Shown here in pieces: positions 1 through 64,000 of a DNA stretch of 64,000 bases (its first letter is position 1; each line of letters starts with the position of its first letter). The position numbers and the translations under genes are program-made. The stretch comes from Gemmatimonadota bacterium (GTDB taxonomy: Bacteria > Gemmatimonadota > Gemmatimonadetes > Longimicrobiales > Gaopeijiaceae): positions 1-64,000 of the forward strand of contig JAJDVT010000109.1 in assembly GCA_022826005.1 (NCBI GenBank). The letters are read 5' to 3'. The notes beneath the pieces are model-generated. The model was not told the DNA's origin. It worked only from the letters and a program-made list of their open reading frames with translations, and searched no databases.

Positions 1-23
1 TGATGCGGGTCCGTAGGGGCCGA

Positions 24-202
24 ACGAGGGTGTTCGGGAGTCCTCACCGGGGTGTCCGCCTTCCTCCGCGGGAGGTGTCCGCGACCTCAACGGGGGTGTC
101 CGGGGCTTCAACGGAGGTGTTCGGAACCTCGACGGGGGTGCTCCGGGGGCCGACGGGGGTGCAAAGTTGGTGCACGGGGGTGCCGTTTCCGTCGATTCTC
201 GC
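24..202. repeat. Degenerate 21-bp tandem repeat array
   Basis: Units share a 9-base core close to ACGGGGGTG followed by about 12 variable bases. The cores end at 32, 54, 77, 98, 119, 140, 161 and 182, so the last five intervals are exactly 21 bp and the earlier ones 22-23 bp. A further weak unit lies at 1-10, so the array probably continues left of the window. Because 21 is a multiple of three, both strands read as heptads: T-P-V-E on the minus strand and T-G-V on the plus strand. The minus reading frame stops at 44-46 inside the array, so a coding role is doubtful. It lies just upstream of the candidate RNA gene. Confidence 0.7.
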
Positions 203-263
203 CCTTTTTGGGGTCGATGAGGCCCTTTTGGGGCCATTCCGGGCCGCTCGGTCAAGAAAAGTG

Positions 264-292
264 TTGCGCTTCCCGACCTGAGGTGTTAACGT
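264..292 (+). promoter_or_regulatory. Candidate sigma70-type promoter for the structured RNA
   Basis: TTGCGC at 264-269 and TAACGT at 287-292 are separated by exactly 17 bp, which would place the transcription start near 299. The -10 box keeps the T, A and final T that matter most. Sequence around it is the least GC-rich stretch of the first 700 bases. The boxes are imperfect and the call leans on the terminator and hairpins downstream. Confidence 0.45.
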
Positions 293-298
293 ATTCAT

Positions 299-667
299 CC
301 GCCAGCGGAAGTGAAGGAGCCGCAAGGAGCCGGAACGGAAGCGGCGGAGGGGCAGAGGCGAGAGGCCCAGGAGGGGGCAACCCCGAGAGGGAGCGAGCCA
401 AGGCCCCAAGCGCTGAGGGCGCCGGCAACGGAGGCCCGACGCGGGCGCGGTTCCGAGTTCGGCGGAAGCCGCGACGGCTGCGAGGTCGCTGGACGCAGTC
501 GAGGGCTCCGGGAGACCGGGGCGCCCGGGCGGCGGAAACGCCGGACGGGAGAACGAGACGGGAAAACCGGCCGCCGCACATGGCGGCGCCGAAACGGAGC
601 TTCCCGGCTCGCCAGCGAGACGAAGCCCCCGAGCGGGTAGTGTGCTGCCCGCCGGGGGCTTCCTTTT
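299..667 (+). ncRNA. Large structured noncoding RNA, class not recognised
   Basis: No protein-like reading frame fits this segment, but it is dense in short perfect hairpins. Examples are GGGG-GCAA-CCCC at 373-384, CCGG-GAGA-CCGG at 508-519 and GGCG-GAAA-CGCC at 531-542, all capped by GNRA tetraloops. Others are AGCCG-CGA-CGGCT at 467-479, GCCGCC/GGCGGC at 570-587 and CTCG-CCAG-CGAG at 608-619. Unpaired linkers are purine-rich, as in large ribozyme-like RNAs. It starts just after a candidate promoter and ends in a strong terminator. I looked for RNase P, tmRNA and SRP RNA signatures and did not find them. IscB- or TnpB-associated guide RNAs are not supported because no such gene is next to it. 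Function unknown. Confidence 0.6.
622..667 (+). terminator. Strong intrinsic terminator
   Basis: GAAGCCCCC at 622-630 pairs perfectly with GGGGGCTTC at 654-662. Inside, GCGGG at 633-637 pairs with CCCGC at 648-652. The stem is followed directly by CCTTTTTCC. It ends plus-strand transcription coming from the RNA candidate. The 5' arm overlaps GAAGC at 622-626, which can instead pair with GCTTC at 599-603, giving two mutually exclusive folds. Confidence 0.8.
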
Positions 668-740
668 TCCCCCTGGCCCCCCGAACACCTTGGGGTGCCA
701 TCCCCGCTCAACCCTTTGGGCTCTCCCTTCCCGGTTAGGG

Positions 741-1031
741 TCAGGGCGGAGTGTGCTGCTGGCTTCGTGCGGCGGACATGATGCTCCAGATCAGGTTGCG
801 GATCAGCTCTTCGTCGAGTCCCGCCTCCCGCGCCAACTCCGCGGCCCGCCGCACGACCTGGGCTTCGCGGGGCGGATCCGTCACCGGAACCCCCAGGCTC
901 TCCTTCACGGCCCCGATCTCGCGCACCAGAGCTACCCGCTGCCGGATGATCTCGACCAGCTCCCGGTCGCACTCCATGATCTGCTCGCGGAGCCGCTCCA
1001 GCAGCTCGCGGTCGGAGTGCTGATCAGGCAC
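741..1031 (-). CDS. aroQ: Chorismate mutase, AroQ type
   Basis: This 96-residue protein matches the all-helical AroQ fold that converts chorismate to prephenate for phenylalanine and tyrosine synthesis. It has the family pattern of an N-terminal helix LRxxIxxxDRELVEIIRQR, then VREIGAVKESLGVPVTDPPRE, with the conserved arginines, lysine and glutamate of the active site. It is a free-standing domain with no prephenate dehydratase or DAHP synthase attached. The GTG start overlaps the end of the symporter gene by 8 bp, so it is probably translated from the symporter mRNA. That partnership is unusual and may only reflect operon packing. Confidence 0.85.
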   Translation of the reverse strand: MPDQHSDRELLERLREQIMECDRELVEIIRQRVALVREIGAVKESLGVPVTDPPREAQVVRRAAELAREAGLDEELIRNLIWSIMSAARSQQHTPP

Positions 1032-2490
1032 GGAGGTATTCGTCCACGTGCTCGCGGTCCTGCGGGGTGCCGGCCAGGCTGACGCCGATGAGCACCGGGA
1101 GGTGTACGACCAGCCCCAGAATGCCCTCGTGCATGCCGAGCGGCTTGAGCTCCGGGAAGAGGAAGAAGAACACGGACACCGCCGACCCGGCGAGCAGGCC
1201 GCTCAGTACTCCCGCGGTCGTCGCCCGTCTCCAGTACAGGGCGGCCACCATCGAGGGCATGAACTGGCAGATGATCCCGTACGAGGCGAGCAGCAGGTCG
1301 ACCAGGGAAAAGCCTTCATGGAGCGCCGAGAGGTAGGCGAGCCCTCCCACGGCGAGCACCAACACCCTCATCAGGGTTCGCTGCGCCCGGTCGGAGAGTT
1401 GCTTGAAGGGTTGAACGCCGTCCTCCACCGCCACCGAGCCCGCCCCGTGCAGCAGCGCGTCCCCCGTGGACATCGACGCCGACAGCGCTCCGGCACAGAA
1501 CAGTCCGACCACCAGCGCCGGCAGCTCGGAGCGCAGGATCAGGAAGGGCAGGATGAAGTCCGCCTGGTCCGGAGATTCCGGCAAGAGCACGCCCGCGAAG
1601 CCGATCAGAAACACCGGAATCAGAAAGAGCTGGAAGGTGGGGAAGAGGATCACCGTGCGGCGAATGATCTTGTCGCTTCTGGCCGTATAGGCCTTCATGA
1701 AGAGGTGCGGCCACATGGTCACACCGATCGCGCTAGCCAGAATCGCGGTCGAATAGGCTCCCCAGCTCCACGAGTTGCCGCTGCCGTCAAGTCCAGGCAG
1801 AGAAAGCAGTTCCGGGCGCTGATCGAGAATCTGCTCGAACATTGGCCCGACGCCTCCGTACATGCGGTACGGAAGATAGATCCCCAGCACCCAGGCGATC
1901 ACGAGCATGAAGACGCCCTGGAAGGTGTTGGTCCACCCCACCGCGGAGACGCCGCTCGCCAGGACGTAGACCATGACGATTCCGTACGCAAGCGCGGCCC
2001 CCGCCCACAGCGGGATGCTCCCCCCGGTCACCGCCTCGATCACGATTCCCGCCCCGCGCATCTGGATGGTCACGTAGGGGACGAAGGCCGCGAGCGTCAG
2101 CACGGCCATCAGGAGCGACAGCGCCCGCGAGGGGAAGCGTCCGACCAGCAGCTGGGCCTGGGTGACGAAGCCGAAGCGACGCCCGAGCGCGGCGACCCGG
2201 GGCCCCATGGCGTACCACGGAGCCATGCCCAGAACCCCGTACGTGAGGATGTAGAACGCGGCCGCGCCGCGGGAGTAGGCCCACCCCGGACCGCCCAGGA
2301 AGGCGAAGGCGGAGAAGACCGTCGCGCCGGTGATGAAGTACATGACCAGGAGGCCGAAGTCGCGGTCGCCGGCCACGTAGCCCTGGACGCTGCGGGATGC
2401 CCGCCGGCCCGCCACCAGTCCGACGCCGAGGGTGACGGCCAGGTAGGCGAGGATGATGACGGTGATCAGGCCGAACCGGTCCATCGTCAC
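1024..2490 (-). CDS. Sodium:solute symporter family transporter
   Basis: A 488-residue polytopic membrane protein of the SSS (SLC5-like) family, with about 13 hydrophobic segments. The first helix carries the family pattern LAVTLGVGLVAGRRASRS, and a sodium-site-like segment GATVFSAFAFLGGPGWAYS follows. Members import a small solute such as an amino acid, pantothenate or carboxylate with Na+. The substrate cannot be read from this sequence. The GTG start overlaps the stop of the upstream DUF3311 gene as GTGA; an in-frame ATG lies two codons later at 2484. The DUF3311-SSS order is a common pairing and supports a small auxiliary subunit. Confidence 0.9.
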   Translation of the reverse strand: MTMDRFGLITVIILAYLAVTLGVGLVAGRRASRSVQGYVAGDRDFGLLVMYFITGATVFSAFAFLGGPGWAYSRGAAAFYILTYGVLGMAPWYAMGPRVAALGRRFGFVTQAQLLVGRFPSRALSLLMAVLTLAAFVPYVTIQMRGAGIVIEAVTGGSIPLWAGAALAYGIVMVYVLASGVSAVGWTNTFQGVFMLVIAWVLGIYLPYRMYGGVGPMFEQILDQRPELLSLPGLDGSGNSWSWGAYSTAILASAIGVTMWPHLFMKAYTARSDKIIRRTVILFPTFQLFLIPVFLIGFAGVLLPESPDQADFILPFLILRSELPALVVGLFCAGALSASMSTGDALLHGAGSVAVEDGVQPFKQLSDRAQRTLMRVLVLAVGGLAYLSALHEGFSLVDLLLASYGIICQFMPSMVAALYWRRATTAGVLSGLLAGSAVSVFFFLFPELKPLGMHEGILGLVVHLPVLIGVSLAGTPQDREHVDEYLRA

Positions 2491-2771
2491 TCACCTCCGC
2501 CGGCAGGGGACCCCGCCCCCTGGGCACCGGATCCGTGGATTCCGGACCGCTGGTCGGCGCCCGCGCCGGTTTCCCGGGTGCGGGCCGAGTCGAGGCGCCA
2601 CAGCACGACCAGGCTGCCCAGCAGCCAGCCCGCGGCCCACAGCATCTGCGTGGGCAGCCCGAGGACGAACGGTTCGGGGTCGTTCACCAGCGCCTGGACC
2701 GGCCAGGTGACGCCGACGGCGAAGAGGATGTGGTAGGCCCACGCGATGCGGCGCCAGGTACGGAGGGGCAT
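2487..2771 (-). CDS. DUF3311 small membrane protein, symporter partner
   Basis: A 94-residue protein with two transmembrane segments (about residues 10-28 and 43-60) and a charged, glycine-rich C-terminal tail. It fits the DUF3311 family: a tryptophan-rich first helix (RIAWAYHILFAVGVTWP) and the P.LGLP.Q turn between helices. DUF3311 proteins are typically encoded just before a sodium:solute symporter, as here, and are presumed to assist its assembly or activity. The stop codon overlaps the symporter start, so translation is likely coupled. No biochemical function is established. Confidence 0.8.
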   Translation of the reverse strand: MPLRTWRRIAWAYHILFAVGVTWPVQALVNDPEPFVLGLPTQMLWAAGWLLGSLVVLWRLDSARTRETGAGADQRSGIHGSGAQGAGSPAGGGE

Positions 2772-2858
2772 GGGTGGGATCCTTCCGGTTCTGGAGGGAC
2801 GGGTGTTGCGGGGTTACAGATTGTACGGGGAGATTGCGGCGGCGGCGAGAGGTTTCGG

Positions 2859-3638
2859 CTACCGCCCCCGGAACCGCGGCCTGCGCTTCTCCACGAAGGC
2901 CCGCACGCCCTCGCGCCCGTCCTGCGAGGCGAAGGCCTCCAGAAAGAGCTCCTTCTCGGTCGCCAGGCCGTCTGTCAGAGGACGTTCGCAGGCTTCGCGC
3001 ACGGCCTTCTTTACCAGCTTCAGGGCGACGGGGCTCCAACGGGCCATCCGGGCCGCCAGTTCGCGGGCCTTGTCGAGGTGGCGTCCCTCCTCTACGAGGA
3101 ACTCGACCAGTCCGATCCGGTACGCTTCCTCCGCGTCGATCAGGTCGCCGGTGAGGCCGATGCGGAGCGCCTGGCCGGGGCCGACGAGGCGGGCGAGACG
3201 CTGCGTTCCCCCCGCACCGGGGATGAGCCCGAGGCGGATCTCGAACTGGCCGAAGCGGGCGGTTGCGTCGGCGACGCGGACATCACACGCGAGCGCGAGT
3301 TCGTTGCCGCCGCCGATGCAGAAGCCGTGAATGGCGCAGACGACCGGTTTCGGGAACTCGGCGAGGGCGTCGTAGACCCGGCGGTTCCGGTAGACTTCGC
3401 GCTGCTCGTCGGGGGTGCGGGCCGCGAATTCGCCCACATCCGCGCCTGCGACGAAGGCCTTTTCGCCCGCCCCGTGCAGGATGGCCACCTTGACGTCGTC
3501 CCGGCCGGCCAGGTCATCGAAGACCCCGGTGAGTTCGCCGCGGACGGCCTCATTCAGGGCGTTGAGCTTGTCGGGACGGCTGATGGCGACTTCGGCGACG
3601 CCCTCCCCAACCGCGAGCGCAACCATCTCGGGGCTCAC
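2859..3638 (-). CDS. Enoyl-CoA hydratase/isomerase (crotonase family)
   Basis: About 259 residues. It carries the oxyanion-hole segment AFVAGADVGEF and both catalytic glutamates of true hydratases, in GGGNELALACD and FGQFEIRLGLIPGAGGTQRL. It would hydrate a 2-enoyl-CoA or, as in PaaG-type enzymes, isomerise a ring-derived CoA thioester. The frame extends to a TTG at 3659, but that codon lies inside a repeated operator-like motif. The GTG at 3638 or the ATG at 3626 is a more likely start, and none has a good ribosome site. It appears to have its own promoter region, separated by about 130 bp from the dehydrogenase gene upstream. Confidence 0.88.
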   Translation of the reverse strand: MSPEMVALAVGEGVAEVAISRPDKLNALNEAVRGELTGVFDDLAGRDDVKVAILHGAGEKAFVAGADVGEFAARTPDEQREVYRNRRVYDALAEFPKPVVCAIHGFCIGGGNELALACDVRVADATARFGQFEIRLGLIPGAGGTQRLARLVGPGQALRIGLTGDLIDAEEAYRIGLVEFLVEEGRHLDKARELAARMARWSPVALKLVKKAVREACERPLTDGLATEKELFLEAFASQDGREGVRAFVEKRRPRFRGR

Positions 3639-3655
3639 CGCTCCACCGCCATGCC

Positions 3656-3725
3656 GCAAGACGTTTTCGGGTTCGACAACAGTAGCGTCTTGCAGTTCAT
3701 GGTTTGATCCCGATATCGCAAGACG
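3656..3725. promoter_or_regulatory. Three-copy GCAAGACG operator-like motif
   Basis: GCAAGACG occurs at 3656-3663 and 3718-3725, and its exact reverse complement CGTCTTGC at 3686-3693, giving a spacing of 30 and 32 bp. This is close to three helical turns, in the gap between the hydroxyacyl-CoA dehydrogenase and crotonase genes. The layout resembles binding sites of a dimeric regulator acting on the crotonase promoter. No regulator gene is adjacent, so the binding protein is unknown. Confidence 0.45.
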
Positions 3726-3767
3726 ACATGTGGATCAAAGACGAAATCTTCTCACGCGTCATGACTC

Positions 3768-4631
3768 TCAGTCCCATTCGTAGAATCCGCGGCCCGATTT
3801 CTTTCCGAGCCGGCCTTCGGCGACCATCCGCTCCAGGAGCGCAGGCGGACGGAACGCATCGGAGCCGAGCGTCGCGTGCAGGTGGCGGGCGATTTCGAGC
3901 CGCACGTCCAGTCCCACCAGGTCTGTAAGGCGCAGGGGGCCCATGGGGTGACGGTATCCCAGCACCATGGCCTTGTCGATGTCTTCGGGCGAGGCGACGC
4001 CGGTTTCGACCATGCGGATGGCCTCGAGGCCGAGCACGATCCCCAGCCGGGAGGTGGCGAAGCCGGGGGAGTCGTGGACGAGGATCGATTCCTTGCCCAG
4101 GCCCTTCACGAACCACAGCGCGGCGTTGCAGGTCCGGACGTTGGTCTCGACTCCCTGCACGACCTCCACGAGGGGCATGATGTGCACCGGGTTGAAGAAG
4201 TGGAGCCCCACCAGGAACCCCGGCCGCCTCAGCCCGGCTGCCATCTCGCCGATGGACAGCGACGACGTGTTCGTAGCCAGGTACGTCCCCGTCCCCGCCA
4301 CGGCTTCCACCCCGGCGAGCACCTCCTTCTTGAGCGCCATCACCTCCGGCACGGCCTCGATCACCAGCTCCGCGCCCTCCACCGCCTCACGCAGACTGCC
4401 GGTCCCCTCGAGGCGTGCCAGCGCCGCGTCACTGTCCGCTTCCGCCACCTTGCCCAGGCGGACGCCCTTGTCCAGCGTGACCTCGATCCCTGCGAGGGCG
4501 CGCTCGAGCTGCCCGGCGTCGACATCGTACAGTGCCGCCGCGTGACCCGCCATCGCCGCCACCTGCGCGATGCCGCGGCCCATCGTCCCCGCGCCGATCA
4601 CGGCCACCCTCCCGATTCCGGACCACCCCAC
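3768..4631 (-). CDS. 3-hydroxyacyl-CoA dehydrogenase (HbdA/PaaH type)
   Basis: Oxidises a 3-hydroxyacyl-CoA to the 3-oxoacyl-CoA with NAD+. The Rossmann motif RVAVIGAGTMGRGIAQVAA sits at the very N terminus, followed by the substrate segment TNTSSLSIGEMA, the catalytic-region LHFFNPVHIMPLVEVV and DSPGFATSRL. At about 287 residues it is a single-domain enzyme like HbdA, without the crotonase fusion of FadB or the duplicated domain of long PaaH. The open frame runs upstream, but only low-complexity sequence precedes the Rossmann fold, so I use the GTG at 4631. It follows the thiolase by 76 bp and is probably in the same operon. Confidence 0.88.
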   Translation of the reverse strand: MGWSGIGRVAVIGAGTMGRGIAQVAAMAGHAAALYDVDAGQLERALAGIEVTLDKGVRLGKVAEADSDAALARLEGTGSLREAVEGAELVIEAVPEVMALKKEVLAGVEAVAGTGTYLATNTSSLSIGEMAAGLRRPGFLVGLHFFNPVHIMPLVEVVQGVETNVRTCNAALWFVKGLGKESILVHDSPGFATSRLGIVLGLEAIRMVETGVASPEDIDKAMVLGYRHPMGPLRLTDLVGLDVRLEIARHLHATLGSDAFRPPALLERMVAEGRLGKKSGRGFYEWD

Positions 4632-4707
4632 GCTCAGGCCGTCCCCGCCTTGCGGGCCTCCAGTCCACACCGGTGCCTCGCCGCCGTGTCCACCACTGCC
4701 ATCGTTC

Positions 4708-5904
4708 TCAGCTCCTCTCCACCACGGCCGCGATGCCCTGGCCGACCCCGATGCACATCGTCGCGAGGCCAAGGGCAACGTCCCGCCGCGCCATCTCGTG
4801 CACCAGCGTGACAAGGATGCGCGCGCCCGAGCACCCCACCGGGTGGCCCAGCGCGATCGCGCCGCCGTTCACGTTCACGCGGTCCGGATCCAGCTCCAGC
4901 TCGCGGATACAGGGGATGGCCTGCGCAGCGAAGGCCTCGTTCAACTCGACCAGGTCGAGGCCGCTCGCGGCCACCCCGGTGCGGGCCAGACAGCGCCGTG
5001 TCGCCGGCACGGGGCCGATCCCCATGCGGTGCGGCTCCACCCCCGCCACCGCCGCCCCGCGAATCACCGCCATCGGTTCCAGACCATGCGCGCGCGCCGT
5101 CTCCCCCTCGACCACGAGCAGGGCGGCGGCGCCGTCGTTGATCCCGGAAGAATTCCCCGCCGTGACGGTCCCATCCCGCTCGAAGACGGGGCGAAGGCGG
5201 GCCAGGGCCTCGGCCGTCGTGCCCGGCCTGGGGTGCTCGTCCTGCGCGACCGCCACCGGCTCGCCGCGCCGCGCGGGTACGCTTACCGGCACGATCTCGG
5301 CGTCGAAGCGCCCGGCCTCAATTGCCGCCGCCGCTTTCTGCTGGCTGGCCGCCGCGAACGCGTCCTGCTCTTGGCGCGTCACACCGTATTCGCGCGCGAC
5401 CACCTCGGCCGTCCGCCCCAGGCTGATCGTCCATTCATCGGGCAGACGCGGATTCGCGAAGCGCCACCCCAGCACCGTGTCCGCAACCTCGGGCACGCCG
5501 CGCGCGTACCCGCGCTCGGGCTTCAGCATGACGAACGGTGCCCGGCTCATCGACTCGACCCCGCCGGCAATGAAGGCGTCGCCTTCGCCCGCCCGGATCG
5601 CCTGGCAGGCGCCAGCCACCGCCTGGAGCCCCGAGCCGCAGAGCCGGTTCACGGTCTGGCCGGGCACCTCGACTGGGAGGCCGGTCCTGAGCAGCGCCAT
5701 CCGCGCCACATTGCGGTTGTCCTCGCCGGCCTGGTTGGTGCACCCGAAGATCACGTCGTCGAGCCGGTGCGCGGGGAAGGGGGTGCGATCGAGGAGAGCA
5801 CGGATGGTCACCGCGGCCAGGTCGTCGGGGCGAACCGGTGCAAGAGCCCCGCCGTGCCGTCCGATGGCGGTGCGGACCGCTTCGACGATCCACGCTTCAC
5901 GCAT
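4708..5904 (-). CDS. Acetyl-CoA acyltransferase (PaaJ/PcaF-type thiolase)
   Basis: A 398-residue degradative thiolase that cleaves a 3-oxoacyl-CoA to acetyl-CoA and a shortened acyl-CoA. The nucleophile lies in TVNRLCGSGLQAV, the histidine in NVNGGAIALGHPVGCSGARI and the second cysteine in CIGVGQG; the last motif has valine where CIGGGQG is usual. The stretch GCTNQAGEDNRNVARMALL is characteristic of 3-oxoadipyl-CoA thiolases of phenylacetate and beta-ketoadipate catabolism, so adipyl-type substrates are plausible. ATG 5904 begins the conserved MREAWIVEAVRTAIG; the upstream extension lacks similarity. Neighbouring hydratase and dehydrogenase genes provide the preceding steps. Confidence 0.9.
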   Translation of the reverse strand: MREAWIVEAVRTAIGRHGGALAPVRPDDLAAVTIRALLDRTPFPAHRLDDVIFGCTNQAGEDNRNVARMALLRTGLPVEVPGQTVNRLCGSGLQAVAGACQAIRAGEGDAFIAGGVESMSRAPFVMLKPERGYARGVPEVADTVLGWRFANPRLPDEWTISLGRTAEVVAREYGVTRQEQDAFAAASQQKAAAAIEAGRFDAEIVPVSVPARRGEPVAVAQDEHPRPGTTAEALARLRPVFERDGTVTAGNSSGINDGAAALLVVEGETARAHGLEPMAVIRGAAVAGVEPHRMGIGPVPATRRCLARTGVAASGLDLVELNEAFAAQAIPCIRELELDPDRVNVNGGAIALGHPVGCSGARILVTLVHEMARRDVALGLATMCIGVGQGIAAVVERS

Positions 5905-5986
5905 CGCGGACCTCCGCAACGCCGCCACCCGCTTCCCGAGCGTGGCCCCGAGGTGTTCGGCGCGCTTGCGCGATCCGGCCCGCACC

Positions 5987-7444
5987 CTACCGGTCCAGCG
6001 CCACCCAGACGCTCTTGAGGTGCGTGTACTTCTCCAGCGCCGACTGGAAGCCCAGGTCCCGGCCGAAGCCGCTTTCCTTGTAGCCTCCGAACGGCGATCC
6101 CGGCGCGTACTGGTTGTAGGTGTTCACCCAGACGGTTCCGGCGTCGATCTCCCGGGCGAGCCGGTGGGCCTTGCCGACGTCCCGCGTCCAGACGCCCGCC
6201 GCGAGCCCGTAGAGCGAATCGTTGGCCTTGGCGATGGCGTCGTCCGCGTCGTCAAAGGGGATGACCGCCGCCACCGGGCCGAAAATCTCCTCCCGGGCGA
6301 TGGTCATCCCGGGGTCGACATCGCTGAAGACCGTCGCGGTCACGAAGTTGCCGCGGCCGTTCACCTTCACGCGCTCGCCGCCGGCCACCAGCTTCGCGCC
6401 GTCCCGCCTGCCGGCCTCGACGTACCCCATGACCCGGTCGAGCTGTTCGGTGCTCACGATCGCCCCGAGGCGCGTCGTGGACGCCATCGGGTCGCCCACC
6501 GTCGCCTTGCCGGCGAGCGTCCTCAGCCCGTCCACGAACTCGTCGTGGACCGCGCGCTCCACCAGGATGCGGCTCCCCGCCGCGCACACCTCGCCCTTGC
6601 CGTAGAAGACCCCCATCGAGGCGCCCTTCACGGCCGCCCCCGGATCCGCGTCGGCAAAGACGATGTTCGGCGACTTGCCGCCCAGCTCCAGCGACACCTT
6701 CTTGAGCGTCGCCGCCGCCTCCCTCATGATGATCCGGCCCACCTCGGTCGAGCCCGTGAAGGAGATCGCGTCCACCCCCGGGTGGCGCACCAGCGCCGCG
6801 CCTGCGGTCTCGCCGAAGCCGGGCACCACGTTCAGCACCCCCGGCGGAAAGCCGGCCTCGGCGGCGAGTTCCCCGAAGCGGAGCGCGGTCAGCGGCGTCT
6901 GCTCGGCGGGCTTGAGCACCACCGTGTTCCCGCAGGCCAGCGCCGGTGCGACCTTCCACGCGGCCATCGACAGGGGGAAGTTCCACGGAATGATCGCGCC
7001 GACCACGCCCACCGGCTCGCGCAGCGTGTAGTTGAGGAACGGCCCCGGCACGGGGACGGTGTCGCCCTGCACCTTGTCGGCGAGCCCGGCGTAGTAGCGC
7101 AGCGTCCGGGCCACGCCCGGCACGTCGATCCGCCGCGCCTCGAAGTACGGCTTGCCGTTGTCCTGTGTCTCGAGCAACCCGAGTTCGTCGGCGTTGGCGT
7201 CGACCAGGTCCGCCAGCCTCCATAGCAGCCGCGACCGCTTGTGCGGGTTCATCCGACGCCAGCGGGGATCGCGGAAGGCCGCCCGCGCCGCCGCCACCGC
7301 GCGGTCGATCTCCCCTGCGCGCGCCTCGCTCACTTCGGCGATGACATCTTCGGTCGCCGGGTTCACCGTCTGGAAGGTGCCGCCGCCCTCCGCGTCCGCC
7401 CACTCGTTCCCGATCCAGAGGCGGGTGCGGATGTCTTCGCTCAT
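5987..7444 (-). CDS. NAD(P)-dependent aldehyde dehydrogenase
   Basis: A 485-residue ALDH-superfamily enzyme oxidising an aldehyde to its acid. It shows the nucleotide-binding segment IIPWNFPLSMAAWKVAPALA, the FTGSTEVG motif, the general-base glutamate in LELGGKSPNIVF, and the catalytic cysteine in GEVCAAGSRILVE. Sequence style is that of the betaine/phenylacetaldehyde/aminobutyraldehyde dehydrogenase group; the exact substrate is not determinable. It lies 1 bp after the upstream crotonase stop and 82 bp before the thiolase, clearly one transcription unit. In this setting phenylacetaldehyde or a fatty aldehyde would make sense. Confidence 0.9.
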   Translation of the reverse strand: MSEDIRTRLWIGNEWADAEGGGTFQTVNPATEDVIAEVSEARAGEIDRAVAAARAAFRDPRWRRMNPHKRSRLLWRLADLVDANADELGLLETQDNGKPYFEARRIDVPGVARTLRYYAGLADKVQGDTVPVPGPFLNYTLREPVGVVGAIIPWNFPLSMAAWKVAPALACGNTVVLKPAEQTPLTALRFGELAAEAGFPPGVLNVVPGFGETAGAALVRHPGVDAISFTGSTEVGRIIMREAAATLKKVSLELGGKSPNIVFADADPGAAVKGASMGVFYGKGEVCAAGSRILVERAVHDEFVDGLRTLAGKATVGDPMASTTRLGAIVSTEQLDRVMGYVEAGRRDGAKLVAGGERVKVNGRGNFVTATVFSDVDPGMTIAREEIFGPVAAVIPFDDADDAIAKANDSLYGLAAGVWTRDVGKAHRLAREIDAGTVWVNTYNQYAPGSPFGGYKESGFGRDLGFQSALEKYTHLKSVWVALDR

Positions 7445-7445
7445 C

Positions 7446-8249
7446 TCAGCTCCCCGAGAAGTCCGGCTTGCGCTTCTCGACGTAGGCGTTCAGCCCCTCG
7501 CGCGCGTCGTCGGAGGCGAAGAGCTGCTGCTGTAGTTCGCGCTCCAGGGCCAGCGCCGTCTCGAAGGGAATCTCGGCGCCCGTCTGCACGGAACGCTTGA
7601 TGAGCCCCACCGCTCTGGACGCCCGCCCGGGAGGACAGAAGCCGCGGGCATAGCCGATCACCCGGTCCATGAACTCGTCGAGCGACTCCGTCTCCCACAC
7701 GTCGTTGACGATCCCGAGTTCCCGCGCCTCGTCGAAGCCGAAGGTCCGGCCGGTCGCCATCAGTTCGATGGCGCGCGACTTGCCGACGAGGCGAGTCATC
7801 CTCTGCGTGCCTCCTGTGCCGGGGAGCACGCCGAGATTGACCTCGGGGAGGCCGCACATGCTGCGGCCGCCCCGCGCGATGCGGATGTCGGCCGCCATCG
7901 CGATCTCCAGTCCGCCGCCCACCGTGTGGCCGTTCAGCGCGGCGATCGTCAGCTTGGGCGTGTGTTCCAGGCGGTTGAGCGTCTCGTTGGCGTGCAGGCA
8001 GAAGCAGTACTTGAAGCCGGTCGTCACCTTCGCGAGCATCCCGATGTTGGCTCCGGCCGAGAAGAACTTTTCGCCGTTGCCGGTCAGCACGATCACGTGC
8101 ACATCGTCGTCGAAGCGGGCCTTGAGGATCGCGTCGTCCAGCTGGCGCATCATCTCGTGTGTGTAGGTGTTTGCGGGCGGGTCGTCGAGGGTGATGAGGG
8201 CGACGCCGCCGCCGGCGTCGGAGTAGCGAACGAGGGTCTTCTCGGTCAT
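7446..8249 (-). CDS. Enoyl-CoA hydratase (crotonase family)
   Basis: A 267-residue crotonase, first gene of the minus-strand catabolic operon. Oxyanion-hole residues are in FFSAGANIGML and the two catalytic glutamates in GGGLEIAMAAD and LPEVNLGVLPGTGGTQR. It would hydrate a trans-2-enoyl-CoA to the 3-hydroxyacyl-CoA used by the downstream dehydrogenase. ATG 8249 is preceded by AAAGGAAG at suitable distance and starts the recognisable MTEKTLVRYSD; the longer frame has no better start. It is about 40% different from the second crotonase at 2859, so the two probably do different steps. Confidence 0.88.
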   Translation of the reverse strand: MTEKTLVRYSDAGGGVALITLDDPPANTYTHEMMRQLDDAILKARFDDDVHVIVLTGNGEKFFSAGANIGMLAKVTTGFKYCFCLHANETLNRLEHTPKLTIAALNGHTVGGGLEIAMAADIRIARGGRSMCGLPEVNLGVLPGTGGTQRMTRLVGKSRAIELMATGRTFGFDEARELGIVNDVWETESLDEFMDRVIGYARGFCPPGRASRAVGLIKRSVQTGAEIPFETALALERELQQQLFASDDAREGLNAYVEKRKPDFSGS

Positions 8250-8441
8250 CGGATGAGGGCTTCCTTTGGATGGGGTGAGGCAGAAAGATAACATCGCGGC
8301 CAGCCGGGCAGGATGGCGCGCACCCTACCCGGCGCGATTACATTGAAGGTGTCACTGCGCTGAAGGATTCCGTCGCCCGGTCCGTATCCGGGTGAATCGG
8401 CAACACGCCCGTCCGCACAATCGTTCGCAGGAGGATACAGG

Positions 8442-9794
8442 GTGATGAACAGGATCCGGTTCCGGCTTGCGGCCGTCTACCTGCTCGCGCTCCTCGCCGC
8501 GGCCGCTCCGGCTGCCGCGCAGCGGACCGTGGTGCGGGTGCCCGTCGCAGGGGAGGTGGAGATGGGGCTCGCGCCGTTCATCGAACGGGCGCTGAACGAG
8601 GCCGCCGCGGCCGGCGTGGCGGCTGTTGTGCTGGAGATCGAGACGCCGGGAGGCAGGGTCGACGCCGCCGAGCGGATCACGTCGGCGATCAGCCGCGCGG
8701 AGGTGCCGGTCTACGCGTACGTCAACATGCACGCCTACTCGGCCGGGGCGATGATCGCGCTCTCCGCCGAGCGCGTACTGATGCGGGCCGGCAGCGTCAT
8801 GGGCGCGGCGACCCCGGTGGACGGGAGCGGCACCAAGGCGTCGGAGAAGATGGTGTCCGCGATGCGCGCCCGGATGCGCGCGCTGGCCGAGGCGCGGGGG
8901 CGGGACCCTGCGGTTGCCGAGGCGATGGTGGACGAGGAGCTGGCCATCGAAGGGGTGGTCGAGAGCGGCAAGCTGCTGACGCTGACGACCGGGGAGGCCG
9001 CGCGCCTGGACTACGCGGAAGTGGTGGCCGACTGGGACGGGGTGCTGGAGGCGATCGGGCTGGAGGGGGCGGAGGTGGTCGAGGCGGAGGTGAACTGGGC
9101 CGAGCGGATCGTGCGGTTCTTCACCAATCCGGTCATCGCGCCGTTCCTGCTGTCGCTCGGGTTCCTGGGACTGCTCGTCGAGATCCGGTCGTCCGGATTC
9201 GGGCTGGCCGGGGCCGCCGGAGTGCTGTCGCTGGCCCTCTTCTTCGGGGCGCACCTCCTCGTCGGCCTCGCGGGCGCGGAGGACCTGATCCTGGTGGGTG
9301 TGGGCATCGTCCTGATCGGAGTCGAAGTCTTCCTTGTACCGGGCTTTGGCGTGTTCGGCGTCCTCGGGATCCTCGCGCTACTCGGGGGCGTCTTCATGGC
9401 GCAGATCGGAAACCTCCCCACACAGGCGGACCTGGCGCGCGCCTCGGCGGTGCTGAGCGCGGCGATCATCCTCGTCTTCGCCACGGCCTGGTTCTTCCTG
9501 CAATCGATGTTCGGGAGCTGGCGGCTGAGGCGCAGCGGGGTCATCCTGCCCGAGACCACCGACCGCGACGAGGGTTACACCTCGGCCGACGTGCGCACCG
9601 ACATGGAGGGCGCCGAGGGGGTGGCGATCACCGATCTCCGTCCGGCGGGCGTCGGTCTTTTCGGTGACGAGCGCATGGATGTGGTGTCCGAGAGCGAATG
9701 GATCGAGGAGGGTACCCGCATCCGCGTGCTCAGCGCCGAGGGGTACCGTCACGTCGTGCGCGCGATAGTGTCGTCTGCGAAGACATCGGATTGA
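8442..9794 (+). CDS. NfeD-type membrane serine protease
   Basis: A 450-residue long-form NfeD protein. It has a signal peptide (about 1-26) and a ClpP-like domain (about 28-215) with the dyad serine in NMHAYSAGAMIAL and lysine in GSGTKASEKM. Four or five membrane helices follow (about 225-350), then a C-terminal OB-fold NfeD domain. The family cleaves membrane-associated partners such as stomatin/flotillin proteins and takes part in envelope quality control. AGGAGG lies 7 nt before GTG 8442 and 10 nt before ATG 8445, so either start is possible. The flotillin gene follows after 42 bp, the classic pairing. Confidence 0.92.
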   Translation: MMNRIRFRLAAVYLLALLAAAAPAAAQRTVVRVPVAGEVEMGLAPFIERALNEAAAAGVAAVVLEIETPGGRVDAAERITSAISRAEVPVYAYVNMHAYSAGAMIALSAERVLMRAGSVMGAATPVDGSGTKASEKMVSAMRARMRALAEARGRDPAVAEAMVDEELAIEGVVESGKLLTLTTGEAARLDYAEVVADWDGVLEAIGLEGAEVVEAEVNWAERIVRFFTNPVIAPFLLSLGFLGLLVEIRSSGFGLAGAAGVLSLALFFGAHLLVGLAGAEDLILVGVGIVLIGVEVFLVPGFGVFGVLGILALLGGVFMAQIGNLPTQADLARASAVLSAAIILVFATAWFFLQSMFGSWRLRRSGVILPETTDRDEGYTSADVRTDMEGAEGVAITDLRPAGVGLFGDERMDVVSESEWIEEGTRIRVLSAEGYRHVVRAIVSSAKTSD

Positions 9795-9836
9795 ACGGAC
9801 CGAACCAATCGAACTGAACCCAAGAGGTAACTACGC

Positions 9837-10826
9837 ATGGATCCCATCATTCTCCCGGCGCTGCTCGTCATGGGCCTCATTGTCGCGCTCCTCCTTCTCA
9901 ACTGGGCCGTGCCCATCAGCCTGTGGTTGGAAGCCATCTTCTCGGGTGTCCGGCTGGGGCTGGGCTCGCTGGTGGGGATGCGCCTCCGCAAGGTGAGTCC
10001 CCCGGCGGTGGTGAGGCCGCTGATCGCGTCCACCAAGGCCGGACTGCCGCTGCGGGTGTCGCACCTCGAGGCGCACTATCTGGCGGGGGGCAGCGTGGAG
10101 CGGGTGGTGCGCGCGCTGATCAGCGCCGACAAGGCCTCGATCGACCTCCCCTTCCAGCAGGCCGCGGCGATCGACCTGGCGGGGCGGGACGTCTTCGAGG
10201 CCGTCCAGGTGTCGGTGAACCCCAAGGTGGTGCAGACGCCGCGCGTGGCGGCGATGGCCAGGGACGGCATCCAGCTGATCGCGGTGGCGCGGGTGACCGT
10301 GCGCGCCAACATCAACCGGCTGGTCGGCGGAGCGGGGGAGGAGACGATCCTGGCACGCGTCGGCGAGGGGATCGTGTCGACGATCGGATCGGCGGACACC
10401 CACAAGGCCGTGCTGGAAAACCCGGACGCGATCTCGAAGACCGTACTGCAGAAGGGGCTCGATTCCGGCACCGCCTTCGAGATCCTCTCGATCGACATCG
10501 CCGACGTGGATGTCGGCAAGAACATCGGCGCCGAGCTGCAGACGGACCAGGCCGAGGCCGACAAGCGGGTCGCGCAGGCCCGGGCCGAGGAACGGCGCGC
10601 GATGGCGATGGCCCAGGAGCAGGAGATGATCGCGCGGGTTCAGGAGATGCGCGCGGAGGTGATCGCGGCGGAGGCCCAGGTCCCGCTCGCCATGGCCGAC
10701 GCGTTCAGGAGCGGCAACATGGGCATCATGGACTACGCGCGGTATCGGAACATCGAGTCCGATACGCACATGCGCAGGGCGATCGCCGAGGGCGACGACG
10801 CTCCGCAGCAGTTGCCGGCGGAGTAG
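9837..10826 (+). CDS. floA: Flotillin-like protein FloA
   Basis: A 329-residue FloA (YqfA/UPF0365) family scaffold of membrane microdomains. An N-terminal hydrophobic hairpin (about residues 4-48) anchors it, followed by the PHB-like segment from [20 protein letters not shown]. The flotillin coiled coil rich in A, E and Q ([18 protein letters not shown]) ends in a short tail. Length equals the family norm. AAGAGGT lies just before the ATG. FloA organises lipid rafts holding signalling and transport proteins, and the preceding NfeD is its usual genetic partner. Confidence 0.93.
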
Positions 10827-10883
10827 GGGCGTGGCGGCAGCCGGAACCGGCCCCTCGCCGCGCACTGGCCCGGGAGCAGCATA

Positions 10884-11570
10884 GTGGATATCAGCTTCGT
10901 CATCCTGCTGATGGTCGTGATGGCCATCCTGGACATGATCGGCAGGATGTTGCGCAAGCGCGCCGCGGTGGCGCCGGACGAGAAGGCCGGGCCGGTCGAC
11001 AGCACGGATGTGCTGAAGTACCTGACCGGGGAGGATCCGGGGGCGGAACCGGGGGCGCCTCGCACGAGTGTGCCGGCGCGCGCGGGGAGCGACCAGCCGG
11101 CGCTTGCAGCGCTTCAGCGCGGCGAGGCTGCTGCTCCACCCCCTGCCAGGGGGCTCTCCGCCGCCCCGGGGCTCCCGGTTGCCGAGCGGCATCCGGCCTC
11201 CGCGCCCCCGGTGCCGGTCAGGGAGGCGCGGGTGCTGGAGTTGCGTGACCGGTCCCCGCGCGAGATCCAGGGCCTTGACCGGTCTCCCCGCGAGATCGTG
11301 CTCCGTGACCGGTCCCCGCGAGAGGTTGAGTTGCGTGACCGGTCCCCGCGCGATGTGGAGCTTCGAGGGGGCGATCCGCTTCCCGTGGAGCACGGGCGTT
11401 CCGCCGGCGCGGCGGGGACCCCGGAGCTCTCCCCACCGCCGGCGCCTGTTCGCCGGACGCGCTCCGGGGGGGTGGGTGACCGGCTGGGGCTGGGCAGCGC
11501 CTCCGGCCTCCGGCGATTGGTCGTCGCCCGCGAGGTGCTGGGGCCTCCGCTCGCGCTGCGCAAGGAGTAG
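10884..11570 (+). CDS. Uncharacterised single-pass membrane protein with repeats
   Basis: A 228-residue protein with one N-terminal membrane segment (ISFVILLMVVMAILDMI) and a long, disordered, proline- and arginine-rich cytoplasmic tail. In the tail four perfect-length 10-residue repeats DRSPRE(I/V)xxx occur back to back. The start is a GTG with GGGAG about 9 nt upstream, 57 bp after floA, so it may be the third gene of that operon. I recognise no domain. Alternating charges suggest a protein- or nucleic-acid-binding tether. The reading frame is convincing because codon use and the in-frame repeat length both fit. Confidence 0.7.
   Translation: MDISFVILLMVVMAILDMIGRMLRKRAAVAPDEKAGPVDSTDVLKYLTGEDPGAEPGAPRTSVPARAGSDQPALAALQRGEAAAPPPARGLSAAPGLPVAERHPASAPPVPVREARVLELRDRSPREIQGLDRSPREIVLRDRSPREVELRDRSPRDVELRGGDPLPVEHGRSAGAAGTPELSPPPAPVRRTRSGGVGDRLGLGSASGLRRLVVAREVLGPPLALRKE
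11247..11366 (+). repeat. Four 30-bp in-frame tandem repeats
   Basis: The palindromic core GACCGGTC recurs at 11247, 11277, 11307 and 11337, exactly 30 bp apart, each followed by (T/C)CCCGCG. Translated, the units read D-R-S-P-R-E plus four variable residues. The core GACCGGTC is itself an 8-bp palindrome. Lies inside the membrane protein gene. Confidence 0.9.
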
Positions 11571-11592
11571 CCGGCGCAGAAGCCGGGGGGGG

Positions 11593-12147
11593 TCAGGGCG
11601 GCCCCGGTCCGGTGGGGGGCATGACGAGGCGGCCGTTGTCGTTGCGGGTAACCAGAACGACATCCCCCGGCGCAGCCACGACCCGGGCGGACAGCGTCGT
11701 CGCCAACGCCTGCACGGAGTCCATTTGCGGGGACGCCGCATCCACGCGCGGGGAGTCCGGGACGAAAGACACCTCGAGGGCGTGGCTGCCGGCCGGGAGG
11801 GGGAAGCGCTCGTAGACGGCAAGGGTGCGTGCGCGCCGGCCGGGATGCCACGCGGGGCCCGCGTGCAGCGTGTCGCCGTCGATGAGGACGATGAGGCCGA
11901 AAGGGACGGTCTCTTCGTTGCAGATCTCCCCCGGGCGCATGTGGCCGGGCACGCCTTCCAGCTCGGCTTCGGTGGGTGGGCGGCAATGCCGGAGCGACGG
12001 GGCGGGCATCCGCCAGGACACCCTGAGTTCGCTCCCTTCGCTCCCCGGCCCCAGCCACGGCACCTGGGACATGAAGACGATGACGACCATCGCGCCCGCC
12101 GCCAGGGCCGCCGCTCCCGTCCGCTTCAGCCAATTCGCGGCGTTCAT
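11593..12147 (-). CDS. Uncharacterised signal-anchored protein in the cytochrome b operon
   Basis: About 184 residues with an N-terminal membrane anchor (TGAAALAAGAMVVIVFMSQVP) and an exported domain. It has two cysteines in the first third (RHCRPPTEAELEGVPGHM and EICNEETVPFG) and a beta-rich remainder ending in RNDNGRLVMPPTG. ATG 12147 overlaps the stop of the cytochrome b fusion gene as ATGA, so it is translationally coupled and likely functions with it. I recognise no family. The MRPGEICNEETVPFGLIVLIDG segment looks like a ligand-binding or carbohydrate-binding beta sandwich, but that is a guess. Confidence 0.65.
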   Translation of the reverse strand: MNAANWLKRTGAAALAAGAMVVIVFMSQVPWLGPGSEGSELRVSWRMPAPSLRHCRPPTEAELEGVPGHMRPGEICNEETVPFGLIVLIDGDTLHAGPAWHPGRRARTLAVYERFPLPAGSHALEVSFVPDSPRVDAASPQMDSVQALATTLSARVVAAPGDVVLVTRNDNGRLVMPPTGPGPP

Positions 12148-13838
12148 TCGCTTCCGGCCTTCGTCCGGCCGGCCCCGGCCGGCCACCGGCGGAACAAGGC
12201 GCTCGGCAGCAGCCGGGAGACCACGCCGGGCGGTCCATGTGGCCCGGCCCCCGCATCGTCCCCGCCGGCCCCTTCCGGCACCTCGCAGTCGGTGTCGATC
12301 CGGATCGCGTCTTCGCCGGCCGGGGATTCAAGCCTGGCCAGCTCGTCCGCGAATTCGCCCAGGGCCCTGTCCACCGAACGCGGGTCGAAGGCGGATGCGT
12401 GGGCCACGTGCACCCGTCTCCGGTCGACCCGCGCCTTCAGCTCGGCCTCGCGCTCGTGATAGAGCCGCTCCACCAGCCACTTCGGCCCTTCCCGTCCCGA
12501 GCAGTCGCGGGGCGGGCACGCCACCACCAGGACGCCCCGCGCCCCGGCCCGCACCAGGTACTCCACGACGGAGGTGTGCAGATTGCCGGCGCACGACACC
12601 TCGAACCGGGCGGGGCCTTCCCCGGCCCGGTCCGAATCGGGCGAAGCCCGCCGGGCGTTCGAGGGGCCGCGCTCGGCGCCGCCGGAACGGCCGCACGCCA
12701 CGACGACGATGGCCCCGGCCCGGAACGCATCCCCCGCCACGAAGTCCCTGACGCGCGCGAGCTGGTCTCTGCCGGTCCGCCCGGGAGGGCCCACGCCCAT
12801 CGGTGCGCAGGAGCCCGCGCAGATGCCGCAGCTGACGCAGTGCGACGGGTTGACCCACGCAACCATGCCGCCGCGGCCATCGGTGCGCTCGACCATCCGG
12901 ATGGCGTCGTAGGGGCAGTCGGCCTCGCACTGGTGGCAGGCGGTGCAGAGCCGGGTCGACACGACGGAGGGTGCCGGTCTCCGGTCCTTGCGCGGCCGGG
13001 CCAGGATCGGGACGGTGGCCAGTACGGCAACCAGGAGGGTGCCTGCCAGCCAGGCCGCCGGGGCGGGGGTGTTGCGCAGCCAGGGGAGCCAGAACGCGTA
13101 AAAGAGGTCGAGCGGCACCTCTGCCGGGATTCTCAGCAGATTGGCGGCCTGCGCAACCGGCGCGGGCAGGAGGACCGCGGCCGCGGCCAGCAGTCCCACG
13201 GTGGCCCAGAGGAGGGGGCGGGGCGGAAGCAACACCGGCCGGGCCACGCGCGAGACGTGCAGCCAGAGGAAGATGACCAGGCCGACCGGGATGGCGATGT
13301 GCAGGAAGAGGTTCATGAAGAAGAACGCGGACGGCAGCGGGTCTGCGCCCGCGAAGGTCCGGGAGACCGGTTCCGAGAAGATGGGCAGGGCGTCGAGGAG
13401 CCTGGCCCCCTCGGTCGCGAGGAGCTGGCCCTGAACGTCCCAGACCATCACGTATCCGGTCCAGCCGCATACGTACAGGAGGAAGAGCAGGAAGACGCCC
13501 GAAACCCAGGCCAGCGCGCGCGGGCCCCAGCTGCGGCCCTGGAAGAACATCCGCAGGGCGTGCACGACGGCGGCGGCGACGGCCAGATCGGCGGCGTACC
13601 GGTGAAGTGATCGAATCCACCGTCCCCCCAAGGGCTGGGCGTCGATCCGGACAATGGACTCGTGCGGGGCGCCGATGCGGTAGAAGAACAGCAGGTAGAT
13701 CCCCGTGACCAGCATGACCGCGAGGCAGAGTACCGCGATGGCTCCGGACTGGTAAAGCGGATTCCACTTCCAGCCGTACAGCCTGTCGGCCCAGCCGTCC
13801 AGCCGGGCCAGCATCCGGGTGAAAGGTCGCTTGAGCAT
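12144..13838 (-). CDS. Cytochrome b / bis-[4Fe-4S] ferredoxin / MvhD fusion
   Basis: A 564-residue membrane redox protein. Residues 25-200 are a cytochrome b6-like N-terminal domain with two H-x13-H heme pairs (H79/H93 and H180/H194). Two more membrane helices follow at about 208-280. Residues 295-346 hold two cluster motifs, C298-x2-C301-x2-C304-x3-C308 and C334-x2-C337-x2-C340-x3-C344. Residues 350-500 resemble the hydrogenase/heterodisulfide reductase small subunit MvhD (VSCAGNLHTSVVEYLVRAGA, then VVACPPRDCSGREGPKW). The arrangement suggests electron exchange between a quinone pool and a soluble Fe-S partner. Start chosen at ATG 13838 because the 12-residue extension from GTG 13874 is not family-like. 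No hydrogenase or Hdr genes are nearby. Confidence 0.85.
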   Translation of the reverse strand: MLKRPFTRMLARLDGWADRLYGWKWNPLYQSGAIAVLCLAVMLVTGIYLLFFYRIGAPHESIVRIDAQPLGGRWIRSLHRYAADLAVAAAVVHALRMFFQGRSWGPRALAWVSGVFLLFLLYVCGWTGYVMVWDVQGQLLATEGARLLDALPIFSEPVSRTFAGADPLPSAFFFMNLFLHIAIPVGLVIFLWLHVSRVARPVLLPPRPLLWATVGLLAAAAVLLPAPVAQAANLLRIPAEVPLDLFYAFWLPWLRNTPAPAAWLAGTLLVAVLATVPILARPRKDRRPAPSVVSTRLCTACHQCEADCPYDAIRMVERTDGRGGMVAWVNPSHCVSCGICAGSCAPMGVGPPGRTGRDQLARVRDFVAGDAFRAGAIVVVACGRSGGAERGPSNARRASPDSDRAGEGPARFEVSCAGNLHTSVVEYLVRAGARGVLVVACPPRDCSGREGPKWLVERLYHEREAELKARVDRRRVHVAHASAFDPRSVDRALGEFADELARLESPAGEDAIRIDTDCEVPEGAGGDDAGAGPHGPPGVVSRLLPSALFRRWPAGAGRTKAGSE

Positions 13839-13896
13839 GCGGAGGGTGCAGGGGAAACGTGGGATACAGGGCACCGCCGGGGTTGCGGCTCGCTAT

Positions 13897-13907
13897 TGAT
13901 TATATCA
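13897..13907. promoter_or_regulatory. Palindrome overlapping a minus-strand TATAAT box
   Basis: TGAT-TAT-ATCA is a perfect 11-bp inverted repeat in a short AT-rich island between the divergent cytochrome b fusion and Rrf2 genes. Read on the minus strand, 13899-13904 is TATAAT, a perfect -10 box about 60 bp before the cytochrome b start. An operator lying on a -10 box is typical of a repressor such as the adjacent Rrf2 protein. It also looks like an FNR/DNR half-site pair (TTGAT..ATCA), but with 3 instead of 4 spacer bases. Confidence 0.5.
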
Positions 13908-13958
13908 TCATGTTCTTATCCAGAATAGATCTCGCCGGACTGGCCGAAAGGACGGGAG

Positions 13959-14603
13959 ATGATATCCGGGACGGCCCGCAACGCGTTGCGGGCAGTAGTG
14001 TACATCGCCGCACGGGAGGCGTCCGGGCCGGTTACCGCCGAAGTGCTCTCCGCGGAGCTCGAATTGCCGCAGAACTACCTCTCCAAGACCCTGCACAGGC
14101 TGGTGCGCGACGGCGTGCTCGATGCAACCCGCGGCCGGGGTGGCGGCTATGTGCTGGCGATCCCGGCCCCGCAGCTCCCCCTGGACCGGGTCCTGGATGT
14201 CATCGACCCGGACAGTCCGGCGCGGCGTTGCCTGCTCGGACGTCCGGAGTGCACGGACTCGGATCCGTGCGCGACCCACCACCGCTGGTGCGTGGTGCGC
14301 GAGGCCATCGACAGCTTCTTCGCCGAAACCACGATCAGCGATCTGTTCTCGTCGTCCCCGGCCGGGCGGGGGCAACAGTCACTCTCCAGCCCCGAGGAGG
14401 GCAAGTCCATGTCCGATCCCGCTACCCGCGCCCCTTCCGAACCCCCGACGGGTCCAGGGAAGGACGGGCCGGTCCCGCTCATGCAGCGCCTCTACGACAG
14501 CCCGTTCCTGCTCCTCGCGGCGTGCATCGTCGTGATGTTCGTGTTCTTCACCGCGTGGGGGATGATCGAGATCATGTCGCTCGAACCCGCGCCTCTGCCG
14601 TAG
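13959..14603 (+). CDS. Rrf2-family Fe-S regulator, in frame with a small membrane peptide
   Basis: Residues 1-135 are an Rrf2 winged-helix regulator: ARNALRAVVYIAARE, the recognition region LPQNYLSKTLHRLVRDG and the wing TRGRGGGY. C91, C98 and C104 plus H107 (C-x6-C-x5-C-x2-H) match the cluster ligands of IscR/NsrR-type sensors, so it should bind an Fe-S cluster and sense NO, oxygen or cluster status. Residues 151-214 are unrelated: a short linker and one membrane helix. An internal ATG at 14409 with its own strong ribosome site suggests the second part is also, or only, made separately. AAAGGA lies 6 nt before ATG 13959. Confidence 0.85.
   Translation: MISGTARNALRAVVYIAAREASGPVTAEVLSAELELPQNYLSKTLHRLVRDGVLDATRGRGGGYVLAIPAPQLPLDRVLDVIDPDSPARRCLLGRPECTDSDPCATHHRWCVVREAIDSFFAETTISDLFSSSPAGRGQQSLSSPEEGKSMSDPATRAPSEPPTGPGKDGPVPLMQRLYDSPFLLLAACIVVMFVFFTAWGMIEIMSLEPAPLP
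14409..14603 (+). CDS. Small single-helix oxidase subunit (subunit IIa/CbaD-like), internal start
   Basis: From the internal ATG at 14409 a 64-residue peptide is encoded with one membrane helix (FLLLAACIVVMFVFFTAWGM) near its C terminus. GAGGAGG lies 8 nt before this ATG, a better ribosome site than most in the window. Order small helix, CuA subunit II, subunit I matches cbaD-cbaB-cbaA of ba3-type oxidases, in which a tiny subunit IIa completes the complex. No stop codon separates it from the Rrf2 frame, so either a fusion or a nested gene is possible; I favour separate translation. Confidence 0.65.
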   Translation: MSDPATRAPSEPPTGPGKDGPVPLMQRLYDSPFLLLAACIVVMFVFFTAWGMIEIMSLEPAPLP

Positions 14604-14633
14604 CGGCCCGTGGACCAGACAAGGAGAACGCCG

Positions 14634-15206
14634 ATGTACCGAACCGGTATCGAACCGCCGGAGCGCGTCTGGTGGAAGAAGGTCGCCCGGCACGAAAAGG
14701 TGTGGGTGTGGATCGCCTTTGCGTGGTGCATGGTCCTCTTCGCGATGATGCCGATCTGGCACCTCCGGGGAGGCCAGAACCCGTCGGGCATCCGGCACCG
14801 CGTGGACCCGGCCGACTTCCAGGCCCGGGTCCTGGAGTTCGTGCAGGAGTACCAGGTGGGCACCGACAACGGTTTCCCGGTGGTGGAGCCCCCGCCCGGC
14901 GGCGACGTGTACCTGCAGGCGTCACAGTTTGCGTGGATGCCGGTGGTGCGCCTCCGGCAAGGGGCCGAATACACGCTGCACCTGTCGTCGCTGGACGTGA
15001 ACCACGGATTCAGCCTCTACCCCCTCAACATCAACTTCCAGGTCGTTCCCGGGTACGACTACGGCCTGCGCATCGTGCCGAACGAGCCCGGCGAATTCCA
15101 CGTGATGTGCAACGAGTTCTGCGGCATCGGCCACCACCTGATGGTCGGCAAGATCATCGTGGAGCCGGCGGATGCGGTGGCGGACGCGGAGGGAGGTGAC
15201 CGGTGA
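14634..15206 (+). CDS. Heme-copper reductase subunit II with CuA site
   Basis: A 190-residue subunit with one N-terminal membrane helix (VWVWIAFAWCMVLFAMMPIW) and a periplasmic cupredoxin domain. The binuclear CuA ligands are all present: H124 in DVNHGFS, then C159, E161, C163, H167 and M170 in CNEFCGIGHHLM. It accepts electrons from cytochrome c or a blue copper protein and passes them to subunit I. The single helix resembles ba3-type subunit II. ATG 14634 follows AAGGAG by about 7 nt; the frame's earlier start is rejected. The stop overlaps the subunit I start. Confidence 0.92.
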   Translation: MYRTGIEPPERVWWKKVARHEKVWVWIAFAWCMVLFAMMPIWHLRGGQNPSGIRHRVDPADFQARVLEFVQEYQVGTDNGFPVVEPPPGGDVYLQASQFAWMPVVRLRQGAEYTLHLSSLDVNHGFSLYPLNINFQVVPGYDYGLRIVPNEPGEFHVMCNEFCGIGHHLMVGKIIVEPADAVADAEGGDR

Positions 15207-16924
15207 ATCCCTTCCGCAAGTGCCCGACGACGGGCCTGCAGGTGCACCGCACCGCCGACCGGCTCATCAAGGCGAACGCGGTCGCGGCGACCGTCGCGCT
15301 GCTGATCGGCGGGGTCGCGGCCGTCCTGGTCCTGCTCACGCGCTGGGAGGCGGTCCTCCTCCTCGAAGCCGAGATGTTCTACCGGATGCTGACGGTGCAC
15401 GGGATGAACATGCTCATCTTCTTCATCATCTTCTTCGAGATGGCGGTGCTCTACTTCGCCTCCGCCGTGCTGCTCAACGCCAGGGTTCCAGCCGGCAGGC
15501 TCGGCTGGGTCGCCTTCGTCCTCATGGTGGCGGGCGCCCTGATGGTGGAGTGGACGATGTGGACGGGCCGCGCCGACGTGCTCTTCACCTCGTACGTCCC
15601 GCTCCGGGCGCACCCCCTCTTCTACCTGGGGGTGATCCTCTTCGCGGTCGGCGCCCTGACCGTGGTCGGGCACTTCTTCGCCATCATCACGATCGCCCGG
15701 CGGGAGAAGGCGTACGAGGGGTCGCTCCCGCTGGTCACCTACGGAGCGCTGACGGCGGCGGCGATCGCGGCCGTCACCCTGCTGCACGGGGCGATCATCT
15801 ACATTCCCACATTCCTGTGGTCGCTCGACATGATGAACGTCGATCCCCAGGTGTACCGGCTGGTCTGGTGGGGGCTCGGCCATTCTTCGCAGCAGATCAA
15901 CGTGGCCGCCATGGTCGCGATCTGGTATCTGCTTGGTGCGCTTACGGTTGGTGCGGTTGTACTCAATGAGAAGGTGAGCCGCACGGCGTTCGTGCTGTAC
16001 GTTCTCTTCATCTCAATGGCGTCGGCTCACCACCTGCTGGTGGACCCCGGCATGGGACCGTCGTGGAAGGTCTGGAACACCAGCTACTTCATGTACATGG
16101 CGGTGCTGGCCTCGATGATCCACGGCTTCACGGTTCCGGCCGGCACCGAGCTGGGGATGCGCCTCAGGGGGGCCGCCCAGGGACTCTTCGGCTGGCTCAA
16201 GCGAGCGCCGTGGGGTGACCCGGGGTTCAGCTCGCTGGCGTTCTCGATCGTCGTGTTCGGCTTCGTGGGCGGGATCACGGGGGTGACCTTCGGCACCGAG
16301 CAGATCAACATCATCGCGCACAACACCCTGCGGATCCCCGGTCATTTCCACGCCACCGTGGTTTCGGGGACGGCGATGGCGTTCATGGGGATCACCTACT
16401 ACGTGATTCCGCTCATCTTCCGGCGGGAGATCGCCTTCTACCGGCTCGCGAAGATCCAGCCGTACCTCTTCGCCGCCGGCATGCTGGTCTTCTCCATGGC
16501 GATGACCTTCGCCGGGACCTTCGGCGTTCCGCGCCGCCACTGGGACATCGGCTTCAGCCAGGCGCTCTTCCGGCCGGAGTTCTCGCCCACGGTAAACCTG
16601 ATCATGGGAGTGATGGCGGTAGGCGGGCTGGTTGCCATCGTGGGCGGGGCGATATACATCGTCGTAACCGTGACCTCGGTCTTCTTCGGGAGGAGGATGG
16701 CCGCGGACGATTCCGGACTGGGTGCGAGCGGGAGGGGCCTGCCGCCGGGGATCACCAGCCCGCCGCGTCCGCTGGTGCCGGAGGACGCGGAGGGCCTCAA
16801 GCCGTCGGGACGCCTGGGGCCCGTACCGGGGACGATGGTGCTGGTGTTCATCTTCCTGGCGGCGTTCATCACCTACTACTTCGTCAACTGGAAGCTGCTC
16901 TCGTTCCTGTGGGAGGTGGGATGA
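15203..16924 (+). CDS. Heme-copper reductase subunit I lacking the catalytic tyrosine (NO reductase-like)
   Basis: A 573-residue heme-copper subunit I with about 13 membrane helices. Low-spin heme ligands are H66 (LTVHGMNM) and H383; the high-spin heme ligand is H381 (RIPGHFH). CuB ligands are H227, H276 and H277 (ASAHHLL). In A- and B-type oxygen reductases H227 begins HPxVY, where the tyrosine is crosslinked to histidine; here the segment is GHSSQQIN, with glutamine at the tyrosine position. The cbb3-type tyrosine six residues before the HH pair is also absent (isoleucine). Loss of this residue is characteristic of NO-reducing families, and CuA-containing NO reductases such as eNOR have been described. 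Automatic naming would call it a cytochrome oxidase. Confidence 0.9.
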   Translation: MNPFRKCPTTGLQVHRTADRLIKANAVAATVALLIGGVAAVLVLLTRWEAVLLLEAEMFYRMLTVHGMNMLIFFIIFFEMAVLYFASAVLLNARVPAGRLGWVAFVLMVAGALMVEWTMWTGRADVLFTSYVPLRAHPLFYLGVILFAVGALTVVGHFFAIITIARREKAYEGSLPLVTYGALTAAAIAAVTLLHGAIIYIPTFLWSLDMMNVDPQVYRLVWWGLGHSSQQINVAAMVAIWYLLGALTVGAVVLNEKVSRTAFVLYVLFISMASAHHLLVDPGMGPSWKVWNTSYFMYMAVLASMIHGFTVPAGTELGMRLRGAAQGLFGWLKRAPWGDPGFSSLAFSIVVFGFVGGITGVTFGTEQINIIAHNTLRIPGHFHATVVSGTAMAFMGITYYVIPLIFRREIAFYRLAKIQPYLFAAGMLVFSMAMTFAGTFGVPRRHWDIGFSQALFRPEFSPTVNLIMGVMAVGGLVAIVGGAIYIVVTVTSVFFGRRMAADDSGLGASGRGLPPGITSPPRPLVPEDAEGLKPSGRLGPVPGTMVLVFIFLAAFITYYFVNWKLLSFLWEVG

Positions 16925-17960
16925 GCCGGGATCGGTACGCGCGGGAGAGCGGTTCGCCGCCGCCGGGGGACGGGACCTCCGGCGGGGATGGGCCGAAGCG
17001 CGCCGACGCGGGGGCACGCACCCCTCCGGCGACGGCCGTGCGAGGGGCAATGGCGGGGCAGCGGCGTTGCTTGCGGTCACCGTCGCGTGGTGGGCCCTGG
17101 CCCTGTGGCCGGTAGAGGGGATTCCTCCGGCGTGGCTGGAGCGCGCGCGCCTGGTCTGCTTCAACGCGGGCCCGTCCGGGCTCCCGGATGCGTCCGGGTG
17201 GCTTCTGCTGGTGGGGCAGCCCATCGGCATGCTCGCGCTGCTGATGGTAATCGCGGGCGATGCGGTGCGGGAGGGTCTCAGGCGGGCGTTTGCGTCGCCC
17301 GCGGGTCTGCTCGGCATCGCGTCCTGCGGCGGGGTGCTCCTCGCGGGGCTGGTGCTGGCGGCGGTGCGGGTCGCCGGCGCTCCGGGTGACGCAGAGTGGC
17401 TGGAGAACGCCCGCGCGCCGGTGCCCGCCAACTATCCTCGCCTCGACCGGCCGCTCCCCGGCCTCTCCGGCCTCGTCGACCAGCACGGTGAAGCCTTCAC
17501 CCGGGAGCGGCTGCGGGGGCGCCCGGCGCTGCTCACCTTCGGCTTCGGGCACTGCGCGACCGTCTGCCCCATGACGGTGATGAGCGCGCGGGAGGTCCAG
17601 GACCGGTTTCGGGAGGAGGGCCAGGCCGTGGAGCTGGTGGTGATCACGCTGGATCCCTGGCGGGACACCCCGGCGCGGCTGCCGTCTCTGGCGGAGCAGT
17701 TCCATCTGGGCGGCGGCGCGCACGCGAACGCGCATGCGGGCGCCGCGGACGGAGTGCGCTCCCGGTCCTACATGCTCTCCGGCACCGTCGAGGCGGTCAA
17801 CTCGGCGCTGGATGCGCTGCAGGTGGCGCGGGAGCGGGTGCCGGACACGGGCGACATCGTGCACCCGGCGCTGGTGTACCTGGTGGACGCGCAGGGCACG
17901 ATCGTCTACGCGGCGAGCGGGCACGCGGAGCTCATCGAGGAGCTGGCGCGCCGCATGTGA
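16921..17960 (+). CDS. SCO-family copper chaperone with membrane domain, apparent frameshift
   Basis: The C-terminal thioredoxin-like domain has the copper motif C-x3-CP (CATVCPMTV, codons at 17553 and 17565) and the conserved histidine in DIVHPALVYLVD, as in SCO1/SenC proteins that metallate CuA. Three membrane helices precede it. ATG 16921 overlaps the subunit I stop (ATGA), but its frame is not that of the SCO domain. Adding one G to the GGGG run at 17055-17058 would join them as MAGAAALLAVTVAWWAL, a perfect first helix. So there is a one-base frameshift, real or a sequencing error. Without it only a TTG at 17067 could start translation. Confidence 0.75.
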
Positions 17961-17969
17961 GCCGCCACG

Positions 17970-18710
17970 CTACTCCGGCGGTGGCTTCACGTAGCCCGCT
18001 ATCCGCTCCACAAGTCCCTCCAGCTCCGCGGCCCGCTTGCGCCCGGTGGACTTCATGACCCTGCGCATCGCGATGTACAGGCCGCCGATGAGGGTAACGG
18101 GGAAGAGGGCGGCGAAGAGGCCCGAGCCCAGCGCCCCGAGCCCGACTCCCATCCCGACTCCGAACCCGACCCCCATTCCGCCTCCACCCACCACACCCCC
18201 GAAGAGCATTCCCGCGTAGCCGTGCAATCGCTCCTCGGCCTGGATGCGCGTCTCCCCGTTGCGCGACGCCACGGTGACCTGCACTGCGCGAAGCTGGTGC
18301 TCCGACGTGACCGACCGCCATGTCAGGGTGCGCCCGACCATGGACGCGTCGCCCTGCACATCGGCCGCCATCTGTATTTCGGTGACGATCTGCTCGTAGT
18401 CCTCCTGCCTCAGTTCACCCGGGAGGACCCGCTCGGCGCGAACCAGGAGGGGGGTGCCCGCGAGCGCATGTTCCAGGCCGGTGGGCTCCGGGCTGTCGAT
18501 CCGGGCCGCGGCCAGCTGGACGTAGCGGGGATCGATTCCCGCTTCGGCAGCCACATCCTGCAGTGTGGCGAGCGTCATCCCGCCCTCGTGAACGAGGCGC
18601 CCTCCGGCCTCGTCCTTCTCCTGCAGCTCGGTGGCGTGCCTTAGGAGCCGGCTGACCTCCTTGTCGCTGTAGCGCCTGGGCGGGCCGCCGCGGGGGTCGT
18701 CGGAGGACAT
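17970..18710 (-). CDS. Uncharacterised protein with C-terminal membrane hairpin
   Basis: A 246-residue protein. The N-terminal 60 residues (RRYSDKEVSRLLRHATELQ, then TLATLQDVAAEAGIDPRYV) resemble a short helical module often placed before other domains in Gemmatimonadota proteins. This is followed by a beta-rich middle (about 80-170) and a glycine-rich pair of membrane segments (about 175-220) built of GVGFGVGMGVGLG-like repeats. The C terminus is a short amphipathic helix. It is convergent with the SCO gene and 20 bp downstream of aconitase. I assign no function; a membrane stress or sensor protein is only a guess. Confidence 0.65.
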   Translation of the reverse strand: MSSDDPRGGPPRRYSDKEVSRLLRHATELQEKDEAGGRLVHEGGMTLATLQDVAAEAGIDPRYVQLAAARIDSPEPTGLEHALAGTPLLVRAERVLPGELRQEDYEQIVTEIQMAADVQGDASMVGRTLTWRSVTSEHQLRAVQVTVASRNGETRIQAEERLHGYAGMLFGGVVGGGGMGVGFGVGMGVGLGALGSGLFAALFPVTLIGGLYIAMRRVMKSTGRKRAAELEGLVERIAGYVKPPPE

Positions 18711-18730
18711 CGCCGAACCTCGCCGGACGG

Positions 18731-21487
<2,757 letters not shown>

Positions 21488-21615
21488 GGGGCTTGGGCTC
21501 CGGACTTGGGTCGAGGGGCACTCTGGCGGATGTTCGACAGCGGGTCTTCAACAATAGCGAGACGGGAATGGGGCGAACAGAACGCCCCGCCGGAGTCGGC
21601 GGCCCGACGCCCCAC

Positions 21616-21644
21616 TTCACCTCCGGCGCGAACCCGAGTACAAT
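21616..21644 (+). promoter_or_regulatory. Promoter of tRNA-Leu
   Basis: TTCACC at 21616-21621 and TACAAT at 21639-21644 are separated by 17 bp and lie about 80 bp before the tRNA. The -10 box is embedded in ACAATCATTGT (21640-21650), a perfect 11-bp palindrome that could bind a regulator or just mark the discriminator region. Confidence 0.55.
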
Positions 21645-21723
21645 CATTGTGCCGGCAGCTGGCGTGGTCCGGGGCGCGGGAGACCTGCGGCGCGGTTCGC
21701 CGGGTCCGCCGGGCGGGCAGGGA

Positions 21724-21807
21724 GCCGGGGTGGCGGAACCGGTAGACGCGAAGGTCTCAAAAACCTTTGCCCTTGCGGGCGTGAGGGTTCGAGTCCCTCC
21801 CTCGGCA
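21724..21807 (+). tRNA. tRNA-Leu (anticodon CAA)
   Basis: Acceptor GCCGGGG at 21724-21730 pairs with CCTCGGC just before discriminator A at 21807, with one G-U pair. The anticodon arm is AAGGT-CTCAAAA-ACCTT, giving anticodon CAA for TTG codons. A class II variable arm (GCCCTTGCGGGC region) follows, and the T arm is GAGGG-TTCGAGT-CCCTC. CCA is not encoded. Confidence 0.95.
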
Positions 21808-21838
21808 TCGATAGGTGAAGTCAGAAAGGATGCAGATC

Positions 21839-22339
21839 ATGAACCGTATGAAGTTGGCCGCAGGGGTCCTGCTCGTTGGCGGCCTGGCCGTCGTCCTGGC
21901 GTTCCGGGGCTCCGCACCGAACGGAGCGCCGGAGGTCGCGGAGACCGCGGACGCGGGCACGGCGATTCACGTGTACAAGACCGAGACCTGCGGGTGCTGC
22001 GGACTGTGGGTGGACCACATCAAGGCAGCCGGGTTCGAGGTCACCGTGGAGAATCTGTCGAATGCGGACCTGGCCGCAGTGAAGCAGAGCCACGGGATTC
22101 CGGTGGAGCTCAGCACCTGCCATACGGCTCTGGCCGGAGGCTACGTGTTGGAGGGACACATTCCCGCGGAGGTAATCGAGTCCTTCCTGGAGGAAGCCCC
22201 CGAGGTGAGGGGGATCGCCGTGCCCGGCATGCCCATCGGTTCTCCGGGGATGGAGGGGCCCAACCCGCGGCCGTACCACGTGATCACCTTCGATGGCGAG
22301 GGGAACCGCACCATATACCGGGAGGTAGACCCGAGGTAG
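21839..22339 (+). CDS. DUF411 metal-binding protein
   Basis: A 166-residue exported or membrane-anchored protein: N-terminal hydrophobic segment (LAAGVLLVGGLAVVLAF), then the DUF411 domain. Domain hallmarks are the thioredoxin-like cysteine cluster in KTETCGCCGLWVDHIKAAGF, the segment GIPVELSTCHTALAGGYVLEGHIPAEVI, and MPIGSPGME. DUF411 proteins are often found with copper resistance or oxidase genes and are thought to bind copper; no enzyme activity is known. AAAGGA lies at good distance before ATG 21839. It starts 32 bp after the tRNA and may be cotranscribed with it. Confidence 0.88.
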   Translation: MNRMKLAAGVLLVGGLAVVLAFRGSAPNGAPEVAETADAGTAIHVYKTETCGCCGLWVDHIKAAGFEVTVENLSNADLAAVKQSHGIPVELSTCHTALAGGYVLEGHIPAEVIESFLEEAPEVRGIAVPGMPIGSPGMEGPNPRPYHVITFDGEGNRTIYREVDPR

Positions 22340-22366
22340 GCTGCCCGGTTTCCTGCCGGACCAGTC

Positions 22367-22476
22367 GCTTGCGGACCCGTGTCGGAATCGCAACGGGCTT
22401 GCGGCCCGCGCTGGAGCCGCGACGGCCGCTTGCGGTCCGGCGCTGGGGTAACGACGGTCGCATTGCGGCCCGTGCC
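22367..22476. repeat. Four imperfect ~31-bp intergenic repeats (GCTTGCGG family)
   Basis: GCTTGCGG occurs at 22367, 22397 and 22428, and the variant GCATTGCGG at 22460, with spacings of 30, 31 and 32 bp. Units continue as (C/T)CCGGCGCTGG and are preceded by CGACGG. A 26-bp block of unit 3 (22419-22444) matches 46814-46839 at 23 of 26 positions. No coding sense; between the DUF411 and citrate synthase genes. Confidence 0.65.
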
Positions 22477-22595
22477 ATCGGGCGCTCTGGGGTTGTCCCC
22501 CCTTTCTGGGGGCCATTGGCGAATGATATGATTCATGAGTTGAGTGAATGCCCCGCGAGCCTTCCACCCCCGGCCTGGCCGGACCCCGAAACGCA

Positions 22596-23894
<1,299 letters not shown>

Positions 23895-23930
23895 CAGTGC
23901 GTGGGCGAACCCCGCGTCAAACACCGGGGG

Positions 23931-23970
23931 ATGTATGGTCAACATGACATTCTGTAAGGTGTTGTTGACA
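23931..23970. promoter_or_regulatory. Shared 40-bp intergenic motif, copy 1
   Basis: Matches 37303-37342 at 29 of 40 positions with no gaps. Conserved blocks are ATGTA, ACATGACATT, GTAA and a terminal TTGACA, with two TGACA direct repeats 21 bp apart. This copy also has GTCAAC/GTTGAC as inverted arms. Lies 36 bp after citrate synthase and about 80 bp before the lipoprotein-peptidase unit. Confidence 0.55.
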
Positions 23971-24051
23971 TCGCGATGGTGTGAGCACGGGCAGGCAGCC
24001 CGTGTACATGGCGCCCGGGGCCTTCGAGCGGCGACGCATCGGCGCTGGGCT

Positions 24052-24396
24052 GTGCCCCGCCGTCTCGTCCTAGCCGCCCTGCTGCTCCCGCTCCCCGGTT
24101 GCGCGGCGCTGCGTGGGACCGCGGAGGACCCCTTCGAAGAGCGCGCGGCCATGCAGGAGATCGAGATCCTGGTCCGCAATCACAACTTCAGCCAGGTCAC
24201 CGTCTACACCGCCCGGTCCGGCTCCGGACAGCGTCTCGGGATCGTTCCCGGCAAGGGCGAGGCGACCTTCAAGCTGCGATGGACGCTCCCCGACATCCGG
24301 CTGCGTGTGCGGCCGCTCGCCGGCCAGGAGTTCTACACCGAGACCCTTTCCGTCGCTCCGGGAGAGCTGCTTGAGCTGATCGTTCCACCCCGGTAG
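24052..24396 (+). CDS. Small lipoprotein, beta-sandwich type
   Basis: A 114-residue lipoprotein with signal PRRLVLAALLLPLPGCAAL and lipobox cysteine. The mature part is beta-rich: IEILVRNHNFSQVTVYTA, then RLGIVPGKGEATFKLRW and SVAPGELLELIVPP. The same layout of an N-F motif, V-x-V strand, a W after a K/R-rich strand and a final G-x-x-L-x-L strand recurs in the two lipoproteins at 45106 and 45471, so these form one family. GTG 24052 is chosen because it directly precedes a proper signal peptide. Function unknown. The S9 peptidase follows after 15 bp. Confidence 0.75.
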   Translation: MPRRLVLAALLLPLPGCAALRGTAEDPFEERAAMQEIEILVRNHNFSQVTVYTARSGSGQRLGIVPGKGEATFKLRWTLPDIRLRVRPLAGQEFYTETLSVAPGELLELIVPPR

Positions 24397-24411
24397 CCAA
24401 GGAGGCACGAC

Positions 24412-26493
24412 GTGCGTGTATCCGGTCCCATCATCCGTGCAATCGGTCCGTTCATCATGGGTGCCGCGGCGCTCGCGGGAGGCCTCGGGGCTCCACGCGC
24501 GACGGCGCAGGAGGCCGGCCCGCGGGAACTCACCCTGGACGAAGTCATCGACCTGGTGCAAGTATCGGGCCCCAGGCTCTCTCCGGACGGCTCTCGCGTC
24601 CTCTTCACGCGGAGCGAGCTCGACTGGGGGAAGAACCGGCGCGACAGCCGCATCTGGGTGGTGGGCGCCGACGGGTCGAACATGCGCCCCTTCACCGGTT
24701 CGACCGACGACCGGTCGCCCGAGTGGTCGCCGGACGGGCGCTGGGTGTCGTTCACGCGTCCCGTGGGAGAGGGGGACGGCCGTACGCGGCAGCTCTTCGT
24801 CCTGCCCTCCGACGGTGGCGAGGCCATCCAGTTGACGAAGCATGTGACCGCGGTGGGCGGTTACCGCTGGTCGCAGGACAGCCGTTCCATCCTTTTTGTA
24901 GCCAGCGACTCGCTTCCGGACGACACCGAGAAGGAGCGGAAGAACGGGGACGACGCGATCTTCATGGATGAGGGGCCCAACGGGCAGACGCGCGGGTCGT
25001 GGAACGGGGTCTGGACGGTGCAGGTGGAGGTGGCGGACGAGCCCGTGGAGGCGAGCAGGCTGACGCCGGAGGGCAGGATCGTGGGCAGCTTCGCGCTCTC
25101 TCCGGACGGGAACCACCTGGCGTACGCGTACCGCACCGAGAACCGTCGCAACGCGGGCCATCTGTCGGAGATCGCGTTGCGCTCGGTGGTCACCGGCGAG
25201 GAGGAGATGATCACCGCCAACGACGCGCCGGAGTCCCAGCTGGCGTGGTCGCCGGACGGGCGGACGATCACCTTCGTTGCGCCCGACCTTGAGTCGTGGG
25301 AGCTCGACCAGGGCAACCTGTATCATCACTACATCCCCAGCGGGGAAACGCGCCAGCTGATGTCCGGCGTCGACGCGGATATGCGGGGCTACCGCTGGCA
25401 TCCCGGCGGGAGATTGATCGACGTCGTGGCCCTCGACCGCACCGTCGCGAATATGTACCGGCTGGACGTGCGGTCCGACGAGCTCGAGCAGCTGACTGAT
25501 CTGGCGGGGATCGTGTCGGGGGTGTCCTACGACGCGCTTCATGGCAAGGCCGCAGTCCAGTTCGCCAGCCCGTCGGAGCCGGGCGACCTGTGGCTGGTCG
25601 ACCTTGCCGGCGGGTCCAGGGTCCGGCTGACCGAGGCCAACCCGGGACTTGACGACAAGGACCTGGCCGAGCCGGAGGTCGTCCGCTGGAACAGCTCCGA
25701 CGGGCTGGAGATCGAGGGGATTCTGTACACCCCCGCGGACCGGCGGGGGCCGGGGGCCATGGTCCTGGAGATTCACGGGGGTCCCGCGGGGGTATTCACG
25801 CGCGGCTTCGACGCCGACGCGCAGCTGTTGGTGGCCCAGGGCTATGCAGTGCTGCAGCCGAACGTGCGGGGTTCTTCGGGCTACGGGGACGCCCTTCTGC
25901 GCGGCAACATCAACGACATCGGCGGAGGCGACTATGAGGACCTCATGACCGGGGTCGATGCGATGATCGCGCGGGGAGTCGCCCATGCGGACTCGCTGGC
26001 GGTGAAGGGGTGGAGCTACGGCGGGATCCTGGGCGGCTGGGCGATCACGCGCACCGACCGGTTCAAGGCGGCGAGCCTCGGTGCGATGGTCGCGGACTGG
26101 CGGAGCGAATTCGGCGCAGGGTTCAACTTCGACGTGGTGCGGTGGTACCTCGGGGGCGACCCGTGGTCGAACCGGGAGTACTGGACCGAGCGTTCCGCCT
26201 ACACGCACCTGGACAGGGTCACCACTCCCACCATCCTCTTCCACGGGGCCAACGACCGCACCGACACGATGGAGCAGTCGATGAACTTCTTCGCGGGGCT
26301 CCGGCATCTCGGGGTCGACGCGCGCTTCATCCTCTTCCCGCGCGAGGGGCACGGGATCAGCGAGCCCCGGCACCGGCGGACCCTGATGATCGAGGAGATG
26401 CGCTGGCTGCACCGCTTCGTGAAGGGGCTGGAGGACTGGAAGCCGCCCGAGCGGCCGGCGGTGGCCGACAAGCAGGTGGCGCCGATTTCGTGA
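24412..26493 (+). CDS. S9 family (prolyl oligopeptidase-like) exported peptidase
   Basis: A 693-residue enzyme with signal peptide (about 1-33, ending in RATAQ), a TolB-like beta-propeller (about 45-400; repeated SPDG blades such as WSPDGRWVSF) and an alpha/beta hydrolase domain. The triad is Ser in GWSYGG, Asp in HGANDRTD and His in REGHGI. Such enzymes remove di- or acyl-peptides from peptides in the periplasm. AAGGAGG lies 6 nt before the GTG start. It is co-directional with the lipoprotein before it and the phosphorylase after it. Confidence 0.92.
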   Translation: MRVSGPIIRAIGPFIMGAAALAGGLGAPRATAQEAGPRELTLDEVIDLVQVSGPRLSPDGSRVLFTRSELDWGKNRRDSRIWVVGADGSNMRPFTGSTDDRSPEWSPDGRWVSFTRPVGEGDGRTRQLFVLPSDGGEAIQLTKHVTAVGGYRWSQDSRSILFVASDSLPDDTEKERKNGDDAIFMDEGPNGQTRGSWNGVWTVQVEVADEPVEASRLTPEGRIVGSFALSPDGNHLAYAYRTENRRNAGHLSEIALRSVVTGEEEMITANDAPESQLAWSPDGRTITFVAPDLESWELDQGNLYHHYIPSGETRQLMSGVDADMRGYRWHPGGRLIDVVALDRTVANMYRLDVRSDELEQLTDLAGIVSGVSYDALHGKAAVQFASPSEPGDLWLVDLAGGSRVRLTEANPGLDDKDLAEPEVVRWNSSDGLEIEGILYTPADRRGPGAMVLEIHGGPAGVFTRGFDADAQLLVAQGYAVLQPNVRGSSGYGDALLRGNINDIGGGDYEDLMTGVDAMIARGVAHADSLAVKGWSYGGILGGWAITRTDRFKAASLGAMVADWRSEFGAGFNFDVVRWYLGGDPWSNREYWTERSAYTHLDRVTTPTILFHGANDRTDTMEQSMNFFAGLRHLGVDARFILFPREGHGISEPRHRRTLMIEEMRWLHRFVKGLEDWKPPERPAVADKQVAPIS

Positions 26494-26512
26494 GCGGACC
26501 GGGGACCCCCGG

Positions 26513-27832
26513 GTGATCCCGCAGCAGGTCATCGCGACCAAGCGCGACGGCGGCAAGCTCGCGCCGGGGGAGTTCGCCCTGTTCCTGACCGCCTACCTGA
26601 AGGGGCAGGTCGCCGACGAGCAGATGGCCGCTTTTCTGATGGCGGTCCAGTTCAACGGGCTCTCCACGCGGGAGCTGGACGTGCTGGTGAAGGTGATGCT
26701 CCACTCGGGGCGCGTGATTCAGCCGGGCGGCGACTGGCCGGGCCCCCGGGTCGACAAGCACTCGACGGGTGGGGTGGGTGACAAGGTCTCCCTGGTGGTG
26801 GCCCCGCTCGCTGCCGAGATGGGGATGGTGGTGCCGATGATGTCCGGGCGCGGCCTGGGCCACACAGGCGGCACGCTCGACAAGCTCGAGTCGATTCCCG
26901 GTTTCGAGACGCGCATTTCGCTGGCGCGCTTCGACCGGGTGCTGCGCAAGGTCGGCTGCGCGATGATCGGCCAGACCGACGAGATCGCGCCGCTCGACCG
27001 CAGGCTCTACGCGCTGCGCGACGTGACCGCCACGGTGCCGTCCATCCCCCTGATCACCGCGTCGATCATGTCGAAGAAGCTGGCCGAGGGGCTGGACGGG
27101 CTCGTTCTGGACGTGAAGGTGGGCCGGGGCGCCTTCATGGCGAGCGTGGAGGACGCGCGCGCGCTGGCTCGTGCGATGGCCGGGGTGGGTGCCGCGCGGG
27201 GGATTGCGGTGGCGGCCGTGCTGACGGCGATGGACCAGCCCTTGGGGAGTGCCATCGGCAACGCGCTGGAGGTGCGCGAGGCGGTGGCGTGCCTGGAGGG
27301 AGGTGGGCCAGAGCGCTTCCGCGCCCTCTGTGTCGAGCTGGCCGCCGAGATGGCGCTGGCCGGGGGGCTGGTGTCCAGCCTGGGCGAGGGACGGAGCCGG
27401 GCCGAGGGGGCGCTGGCGGGGGGTGGGGGGATGGAGCGCTTCGAACGGCTCGTGGCGGCGCAGGGCGGGAAGCTGGATCCCGCGCGCGGCGATCTGGGGC
27501 TCCCCTCGGCGCCGCTATTCAAGACCGTCTCCGCGGACCGCGACGGATGTGTCAGCGGCATCGACCCTCTGGCGCTCGGCTACGGCCTGATCTCGCTCGG
27601 AGGCGGGCGGAAGAGCCAGGACGACGAGGTCGATCCGCGCGTCGGGTTCGTGATGAAGGTGGAGATCGGGACGCGCGTTGCCCCGGGCGATCCGATCGGG
27701 GTGGTCCACGCAGGGAGCGTCGATGGCCTCGCCAGAGGGGTCCGGGTGCTCGGGGAAGCGGTCACAATCAGTGACGAAGACGGGGCCTCGCCGCTGCCCG
27801 GGGTGCTGGAGCGGATCCGGAGTCCCGGCTGA
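26513..27832 (+). CDS. Pyrimidine-nucleoside / thymidine phosphorylase
   Basis: A 439-residue enzyme splitting pyrimidine nucleosides with phosphate for salvage. The phosphate-binding motif KHSTGGVGDKVSL and the signature SGRGLGHTGGTLDKLES are intact, followed by the LKVGRGAFM-like segment (LDVKVGRGAFMAS) and the C-terminal domain. Length agrees with DeoA and Pdp enzymes; the two cannot be separated here. GTG start 20 bp after the peptidase. The gene ends convergent to the DUF3343 gene. Confidence 0.93.
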   Translation: MIPQQVIATKRDGGKLAPGEFALFLTAYLKGQVADEQMAAFLMAVQFNGLSTRELDVLVKVMLHSGRVIQPGGDWPGPRVDKHSTGGVGDKVSLVVAPLAAEMGMVVPMMSGRGLGHTGGTLDKLESIPGFETRISLARFDRVLRKVGCAMIGQTDEIAPLDRRLYALRDVTATVPSIPLITASIMSKKLAEGLDGLVLDVKVGRGAFMASVEDARALARAMAGVGAARGIAVAAVLTAMDQPLGSAIGNALEVREAVACLEGGGPERFRALCVELAAEMALAGGLVSSLGEGRSRAEGALAGGGGMERFERLVAAQGGKLDPARGDLGLPSAPLFKTVSADRDGCVSGIDPLALGYGLISLGGGRKSQDDEVDPRVGFVMKVEIGTRVAPGDPIGVVHAGSVDGLARGVRVLGEAVTISDEDGASPLPGVLERIRSPG

Positions 27833-27927
27833 CGAGCCCGAAGGGACCGGCCGGAGTGCCCCGCGGGGGAATAGACCTGCGGGCGCCGGCCCACGCCGCG
27901 GGCGGGACGAAGTGAACAGGCCGGACG

Positions 27928-28149
27928 CTACAATACCCGGTACAGAATCCCCTCCTGCTTCAGCGCCGCGGACAACTCCGACGTGCGCTCGAGCGACACC
28001 TGGAGCGCAGCGCCGCACTTGGCCCCTCCCTCAGGCGGGGCCGGCACGACCTCGGCGGGAATCGCCTGCTCCCTGGCCACGTCCTCGGCCCACATGGCGT
28101 GATGGGTCGTCTCGAAGATGAAGATGCTGGCGCCGTGCGGTGGGGTCAT
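27928..28149 (-). CDS. DUF3343 putative Se/S carrier-like protein
   Basis: A 73-residue protein fitting DUF3343: an N-terminal FIFETTHHAMWAED segment (family F-x-S/T-T-H-x-A), the middle VVPAPPE and a single cysteine in AKCGAALQV, then a short C-terminal strand. Members are suggested to carry sulfur or selenium, without firm biochemical proof. ATG 28149 overlaps the stop of the PBP1A gene as ATGA, so translation is coupled, an unexpected pairing. Confidence 0.75.
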   Translation of the reverse strand: MTPPHGASIFIFETTHHAMWAEDVAREQAIPAEVVPAPPEGGAKCGAALQVSLERTSELSAALKQEGILYRVL

Positions 28150-30332
28150 GAAATCGATTCCTCTGGGGCGCAGGGTGGAGGCTGGGGTGGCCGGATGAAG
28201 GTCCGGGTCTGGACATCACAAGGGACCGTGGGCTCCGTTCCCGGCAGGAAGAGTTCTTCGTAGGCCTGCTCCGGGGGACACCATCTTGAAGCCAGCAGGC
28301 CGGTCTTGCGGTCTACCCGGCGCCGGACGAGCCCGGGGAGGATCGGCCAGGGTTCCGGTATCTCGAGAAGGGGGGCCTCTTCTCCACTCCCCGCGCCCGC
28401 CGATTCCTCCCCTTCCGGGTCGCCGTAGTACACGCGCCGCATGAAGTCGCCCCACACGGGCGCCGCCAGCCCCCCGCCCGTCGCCCTGTCCACGATCGAG
28501 ACGGGCAGGTCCATCCCGAACCAGACACCCGCGACGAGGTTCGGGGTGAAGCCGAGGAACCACACGTTGCTGCCTTCGTTGGTCGTGCCGGTCTTTCCGG
28601 CCGCGGGGACCTCGTATGGAAGGCTCGCCGTCACCCGAATGGCGGTGTGGCCGGTACCCGCTCGCACCACCTCCTCGAGCAGGGAAACACCGAGCCGCGC
28701 CACCCGCGGATCGACCTCCTGGGTCCGTTCGGGTCTGGGCTCCCAAAGGACCTCACCGTCTGTGCTCACCACCTTCAATACGGGGAAGGGACGCACATGC
28801 GCGCCCAGGTTCGCAAGGGTCGCGTACGCCTCCACCATCTGGAGCGGGACGACCTCGGCCGCCCCGATGGACGTCGACGGGAACGGCTCGATCTCCGTGC
28901 GAATCCCCAGGCGGCGGGCCATCTGGGCCACGGTAGGCAGCCCCACGCGACAGCCGACCTTTACCGCGACCGTGTTGATCGACTTGGCAACGGCCTCGCG
29001 CATGGTGATGTCGCCGAGAAACTCCGGGTCGTAGTTGGATGGGCGCCAAGTGGTGCCGTCGACCTGGTCGATCACGACCGGCGCATCCGTGATCACCTCC
29101 GTTGCCGGGATCCCGCTCTCCAGCGCCGCGGTGTAGACGAACGGCTTGAAGGACGAACCCGCCTGGCGCTCCGCATCGGTGGCGCGGTTGAACTTGGAGT
29201 GGACATGGTCCCGTCCGCCGATCATCGCCCGGACCTCGCCGGTCGACGGGTCGAGCGCTACGAACATGCCCTGCACATAGGGGATGTCCCGGTAGTCCGC
29301 TTCCTGATTGGCTTCCGCGAACTCCGCGTATGTGGTGTGGGTGAACTCGGGCCGGCCCTCGATCCGCTCCCACCCGGCCTCCATCGCCGCCTGGGCGTCC
29401 GCCTGCATCTCCAGATCCAGCGTCGTGTAGATCTCCAGCCCGCCGGTGTAGAGCTTCCGGCCGAAGCGGTCATCGAGAATGCCTCGAACCCATTCCACGA
29501 AGTAGGGCGCCTGGTTCTCGACTCTCCGGGCCCGCTCGGTCGGGACCGGCTCGCCCTTCCAGCGCGCGGCCTCGTCTTCGGTCAGGTATCCCTGGTCGGC
29601 CATCAGATTCAGAACCAGGTTCCGGCGTTGCAGACCGGCGTCCGGATTGTTGAGCGGGCTGTAGCGCTCCGGGAGGTTCGCGATCGCGGCCAGCAGGGCG
29701 GCCTCGGCCGGGTTCATGTCGATCGCGCTCTTGCCGAAATAGTTCCTTGACGCCGTCTCAAGTCCGTACCAGCCATGGGCATACCCGATCTGGTTCACGT
29801 ATGCCTCGAGGATCTGGTCCTTGGTGTAGGCGCGTTCCAGCGCCATTGCGACCTGCCATTCCTTCAGCTTGCGGATCAACCGCTTCTCGAACCCCAGGCG
29901 GTCCGTCCACATGTTGCGGGCGAGCTGCTGGGTGATCGTGCTGCCGCCGGCGCCGGAGAGCGAGCGCGTGCGCACCACACCGAAGGCGGCGCGCCCGATT
30001 CCGCGCCAATCCAGCCCGTTGTGCGAGTAGAAGCGGCGGTCCTCGATCGCGATGAAGGCCTGGGGCACATAGGCGGGAAGACTCTCCAGCGAAACCAGTG
30101 TCCGACGCTCCTCGCCGAACTCCCACACCAGGGTGGAGTCGCGGGCGTAGAGCTTGCTCGTCTCCCGCGGCTCGTAGGTATAGATCTGCGCGATGGACGG
30201 ACAGTCCGAGCAGAGGTTGCGCCAGGCTCCGACGGCAAGCCCGATACCCGCGGCAAGGAGGAAGAGCACTCCGAACCAGACCTCGCGCGGAATCCGAGCC
30301 CTGCGGATCAGTCTTCCGGCGGCCCTCAACAC
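28146..30332 (-). CDS. Penicillin-binding protein 1A
   Basis: A 728-residue class A PBP that polymerises and crosslinks peptidoglycan. An N-terminal membrane anchor (about 19-37) precedes the glycosyltransferase 51 domain (catalytic glutamate in AIEDRRFYSHNG, then GGSTITQQLARN). The transpeptidase domain has the motifs SSFKPF, SIN and KTGTT. A proline-rich, cysteine-containing C-terminal tail (WCPPEQ, VPCDVQ, PPPCAP) is unusual. It has its own upstream region, divergent from aroB. Confidence 0.94.
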   Translation of the reverse strand: MLRAAGRLIRRARIPREVWFGVLFLLAAGIGLAVGAWRNLCSDCPSIAQIYTYEPRETSKLYARDSTLVWEFGEERRTLVSLESLPAYVPQAFIAIEDRRFYSHNGLDWRGIGRAAFGVVRTRSLSGAGGSTITQQLARNMWTDRLGFEKRLIRKLKEWQVAMALERAYTKDQILEAYVNQIGYAHGWYGLETASRNYFGKSAIDMNPAEAALLAAIANLPERYSPLNNPDAGLQRRNLVLNLMADQGYLTEDEAARWKGEPVPTERARRVENQAPYFVEWVRGILDDRFGRKLYTGGLEIYTTLDLEMQADAQAAMEAGWERIEGRPEFTHTTYAEFAEANQEADYRDIPYVQGMFVALDPSTGEVRAMIGGRDHVHSKFNRATDAERQAGSSFKPFVYTAALESGIPATEVITDAPVVIDQVDGTTWRPSNYDPEFLGDITMREAVAKSINTVAVKVGCRVGLPTVAQMARRLGIRTEIEPFPSTSIGAAEVVPLQMVEAYATLANLGAHVRPFPVLKVVSTDGEVLWEPRPERTQEVDPRVARLGVSLLEEVVRAGTGHTAIRVTASLPYEVPAAGKTGTTNEGSNVWFLGFTPNLVAGVWFGMDLPVSIVDRATGGGLAAPVWGDFMRRVYYGDPEGEESAGAGSGEEAPLLEIPEPWPILPGLVRRRVDRKTGLLASRWCPPEQAYEELFLPGTEPTVPCDVQTRTFIRPPQPPPCAPEESIS

Positions 30333-30539
30333 GGCGTTCTTCCTCCCGGTTCAATGGTTGTGCAGGGGGCCGAGCGGCACGCATGCGGATTGGTCCCCGT
30401 TCAAATCTACTACCATTTGGAGCCGAACGGCGGTGGCGCCGTTGCCCCGGGCGATTTCAGCGACTCCCGGCCTTCGTGCGGCTGCAGGCGGGCAGCGGGC
30501 ACCTGCCTGGTGAGCCTTGACCCGGCCAGGCCACCCGTT

Positions 30540-30555
30540 GATGGTTACAACCATC
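30540..30555. promoter_or_regulatory. 16-bp palindrome before aroB
   Basis: GATGGTT and AACCATC are perfect 7-bp inverted arms separated by AC. A similar AATGGTTG is at 30352. Position about 30 bp before the aroB start in the divergent aroB/PBP1A region suggests an operator; no cognate regulator is visible. Confidence 0.4.
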
Positions 30556-30584
30556 GAAGCGGCACTTCAGCGAAACCTCGCCCA

Positions 30585-31718
30585 ATGGGGAAGGGGGGGC
30601 GGTCCCTGATCAGCTACGGCGAAGTCCCGGTCCGCTCCTCATCCGGCGGCTACCCCGTCCGTGTCGGGAGCGGCGTCCGGGGAACGCTCCCTCAGGTGGT
30701 GGCCGGGGCCGCGACCTCCGGACGGTGTGCGGTGATCGCGGACGAGCGCGTGGCCGGGTTGTGGTACGATGACCTGGCTTCTGCGCTCGCTGGCCACGGA
30801 CTGGAGGCGGTCCCGGCCTTCTTCCCGCCCGGCGAGGCCAGCAAGACACGCGAGACCTGGGGAGCCCTGACCGACGTGCTGATGGATGCGCGGCTCGGGC
30901 GGGACTGCTGCGTGGTGTCCCTGGGGGGCGGGGTGACGGGCGACCTGGCCGGCTTCGTTGCCGCCACCTTCCTTCGCGGCGTGCCCTTCGTGCAGCTTCC
31001 GACCACGACCCTGGCCATGATCGACGCCTCGGTCGGGGGCAAGACGGGGGTCGACCACCCGCTGGGCAAGAACCTCGTGGGCGCGTTCCACGCCCCGGTG
31101 GCGGTTCTGGCCGATCCCGACTTTCTGACGACGCTCGATACCGGTCTCCGGGCCCAGGGATATGCGGAGGCGGTGAAGCACGGCGTGATCCTGGACGCGG
31201 GCTACGCCGGCTGGCTCGCTTCGCGGGCACGTCCGCTTCTGGACGGCGACGCGGAGGTGGTCGGGCGCGCGGTCGTGCGGTCGGTGGAGCTCAAGGCCGG
31301 GGTCGTGTCGGCGGACGAATTCGAGGGCGGGCGTCGCCGGATACTCAACTTCGGGCACACGGTGGGGCATGCGCTGGAGCTGGAGTCCGCCTTCACCCTC
31401 CCGCACGGCCACGCGGTAGCGGTGGGAATGGTTGCCGAGGCCCGGATCGGCGAAGAACTTGGGGTTGCCGCGGCCGGGACCGCGGACGAGATTCGCGCGC
31501 TGGTGAGCGCATTCGGATTGCCCTCGAGCCACCCGTCGCTGGCCCACCCGCAGCGACTCGTCGCGCTGATGGTGCGAGACAAGAAAACCCGGTCGGGTGT
31601 AATACATATTGTGCGTCTCGAAGAGCTCGGGCGCACCGGAGTTGGCGATGCGACGACCATTCCCGTCCGGGAGGACGAACTGGTCCGTATCATCGAGGGT
31701 TCCCCGGCGGACAACTGA
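30585..31718 (+). CDS. aroB: 3-dehydroquinate synthase
   Basis: About 377 residues, second enzyme of the shikimate pathway, NAD- and zinc-dependent. Key segments are FFPPGEASKTRETWG, SLGGGVTGDLAGFVAATFLRG-type glycine loop, PTTTLAMIDASVGGKTGVDH, the zinc glutamate in GYAEAVKHGVI and the histidines of NFGHTVGHALE and LPHGHAVAVGM. The open frame continues far upstream without similarity; ATG 30585 gives family length but has no clear ribosome site. Chorismate mutase elsewhere in the window serves the same aromatic pathway. Confidence 0.93.
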   Translation: MGKGGRSLISYGEVPVRSSSGGYPVRVGSGVRGTLPQVVAGAATSGRCAVIADERVAGLWYDDLASALAGHGLEAVPAFFPPGEASKTRETWGALTDVLMDARLGRDCCVVSLGGGVTGDLAGFVAATFLRGVPFVQLPTTTLAMIDASVGGKTGVDHPLGKNLVGAFHAPVAVLADPDFLTTLDTGLRAQGYAEAVKHGVILDAGYAGWLASRARPLLDGDAEVVGRAVVRSVELKAGVVSADEFEGGRRRILNFGHTVGHALELESAFTLPHGHAVAVGMVAEARIGEELGVAAAGTADEIRALVSAFGLPSSHPSLAHPQRLVALMVRDKKTRSGVIHIVRLEELGRTGVGDATTIPVREDELVRIIEGSPADN

Positions 31719-31733
31719 CGGACTGGAGGATGC

Positions 31734-33359
31734 ATGGCGACGATCGAGCGCTCGCCGAATCTCACGATCTCATCGCTGCTGGCCCTCAGGGCAACGCGGG
31801 ACCCCGGGGGTACGTTCCTGCTTGCCGACGACGCACCGATCTCCTTCGGGCACATCGACGACCAGTCGGATGCGCTCGCGGCCTCGCTGGCGAACCTCGG
31901 CGTCGAGCCCGGCGACCGGGTCGCCCTGCTGCTCCCTCCCTGGCCCGAGTTCGCGGTCTCGGTCTTCGCCGCGGCGAAGCTGGGCGCGACGATCGTCCCG
32001 CTCAATCCCCGCCTGACGCTGCCGGAACTCCGCTACATGCTGCGCCACTCCGGCGCGGCCTGCGCGGTCACCGCCGAAAACGCCTACGGAACCGAGTATC
32101 TCGAAGTCTTCGAGGATCTTCTCGTCGAACTTCCCGAGCTGAGCCACCTGGTTACCGTAGGCGAGGAAGATCTGTGGTACGACGACCGCGTATTCCAGTG
32201 GGAAGACCTCCTCTCGGCCGGGCTGGGCCGTGACTTCAGCGCCCACCCCGCCCACCCCCGCGACCCTTTCGCCATCGTCTACACATCCGGAACCACCGGC
32301 AAGCCCAAGGGGGTCGAGCTCACCCACCGGGGGCTGATCCACGCGGCTGCCGAGACCGCCGGCGCGGCCCGGCTCGCTCCCGGCGATGTCGTCGTCGGGA
32401 TCAGCGCGCTCTTCCACGCTTTCGGCCTCGGCCCCGGCCTCCTGGGCGCGCTCCTCGGCGGCGCCACCCTGGTGCTCCACGACGGCCTGGACGCGCAGGC
32501 GATGCTGGTCCTGGCGGAGCGGAGCGGCGCGACGGTCCACTGCGGCGTCCCCACGCTCTTCGCAAGGGAACTGCCCTGCATTCGCGAGCGTGCCGGCCCG
32601 CCCTCCACCCTGCGCCTCTGCCTGGCCTCGGGGGCTCCGGTGCGGGACGACCTGGCGCGACGCATCGAACGCACCTTCGGGGTCCCCCTGCTGATCGCCT
32701 ATTCCCTCACCGAAGCCTCGTCGACCCTGGCGATCGGCCGGCTCGACGACCCTCCGCGCGAGCGTCTCCTCACAGTGGGGCGCCCGGTCTCGGGCACGCA
32801 GCTGCGCGTCACCGAGGAAGACGGCGAGGACCTCCCGCCGGAGAGCATCGGCGAGATCAGGGTGCGGGGCCCCGGCCTGATGCGCGGATACTACCGCCAG
32901 CCCCGCGAGACGGCGGCCGCGACCGACGCCGAGGGCTACCTGCGGACCGGAGACATCGGCATGGTCGACGAGGAGGGGTTTCTCCATATCGTGGGCCGCC
33001 GCGAGGACGTCATGATCCGCGACGGGTCCAACGTGCACGCGAGGGAGGTCGAGGACCGGCTGCTGGCCCACCCCGCGGTCGAGCGGGGCGCCGTCGTGGG
33101 CATTTCGGACGAGATTCTGGGCGAAGCCATATGCGCCTGCGTGGTCCGCGTAGAGGGCGGCGTGGTCACCGAAAGCGAGCTCCGGAGCTGGTGCGCGCTG
33201 GCCCTTGCCGAGTACAAGGTGCCCGATCTTGTTACCTTCATGGAGGATCTCCCGCTGACCGGGACCGGCAAGGTGTGGCGCCACGAGCTCGCCCGCCGCG
33301 TCTCCGCAGAAGGGCTGCGGCCGGTACCGGGGGAACGTGAAGAAGAACAGCACGACTGA
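31734..33359 (+). CDS. AMP-dependent acyl-CoA ligase
   Basis: A 541-residue ANL-superfamily ligase activating a carboxylic acid to its CoA ester through an acyl-AMP. The P-loop-like [16 protein letters not shown] (about 183-198), the aromatic-acidic motif AYSLTEASS, the hinge GRREDVMIRDG and the C-terminal catalytic lysine in LTGTGKVWR are all present. It is closest in style to medium/long-chain fatty acid CoA ligases; the substrate is uncertain. It sits 15 bp after aroB and 3 bp before the NYN gene, so all three may be cotranscribed. Confidence 0.9.
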   Translation: MATIERSPNLTISSLLALRATRDPGGTFLLADDAPISFGHIDDQSDALAASLANLGVEPGDRVALLLPPWPEFAVSVFAAAKLGATIVPLNPRLTLPELRYMLRHSGAACAVTAENAYGTEYLEVFEDLLVELPELSHLVTVGEEDLWYDDRVFQWEDLLSAGLGRDFSAHPAHPRDPFAIVYTSGTTGKPKGVELTHRGLIHAAAETAGAARLAPGDVVVGISALFHAFGLGPGLLGALLGGATLVLHDGLDAQAMLVLAERSGATVHCGVPTLFARELPCIRERAGPPSTLRLCLASGAPVRDDLARRIERTFGVPLLIAYSLTEASSTLAIGRLDDPPRERLLTVGRPVSGTQLRVTEEDGEDLPPESIGEIRVRGPGLMRGYYRQPRETAAATDAEGYLRTGDIGMVDEEGFLHIVGRREDVMIRDGSNVHAREVEDRLLAHPAVERGAVVGISDEILGEAICACVVRVEGGVVTESELRSWCALALAEYKVPDLVTFMEDLPLTGTGKVWRHELARRVSAEGLRPVPGEREEEQHD

Positions 33360-33362
33360 AGA

Positions 33363-35210
33363 ATGGTCAATCCATACATGAAGGTGCCCCACGCCGACCC
33401 TGGCAGGCCGACATCCCGGGAGGCGCCGAACGCCGCTCTCCTCATCGACTTCGACAACGTCACGATGGGCATGCGGAGCGATCTCGCCAAGGAGCTCAAG
33501 CGCCTGCTCGACTCCGACATCATCAAGGGGAAGGTGACGGTACAGAGGGCCTATGCCGACTGGCGCCGCTATCCCCAGTACATCGTTCCCCTTTCCGAGG
33601 CCTCGATCGACCTGATCTTCGCGCCGGCGTACGGCAGCTCGAAGAAGAACGCCACCGACATCCGCATGGCGATCGACGGGATCGAGCTGGTCTTCATCCG
33701 CCCGGAGATAGGAACCTTCATCCTGCTCACCGGAGACTCCGACTTCTCGAGTCTGGTGCTCAAGCTCAAGGAATACGGCAAGTACGTGATCGGAATCGGG
33801 ATTCAGGAATCGAGTTCCGACATTCTGGTCCAGAACTGCGACGAATACTATTCGTACACCTCGCTTACGGGGCTTCACAAGGCCACGGACCAGGACTCCG
33901 CCGGGCCTGACGCCTGGCAGTGCGTGGAAGAAGCGGTCGGGAAGATGATGAAGCGCGGGGACGTCATGCGGTCGGACCGGCTCAAGCAGGTGATGATGGA
34001 GCTGTCTCCGGGTTTCGACGAGCGCGGACTCGGATTCAAGAGCTTTACGAAGTTCCTGGTGGCGGCCGCCAACAAGGGCCTGGTCGACATCAGGCGGGGA
34101 GAGAACGGGCAGTACCAGATCGCTCCGCCGGATGGGTCGGGTGACTCGCCGGGCCGGGGCCGCCACAAGCCGCAAGCCCCCGGGGACGGGCAGGCGCAGC
34201 GCGCGAAGGAGCGCCGCGGCGCGGCGGGACGGGGCCGGGTGGAGCGGGGGCGGACCGGGCCCAATGGGCGGGGGGGCGGGGCACGGGGGCAGGGTGGTGG
34301 GCCGCCGGCCGGCCGGGAGACGGAGCCGCGCCGGGGGACGGAGCCGCGCCGCGACCCGGGGCCCGCGGTGGAGTTGCTCGGCCGGGCGCTCCGGGAGCTG
34401 GCCGGGCAGGACGGGGCTTCTGTTCGCGATTCCGATGTGAAGCGCAAGATGCTTGCGATCGACAAGGCCTTCGACGAGAGCGCGTTCGGCTTCCCCAAGT
34501 TCAGCAAGTTTCTGCAGTTCGCGGAGAGCGAGGGGGCTGTCGTGTTGGGGCGCGCCAGGAGCGGGAGCTTCAAGTTGCGGCTCGCCCGGCCGGCACCGGA
34601 GGCGGGAGCGGATGCCTTCGACGCCAAGGCGCTGGAGCTGCCGACTTCCGAGAAGGCGATCAAGAGCTACCTCGCGCATCGGTACAAGGGTATCGGGATC
34701 AAGACCGCTGAACGCCTCGTGGAGAGTTTCGGACCCGATGTCTTCAAGGTGCTGCAGCATGAGCCGGAGCGCGTAAGGAAGGCGCTGTCGCGGGCCCGGG
34801 CGAGCACGGTGCTGGCCGAGTGGGAAAAGGACTACAGCCGCCGGATCAAACCCGCCGCGAAGGCAACCGAGCCGGCGGCACCGCGCGGGCCCGAGCCGGC
34901 CGGCGGGGGAGCGTCCACCCGGGCGCGTCGCGGGGCTACTTCGCGGGCACGGCGGACCCCGGGCGGGACGGGCGGCCGGGCCGGCCGCGGTGGCGGTGGG
35001 GGGGGGCGGAGCCGGAATGACAGGCGGCCCGCACAGTCCCGCCTCGGGCTCGATGAGGAACGTGCCGCGAGCGGCGCCGGCCGCGCCCCCGGCGGCAACG
35101 AGCCCGAGCCCGAACCGGTGGGGGGCGGTGAGGGTTCAGTACGCCCGGGACTCCTCGGGCTGCTCCCGTGGGGACGCCGCAAGCGGGACCCGGCCGACGC
35201 CGGACGCTGA
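33363..35210 (+). CDS. NYN-domain RNase with two LOTUS domains, HhH and RG-rich regions
   Basis: A 615-residue protein. Residues 22-165 form a NYN/PIN-like nuclease domain with acidic residues D29/D31 (LLIDFDNV), D99 and D125/D127 (LTGDSDF). OST-HTH/LOTUS domains lie at about 182-256 and 335-408, each with the FKSFTKFL / FPKFSKFLQF core. Between them is an R- and G-rich linker, and a helix-hairpin-helix-like segment (430-485, KGIGIKTAERLVESFG) follows. The tail (500-615) is strongly RG-rich. Domain order NYN plus LOTUS recalls eukaryotic MARF1 and bacterial LabA-like proteins, implying structured-RNA binding and cleavage. Start codon follows the ligase stop by 3 bp. Confidence 0.85.
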   Translation: MVNPYMKVPHADPGRPTSREAPNAALLIDFDNVTMGMRSDLAKELKRLLDSDIIKGKVTVQRAYADWRRYPQYIVPLSEASIDLIFAPAYGSSKKNATDIRMAIDGIELVFIRPEIGTFILLTGDSDFSSLVLKLKEYGKYVIGIGIQESSSDILVQNCDEYYSYTSLTGLHKATDQDSAGPDAWQCVEEAVGKMMKRGDVMRSDRLKQVMMELSPGFDERGLGFKSFTKFLVAAANKGLVDIRRGENGQYQIAPPDGSGDSPGRGRHKPQAPGDGQAQRAKERRGAAGRGRVERGRTGPNGRGGGARGQGGGPPAGRETEPRRGTEPRRDPGPAVELLGRALRELAGQDGASVRDSDVKRKMLAIDKAFDESAFGFPKFSKFLQFAESEGAVVLGRARSGSFKLRLARPAPEAGADAFDAKALELPTSEKAIKSYLAHRYKGIGIKTAERLVESFGPDVFKVLQHEPERVRKALSRARASTVLAEWEKDYSRRIKPAAKATEPAAPRGPEPAGGGASTRARRGATSRARRTPGGTGGRAGRGGGGGGRSRNDRRPAQSRLGLDEERAASGAGRAPGGNEPEPEPVGGGEGSVRPGLLGLLPWGRRKRDPADAGR

Positions 35211-35812
35211 GGCTGCGGGCCCGGCCGGCGTTGGCGCGCGACCGGGAGTTCCTGGCGGGGGATACGGCGGAGGTGGCGCGCCGCCTGCTGGGGTCGACGC
35301 TCGTCTCCACCGTGGACGGCCTGGAGACACGGGGCGTCATCGTGGAAACGGAGGCCTACCTGGGCCTGGACGACCCCGCGAGCCACGCCCACGCCTCCAG
35401 GGGACGCACGCCGCGCAACGACGCGATGTTTGCCGCGCGCGGAACCCTCTACGTCTACGTCAGCTACGGCATCCACCACTGCGTCAACGTGGTGACGGGG
35501 GAGGAGGGTGACCCCGCGGCCGTGCTGGTGCGGGCCCTCGACCCGGTTGCGGGGCGCGAGGTCATGGCCCGGCGCCGCGGGCGCGCCGCCGACCTGTGCA
35601 GCGGCCCGGGACGGCTGGCACAGGCGCTGGGAGTTACCATGCGGCACAACTACCACGACCTCGCACTCCCGCCGGTGCAACTGGTCCCGGGAACCCCGGC
35701 GGAAGAATCGGGGATCGGGTGCTCGGGGCGGATCGGCGTTTCCCGGGCCGGGGACTGGCCCCTGAGGTTCTTCATCAGGGGACATCCGGCGGTGAAGGCG
35801 CCGAGGTGGTAG
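35168..35812 (+). CDS. 3-methyladenine DNA glycosylase (AAG/MPG family)
   Basis: About 214 residues, a base-excision glycosylase removing alkylated purines. Family landmarks are RRLLGSTLV, the catalytic glutamate in [56 protein letters not shown] and a C-terminal [15 protein letters not shown]. The GTG start at 35168 overlaps the 3' end of the NYN gene by 43 bp; a TTG at 35231 would avoid most residues lacking similarity, so the start is uncertain. Confidence 0.92.
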
Positions 35813-35823
35813 GTTAGTTGGTC

Positions 35824-37266
35824 ATGAGCGAACCCACCTGGATCTCCCTGCTGCCTCCGCTCCTCGCGATCGGGCTGGCGATCAAGACCCGCCAGGTCTA
35901 CCTGTCGCTGGCCGGGGGAATCTGGCTCGGCTGCACCATTCTGAGCGGGTGGAACCCGGCCGTCGGGCTGTCGGAGAGCATCGAGTTCGGCGTGCGGGTG
36001 CTGGGGTGCACCCCCGAGGCGCTCGGCGAACCCTGCAACGCCGGCGAGGCCAAGGTCGTGCTGTTCACCCTGGTGATCGGGGCGCTGATCGCAACGCTGT
36101 CGTCGTCGGGCGGGGTGGCGGGCTTCGTGAACTGGCTGGAACGGAGGCGCTGGGTGACGAACGGGCGCCGCGCCCAGTTCCTGGCGTGGATCATCGGGGT
36201 GGTGATTTTCATCGAGTCCAACATCACGGTGCTCGTCGCCGGGTCCGTCTCCCGTCCCCTCTTCGACCGCTACCGCATCTCCCGCGAGAAGCTGGCGTAC
36301 CTGATCGACTCCACGAGTGCGCCGATCTGCATCCTGATCCCGCTCAACGCCTGGGGCGCCTACAACCTCGGCATCCTCAACCGCCTCGGGGTGGAGGACT
36401 CCCTCGGGGTATTTCTGGGTTCCATCCTCTTCAATTTCTACTCCTTCGCGGCGGTCCTGCTGGCGCTCGCCGTCGTCGTGTGGAAGCTGAACTGGGGGCC
36501 GATGAAGCGGGCCGAGAAGCGTGCCGCCAAGGGGGAGGTGCTCTCGCCCGGAGCCATGCCGATGATGGACGAAGGGGTGCTCGGTGGCGAGGAGGACCCC
36601 CCGATCCCGTCCCGCGCCCTGAACATGATCGTCCCGGTGGTCGTGCTGGTGCTGACGATGCCGCTGGGACTGTGGATCACCGGCGGCGGCAACCTGCGCG
36701 CCGGAGAAGGCTCCACATCGGTCCTGTGGGCATCGATGGCGGGGCTGGCGGCCGCGTGGATCCTCCTGCTGGTGCAGAAGGCCTACAAGGTCGACGAGCT
36801 GGTGAAGATCGCGCTGCGAGGGGCGGGCGGGCTGGTACCGCTGGCGCTCATCCTGATCCTGGCCCTGGCTCTGGGGGACGTGGCGAGCGCCCTGGGAACC
36901 GGGGACTACGTGGCCGGCCTGGTCGAAGGGAACGTCGCGCCGATGGTCTTCCTTCCCCTGGTCTTCGTCGTCTCCTCCGCGATCGCGTTTTCGATCGGAT
37001 CGAGCTGGGGCACCTTCGCCATCATGATCCCGATCGTGGTGCCCGCCGCCGCGACCATGCAGCTGGAACTCGCCCCCTTCCTGGCGGCCGCGCTCTCCGG
37101 CGGGATCTTCGGCGACCACTGCTCCCCCATCAGCGACACCACCGTGATATCTTCCATGGCGTCCGCGACGGACCACGTCGACCACGTGCGGACGCAGCTG
37201 CCGTACGCCCTGGCCGGCGGCGCGGTCGCGACCGTCTGTTTCGCGGTGGCCGGCGCGTTCCTGTAG
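35824..37266 (+). CDS. Na+/H+ antiporter, NhaC family
   Basis: About 480 residues with 11-12 membrane helices. NhaC-type hallmarks include the N-terminal WISLLPPLLAIGLAIKTRQVY, the central SIGSSWGTFAIMIPI and FGDHCSPISDTTVISSMAS. Members exchange sodium (or organic substrates such as lactate/malate in MleN) for protons. ATG 35824 is used, two codons after a TTG. It stands 11 bp after the glycosylase gene but is functionally unrelated. A 40-bp conserved motif follows its stop codon. Confidence 0.9.
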   Translation: MSEPTWISLLPPLLAIGLAIKTRQVYLSLAGGIWLGCTILSGWNPAVGLSESIEFGVRVLGCTPEALGEPCNAGEAKVVLFTLVIGALIATLSSSGGVAGFVNWLERRRWVTNGRRAQFLAWIIGVVIFIESNITVLVAGSVSRPLFDRYRISREKLAYLIDSTSAPICILIPLNAWGAYNLGILNRLGVEDSLGVFLGSILFNFYSFAAVLLALAVVVWKLNWGPMKRAEKRAAKGEVLSPGAMPMMDEGVLGGEEDPPIPSRALNMIVPVVVLVLTMPLGLWITGGGNLRAGEGSTSVLWASMAGLAAAWILLLVQKAYKVDELVKIALRGAGGLVPLALILILALALGDVASALGTGDYVAGLVEGNVAPMVFLPLVFVVSSAIAFSIGSSWGTFAIMIPIVVPAAATMQLELAPFLAAALSGGIFGDHCSPISDTTVISSMASATDHVDHVRTQLPYALAGGAVATVCFAVAGAFL

Positions 37267-37302
37267 ACGGCCCCGAGTCGGCGGCCGCAATATGGGAAGC
37301 GC

Positions 37303-37342
37303 ATGTAAGCCACACATGACATTTCGTAATGTTCTCTTGACA
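37303..37342. promoter_or_regulatory. Shared 40-bp intergenic motif, copy 2
   Basis: Gapless match to 23931-23970 (29 of 40). Contains ATGTA, ACATGACATT, GTAATGT and TTGACA, with TGACA at 37317 and 37338. The terminal TTGACA lies only 11 bp before the etfB start codon, too close to act as a -35 box for that gene, so an operator or an upstream-promoter element is more likely. Confidence 0.55.
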
Positions 37343-37353
37343 CGAGGCGCCCC

Positions 37354-38103
37354 TTGAACATCACCGTGTGCGTGAAACGCGTGCCCGACACGGAGACGCG
37401 GATCCGAATCGCCCCCGGCGGTACCGACATCGAGCGCGACGGCGTGAAGTACGTCCTGAGCCCCTACGACGAATTCGCCCTGGAGGCGGCGCTGCAGCTC
37501 GTGGAGGGGGCGGGAGCCGGTGAGGTCACGCTGCTGAGCTACGGACCCGAAGCCGCGAAGGAATCATTGCGGGCGGGGCTCGCGCTGGGCGCCCACCGGG
37601 CGGTGCTCCTGAAGGGGGACCCGGGGATGGACGGATGGGCGACGGCCCGGGTGCTCGCCGGCGAACTGGATGGCGGGGGCGCCGACCTCGTGCTCTTCGG
37701 CGTCAAGGCGGTGGACGACGACCAGCAGCAGGTGGGGCCCATGGTGGCGGAGCTCCTGGGGCGGCCCTGCGCGACATCGGTTGCGGCGGTCGACGTGGAC
37801 CGGGGCGTCGCGACCTGCCGCCGCGCGGTCGAGGGGGGCCAGGAGGTGGTGGAGATTGACCTGCCCGCGGTCGCGACCGTGACGAAGGGCCGCTACGAGC
37901 CCCGATACGCGTCGCTGCGCGGCATCATGATGGCCAAGCGCAAGCCGCTCGACGAGAAGGAGGCGCCCGCCGCCGAGGCCGGGCTGGTGGTGGAGCGGCT
38001 GGACCAGCCGCCACCGCGCCCCGAAGGCCGGATCGTCGGTGAGGGGCCGGACGCGGTCGCCGAACTCGTGAGGCTCCTGCGCGAGGAGGCGAAGGTTCTC
38101 TGA
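37354..38103 (+). CDS. etfB: Electron transfer flavoprotein beta subunit
   Basis: A 249-residue ETF beta subunit that, with EtfA, carries electrons from acyl-CoA dehydrogenases to the quinone pool. It shows the family start NITVCVKRVPDTETRIRI, the AMP-binding region (ALGAHRAVLLKGD), the VLFGVKAVDDDQQQVGPMVA segment and the recognition loop KRKPLDEKE near the C terminus. The start is TTG. The stop shares one base with the etfA start (TGATG), ensuring coupled synthesis. It sits next to many CoA-ester oxidation genes in the window but no dehydrogenase is adjacent. Confidence 0.94.
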   Translation: MNITVCVKRVPDTETRIRIAPGGTDIERDGVKYVLSPYDEFALEAALQLVEGAGAGEVTLLSYGPEAAKESLRAGLALGAHRAVLLKGDPGMDGWATARVLAGELDGGGADLVLFGVKAVDDDQQQVGPMVAELLGRPCATSVAAVDVDRGVATCRRAVEGGQEVVEIDLPAVATVTKGRYEPRYASLRGIMMAKRKPLDEKEAPAAEAGLVVERLDQPPPRPEGRIVGEGPDAVAELVRLLREEAKVL

Positions 38104-39089
38104 TGGCGGGTGTGCTCGCGGTCGCGGAGGTCAGGGACGGGGCGCTGAGGAGCGTCTCGCGCGAGGTGGTGTCTGCGGCGCGCGGGATCGCGGACGCGCT
38201 GGGGGGCGCCGTGGAGGCCGCCGCATGTGGCGGGCCGGGTGTGGGTGGGGCGGCCGGACCCCTGGCAGCGCAGGGAGCGGACCGGGTGGTTGGGATCGAG
38301 GCCGCGGGATGGGAGCCGGGGCGGGTGGACATCAGCGCGGCGGCGTTGGCCGCGCACGTCCGCAGCCGCGCGCATGCGGCGGTGGTCTTCGCGGCGACCG
38401 GGCCGGGTAGGGATCTGGCCCCCAGGGTCGCCGCGAAGCTGGACAGGCCGCTGCTCACCGACGTGACGGACGTCGAGGTGGACGGCGGCGACATCCTGGT
38501 GACGCGTCCGGTCTTTGCCGGGAAGGCCCTGGCGCGGGTGCGCGCGAAGGGGACGCCCGTGCTGCTTTCCATTAGGCCGAACGTCTTCGCGGTGACGGAG
38601 TCACCTCGTGACGCGGTCACCGAGGTGGTGAGCGCGGATCCGGCCGAAGGCACAGGCGGCTACCGCGTCAAGGGATTCGAGGCATCGGAGGGCGCCGCGC
38701 TCGATGTCTCCGAGGCCGAGATCGTGGTGTCGGGAGGGCGCGGAATGAAGGACCCCTCGAATTGGCACATTCTCGCCGACCTCCGCGAAGCCCTGGGAGA
38801 GACCGCCGCGCTGGGAGCGTCGCGGGCGGTGGTCGACGCCGGCTGGCGTCCACACGCGGAACAGGTGGGCCAGACCGGCAAGACCGTCACGCCCAGGCTC
38901 TACTTCGCCATGGCCATCTCCGGCGCGATCCAGCATCTCGCCGGGATGCGCACATCGGGGGTCATCGTCGCGGTCAACCGGGACGCCGACGCACCGATCT
39001 TCGGTGTTGCCGACTACGGGATCGTGGGGGACGTCTTCGAGATCGCGCCCAGGCTGGCCGAGGCCATCCGCGAGCTTCAGGACGACTGA
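38103..39089 (+). CDS. etfA: Electron transfer flavoprotein alpha subunit
   Basis: A 328-residue ETF alpha subunit. The N-terminal domain (1-190) is followed by the FAD-binding domain with IVVSGGRGM, the [13 protein letters not shown] segment, and the C-terminal signature [20 protein letters not shown] then [20 protein letters not shown] and [11 protein letters not shown]. All residues expected to bind FAD are in place. Convergent with the M23 gene 54 bp downstream. Confidence 0.95.
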
Positions 39090-39143
39090 CCGGGCCGGCC
39101 GCTGTCCTCCCGGGCAGCCGCCGCAACCTCCGAGCCGGATCCG

Positions 39144-39581
39144 CTACCCCCCGGGGCGCCCGAGAAAGTGCACGGGATCCACTTCTCGTCCCCAGCGCCA
39201 AACCTCCAGGTGCAGGTGCGGCCCCGAGGCGGATCCCGACCGTCCGGACAGCCCGATGATGGTGGCCTTGGTGATCTCCTGGGCCGGTTCCACCAGAATC
39301 TCCGAAAGGTGCGCATAGACGGACAACAGATCGTCGCTGTGGTCGACCCACACGACGTTGCCGTACCCTTCCATCACTCCCGCAAACCGGACGCGTCCGC
39401 TCAGGATCGGCCGCACCCGGGTGCCGACCGGAACGGCGACATCCACGCCTCGGTGAACCTCCCCGATGAACCCGCCTCCGCGGACCCCGAAGGGCGAGCG
39501 GATCGGGCCCTCCAGGGGCCACTGCGGCGTCTGGCAGCCGAATGTGGCCAGCGCACAGAGTACAAGTACGGTCGCTCTCAT
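39144..39581 (-). CDS. M23 family peptidase, small lipoprotein
   Basis: A 145-residue lipoprotein (signal RATVLVLCALATFGC) that is essentially a bare LytM domain. Zinc ligands are present: H and D in VHRGVDVAVPVG, and HLH in SGPHLHLEVW. It probably trims peptidoglycan crosslinks or activates an amidase. The upstream 46-residue extension in this frame is within moeA and is not part of it: ATG 39581 overlaps the moeA stop as ATGA. Confidence 0.88.
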   Translation of the reverse strand: MRATVLVLCALATFGCQTPQWPLEGPIRSPFGVRGGGFIGEVHRGVDVAVPVGTRVRPILSGRVRFAGVMEGYGNVVWVDHSDDLLSVYAHLSEILVEPAQEITKATIIGLSGRSGSASGPHLHLEVWRWGREVDPVHFLGRPGG

Positions 39582-40858
39582 CGTCTCCCCGGCAGGAGGA
39601 TGACGGAAACGGGCTCGTTGCGGCAAATCTCGACGCGCCCCTCGGGGACCACCGCAAGGCCATCCGCTCCGGGCAGGGATCTTACCAGGCCGCTTCCCTG
39701 AGGCCCGGTGAGTGCGCACCGGGTCCAGCCGCCGTCCTCATCGTCGTGCAGCCTGACGCGAAAGAACTGGGTGAGTCGAGGCGCGGACCGGAGTTCGTCG
39801 TCCGTGCGCGCGGTCACCGTGATCCCCGCCGTCCGCACCGCCCCAAGCCTGGCGCGCAGATAGGGCGCCACGAAGACGTGAAAGGTGACGAAGGCGGAGG
39901 CCGGGTTGCCGGGCAGACCGAAGACCGGCAACTCCTCCCCCGCGCCGGTGCGAAGGTGCCCGAAGGAGAGTGGGCTGCCGGGACGGACCCGGGCACGCCA
40001 GAAGTCGAGCCGGAAGGGGAAGCGCAGGAGGATCCGCTTGAGAAGGTCCTTTTCTCCCATGGACGCTCCTCCGGTCGTGACCAGAACGTCGATCCCCTGC
40101 AGGGAAGCCAGCGTCTCCTCCAGCCCGGCGGGATCGTCGGGGGCGATTCCCAGGTCGACGGGCACGCCTCCCGCCTCCGTCACCGACGCGGCGATCATGC
40201 CCCGATTCGAGTCCGGGATGCCCTCCCCGGCGATCACGCGTTCGAAACGCTCGGCCCCGACCAGCTCGTCGCCACTGGACAGGACTCCCACGCGGGGCCG
40301 CCGAAACACGAAGACCCGCTCGCACCCGCTGGCCGCAATCACCGGCAGCGTCCCGGAGTGGACCACCGCTCCCGCCACAACGGTCTCGTCTCCGGCACGC
40401 ATGTCCTTGCCCGCCCCCCGGACGTGCTTGCCCAGATCGTCGAGACGGCGCAGAACCACATGTCCTGGGGTGTCCTCGCCGTCGGTGTGCTCCACGCGGA
40501 TCACCGAGTCGAAGCCAACCGGCAGCGGCCCACCGGTCATCACGCGAACTGCGGCCCCGGGCTCGATGCCCTCCAGCGGAACCGAACCCGGGTAGGAGCG
40601 CCCCGTTACCGGGAGGCGAACCTCCTCCGCGGGAATGCGTCCGGCGAGTGCGTCGCTCCTGACGGCGTAACCGTCCATGGCGCTGTTGGGCCACGCAGGA
40701 AGCGTTGCCCGAGCCCGCACGGAGCGGGCGAGCGACCGCCCCACCGCGCGCACCGGATCCATCCGGATCTCCGGCATCGGCGAAGCGTGAGCCAGGATCC
40801 GCGCGAGCGCCTCGTCGAGGGAGAGCCAGTCGGCCCGGAGGCGCTCGAAGTCGGCCAT
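39578..40858 (-). CDS. moeA: Molybdopterin molybdotransferase MoeA
   Basis: A 426-residue enzyme inserting molybdate into adenylylated molybdopterin. Signature segments are LPAWPNSAMDGYAVR, GAAVRVMTGGPLPVG, RVGVLSSGDELV, DSNRGMIAASV, VLVTTGGASMGEKD and FGLPGNPASAFVTF. Length is slightly above E. coli MoeA. The moaC gene at 50053 belongs to the same pathway. It is followed with overlap by the M23 lipoprotein. Confidence 0.95.
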   Translation of the reverse strand: MADFERLRADWLSLDEALARILAHASPMPEIRMDPVRAVGRSLARSVRARATLPAWPNSAMDGYAVRSDALAGRIPAEEVRLPVTGRSYPGSVPLEGIEPGAAVRVMTGGPLPVGFDSVIRVEHTDGEDTPGHVVLRRLDDLGKHVRGAGKDMRAGDETVVAGAVVHSGTLPVIAASGCERVFVFRRPRVGVLSSGDELVGAERFERVIAGEGIPDSNRGMIAASVTEAGGVPVDLGIAPDDPAGLEETLASLQGIDVLVTTGGASMGEKDLLKRILLRFPFRLDFWRARVRPGSPLSFGHLRTGAGEELPVFGLPGNPASAFVTFHVFVAPYLRARLGAVRTAGITVTARTDDELRSAPRLTQFFRVRLHDDEDGGWTRCALTGPQGSGLVRSLPGADGLAVVPEGRVEICRNEPVSVILLPGRR

Positions 40859-40871
40859 ACGCCCGGAAGTA

Positions 40872-41594
40872 TCAGAACCGCCAGCCGAGACTCAGCGTCA
40901 GCGCGCTGCCGGCAACCCACTGCCGCTGTTCCAGCTGCCCGCTCTCCTGGCCGCCTTCGGTCGGTGGCCGCTTGTTGGGATCCTGGAAGCCGCCTGGCGT
41001 GAGGATCCTCCAGAACGTCGTGCTCGCATCCGCGCGCAGCATCAGCCTCGAGGTGAGCGACACCCTCAATCCGGTACCGGCGTTCGCGGTGAAGGCCGTT
41101 CCGAAATCGAAGAGGTCCTCCGGGAGCAGTTCCCGTTCCCGTTCGCCCTCGGTCGCCAGGTCGGCCGCCAGTCCGCCTCCGAGGAAGATGTGAGGGCTGA
41201 TCCGGCGCCAGGTCCGCCGCCCGGTAAGGCTGAAGTCGATTCGGGCGTCGAGCATGACGAGGTGAACGGGGGTTTCGCCGATCGACCAGTCGTCCCTCGC
41301 GCGGCGGGGATCGATGACCGCGCGATCGGTGGGCAGATAGGTCACGAGGCCCTCGAAGAAGATGGGGCCGGCGGCCTCGATCGCGTACCGTGCCCCGAAG
41401 ACCGGACCCGGGCGCGGGCCCAGGTCGTACCTGCCGGGATCGGCGGGCATATAGCCGGAGATCATGGAGACCTCCTGGCGTCCTTCGATGAAGCGATAGG
41501 AAGAGGGGATCAGCTGCGCGTCAGCCGGACCGGCCAGGGTCGCAACCGCTGCCAGCAGAGGCACGGCGCCGTGCACGGTGGAACGAATCTTCAT
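40872..41594 (-). CDS. Exported outer-membrane beta-barrel-like protein
   Basis: About 240 residues with signal peptide (KIRSTVHGAVPLLAAVATLAG, ending ADAQ) and alternating hydrophobic strands separated by charged turns, ending in SALTLSLGWRF. A terminal aromatic residue preceded by alternating hydrophobics is typical of outer-membrane barrels of 8 strands. Start ATG 41594 fits the signal peptide; ATG 41615 is also possible. It is 13 bp upstream of moeA but unrelated. Function unknown. Confidence 0.7.
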   Translation of the reverse strand: MKIRSTVHGAVPLLAAVATLAGPADAQLIPSSYRFIEGRQEVSMISGYMPADPGRYDLGPRPGPVFGARYAIEAAGPIFFEGLVTYLPTDRAVIDPRRARDDWSIGETPVHLVMLDARIDFSLTGRRTWRRISPHIFLGGGLAADLATEGERERELLPEDLFDFGTAFTANAGTGLRVSLTSRLMLRADASTTFWRILTPGGFQDPNKRPPTEGGQESGQLEQRQWVAGSALTLSLGWRF

Positions 41595-41790
41595 CGACTC
41601 TCGGAGAAGGGACATTCTTGGCGTTGGACTCCTGTGAATGTAATCTGTTTCGGCGGGTGGGTCCGGGGCTGGCCGCTCGGCGTCCTGACTCCTGCGGCCA
41701 ACCGTTTCCGTAGGGTTCGGGTACGAATGTGGTGCAGCAACACGATGAATGGTTGTCGGCACTGATGCCGATCAGGGAGATACGGGACTG

Positions 41791-42600
41791 ATGCGCTGTT
41801 CGACTTGTGGCGAGAATCTTCTCCAGGGGGAGGATCGGTGCCCGACGTGCGGTGCCGTGGTGGTGCGGCGTCCGGCTTCCGCTCCGCGGGAACGCGTCCG
41901 TGGCGTCCGCGAGTGCGCCCGCTGCGGCTATCGGGGTGACGGCATCCCGTACTTCCGCAAGCCGCTGCACGCTGCGCTGCTCGCGGGCGTGAGCTTTCCG
42001 ACCTTCGGCATTGGCGGACTGATCTACTACGCGGCGTACCGCCGCAACCTCGTCTGCCCGGACTGCGGCCTCGGATGGGAAAAGGCTCTCCAGCGCGGCC
42101 GGTTGGAGGGACCGGAGCAGCCGGCGCCGCTGGCAGCGACTCCAGGGACCGGCGTCAATCCGGTCGTGGGCCCGCTGCCTCCGAGCGGCATCGGGCGGAG
42201 AGTGTTCGGGGTCTCGCTGGGGGTACTGGCCATCCTGATGATCGTCACTGGTGTCGCCGATGGATTCGAACCGCAACTCGTCCTCACGGGTTCGATGTTC
42301 GGAATGGGCGGATCCGGGATGTTCCTGTGGGGTTGGCAGGCCCTGCAGAACCGCCGCCGCGCGGTTCTCCAGGGACTGGGGCGAAAGGTCCTCATGCTGG
42401 CCAGCGAGCGGAGCGGGGTCGTGACGGTCACGGAGGTTGCCGCCGAACTGGACCTCAGCCTGGAGGCGGCCGAGAAGCTGATGATCGGGATGGACGACGG
42501 CTTCAGGGTCCGCTGCGACATCACCGAAGAAGGCGTGATGTACTACGAGTTCCCCGAGTTGCGGCACAAGGGGCGGTTGCAGCCGGGCGAAACGGGGTAG
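41791..42600 (+). CDS. Zinc-ribbon membrane protein with C-terminal winged helix
   Basis: About 269 residues. The N terminus has a zinc ribbon (MRCSTCGENLLQGEDRCPTCG), then a second CxxC pair (ECARCGYRG and LVCPDCGLGW) around a hydrophobic hairpin. Two membrane helices follow (about 140-185). The C-terminal 70 residues (SGVVTVTEVAAELDLSLEAAEKL) look like a winged-helix domain. Such architecture suggests a membrane-tethered regulator, but I recognise no named family. AGGGAG lies before ATG 41791. Confidence 0.75.
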   Translation: MRCSTCGENLLQGEDRCPTCGAVVVRRPASAPRERVRGVRECARCGYRGDGIPYFRKPLHAALLAGVSFPTFGIGGLIYYAAYRRNLVCPDCGLGWEKALQRGRLEGPEQPAPLAATPGTGVNPVVGPLPPSGIGRRVFGVSLGVLAILMIVTGVADGFEPQLVLTGSMFGMGGSGMFLWGWQALQNRRRAVLQGLGRKVLMLASERSGVVTVTEVAAELDLSLEAAEKLMIGMDDGFRVRCDITEEGVMYYEFPELRHKGRLQPGETG

Positions 42601-42699
42601 TGCCCCCAAACCGGAATCCGCGGACTTCTCTCTGCCGGCGCATCCCGGACCGGACCGGGACATCGGAGCACGCGGCCTTCTTCCGGCTCGGCTTCGCAT

Positions 42700-42705
42700 T
42701 ATAAT
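42700..42705 (+). promoter_or_regulatory. TATAAT -10 box
   Basis: A perfect consensus TATAAT stands alone in GC-rich DNA 41 bp before the 85-residue gene at 42746. The -35 region 17 bp upstream (CTTCTT) is poor. The box lies inside the longer reading frame that starts at 42704, so it supports the downstream GTG 42746 as the true start of the gene. Confidence 0.5.
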
Positions 42706-42745
42706 GGTGGCGCATTCGAGACTTTCCCCCGAATCAGGAGTACCG

Positions 42746-43003
42746 GTGCGACAGTTCGTTGATGGCCGAGGAAACGCCTGGGTGGCCTCGGTGGCCGAAG
42801 AGGGCGGCGGCGACTACAAGGGACGCTTCTACCTGCTGCTCGAAGGCGCGGAACAGGACGGCGGCGGTCGCCGGGTTGCCCTGGCCGACGTGCGCTGGAA
42901 CTCCCTCAAGACCGCGCGGCGCACCCTGGGCACGATGTCCGTAGTCGAACTCCGCCGCCGGTTGAGGTCGGCGCTGGGAAGGAGCGGGGGGTCGGGGTCA
43001 TGA
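42746..43003 (+). CDS. Small hypothetical protein upstream of acs
   Basis: An 85-residue protein, [20 protein letters not shown] then [16 protein letters not shown] and [24 protein letters not shown]. Beta strands at the N terminus and a basic helix at the C terminus are predicted by eye. GTG 42746 is preceded by AGGAG with 5 nt spacing. Its stop overlaps the acs start (ATGA), so it is translated with acs and may regulate it. No family recognised. Confidence 0.7.
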
Positions 43004-44949
43004 GCGACCCTGTGGCCCTGGAAGCGCTACTGACCGAAGACCGCAGGTTCGCTCCACCGGAAGGGTTCGCTTCGCGCGCCTTCGTGGCCGATCCGGCGAT
43101 CTACGACGAGGCTGAGGACTTTGAGGAGTTCTGGGCCCGCTGGGCGGAGAAGCTTCACTGGTTCCGCCGGTGGGACCGGGTTCTCGAGTGGACCCCTCCC
43201 TACGCGAAGTGGTTCGTGGGGGGCAGGCTGAACGTGTGCTACAACTGCGTGGATCGTCATCTGGACGGGCCCGGGAAGGACAGGACGGCCCTCATCTGGG
43301 AAGGGGAGACCGGCGAGCGCCGCGAGCTCACGTACCGGGATCTGGGCGCCGAAGCGGGGCGGTTCGCCAACGTGCTCAAGGACCTCGGGGTCAGGAAAGG
43401 CGACCGCGTTGCCATCTACATGCCGATGATCCCGGAGACGGTGTACGCCATGCTCGCCTGTGCCCGGATCGGGGCGGTTCATTCGGTCGTCTTCGGGGGC
43501 TTCAGCCCCGATTCGCTCGCCGACCGGATCAACGACGCCCGGGCCGAAGTGCTGATTACCGCGGATGGCGGATACCGGCGGGGGCGCGTCGTGCCGCTCA
43601 AGCGCAACGCCGACGAAGCCGTCCAGCGGTGCCCCTCCATCCGGCATGTGGTGGTCGTGGCCCGTGGCGGGCTCGATTTGCATCGGGACTTCACCATGGT
43701 GCAGGGCAGGGACCACTGGTACCACGAACTGGCATCCAGGGTCAGCGACCGCTGTCCCCCGGAGGAAATGGATGCGGAGGACCTCCTCTACATCCTCTAT
43801 ACGTCGGGCACGACGGGTAAGCCCAAGGGCGTCGTCCACACCACGGGCGGATACCTGACCCAGGTCCACGCCACCACCAGAACGGTCTTCGACCTGCGGG
43901 ACGACGACGTCTACTGGTGTACGGCCGATGTGGGCTGGGTGACCGGACACAGCTACATCGTGTACGGCCCGCTTTCGGCCGGGGCGACCGTCGTGATCTA
44001 CGAGGGCGCGCCGGACTGGCCCGACAAGGGGCGGTTCTGGAAGATCTGCGAGGATCTCGGCGTCACCATCTTCTACACGGCCCCGACGGCCATCCGCGCG
44101 TTCATGCAGTGGGGCGACCGGTGGCCGGGTGCGTACGACCTGGGCCGGCTGCGATTGCTCGGCACGGTGGGCGAGCCCATCAACCCGGAGGCCTGGATGT
44201 GGTACCACCGCGTGATCGGAGGCGCACGCTGCCCGATCGTGGACACGTGGTGGCAGACCGAGACCGGCGCAATCATGATCACGCCGCTGCCCGGCGTGAC
44301 ACACACCCGGCCCGGCAGCGCCTGCCGCGCCTTCCCCGGGATCCAGGCCGCCCTCCTCAGCGAAGCGGGAGACCCCGTCGACGCCGGCTACCTGGCGATC
44401 ACCCGTCCGTGGCCCTCGATGCTGCGGACCATCTACGGCGACGACGAGCGCTACCGCGAGACCTACTGGTCGAAGTGGGACGGAGTCTATTTTCCCGGCG
44501 ACGGCGCGAAGCGGGACGACGACGGCTACCTGTGGATTTTGGGGCGGGTGGACGATGTGCTCAACGTGGCCGGTCACCGCATCGGCACCATGGAGGTGGA
44601 GAGCGCGCTGGTCGAGCACTCCGCCGTGGCCGAGGCAGCGGTCGTGGGCAAGGCCCACCCGGTGAAGGGGCAGGCGATCGCCGCCTTCGTCACCCTGATG
44701 CAGGGGATGGACGGGAGCGACGCGCTGGCCGATGAGCTCCGGGCCCACGTCGCCCGGGCCATCGGTCCGATCGCACGGCCCGAGGACATCCTCTTCACGG
44801 CCGATCTGCCCAAGACCCGTTCGGGGAAGATAATGAGGCGGCTGCTGGGCGACATCGCCGCGGGCAGGGCGCTGGGTGACACCACGACGCTGGCCGACCC
44901 GGCCGTTGTGCAGGAACTGAAGGAGGGATACGAAGCGCGGGAGGAATGA
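43000..44949 (+). CDS. acs: Acetyl-CoA synthetase
   Basis: A 649-residue Acs that makes acetyl-CoA from acetate, ATP and CoA. Motifs include [31 protein letters not shown] (adenine and acetate pocket), [20 protein letters not shown] and the acetylatable catalytic lysine in [10 protein letters not shown] near the C terminus. The N-terminal ACAS domain ([20 protein letters not shown]) is complete. Start overlaps the small upstream gene by four bases. Confidence 0.96.
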
Positions 44950-45105
44950 AACGGGCGGCTCGATGAGGAAACATTCCACGGGGCTTCCGGGTATCACTCC
45001 GGCGAAGGCACGCATGCCTTTGGGCCGGTTCGCCATCCGGAAAGGAAATCCGGCCAGAAGTCAAACCGGAACAGGGAGGGCCACATTACCCGGAGGAGGC
45101 GCACG

Positions 45106-45477
45106 ATCGAAGCGGGACGAACCGCGATCCGAAGGCCGGGGAAGAAGAGTGGATTTGCGGCGATTCTGCCTGGAGTGCTGCTGGCGGGGTGCGTCACGGG
45201 AGGCACTGGTAGCGAGAACTACCTGACGATCTTCGTCGACAACTTCGAGGGGCAGGCCGTCGTGGTGAGCATCGGGCCGGACACCTGGTGCCAGGTGGAC
45301 GCACGCCTGACTCGTCATTCCTGTCGCTTCGGGTGGACCGGGACGGGAAACCTGGAGGTGCAGGTCAACAACCCGTCCATGGACAGGAATCATGTGGCCC
45401 GGGCCGCTCGCGTTTCGTCGGGTGACCGCCTGTGCCTGCAGGTGCGGGATACCGGGGTTCAACTGCGAAGGTGCTGA
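45106..45477 (+). CDS. Small lipoprotein, paralogue 1
   Basis: A lipoprotein-like frame with signal KKSGFAAILPGVLLAGC and a mature domain LTIFVDNFEGQAVVVSIG, then RHSCRFGWTG and RVSSGDRLCLQV, ending QLRRC. It is about half identical to the next gene. No ATG, GTG or TTG lies in a suitable place: GTG 45175 would cut the signal to five residues. ATC 45106, preceded by AGGAGG with a 6-nt gap, and ATT 45085 are possible noncanonical starts, so the 5' end is uncertain. Four cysteines in the mature part could form disulfides. Confidence 0.6.
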   Translation: MEAGRTAIRRPGKKSGFAAILPGVLLAGCVTGGTGSENYLTIFVDNFEGQAVVVSIGPDTWCQVDARLTRHSCRFGWTGTGNLEVQVNNPSMDRNHVARAARVSSGDRLCLQVRDTGVQLRRC

Positions 45478-45845
45478 TTGGAACCAGGCATTCATGGCTC
45501 GGTACGGAGCGGTTGGCACTCTCCGCGGCTCTGCTTGCCGCGCTGCTGGGAGGGTGTGCCCTGGGGTGGAAGCGCTCCCCGCGCCATCTGACGCTCTTTG
45601 TCACCAACTTCGAATTGGACCCGGTCGTGGTGAGCGTGGGAAGTCCTGATGACGAGTGCGAGGTAGAGGGGAGCGTGGTCCGCCATGAATGTCGCTACCC
45701 GTGGGTGGGGGCGGACGGCCTGTATGTGGTGGTTCAGATGCCGTCCGAGGAAAAGTCCCATGTGGCCCGCCTCGATCGGGTCTCATCCGGGGATCGGATT
45801 TGCCTGATGGTCTGGAGCAGCGAGGTTCAGCTGCGAAGGTGCTGA
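45471..45845 (+). CDS. Small lipoprotein, paralogue 2
   Basis: About 124 residues: signal with lipobox LLAALLGGC, then LTLFVTNFELDPVVVSVG, RHECRYPWVGADGLYVVVQ and RVSSGDRICLMVW, ending QLRRC exactly like its neighbour. It arose by tandem duplication. GTG 45471 overlaps the end of paralogue 1 by 7 bp. The family also includes the lipoprotein at 24052. Function unknown; the fold looks like a small beta sandwich exposed in the periplasm. Confidence 0.7.
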   Translation: MLIGTRHSWLGTERLALSAALLAALLGGCALGWKRSPRHLTLFVTNFELDPVVVSVGSPDDECEVEGSVVRHECRYPWVGADGLYVVVQMPSEEKSHVARLDRVSSGDRICLMVWSSEVQLRRC

Positions 45846-45852
45846 CCGGCGC

Positions 45853-45885
45853 ATGGGGACCGCCCGGGCGCGGGTCACCGTCCCC
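45853..45885. terminator. Possible bidirectional hairpin between convergent genes
   Basis: TGGGGAC at 45853-45859 pairs with GTCCCCA at 45879-45885, with an inner palindrome CGCCCGGGCG. It lies between the convergent lipoprotein and acyltransferase genes. No T-tract follows, so it would be a weak intrinsic terminator. Confidence 0.35.
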
Positions 45886-45921
45886 ACGGCGGCCACTTGC
45901 CGAGGATTGCTTCTGGAACCG

Positions 45922-46764
45922 CTACTCCTCCCCCAGGGGATCCCGCGTCTCCGGACGGTCCAGCGGCTCCGGTTTCCTCCTGACAAGACGCGCCGGCACA
46001 CCTGCGTGGACCGCGCCCGGCTCGGTGTCGCGGGACACCAGTGCACCGGCGCCGATCATCGAATCGGGGGCAAGTTTGACCCCGGCGAGAATCGTGGCGT
46101 GGTAGGCGATCCGAACGCGCTCGCCGATCACCGTGGCCGGCGTGCGCACGTCCCGCGCTTCGCTGACGTGGTGGCTGTGGGAGTAGACGTTGGCATAGTC
46201 CGAAACGGATGCGCCGCTGCCGATCCGGATGCCTCCGCGGTCGTCCAGCAGGACATGGCGGTGCACGACCACGTCGTCCCCCACCTCCATTCCGTAGCCG
46301 AAGCTGAACTTCACGAAGTGAAAGGCCTTGAAGTTCCTGCCGCAGCGCTTGAAGATCCGCCTGGCCAGCATGCGCCGGAACTTGACCCCCAGGTGCACGT
46401 TCTCTCCCAGGATGCTCTTGTCGAACATCTCCCATAGCCAGAGCAGAGGTTTGACCCGGTAGTACCGCTGGGGATCGATGTCCCGGTAGTACTCGGGTTC
46501 CAGAGTGATGTTGCGGGGGTCCAGCTGGTCCCGCGCGATCCGGCTGGCGAGGGATGCGTCGCCGTCGCCGGCCGCTGCAGCCGGGAATCCGCCGGGGAAA
46601 TGAATGCTCTCGAGCACCCGCCGGCAGAAGTCGTTGGGGTCGGTGGCGGGGTCGGAGAGCTCTTCGTCGAGCCGGGCAAGCCAGCGGTCGCAGGCGCGCT
46701 CCGACGCCGGATCCGGTGGAACCCGGCGCAGGGGCAGGAAACGGAAATCGCTCGGGGAAGACAT
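45922..46764 (-). CDS. Hexapeptide-repeat acyltransferase
   Basis: A 280-residue protein. The N-terminal half is helical (about 1-130, with YYRVKPLLWLWEMFDKSILG), and the C-terminal half is a left-handed beta helix of hexapeptide turns (VGDDVVVHRHVLLDDRGGIRIG, then VYSHSHHVSEARDV and ATVIGERVRIAYHATILAGVKL). The histidine-rich turn SHSHH and the final GVPARLVR match LbetaH O-acetyltransferases of the maltose/NodL type. The substrate is unknown; a sugar or cell-wall polyol is typical. Confidence 0.82.
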   Translation of the reverse strand: MSSPSDFRFLPLRRVPPDPASERACDRWLARLDEELSDPATDPNDFCRRVLESIHFPGGFPAAAAGDGDASLASRIARDQLDPRNITLEPEYYRDIDPQRYYRVKPLLWLWEMFDKSILGENVHLGVKFRRMLARRIFKRCGRNFKAFHFVKFSFGYGMEVGDDVVVHRHVLLDDRGGIRIGSGASVSDYANVYSHSHHVSEARDVRTPATVIGERVRIAYHATILAGVKLAPDSMIGAGALVSRDTEPGAVHAGVPARLVRRKPEPLDRPETRDPLGEE

Positions 46765-46813
46765 GGTCCCGTAAGATAGCGATGCCGTGCGAGCCTTGGT
46801 GCACGGCCCGCTG

Positions 46814-46839
46814 GCGACGCCCGCTTGCGGACCGGCGCC
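46814..46839. repeat. Isolated copy of the GCTTGCGG intergenic repeat
   Basis: GCGACGCCCGCTTGCGG plus the following ACCGGCGCC matches 22419-22444 at 23 of 26 positions. It lies between the divergent acyltransferase and DUF2281-like genes, 24 kb from the other copies, so the element is dispersed. Confidence 0.5.
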
Positions 46840-46875
46840 TTGCGCTCAGGGGCCGTCCGGCGCTTCATTCATGGC

Positions 46876-48833
<1,958 letters not shown>

Positions 48834-48841
48834 GGACCGCC

Positions 48842-50038
48842 GTGGCCCCCGCACCCTCGAGGCGTGGCGTTCGGCTGGTGTTGCTGGTGACGCTCCTCGC
48901 GGGCTGCGCAAGGAAGCCCCCTCCTCCCCAGCCGGCACCAGGCCCGGCGACCGCCGGCAGGCTCCAGGTGGTTCGCCCCGCGCCCGGAGCGGTCGTCCGC
49001 AACCCGCCGCGGCCATTCTCGAGGGCTTCGATCCCGCCAAGTCCACTTTCGCCGGCGGCGAAGAGAGATCCCATCGTCTCTTCCGCCTCGGCCACGCACA
49101 GCGCCATCGAGGAAGGGGTTCAATGGTGGCTGGATCACTGGCAGAACCGGGGACGGCAGTTCGTGGAACGCGGCCTGGTCCGCATGGGCCGGTACGAGGA
49201 CTACATCGACGCCGAGCTCGCGGCCAGGGACCTGCCCCCCACACTGCGCTACCTCCCGCTGATCGAGGCGAACTACTTTCCCAGGGCCGTGTCGCCCGTC
49301 GGAGCGGGCGGGCTGTGGCAGTTCATGCCCGAGACCGCCAAGTGGCTGGGCCTCGAGGTCGGCCCGATGATCGACCGGCGCTTCGACCCCTACGCCTCGA
49401 CACCGCTCGCCCTCGAGTACCTGACCGCCCTGCACGACCAGTTCGGATCCTGGTTTCTGGCGCTTGCAGCATACAACGGCGGCCCGGGACGCGTCGAACG
49501 GGTGATCCAGCGCTACGGCGGCGGCCGGCCTCGTGACGACGCACTCTTCGTGCACATCCGCGACCGGCTCCCGAAGGAGACCCGTGACTTCATCCCCAAA
49601 TACCTCGCGGCGGTCCGCCTCGGGGAGGATCCCACGGCATTCGGCTTTCGGGCCCCTGTGAAGGAGCCGCCGGAGCGCTTCGATGAAGTGAACGTGCAGG
49701 GAGCCGCCTCGGTCGACGTGCTGGCAGAGGCAGCGGGCATCGCGGAAGCCGAGATGCGCACCCTCAATTCGCACCTCCGCATCGGGCTGACCCCGGCGGG
49801 CAAGACGACGGCGGTGCGCTTGCCGGTGGGAATGGCAGGTGTCTTCCTGGCCCGGTTCGCCGAGATTCCGCCGGAAGACCGGGTCACGCTGCGCGAGCAC
49901 ACTGTGGTACGGGGCGAGACACTTTCGCAGATTGCGCGCCAGTACAGGGTGTCGCTGGACGCATTGCGCGCGGCCAATCCGGAGGTGGAGCCCCGGCGGA
50001 TGCAGATCGGGACGGTGCTGGTGATTCCGCGCCGCTAA
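48842..50038 (+). CDS. MltD-like lytic transglycosylase with LysM
   Basis: A 398-residue lipoprotein (LVLLVTLLAGCARK). A proline-rich linker is followed by an SLT domain (about 110-250) with catalytic glutamate in LPLIEANYFPRAVSP and the motifs GAGGLWQFMPETAKWLGL and ALAAYNGGPGRV. One C-terminal LysM (HTVVRGETLSQIARQYRVS) binds peptidoglycan. GAGGA lies 5 nt before GTG 48842, so I reject the TTG at 48830 that overlaps guaB. It cleaves glycan strands for wall turnover. Confidence 0.92.
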   Translation: MAPAPSRRGVRLVLLVTLLAGCARKPPPPQPAPGPATAGRLQVVRPAPGAVVRNPPRPFSRASIPPSPLSPAAKRDPIVSSASATHSAIEEGVQWWLDHWQNRGRQFVERGLVRMGRYEDYIDAELAARDLPPTLRYLPLIEANYFPRAVSPVGAGGLWQFMPETAKWLGLEVGPMIDRRFDPYASTPLALEYLTALHDQFGSWFLALAAYNGGPGRVERVIQRYGGGRPRDDALFVHIRDRLPKETRDFIPKYLAAVRLGEDPTAFGFRAPVKEPPERFDEVNVQGAASVDVLAEAAGIAEAEMRTLNSHLRIGLTPAGKTTAVRLPVGMAGVFLARFAEIPPEDRVTLREHTVVRGETLSQIARQYRVSLDALRAANPEVEPRRMQIGTVLVIPRR

Positions 50039-50052
50039 CGGAAGGCAGCGGG

Positions 50053-50610
50053 CTAGGGCACCGGATCTTCTCCCGTTCCTCCTTCCCCGCGCTTCCACTC
50101 CCCGCTCCGCCCGCCCGCCTTCTCCACGAGCTCGACCGATTCGATCGACATGCCGCGGTCCACGGCCTTGAGCATGTCGTAGGCGGTGAGGAGCGCTACG
50201 GCCACCGCGGTGAGCGCCTCCATCTCGACGCCGGTCCGCCCGGCGATTCTGGCCGTGGCGGTCGCGCGAACTCCGGGCAGAGACGCGTCAGGCTCCATCT
50301 CCACGCTCACGCTCGCGGCCGGCAGGATGTGGCAGAGGGGGATGAGTTCCCCGGTGCGCTTGCCGGCCATGATCCCGGCAACGCGGGCAACCTGCTGCAC
50401 GTCCCCCTTGGGGTTGGCGCGGCCCGTGAGCAGACTGAAGGCCCGGGGCGAGCACCGCAGAACGCCGTGGGCGACGGCTCGGCGCTCCGTCGCCTCCTTG
50501 TCTCCCACATCGACCATGGCAGCGTCGCCACCAGGGTCCAGGTGGGTCAGGGACCCGGGGGCGGGCTCGGACCCGCGGGCCGGCGACCGGTGTTGGGGCG
50601 TGTCCTTCAT
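50053..50610 (-). CDS. moaC: Cyclic pyranopterin monophosphate synthase accessory protein MoaC
   Basis: A 185-residue MoaC, second step of molybdopterin synthesis. Signatures are AAMVDVGDKEATERRAVA, GKRTGELIPLCHILP and TGVEMEALTAVAVALLTAYDMLKA. It has a 25-residue N-terminal extension and an acidic tail. ATG 50610 overlaps the holB stop as ATGA, giving coupled translation of two unrelated proteins. Confidence 0.95.
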   Translation of the reverse strand: MKDTPQHRSPARGSEPAPGSLTHLDPGGDAAMVDVGDKEATERRAVAHGVLRCSPRAFSLLTGRANPKGDVQQVARVAGIMAGKRTGELIPLCHILPAASVSVEMEPDASLPGVRATATARIAGRTGVEMEALTAVAVALLTAYDMLKAVDRGMSIESVELVEKAGGRSGEWKRGEGGTGEDPVP

Positions 50611-51770
50611 CGTGCGGTCGGGGGCTTGAGGGTTTCCTCCAGGTCGAGGAGCAGGGTGGCCATGAAGAGCTGCGGGTTGACGTTCCCCTGCGCCAGCATC
50701 CGCGCCTCCTCCACCTGGCTGACGGCGTGCGCGACCTGGTGCGGTACGATCTTCAGCCGCCGCGCGGTTTCGCGCAAGAAGGGCAGTTCGCCACGGTTTA
50801 CCACCCGGTCTTCCCGGCCAAGCGCCGCCGCGCCCAGATCGCGGATCCAGAGCTGCAGGGAGGCCAGCAGATCGAGGAGCCCGCGCGCGCCGGCCGGCTT
50901 GAAGTCGAGCGCGGCCCGGTACGAGTCGGCGCGGCGTCCTCCCGTGATGGTCCGCAGCAGTGCCAGGGCCCGGTCCCGCTCCCGGGACGGGTTGGCATCG
51001 GCGTCGAGGTAGCCCAGTGCGGCGCCGATCGAGCCTTGAGCGAGGGAGGCGGCCCGGTTCGCCGCATCCGGTTCCGCGCCGCACTCCTCCTCCAGGAAGG
51101 CGGCGACCTCGGGGTGGGACAGGGCGGGGAGGTGGATGGGCAACGCGCGTGAGCGGATGGTGTCGAGGAGGCTGCCGGGCTTGCTCGACGTCAGGATGAA
51201 GCGACTTGCGTCGGGAGGCTCCTCCAGCAGCTTCAGGAGCGCGTTTGCCGCCTCCGGACTGGCCTCCTGGGGGACCAGGTGCTCGGCGTTGCCAACCACG
51301 AAGAACTGTTCCCGGCTCATGGCCGGAAGGCGGTGCGCCAGCCTGCGGATGGCCAGCACGGTCGCAAGGTAGATTCCCTTCACGGCGGTGCCGTCCTCCG
51401 CCCTCAGGGGCTGGCCCCGAAACTCCGCCAGCCGCTCGTGGCGGGCCGTCTCCAGCAGCTCGGCCAGCCTCTGGGGGCTGGGGCTTCCCTTTGGCCGCGG
51501 CAGGGGGAAGTACCAGTGGATGTCAGGATGCTCAAGCCGCAGAGCCAGGCGGCAACTGGTGCAGTCGTCGCAGGGAGCCGAATCACCGGTGCAGAGACGC
51601 GTGCGGGCCAGCCACAGCGCGAGCGACTGCTTGCCGCACCCGGGCATCCCGTGGACAAGAACGGTGGCCGGCAGCGTCTCCCGCATGAGGGCGCGCGCAA
51701 GCGAATCACGCAACTCCGCGTGGCCGCGGAAGCGGGGCGGAGCCGGCGGCGCCTTCTGGCGGCGTGTCAT
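50607..51770 (-). CDS. holB: DNA polymerase III delta' subunit
   Basis: A 387-residue clamp-loader subunit. It carries a P-loop (VHGMPGCGKQSLALW), four cysteines of the zinc module (CTGDSAPCDDCTSCRL), the sensor-like ANALLKLLEEPPDASRFILTSS and the C-terminal collar domain. The exact P-loop GxxGxGK(Q)S suggests possible nucleotide binding. It is 22 bp downstream of pdxA, and moaC follows with overlap. Confidence 0.93.
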   Translation of the reverse strand: MTRRQKAPPAPPRFRGHAELRDSLARALMRETLPATVLVHGMPGCGKQSLALWLARTRLCTGDSAPCDDCTSCRLALRLEHPDIHWYFPLPRPKGSPSPQRLAELLETARHERLAEFRGQPLRAEDGTAVKGIYLATVLAIRRLAHRLPAMSREQFFVVGNAEHLVPQEASPEAANALLKLLEEPPDASRFILTSSKPGSLLDTIRSRALPIHLPALSHPEVAAFLEEECGAEPDAANRAASLAQGSIGAALGYLDADANPSRERDRALALLRTITGGRRADSYRAALDFKPAGARGLLDLLASLQLWIRDLGAAALGREDRVVNRGELPFLRETARRLKIVPHQVAHAVSQVEEARMLAQGNVNPQLFMATLLLDLEETLKPPTAR

Positions 51771-51792
51771 GCGGCCGCCCGGGGGTGGGATT

Positions 51793-52752
51793 TCATGCGG
51801 GCGCCCCCGGGACCCGGGTGCGCCGGCGCGCCTCCGCGAGCCGGATTGCCAGGCGGAGCGCCGCGATCATCGAGGAGGGGTCGGCCACCCCCCGTCCGGC
51901 GATGTCGAAGGCGGTCCCGTGGTCGGGCGAAGTGCGGATGAAGGGCAGGCCTATCGTGACGTTCACGCCGCGGCCGAACGCCGCGGTCTTGAAGGCGGCC
52001 ATCCCCACATCGTGATAGGGTGCGACGACAGCGTCGAACTCGCCCCGAAAGGCCCGTACGAAGACGGTATCGGCGGGGATCGGGCCGGTGACGTCACACG
52101 GCCCGCCCGCGAGGCGTTCCAGGGCGGGGCCGTAGACATCGCGCTCCTCCGTCCCGAACATCCCGTCGTCCGAAGCGTGCGGGTTGAGGGCGCAGAGCGC
52201 GATCCGGGGCTCGGGGATTCCCCAGTCGCGCCTCAGGGCCCGGCCCAGCAACAGGGTCCGGGAGACCAGCAGATCCTCGGTCAGCGCCTTCGCGACGCCA
52301 CGCAGCGGGATGTGAATCGTGGCAAGGAGCACGCGTTTCGCAGGCCGGGCCCCGGCGTCGCCTCCCTCTTCGCACATCAGCATCCCCACCTCCGCCGCCC
52401 CGGCCAGCGCCATCAGCATCTCCGTGTGCCCAGGGTGGAATCCCGCGGCCGCGAGGGCAGGCTTGTGCACGGGTGCGGTCACCAGCGCATCGGCCGCGCC
52501 CGCCAGCGCCAGTTCCACTGCGCGCTCGATCGCGAGCCCCGCTGCGCGCCCCGGATCGAGCCCGGCTCCTTCCCCGACCGCCTCGTAGCGCCCCAGGCCG
52601 GAAAAGTCGCATGCACACTCGGCCGGCCCCAGGATCCAGGCGGTGTCCCGCCCGATCCCCGCCGCCGCGAGCGCCCGTGCCGCCACCTCCGGACCGATGC
52701 CGCGGGGGTCGCCCAGCGTGACGGCAACGCGCACATCCCGAGAGCGTGCCAT
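51793..52752 (-). CDS. pdxA: 4-hydroxythreonine-4-phosphate dehydrogenase
   Basis: A 319-residue PdxA for pyridoxal phosphate synthesis. The start VRVAVTLGDPRGIGPEVAARA, TAPVHKPALAAAGFHPGHTEML, the metal histidines, and VVAPYHDVGMAAFKTAAFGRGVNVTIGLP are diagnostic. It follows a SurA-type chaperone by 14 bp, the same surA-pdxA order known from Escherichia coli, so the pairing appears old or recurrent. Confidence 0.95.
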   Translation of the reverse strand: MARSRDVRVAVTLGDPRGIGPEVAARALAAAGIGRDTAWILGPAECACDFSGLGRYEAVGEGAGLDPGRAAGLAIERAVELALAGAADALVTAPVHKPALAAAGFHPGHTEMLMALAGAAEVGMLMCEEGGDAGARPAKRVLLATIHIPLRGVAKALTEDLLVSRTLLLGRALRRDWGIPEPRIALCALNPHASDDGMFGTEERDVYGPALERLAGGPCDVTGPIPADTVFVRAFRGEFDAVVAPYHDVGMAAFKTAAFGRGVNVTIGLPFIRTSPDHGTAFDIAGRGVADPSSMIAALRLAIRLAEARRRTRVPGAPA

Positions 52753-52766
52753 CGTCCAGTCCCGGC

Positions 52767-54305
52767 TCAGGTCCCCTTGCAGGCCGTGGAACAGGTCCCC
52801 GCTGCATTCGGCCGGCGATGCATCCGGGCTGGACGCAGCGCTTCACGCGCTTGCAACGTCAATAGAACGCTCCTCGCCGCCATCGGTGCGACGCTGGGAT
52901 TATCCACGGCCTGCTTGATCTCGATGTACGTCTTCGCCCTGAGACCGTCGATGTGCGCGCGAATCCGCTTCTGCTCCCCCAGCATGGCCCTCAGGTCGGG
53001 CTCGAGATCCTCGAAGGCGTACTCCCCGGCAGCTCTGCGCTCGATGATCCTGACCACCGCAAAAGCATCCCGGCCGCTTCGCGTGGTAAACTGGATCGGA
53101 CCCGCGATCTCTCCGGGCTGTCCCGTGGTCAGCGGGACGAGATAGGCGGCCGCAAGGCTTCCGGCGATCTGCCGCTCGGCAATGGTGCCCGAATCGGGAT
53201 CGAGCGAGTCATGGTACCGCTCGACCAGCTCACGAAAGTCCTCGGTCTTCGCTCTCTCCGCGAGTTCCGTCGCCAGCTCCCGGACCCGGATCCGGTCCGC
53301 CGTAACCGCCACTGGACGGATCAGGATGTGGCGAGCCTTCCTTTCCGAGTAGCGGATGCGCTCGACAAGGACGATGTGATAGCCGAACGCGGTCTCGAAG
53401 ACATCGCTGATCCCGCCTTCCAGCAGCGAAAAGGCGGCGTCCTCGAATTCTTCCACGAACCTCCCCTTGCGGAACCAGCCCAGGTCGCCACCAGTCTGGG
53501 CGGAGGGATCATGGGAGTAGGTCCGGGCGAGTTCGGTGAAGTCCTCTCCTGCCAGGGCCCGTTCCCGGATACCCTCCAGCAGCGTCCTGGCCTCGGCCCT
53601 CGCGGAGTCGGAGGCCTTCACCTCCAGGACGATCTGATCGAAGGTGACGCTCGCGGGTCGCTGCTGCAGGAACTGCCGCTCCTCGAAGGCGGCCCTCAAC
53701 TCCTCGTCGGTCACCTCCACCGCTACTTCGCCCTCTCCGGTCCGGGTGCGGACGTAGAGCCGGATCAGCTTGCCCTGGGCGATCTGGATGCGGTTCAGCT
53801 CCCTGAAGTTCTGCAGAGTCAGGCCTTCCAGCCGCAGGGCCTCGATCATCGCGGCGCGGTCGACGTATTGTGCCTCGATGCCGTCCATGTGCTTCTGCAG
53901 CGAATCCTCCACCTCATCGTCGTCGATCGTGAGCAGGGTATCCCGGGCCGCTGCCTGCAACAGCACCATCTCGTCGATCAGGCCCTCCAGGAGCGCGCTG
54001 CGGAAATCCTCCGATTCGGGCGTTCCGGGAGCGGGGACCTGAACACCCACGGCCCGCTCCTGATTCTCCCGCTGAAGGACCTGCGAGAGCAGGATCGCGG
54101 AATCGCCAACGATCGCGACGACCCTGTCCACCAGTTCGCCCTCGAGCTCGGACTCCTGTTCCTGCGTGGCAGCCGCAGAGGGGGCGAAGAAGGCGAGGAT
54201 TGCAGCGGCGAGAAGCAGGCCGGGCCGCAACGCGCCAAGCGGAGGCGGCTGCACCTGGGCCGGTCGGCTCCGGGGTGACGCGGGAGGCAGGGCTGTCGGT
54301 TCCAT
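52767..54305 (-). CDS. SurA-like periplasmic peptidyl-prolyl isomerase
   Basis: A 512-residue chaperone with a signal peptide (LRPGLLLAAAILAFFAPSAAA), an N-terminal SurA domain beginning VDRVVAIVGDSAILLSQVL and two parvulin domains. The first parvulin (about 245-345) is well formed, with TYSHDPSAQTGGDLGWFRKG; the second (about 350-450) is more divergent. It helps fold outer-membrane proteins. ATG 54305 is chosen because the upstream 24 residues are not signal-like. The C-terminal tail after LQAREALRPARMHRR is unusual. Divergent from the SusC gene. Confidence 0.9.
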   Translation of the reverse strand: MEPTALPPASPRSRPAQVQPPPLGALRPGLLLAAAILAFFAPSAAATQEQESELEGELVDRVVAIVGDSAILLSQVLQRENQERAVGVQVPAPGTPESEDFRSALLEGLIDEMVLLQAAARDTLLTIDDDEVEDSLQKHMDGIEAQYVDRAAMIEALRLEGLTLQNFRELNRIQIAQGKLIRLYVRTRTGEGEVAVEVTDEELRAAFEERQFLQQRPASVTFDQIVLEVKASDSARAEARTLLEGIRERALAGEDFTELARTYSHDPSAQTGGDLGWFRKGRFVEEFEDAAFSLLEGGISDVFETAFGYHIVLVERIRYSERKARHILIRPVAVTADRIRVRELATELAERAKTEDFRELVERYHDSLDPDSGTIAERQIAGSLAAAYLVPLTTGQPGEIAGPIQFTTRSGRDAFAVVRIIERRAAGEYAFEDLEPDLRAMLGEQKRIRAHIDGLRAKTYIEIKQAVDNPSVAPMAARSVLLTLQAREALRPARMHRRPNAAGTCSTACKGT

Positions 54306-54500
54306 GCATCTTGTCCGTTCGTTAGCTTTGCTGTTCAATGGATAGTCGGCAGGCACGATCATCGAAGTAACTGCCACTGCCGCCTACCGGCACTTTACCA
54401 CGGCACAAGTGTATCAGCACCTATCCCGCCAACCAAATCTTCCCGTTGGGCGTCCAATCCGGTGCGCCCTTCAACCCAACTCCCACAAGGAGGTAGTACT

Positions 54501-57500
54501 ATGACACTGTTTCGTCAGACGTGCGTTGCCCTGGTGCTGCTCGCCCTCGCGGCACCGGCCGGCGCCCAGGAACGCGCCAGTGTGACCGGCAAGGTCACCG
54601 ACGCGGGCTCGATGGGCCCGCTTGCCGGCGCTCAGGTCCAGATCGAGGGCACCAACTACGGCCAGCTCACCAATGCGGAGGGCCGGTTCGTCATCCTCAA
54701 CATCCCGCCCGGCACGCACACGCTGCGCGCGGTTTTCATCGGGTACGGTCCGGTGGCGCACGAATTCACCGTGACGGCGGGCGGAACCGCGGAGGTGGAC
54801 TTCGAGCTTTCCACCTCGGCGCTCGCGCTCGACGGGATCGTCGTTACCGCCACCGGGCAGCAGCGAAAGCGGGAGCTCGGGAACGCGGTCGGCGACATCG
54901 ACGCCGCCGCGATCCGCGACGTGGCCCCCATCAACAACCTCTCCGACCTCCTGCAGGGAAGGTCGGCAGGGGTGCAGATCCTGAACTCCGCGGGCACTTC
55001 GGGTGTGGGTTCGCGCATCCGCATCCGCGGCTCCAGCTCGATCTCGCTCTCCAACGAACCGCTGGTGTATGTGGACGGAATCCGGGTCGACAACCGCATG
55101 AGCGGCCTCGGCGCCGGGGGCCAGGAGTCCTCGCGCCTGGACGATTTCAACCCCGAGGACATCGAGTCGATCGAGATCGTCAAGGGGCCGTCGGCGGCGA
55201 CGCTGTACGGCACCGAAGCCGCAAACGGCGTGATCCGCATCACGACGCGGCGGGGCCTCCCCGGCGCCACGCGCTGGAACGTGTGGACCGAGGGCGGGCT
55301 CATCCAGGAGCCCAATACCTACCCGCTCAACTTCGCGGGACTTGATGAGGCAGGAGGCCGCTACGCGCGGGCCTGCCGCCTGAACGAGGTGGCGCAAGGG
55401 CTCTGCAACCAGACCTCGATCGAGTCCTACCAGGTCCTGCACGACCCCGACCTGACGCCGATCTCCGACGGCAACCGGACCCAGTACGGCCTGTCCGTGA
55501 CCGGCGGGTCCGAGCGCATCAACTTCTACATCGCGGGCGAACTCGAGACCGAGGTGGGACCGTACTCCCTGCCGCAGCCGGATCGCGAGGACCTGGAGAG
55601 CCGCGGGGTTCCCATAACCAGCGAGGTGGAGCGACCGAACCAGCTGCTCCGCAAGAACCTGCGGGTGAACCTGAACAGCCAGGTCGCCGACCGCGTCACC
55701 CTGGCGCTACAGGTGTCCTATCTGGACAGCCACTTCGCGTACATGGGCAACGACAACAACTCGTTCGGCTTCCTCCCCAGCGCCTTCTTCGGGGGCTCGA
55801 ACCCCGACCGCGCATGGGGGTTCCAGCGTCCCGCCCAGCTCTTCGGCCGCACCTTCTACCAGGACACGAACCGGATGACCGCGGGCGGCACGGCGACCTG
55901 GGATCCGCTGGAATGGCTTACGGTGCGCGGCACCGCCGGGGTGGACTACTACAACCGGGGAGACGTTTCCTTCTTCGCGCGCGACATCGGAGTGCCCGGC
56001 GACAACAACCGGGGGCGCAAGGACACCGACTACCTGAACCAGTGGCAGTACACCTTCGATGCGAGCAGCACCGCCTCCTTCGACCTGACGGAGTCGGTCA
56101 CGTCGCGGTCCACCGTGGGCGTGCAGTACTTCGAGAACCAGTACAAGGGGACCTTCGCGTGGGGCATCGACATCGTCAACGGCGGCTCCTCGATCGGCCT
56201 CGCCGCAGAGACCTTCTCGGGCGAATTCCACACCTTCGACAAGACCGCCGGTCTCTTCATCGAACAGCAGTTCGGCCTGAGCGACCGTCTCTTCGTCACC
56301 GGCGCCATCCGCGCCGACGACAACAGCGCCTTCGGCCAGGACTTCGACCTCATCTACTACCCCAAGGCGGGTCTCTCCTGGATCGCTTCGGAGGAAGACT
56401 TCTTCCCCGAGATTCCAATGTTGGACCTGCTGCGTTTGCGGGGCGCATGGGGCAAGTCCGGCCTGCAGCCGGGGTCGGACGACGCCATCCGGACGCTGTC
56501 GGCGAACGCGATCACCACTCCGGCCGACGAAACCAGTTCCGGCGTGTCGATCGGCAGCATCGGGAACAGCCTGCTCGAGCCGGAAAGATCCAGCGAGATC
56601 GAGGTGGGATTCGACGCCGAGATCGCCGGGGGCCGGGCCGGCCTGGAGTTCACCTACTACGACAAGCGCACCGACGGGGCGCTGATCACGGTGCCGCTGG
56701 CGCCTTCGCTGGGGGCGAGCGCCTCGCGCTGGATCAATATCGGCGAAGTGCAGAACAAGGGCTACGAGGCCACGCTGACGGCGGGCGTCCTCGAATTCGA
56801 CGACTTCGGCTGGGACGTCACCCTCTCCGGTTCGATCAACCAGAACGAGCTGCTCTCCCTGGGTGAGGGCACCGAGCCGATCGGATCACAGACCCGGTTC
56901 GTGCCCGGATACCCGCTCGGAGGACAGTGGGACCGCCCGATCCTGGGCTGGAACGACGGTGACGGCAACAGCATCCTCACGCCGGACGAGCTCATGATCG
57001 GCGACACGATCGAGTACATCGGTCCCGGCCAGCCGGAGAACCAGCTGACGGTCACCTCCAGCTTCCGGATCCTGGACAACATCAACGTCTACGGGATGCT
57101 GGACTACCGCGGCAACTACGTCGCCTACAACAACACCGAGCGGTTCCGCTGCCGCTTCCGGCTCTGCCAGGCGCTGATCGATCCGGCCACGCCGATCGAC
57201 GAGCAGGCGCGCGCGGTGGCTTCGCTGCTGCACCCGAGCCAGACGGTGTGGGGGTACATGGAGAAGGGGGATTTCTGGAAGCTGCGCGAGGTCAGCGTGA
57301 GGTACGACCTGCCGGAGTTCCTCACCAGCCAGATCGGTGCTTCGCGGGGTTCGATCACCCTTTCGGGCCGCAACCTCGGGACGTGGACCGACTACACCGG
57401 TATGGATCCGGAGATCAACTGGAACGGCTCGGGCGACAACTTCGGAGTCTCGGAGTTCCTGACCCAGCCGCCGGTTCGCTATTACACCGCCCGCATCAAC

Positions 57501-57512
57501 TTCACCTTCTAG
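54501..57512 (+). CDS. SusC/RagA-type TonB-linked outer membrane receptor
   Basis: A 1003-residue receptor. Signal peptide (1-22), a CarboxypepD_reg-like domain (about 25-105, VTGKVTDAGSMGPLAGAQV) and the plug (about 115-225, with RIRGSSSISLSNEPLVYVDGI and LYGTEAANGVIRITTR) precede a large beta barrel ending in YYTARINFTF. With the SusD partner downstream it imports an oligomer, a peptide or glycan. No glycosidase is nearby to tell which. AGGAGG lies 7 nt before the ATG. No TonB or anti-sigma signal domain is attached. Confidence 0.95.
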   Translation: MTLFRQTCVALVLLALAAPAGAQERASVTGKVTDAGSMGPLAGAQVQIEGTNYGQLTNAEGRFVILNIPPGTHTLRAVFIGYGPVAHEFTVTAGGTAEVDFELSTSALALDGIVVTATGQQRKRELGNAVGDIDAAAIRDVAPINNLSDLLQGRSAGVQILNSAGTSGVGSRIRIRGSSSISLSNEPLVYVDGIRVDNRMSGLGAGGQESSRLDDFNPEDIESIEIVKGPSAATLYGTEAANGVIRITTRRGLPGATRWNVWTEGGLIQEPNTYPLNFAGLDEAGGRYARACRLNEVAQGLCNQTSIESYQVLHDPDLTPISDGNRTQYGLSVTGGSERINFYIAGELETEVGPYSLPQPDREDLESRGVPITSEVERPNQLLRKNLRVNLNSQVADRVTLALQVSYLDSHFAYMGNDNNSFGFLPSAFFGGSNPDRAWGFQRPAQLFGRTFYQDTNRMTAGGTATWDPLEWLTVRGTAGVDYYNRGDVSFFARDIGVPGDNNRGRKDTDYLNQWQYTFDASSTASFDLTESVTSRSTVGVQYFENQYKGTFAWGIDIVNGGSSIGLAAETFSGEFHTFDKTAGLFIEQQFGLSDRLFVTGAIRADDNSAFGQDFDLIYYPKAGLSWIASEEDFFPEIPMLDLLRLRGAWGKSGLQPGSDDAIRTLSANAITTPADETSSGVSIGSIGNSLLEPERSSEIEVGFDAEIAGGRAGLEFTYYDKRTDGALITVPLAPSLGASASRWINIGEVQNKGYEATLTAGVLEFDDFGWDVTLSGSINQNELLSLGEGTEPIGSQTRFVPGYPLGGQWDRPILGWNDGDGNSILTPDELMIGDTIEYIGPGQPENQLTVTSSFRILDNINVYGMLDYRGNYVAYNNTERFRCRFRLCQALIDPATPIDEQARAVASLLHPSQTVWGYMEKGDFWKLREVSVRYDLPEFLTSQIGASRGSITLSGRNLGTWTDYTGMDPEINWNGSGDNFGVSEFLTQPPVRYYTARINFTF

Positions 57513-57527
57513 AGAGGAGACCGACCG

Positions 57528-58847
57528 ATGAAATACCTGAATGACAAGTGTTGGCCGGCCCTCACGATGGTGTTGGCCATGGGCGCGGCCGCGTGCGATA
57601 CAGACGAGCTTCTCAACGTGGTGGACCCGGACATCGTGACGCCCGCGGACGTCGTGGGCGAGAAGGGCGCCGAGCTGTACTGGGCCGGCGCCATCGGCCT
57701 CTTCGCGGGGGCCTATTCCAGCGGCGGCGGCGGGCAGGTCGTGTACTCGGGGATGATCGCCGACGAGTTCCACCTGTCGGGCACCTTCCCGACCCGCAAC
57801 GAAGTGGACCGGCGGGAGATGGACGACCGCAACGGGACCCTTCTGGGCCAGTACCGGACCTATCACCGGGCCCGGGTGGGGACCAAGAACGCCGCGGAGC
57901 GGATGGCGGAGATCCTGCCGAACGACCCCCGCATCGCCGAGATGTGGAACATGAACGGGTACATGAACCTGTTCTTCGCGGAGAACTACTGCTCCGGCGT
58001 ACCGTTCAGCGACACGCCCAACGAGGGCGACATCGTGTACGGCGAGCGGCAGACGACCGAGGAGATCTACAACGCGGCCGTGACCAGCTTCGGCTGGGCG
58101 TCGGAGGCGGCCGGCGGCAGCGCCGACCAGAGCCGTCTCGCGGCTATCGGGCTCGCGCGCGCCCGCCTGAACCAGGGCGACTACGCCGCGGCGGCGAGCG
58201 CGGCCGCGACCGTTCCCCCCGACTGGGCGTACTATGTGCGCAGCAAGGCGGGCGGGACATTCGGACAGCGGAACGCCGTCTTCGAGTTGAACCAGCGCCA
58301 GCGCCGCTGGTCGATCTCCGACATGGAGGGGGAGAACGGGATCGCGTTCCGTTCGGCTCCCGACTCCCGCGTACCGTGGGAGGACAGCGGCGGCCCCGGC
58401 TTCGACCAGGAGACCCCGCTCTTCCACCAGCTCAAGTACGACTCCGAGGAATCCGATGTCGTGCTTGCCAGCGGTCTCGAGGGGCAGCTGATCAAGGCCG
58501 AGGCGGAACTGAGCAGCGGGGGCCCGTGGCTCGCGACGCTGAACGCGCTCCGGGCGGGTGTGGGACTGCCCGCGCTGGAAGATCCCGGCAGCACCGACGG
58601 CCGGGTCAGAATGCTCTTCGAGGAGCGCGGCAGGTGGCTCTTCGGTACCGGCCACCGGCACGGAGACCTCAGGCGCATGGTGCGCCAGTACGGCTACGAC
58701 CAGGCGGAGGTGTTCCCGACCGGCTCGTTCTTCAAGGGTGGCGCGTACGGGACGGACGTGAACTTCCCGATTCCCTTCGAGGAGCACGAGAACGAGGCGC
58801 TGTCCGGGCTGGAGGGGCAGTCGCTGTGCCTGGACCGCAGCGCGTAG
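57528..58847 (+). CDS. RagB/SusD family surface lipoprotein
   Basis: A 439-residue SusD-type lid protein for the preceding receptor. Lipoprotein signal ends ALTMVLAMGAAAC, then DTDELLNVVDPDIVTPADV, which is the usual start of the mature domain in Gemmatimonadota members. TPR-like helices (NAAERMAEILPNDPRIAEMW, AAIGLARARLNQGDYAAAAS) and the C-terminal LFEERGRWLFGTGHRHGDLRRM match SusD. 15 bp after the receptor, with AGGAGA before the ATG. The following 190 bp before the next gene hold GC-rich inverted repeats but no clear terminator. Confidence 0.92.
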   Translation: MKYLNDKCWPALTMVLAMGAAACDTDELLNVVDPDIVTPADVVGEKGAELYWAGAIGLFAGAYSSGGGGQVVYSGMIADEFHLSGTFPTRNEVDRREMDDRNGTLLGQYRTYHRARVGTKNAAERMAEILPNDPRIAEMWNMNGYMNLFFAENYCSGVPFSDTPNEGDIVYGERQTTEEIYNAAVTSFGWASEAAGGSADQSRLAAIGLARARLNQGDYAAAASAAATVPPDWAYYVRSKAGGTFGQRNAVFELNQRQRRWSISDMEGENGIAFRSAPDSRVPWEDSGGPGFDQETPLFHQLKYDSEESDVVLASGLEGQLIKAEAELSSGGPWLATLNALRAGVGLPALEDPGSTDGRVRMLFEERGRWLFGTGHRHGDLRRMVRQYGYDQAEVFPTGSFFKGGAYGTDVNFPIPFEEHENEALSGLEGQSLCLDRSA

Positions 58848-59037
58848 ACGGGCCGTAGGCCGCGGCCGTCCGCGGCATCGTGGCCTGGCAGTCTCCCGGA
58901 GTGGAGGCGGCATGAGGGGCGTCCCGCCGGAGACGGTGGGGCGCCCCTCTGACGCCGGGAGGTGGTCCCCTGGGACCGGAGAGGTGGGACTCCGGCGCCG
59001 CGCCGTGCGGGCGGACTTCCCCGGGGGCCGACCGCGG

Positions 59038-59478
59038 TCAGCCTCCGCGGCGGGTACGAATGAGGATCACCCCGTCTCCCGCGTTGGTGCCGTAGTAGGT
59101 GGTGGCCTCCACCCCGCTGAGCACCTGGATCTGTTCGATGTCGGCGGCCGGAAGCGCATCGAGGATCGTGAGGTCGCGCACCTGGACGCGATCGATGTAG
59201 ATCGGCATGTCCTCGGTGAGGGAGATGCTGGAGAAGCCGCGCCGGTGCACCCGGGCCGGGTCCCCGCCCGACGATTCCCCGAAGTCCGCGTAGCGGACAG
59301 TGCGCTGCAGGGCCTCCCACATGGTGGTGGCCTCGGTGGCGGCGATCTCCTCCGCGGTGATGACGGTTCCCGCACCGTCACCGGGGGAGGCCGGGCGGGG
59401 CCGGATGCCGCAGGCCGTCAGGACCAGGAGCGCCGCCGCGCCGGTGGCCGTTCCCGCGAGCGCCGTCCGGGTCGTCAT
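59038..59478 (-). CDS. Plug-domain-only lipoprotein
   Basis: A 146-residue lipoprotein (signal ending ALLVLTAC) whose whole mature part is a TonB-receptor plug: AGTVITAEEIAATEATTMWEA, PIYIDRVQVRD, and IEQIQVLSGVEATTYYGTNA followed by GVILIRTRRGG. No beta barrel follows, so it cannot be a channel itself. It may bind a receptor or a substrate. The start overlaps the stop of the parvulin gene by four bases (ATGA), so the two are made together. Confidence 0.85.
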   Translation of the reverse strand: MTTRTALAGTATGAAALLVLTACGIRPRPASPGDGAGTVITAEEIAATEATTMWEALQRTVRYADFGESSGGDPARVHRRGFSSISLTEDMPIYIDRVQVRDLTILDALPAADIEQIQVLSGVEATTYYGTNAGDGVILIRTRRGG

Positions 59479-60944
59479 GGCGAACCGATCTCCCGCAGCC
59501 GGTCCAGCACGGCACCGATCCTGGCGCTGTGCACGTGCCAGTCGCCCTGGCCGCGGAGCAGCAGGGGGAGCGCACCGAGGGGGTGGATCTCCTGCGCGCC
59601 CGAGATCACCCTGATGATGGCCGCTTCAACCAGGGCTTCGGGGCCGGTCGCCCCGGGGCCGCCCGTCCCGGGACCGGTCGGCGTTGCACCGGCCGACTCC
59701 GCGGGCGCGGGCCCGGGGCGGTCCGTCCCGGGGCGCAACCCGATGGCGTCCGTACTCTCCCTAATGACGCGGCGCGCGTGGGCCTCGAGCGAATCGACCA
59801 CCTGCGCGGCCGGTTCGAGTCCCCGGGCGCGTGCCTCCGCCATGAGGAGCTCTTCCCGGCCGAGCCTCAGCAGCGCTGCCTCGAGCTCTTCGTCGCCCGC
59901 CTCCGCCACGGATTGGGTGAACCCCTCGGGCGAAGCGCGAAGGAGTTCCACGAAGTCGCCGATGGTGTACACGCCGTCCTGCCAGACAAGGAGCGCTCGC
60001 CGCGCGGCCCCGGCGGAGAGCCGCGACGGGACCGTCTCCACCAGGCCGCGCGCGGCATCGAGCGCCCCCTGGGCCACGGCCAGCCCGGAGAGCGAATCGA
60101 GCTGCATGATGTACGCCGCCTCGGCCGCGCCGATGCGCTCGAGCTGGATCAGGCTCCGGAATTCGTCGGCCACCTCCGAGAGCTCCGGCACCTCGAGGCT
60201 GTCCAGGCGGAGCAGGTGGTAGCCGAGCGCGGTCTCCACCGGATCGCTCACTTCGCCGGGGCTCAGCGCGAAGACGGCCTGGTCGATCGGAGTCAGCATC
60301 TGCCCGCGGGGGAAAGTACCCATGCTGCCGCCCCGCCTTCCGCTGCCGGGATCCCCGCTGAATCGCCCTGCCAGGGCCGCGAAGTCGCCGCCATCGTCGA
60401 GCTGGTCCCCGAGCGAACGCGCGAAGGCGAGGACGCTGTCGCGCTGCCGGGTGGTTGCGGCCGCCGGGAAGGCGAGGAGGATCTGCGACGCGGTGGCGCG
60501 CGCGCCCGGGAGCTCGGCGGCAAACCGCTCCGTGAGCTCCCCGTCGCTGACGACCGTGTCGACATCGAGGACCTCTTCGCGGAGTGAGTTCATCGTGATG
60601 TCGAATAGCGGCTGCTCGGTGACGAGGTCGACGTCGAGGGTCGCGAGGGTGGTGTCCTCGGCGAGGTGCAGCGCGAGCAGCGTGTAGTCCACCCACAGCT
60701 CGGCCACGAACCGCACTACCTGCGAATCGCCCGGAACGGTGCTGTGCTGCGCGATGAGCTGCGCGGCGTCTTCGACCGTCAGCTGCTGCCCCTCCGCCTC
60801 GGCCAGCGCACCGGATCCGCACCCAACCAGCAAGGGGACGGCGGCGAGAACGGGGACGGCGGCCAGAACGGGCGGCACTGCGGTCCTGCGGGCCCGGCGC
60901 TTCGCAGCCCCGGGTGCTTGCGGTGCTCGCGCGGATCTGTCCAC
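59475..60944 (-). CDS. Parvulin-type peptidyl-prolyl isomerase lipoprotein
   Basis: A 489-residue lipoprotein (AVPVLAAVPLLVGC) with a SurA/PrsA-like N domain and one parvulin domain (about 150-255, SGDPGSGRRGGSMGTFPRGQ and GYHLLRLDSLEVPELS). The C-terminal half is helical with a proline-glycine-threonine-rich segment (about 400-440). It probably assists outer-membrane protein folding. The start is GTG. Translationally coupled to the plug-only lipoprotein. Confidence 0.85.
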   Translation of the reverse strand: MDRSARAPQAPGAAKRRARRTAVPPVLAAVPVLAAVPLLVGCGSGALAEAEGQQLTVEDAAQLIAQHSTVPGDSQVVRFVAELWVDYTLLALHLAEDTTLATLDVDLVTEQPLFDITMNSLREEVLDVDTVVSDGELTERFAAELPGARATASQILLAFPAAATTRQRDSVLAFARSLGDQLDDGGDFAALAGRFSGDPGSGRRGGSMGTFPRGQMLTPIDQAVFALSPGEVSDPVETALGYHLLRLDSLEVPELSEVADEFRSLIQLERIGAAEAAYIMQLDSLSGLAVAQGALDAARGLVETVPSRLSAGAARRALLVWQDGVYTIGDFVELLRASPEGFTQSVAEAGDEELEAALLRLGREELLMAEARARGLEPAAQVVDSLEAHARRVIRESTDAIGLRPGTDRPGPAPAESAGATPTGPGTGGPGATGPEALVEAAIIRVISGAQEIHPLGALPLLLRGQGDWHVHSARIGAVLDRLREIGSP

Positions 60945-60970
60945 GGCGGCTGGATCCTTCCCGAAAATGA

Positions 60971-61014
60971 TATTCTATCGTATAAATCCGCATACCAGAT
61001 TTATTCTATCGAAT
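60971..61014. promoter_or_regulatory. AT-rich direct and inverted repeats (operator-like)
   Basis: TATTCTATCG occurs exactly at 60971-60980 and 61002-61011, 31 bp apart. Between them ATAAATC at 60982-60988 and GATTTAT at 60998-61004 form a perfect 7-bp inverted repeat with a 9-base loop. ATTC/GAAT arms flank TATC at 61003-61014. On the minus strand two TAGAAT boxes result. The only strongly AT-rich stretch of the window, between mfd and the parvulin gene. Confidence 0.5.
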
Positions 61015-61046
61015 ATATTGGTGAGCGGATTATGGCCTTTTGTATA

Positions 61047-64000
61047 TCAAGGGTCGTGGACCGCATCGTTCAGCGCGTCCATCGCCCGTACAACCAGACT
61101 AACCAACCGTTCCCGCTGCGTACACTCCAGGACGAGCGACAGCGGCGCGATGCGGCGCACTTCGGCCTCGACCGGCTCGCCCTTCAGGGCCCCTTCCAGC
61201 CTGGACATGCGCACGGCGACCCCCGGCAGGAAGTTCACGCGAGCCCGGCGCCCCCGCACCAGGACGGTGTCCACCCCGGCCCGGCGTCCGGCGATCCCCA
61301 GCAGCGTCCTATCGAGCAGCCGCGCGGCCGCGGGCGGGAGCCTGCCGAAGCGGTCCGCGAGTTCCTCCGCCAGCGCACCGACCTCTCCCGGCTCGGAAAT
61401 CCGCGAGAGGCGCCGGTAGAGGTGCAGCTTCTGGTGCTGGTCGGCCACGTACTCGTCCGGCAGGTAGGCGCCGGCCTCCATCGTGACCTCGGGACGCGGG
61501 TGCTCCTCCGCGGCGGAGTTTCCCTGCAGCCGCTTCACCGCGTCTTCCATCAGGCGCATGTAGGTGTCCAGGCCGACCGCGTGCGCGAACCCCGACTGGT
61601 CCTCGCCCAGGAGGTTGCCCGCGCCCCGGACCTCGAGGTCGCGCAGCGCGATCTGGTAGCCGCTCCCCAGCTCGGTGTAGTGTTCCAGCACGCGCAGCCG
61701 CCGCTCCGCCTCCGGAGTCACGGCGTCGGGGACGATCAGGTAGCAGTAGGCGCGGCGGTCCCAGCGCCCCACCCGTCCCCGGATCTGGTACAGCTGCGAG
61801 AGCCCGAAGCGGTCGGCACGGGTCACGATGAGCGTGTTGGCGTTGGGGACATCGAGCCCGTTCTCGATGATCGACGAGCAGACCAGGATGTCGGTCGCGC
61901 CCTCCACGAAGCGCGTCATCTCGGCGTCGAGGCGGCGCGGCGGCATCTGCCCGTGGGCCATCCCGACGGCCGCGCCGGGCAGCAGCGCGCGCACGCGGGC
62001 GGCCGCCGTGTCGATGGTCTCGACCCGGTTGTGCAGGAAGAAGACCTGCCCGCCCCGGTCGAGTTCCTTCTGGCAGGCCTCGGAGACGAGGTGATCGCTC
62101 CACCCGAGCACGTGGGTGACGACCGGCATGCGGTCGCGCGGCGGGGTGCGGATCAGCGACAGGTCGCGGATCCCGGTGAGCGACAGGTAGAGCGTCCGGG
62201 GGATCGGGGTCGCGGTCAGCGTCAGCACGTCGACGGTGGTGCGAAGCCGCTTGAGGCGCTCCTTCTGGCGGACGCCCAGCCGCTGCTCCTCGTCGATCAC
62301 CACCAGTCCGAGGTCGCGGAAGGCCACGTCGCCGGAGAGGAGCCGGTGGGTCCCGATCACGATGTCGGCCTGCCCGCCCGCGGCCGCGGCCAGCACCTGG
62401 CGCTGCCGGGCGGGCGGATCCAGGCGCGACAGCGACTCCACCCGCACCGGGTAGTCGGCCAGGCGGTCGCCGAAGGTCCTGGTGTGCTGCACCACCAGGA
62501 CGGTGGTGGGGGCCAGCACCGCCACCTGCTTGCCGTCCTGCACGGCCTTGAAGGCGGCGCGGACCGCCACCTCGGTCTTGCCGTACCCGGCGTCCCCGCA
62601 CACCAGCCGGTCCATGATTCCGGCCGACTCCATGTCCCGCTTCACGTCCTCCACGGCGCGGCGCTGGTCGGGCGTGTCCTCGTAGAGGAATGAAGACTCC
62701 ATCTCGCGCTGCCAGCGGGTGTCGGGCGGGAAGGAGTGGCCGGGGCGGGCGCGGCGGGCGGCCTGTAGCTCGAGCAGCTCGGCGGTCATCCGGTTGATGG
62801 CGGCCTGCGTCTTCCGCCTGAGGTTTCTCCAGCGCTTTCCGCCGATGCGGTGCAGCCGCGCGGGGGCGTCTTCCGGGTGCGTGCCCACCCACCGTTCCAC
62901 CTGGTCCAGCAGGTTGACGGGGACGCGCAGGATCTCGTCGCCGTCGTAGACGATCACCAGCGACTCGATCGACACGCCCCCGACGGTCACCCGTTCGAGG
63001 CCGCGGAAGCGGCCGATGCCGTGCTCCATGTGCACGACGTAGTCCCCCGGCGAGAGCTGCGCGAGGCTCTCCAGCGAGGCGGCCCCGCGAAACCGCTTCC
63101 GCCGCCTCAGCTTCCGGCCGCGGCCGAAGATCTCGTGGTCGGTGAGGAGGTTGACGGGCGAGGCCGGGTCCGCCAGCCGGAAGCCGCCGCTGATCGAACC
63201 GACGACCAGGTGGCAGGGAAGGACGCGATCACGGACCTGGACGAGTTCCTCCAGGCGCGCCGCCTGCCCCTCGTTGTCGCAGAGGATGTGGGTCTCGGCG
63301 CCCGCCGCGGCCGCTCCGGCCAGGAACGAACGCAGGCGGCGGGTGTTTCGCTCGATCGGCGGAGGGCGCTGCGCCTGGAAGACGGGGTCGCCGACGTGCT
63401 CCTCGATGAAGACGAGCTGCGGATGGCGGCGGGCCCGGTCCGCCAGCGCCTCGGGGGGGAGGAAGAGTTCGCCCGGCCGGGTGGCCGGCGAGCCCCAGCG
63501 GACGGCCTCCCGGTACCGCGCCTCGGCCTGTTGCCACACGGGCCCGGCCTCGTCGGCCCAGTCGCCGCCGCCTGTGCGAACCAGGATGGTGTCGCGCGCG
63601 AGCCGGTCGAGGAGGGAGCAGGGGGCGGGGAGCGCGGCCTGGGGAGGGTGCGGGGATTGCTCCGCGGCGGCCGGGGAGCCGCGAGGGCCGGGCGAGCGCT
63701 CCCGCGTGGCTGGGTCCCCCCGGGACGTGTCCCGGCGCGAGGCCCCGAAGCTGACCGGGAGGATGTCGATCCGGCCGGTGTCGCCGGTGGAGCGCTGGTC
63801 GAGGACGTCGAAGAAGCGGATCGACTCCACGTCGTCGCCCCAGAACTCGACGCGGGCCGGGCCGGCGGCGCCGAAGGAGAAGAGGTCGATCAGGCCGCCG
63901 CGCACGGCGTACTGCCCCGGTTGCTCCACCGTGGGGGCGCGTTCGAAGCCGCGCTCCTCCAGCGCGCCGGCCAGGGTGGCGGGGCGGAGCACCTGGCCGG
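61047..64000 (-). CDS. mfd: Transcription-repair coupling factor Mfd (5' end off window)
   Basis: About 985 codons are visible and the N terminus continues beyond position 64000, so it is incomplete. Mfd releases stalled RNA polymerase and recruits UvrA. The UvrB-like module is followed by the CarD-like RNA polymerase interaction domain (LSPGDYVVHMEHGIGRF), the translocase with Walker A GDAGYGKTEVAVRAAFKA and DEEQ box (VIDEEQRLGVRQKE), GYGKT-type motifs and TATPIPRTL, and the TRCF C-terminal domain. All core motifs are intact. Confidence 0.95.
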   Translation of the reverse strand, partial: GQVLRPATLAGALEERGFERAPTVEQPGQYAVRGGLIDLFSFGAAGPARVEFWGDDVESIRFFDVLDQRSTGDTGRIDILPVSFGASRRDTSRGDPATRERSPGPRGSPAAAEQSPHPPQAALPAPCSLLDRLARDTILVRTGGGDWADEAGPVWQQAEARYREAVRWGSPATRPGELFLPPEALADRARRHPQLVFIEEHVGDPVFQAQRPPPIERNTRRLRSFLAGAAAAGAETHILCDNEGQAARLEELVQVRDRVLPCHLVVGSISGGFRLADPASPVNLLTDHEIFGRGRKLRRRKRFRGAASLESLAQLSPGDYVVHMEHGIGRFRGLERVTVGGVSIESLVIVYDGDEILRVPVNLLDQVERWVGTHPEDAPARLHRIGGKRWRNLRRKTQAAINRMTAELLELQAARRARPGHSFPPDTRWQREMESSFLYEDTPDQRRAVEDVKRDMESAGIMDRLVCGDAGYGKTEVAVRAAFKAVQDGKQVAVLAPTTVLVVQHTRTFGDRLADYPVRVESLSRLDPPARQRQVLAAAAGGQADIVIGTHRLLSGDVAFRDLGLVVIDEEQRLGVRQKERLKRLRTTVDVLTLTATPIPRTLYLSLTGIRDLSLIRTPPRDRMPVVTHVLGWSDHLVSEACQKELDRGGQVFFLHNRVETIDTAAARVRALLPGAAVGMAHGQMPPRRLDAEMTRFVEGATDILVCSSIIENGLDVPNANTLIVTRADRFGLSQLYQIRGRVGRWDRRAYCYLIVPDAVTPEAERRLRVLEHYTELGSGYQIALRDLEVRGAGNLLGEDQSGFAHAVGLDTYMRLMEDAVKRLQGNSAAEEHPRPEVTMEAGAYLPDEYVADQHQKLHLYRRLSRISEPGEVGALAEELADRFGRLPPAAARLLDRTLLGIAGRRAGVDTVLVRGRRARVNFLPGVAVRMSRLEGALKGEPVEAEVRRIAPLSLVLECTQRERLVSLVVRAMDALNDAVHDP

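Follow-up and report, generated by a model that had tools for sequence, protein, structure and literature searches.

Evidence for an uncatalogued structured RNA family of Gemmatimonadota with three long-range pairings, one of them involving the terminator loop

What kind of gene occupies positions 299 to 667 of the window, the 64,000-nucleotide stretch of Gemmatimonadota DNA analysed here? A preliminary description of its letters had proposed a structured RNA of no recognised class, distinct from RNase P RNA, tmRNA and SRP RNA. It had pointed to a search with Rfam covariance models and to compensatory base changes in homologues as ways of checking this, and had named a conserved protein as a finding that would speak against it. 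Every feature named in that description was found in place: the candidate promoter at 264-292 (TTGCGC, 17 nt, TAACGT), the terminator (hairpin 622-662, then a T run at 664-668) and the GNRA hairpins GGGG-GCAA-CCCC (373-384), CCGG-GAGA-CCGG (508-519) and GGCG-GAAA-CGCC (531-542). The gene and its signals are as follows.

299-667, plus strand: non-coding RNA gene of about 370 nt; the start is approximate and inferred from the promoter, the end is set by the terminator
264-292, plus strand: promoter, with -35 element TTGCGC (264-269), a 17-nt spacer and -10 element TAACGT (287-292)
622-668, plus strand: intrinsic terminator, with stem 622-631/653-662, inner stem 633-637/648-652 and T run 664-668

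Just upstream of the gene, window positions 23-161 form an imperfect tandem repeat with a period of 21 and about 6.5 copies (consensus AACGGGGGTGTCCGGGACCTC).

None of the 4227 families of Rfam 15 matched the RNA at the gathering threshold; the sole match in the whole window was a tRNA gene at 21724-21807. A search of window positions 1-1500 at E values up to 5 produced just two unrelated sub-threshold matches, and six distant homologous loci gave no match on the RNA at E values up to 1. The Rfam search suggested in the preliminary description thus returned no known family. In agreement with that description, the models for RNase P RNA (RF00010), tmRNA (RF00023) and SRP RNA (RF00169) did not match here, and the genome carries its own copies of these genes on other contigs (C33, C95 and C34, respectively). 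6S RNA (RF00013) was also rejected, as its model gave no match and the covarying fold consists of five hairpins and three pseudoknots. A conserved protein was not found: only 2 of the 142 indels have a length divisible by three, and on neither strand does a frame stay open through all 20 homologues. No published description of the RNA was found in the open-licence literature, and Gemmatimonadota are not mentioned in PMC2864571. The RNA is new in the sense that it matches no known RNA family; its general kind, an orphan structured bacterial RNA, is already known.

The plus strand of region 293-667 folds at -210.9 kcal/mol (z = -4.5, with none of 100 dinucleotide shuffles as low), versus z = -1.4 for the reverse strand. 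The value of -4.5 indicates that the structure exceeds what the GC content (about 76%) would give. The parts of the fold are listed below.

298-348, plus strand: 5' domain closed by UCCGCC (298-303) and GGCGGA (343-348), predicted from the MFE fold and less certain
373-384, plus strand: GNRA hairpin GGGG-GCAA-CCCC of the second 5' domain, from the sequence and the MFE fold
446-473, plus strand: Pa hairpin, 446-454/464-473; its loop holds the 5' strand of PK1, UUCGG (458-462)
475-501, plus strand: Pb hairpin, 475-481/495-501; its loop holds the 5' strand of PK2, UCGCUGG (486-492)
506-521, plus strand: Pc hairpin, CUCCGG-GAGA-CCGGGG with a GNRA loop, covarying in the genus set and in 85 homologues
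524-549, plus strand: Pd hairpin, outer CCCG (524-527) and CGGG (546-549), inner GGCG-GAAA-CGCC (531-542), covarying in 85 homologues
559-606, plus strand: Pe0 helix, CGGGAA (559-564) and UUCCCG (601-606), enclosing Pe
570-587, plus strand: Pe hairpin, 570-575/582-587; its loop GCACAU (576-581) is one side of PK3

Together the predicted 5' domains would span 298-407 and are the less certain part; the G-run and the C-run of the 373-384 hairpin are kept within the genus. For the remainder, a manual structure of 409-619 that included two pseudoknots took the place of the default RNAalifold structure at the genus level. It showed 12 double-changed pairs and 29 double-changed cells, versus 10.9±3.4 cells after shuffling (0 of 500), and both pseudoknots were invariant within the genus. 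Two short hairpins of this first manual structure (helices 10 and 12) were dropped in favour of Pe0 once distant homologues had been seen. An extra helix, 441-445/608-612, was weakly suggested at the genus level.

Among 21 distant members aligned with MAFFT, 50 of the 67 pairs were double-changed (209 cells versus 85±7.5), with a covariation score of 0.416 versus 0.195±0.010. In the alignment of 85 homologues, which was fitted to the nested helices and favours them, and for a structure partly picked by eye on the very sequences scored, double changes were seen for 65 of the 67 proposed pairs, with 1119 cells versus 351±18 in shuffles that ignore phylogeny (0 of 500). The covariation score was then 0.537 versus 0.197±0.005, and sliding the partners by one column lowered pairing from 88.3% to 41-44%. 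At the level of single helices, five pairs of Pa were double-changed within the genus and all of its pairs across the 85 homologues, and Pb had 93.4% of its cells paired and 6 of 7 pairs double-changed. Pe0 displayed compensatory forms within the genus (for example CGGAGG/CCUCUG); across the larger set, double changes were seen in 5 of 5 of its pairs, in 6 of 6 pairs of Pe and, in the terminator hairpin, in 9 of 9 pairs of the outer stem and 3 of 3 of the inner one. Judged from these alignments, the covariation is decisive for a conserved fold. The compensatory changes sought in homologues are therefore abundant and, with the failure of Rfam models in the window and at six distant loci, they uphold the proposal of a structured RNA outside the recognised classes.

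As read from the aligned sequences, covariation shows five hairpins (Pa to Pe), the enclosing helix Pe0 and the terminator hairpin, tied together by three long-range pairings.

458-462 with 589-593, plus strand: PK1, Pa loop UUCGG to CCGAA in the segment after Pe
486-492 with 612-618, plus strand: PK2, Pb loop UCGCUGG to CCAGCGA just before the terminator
576-581 with 640-645, plus strand: PK3, a kissing pairing of Pe loop GCACAU with terminator loop GUGUGC

These pairings were encoded in none of the search models. Among the 85 homologues PK1 formed 357 of 425 possible pairs, versus 300±5.5 when partners were shuffled among sequences; the corresponding values were 499 of 510 versus 477.5±1.5 for PK2 and 217 of 340 versus 166±6 for PK3. 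Double changes were found in 5 of 5 (PK1), 5 of 6 (PK2) and 4 of 4 (PK3) pairs. Some members have strands that are divergent yet complementary: UUGGA/UCCAA and CAGGA/UCCUG for PK1, CGUCGG/CCGACG for PK2, and CAUC/GAUG and UACG/CGUA for PK3. In one homologue (L136), read by eye, Pe loop CUCAAGUG pairs with terminator loop CACUUGAG. In five others (L130, L139, L141, L145 and L149) the terminator hairpin has a UUCG-type or similar loop, to which the Pe loop, mostly GNRA-like, is no longer complementary. As their sequences read, the PK3 partners have been lost jointly in this subfamily. A second subtype, comprising the same five loci and L187, has an ACUGG/CCAGU-type PK2 and is without the PK3 kissing loops; in genome G049 it coexists with the main type.

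Covariation alone cannot separate pairing inside one molecule from pairing between two copies. OLE, ROOL and GOLLD are large ornate bacterial RNAs that are stand-alone or phage-borne and were long without known function; their complexes are held together by RNA only, through kissing loops and A-minor contacts, and some of their covarying pairs proved to be intermolecular (PMC12286853). The window RNA resembles them in being large and stand-alone and in having pseudoknots and kissing loops. It differs from them in having no Rfam match, other hosts, a shorter length and no viral carrier found, and in using its terminator loop in a long-range pairing. One reading, possible though unlikely, is that it too assembles by itself into homo-oligomers, in which PK3 or some other loop pairing would join different molecules. 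The three covarying loop pairings and several GNRA loops would suit such a complex; however, all three can also be drawn inside a single molecule, the RNA is shorter than GOLLD, and the PK3 partners are wholly lost in one subfamily.

The sequences flanking the fold indicate how the RNA would be made. In the alignment of same-genus homologues, TTGCG at -35 and TTA at -10 are invariant and the terminator hairpin is nearly so, the promoter (TTGCG, a 17-nt spacer, then a -10 that begins with TTA) and the terminator hairpin being the most constant parts. A generic scan for promoters and terminators picked up neither element of the RNA gene, because its thresholds were strict. Other homologues have TTGACN/TANNNT-like promoter elements at a consistent distance. 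The best TTGACA/TATAAT-like element scored at least 9.5 in 32% of homologues, versus 3.7% of shuffled upstream sequences, and such elements lie mostly 75-120 nt upstream of the model start. Because promoter and terminator are conserved, we infer that transcription of the window RNA starts at its own promoter and stops at the terminator. At six loci (L112, L125, L155, L156, L157 and L158) a sigma54-like TGGCACG-N4-TTGCA replaces the sigma70-like promoter upstream of the RNA; this -24/-12 element stands at a consistent distance in these six members of the window genome's family, which suggests that regulation differs by lineage.

To what extent is the RNA spread? A nucleotide search of 59 genomes found it in the window's genome and in 20 of the 22 other genomes of the genus, with one main copy each and 77-89% identity, and elsewhere as fragments only. 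The two exceptions, G009 and G011, had no match by BLASTN or by covariance models, which indicates that the RNA is not essential everywhere. With covariance model R1, strong homologues turned up in six further genera of the family, in seven genomes altogether; of 154 genomes from the order, model R2 matched 54, spread over three families. Model R3 was built from the MAFFT alignment of the 21 distant members, and of the 395 Gemmatimonadota genomes sampled it matched 115, in 53 of 138 genera, all in the window genome's class; the strict filters of these large searches may miss carriers, so that the carrier share is a lower bound. Carrier genomes have one to four copies, G049 having four copies of two subtypes. 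Both this phylum-wide distribution and the three pseudoknots go beyond what the preliminary description had noted. Outside the phylum, a search with strict filters and no positive control matched none of 198 genomes from the phylum to which a Hymenobacter record belongs. Viral contigs gave three chance matches of 17-21 nt and no viral carrier was found among them. A 20-mer of the terminator hairpin was rejected as a marker: an exact-pattern scan of all genomes returned many unrelated genomes, and 14 of these, likewise searched without a positive control, were unmatched by R3, so that the 20-mer alone is not diagnostic. Two copies (L212 and L213) lie about 24 kb apart on the 1.04-Mb megaplasmid NZ_CP007130 of Gemmatirosa kalamazoonensis.

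The neighbouring genes bear on whether the RNA might be a cis-acting leader or attenuator. In favour of this, a terminator closes the RNA, and at some loci the gene that follows shares its orientation. In the window, however, the next gene is a convergent chorismate mutase gene (PF01817), followed by a sodium:solute symporter gene (PF00474), and a likewise convergent RNase HI-like gene adjoins the RNA in 11 other loci of several genera (L123, L135, L137, L138, L140, L143, L144, L146, L148, L159 and L160). At these 11 loci the genes upstream resemble those for a lipoyltransferase and an E2 acyltransferase, and the one downstream resembles carA, all four names, RNase HI included, being read from sequence motifs and not from a profile search; this site is perhaps the ancestral location. 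The neighbours differ between lineages, which argues against a cis role. We consider a leader function highly improbable; the RNA gene is free-standing. We conclude with high confidence that 299-667 is a stand-alone gene of an uncatalogued structured non-coding RNA family of Gemmatimonadota, and this holds for the family, its non-coding nature and its architecture.

Since the folded shape is kept across many Gemmatimonadota, the RNA very probably performs a real job. One candidate role is suggested by 6S and Ms1, RNAs that bind RNA polymerase (PMC9130861). Like the window RNA, they come from stand-alone bacterial genes, are 200-300 nt or longer and are candidates for a housekeeping role across a phylum. 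Ms1 stands in for 6S RNA in Actinobacteria, and by analogy the RNA might bind RNA polymerase and regulate transcription in place of 6S RNA, a proposal to which we give little credence. It accords with the stand-alone gene and the apparently strong promoters of many members. With the Rfam 6S model, 40 close relatives gave no match. Across the phylum it matched 5 of 249 genomes; these are absent from the list of carriers matched by R3, a non-overlap expected by chance in about one of five draws. However, the model may miss a divergent 6S, and 6S RNA is a long rod with a central bubble, whereas the window RNA is unmatched by that model and has three pseudoknots and five hairpins without a long rod.

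It is rather unlikely that the RNA is a regulator that pairs with mRNA targets through exposed conserved loops, with stress-type control in some species. The six members with a sigma54-like instead of a sigma70-like element, and the several copies and two subtypes present in some genomes, would fit such a role, but the most conserved loops are engaged in pseudoknots.

The most likely and most economical reading is that of a trans-acting scaffold or protein-binding RNA; for action in trans as a scaffold specifically, we see about an even chance. Because the terminator hairpin belongs to the fold, the final shape would form only when transcription is complete. A compact particle of RNA, or of RNA and protein, would then act in trans by presenting conserved loops and the purine-rich strand that follows Pd to a partner; the RNA would not be a leader of a neighbouring gene. 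The terminator probably also functions within the mature fold, its loop kissing an internal hairpin while two other loops pair beside it, so that the end of transcription would complete a compact functional particle, possibly an oligomer.

Among other known RNAs, tmRNA and RNase P RNA are of similar length and also contain several pseudoknots, but both genes lie elsewhere in the genome and their models do not match the window RNA. The raiA-motif RNA (ModT) is described in PMC11706538 as a conserved structured RNA found in many species, with a role that came to light late; to that extent the window RNA, conserved and structured in many species, is like it, but the two occur in different phyla and the window RNA has no Rfam match. 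The window RNA represents a new structured class in which three long-range pairings covary, and it is widespread in a phylum that has received little study. Structure determination, gene deletion and pull-down can be aimed at it directly, and the two megaplasmid copies in the cultured G. kalamazoonensis make such tests practical. Its covariance model allows annotation of Gemmatimonadota genomes, and the subfamily that has lost both kissing loops together offers a natural experiment on the role of the PK3 contact. Large conserved RNAs of such kind earlier led to new biology, including RNA nanocages and RNA-polymerase regulators.

A stretch resembling the Pe hairpin plus CCGAAACGG, 30-31 nt long and 97% identical, is present at L028:719-749 (G000:C4) and L029:1501-1530 (G012:C160). 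Both stretches are intergenic and lie beside the 3' end of apparently the same gene in the two genomes; they are perhaps a degenerate copy or a shared module.
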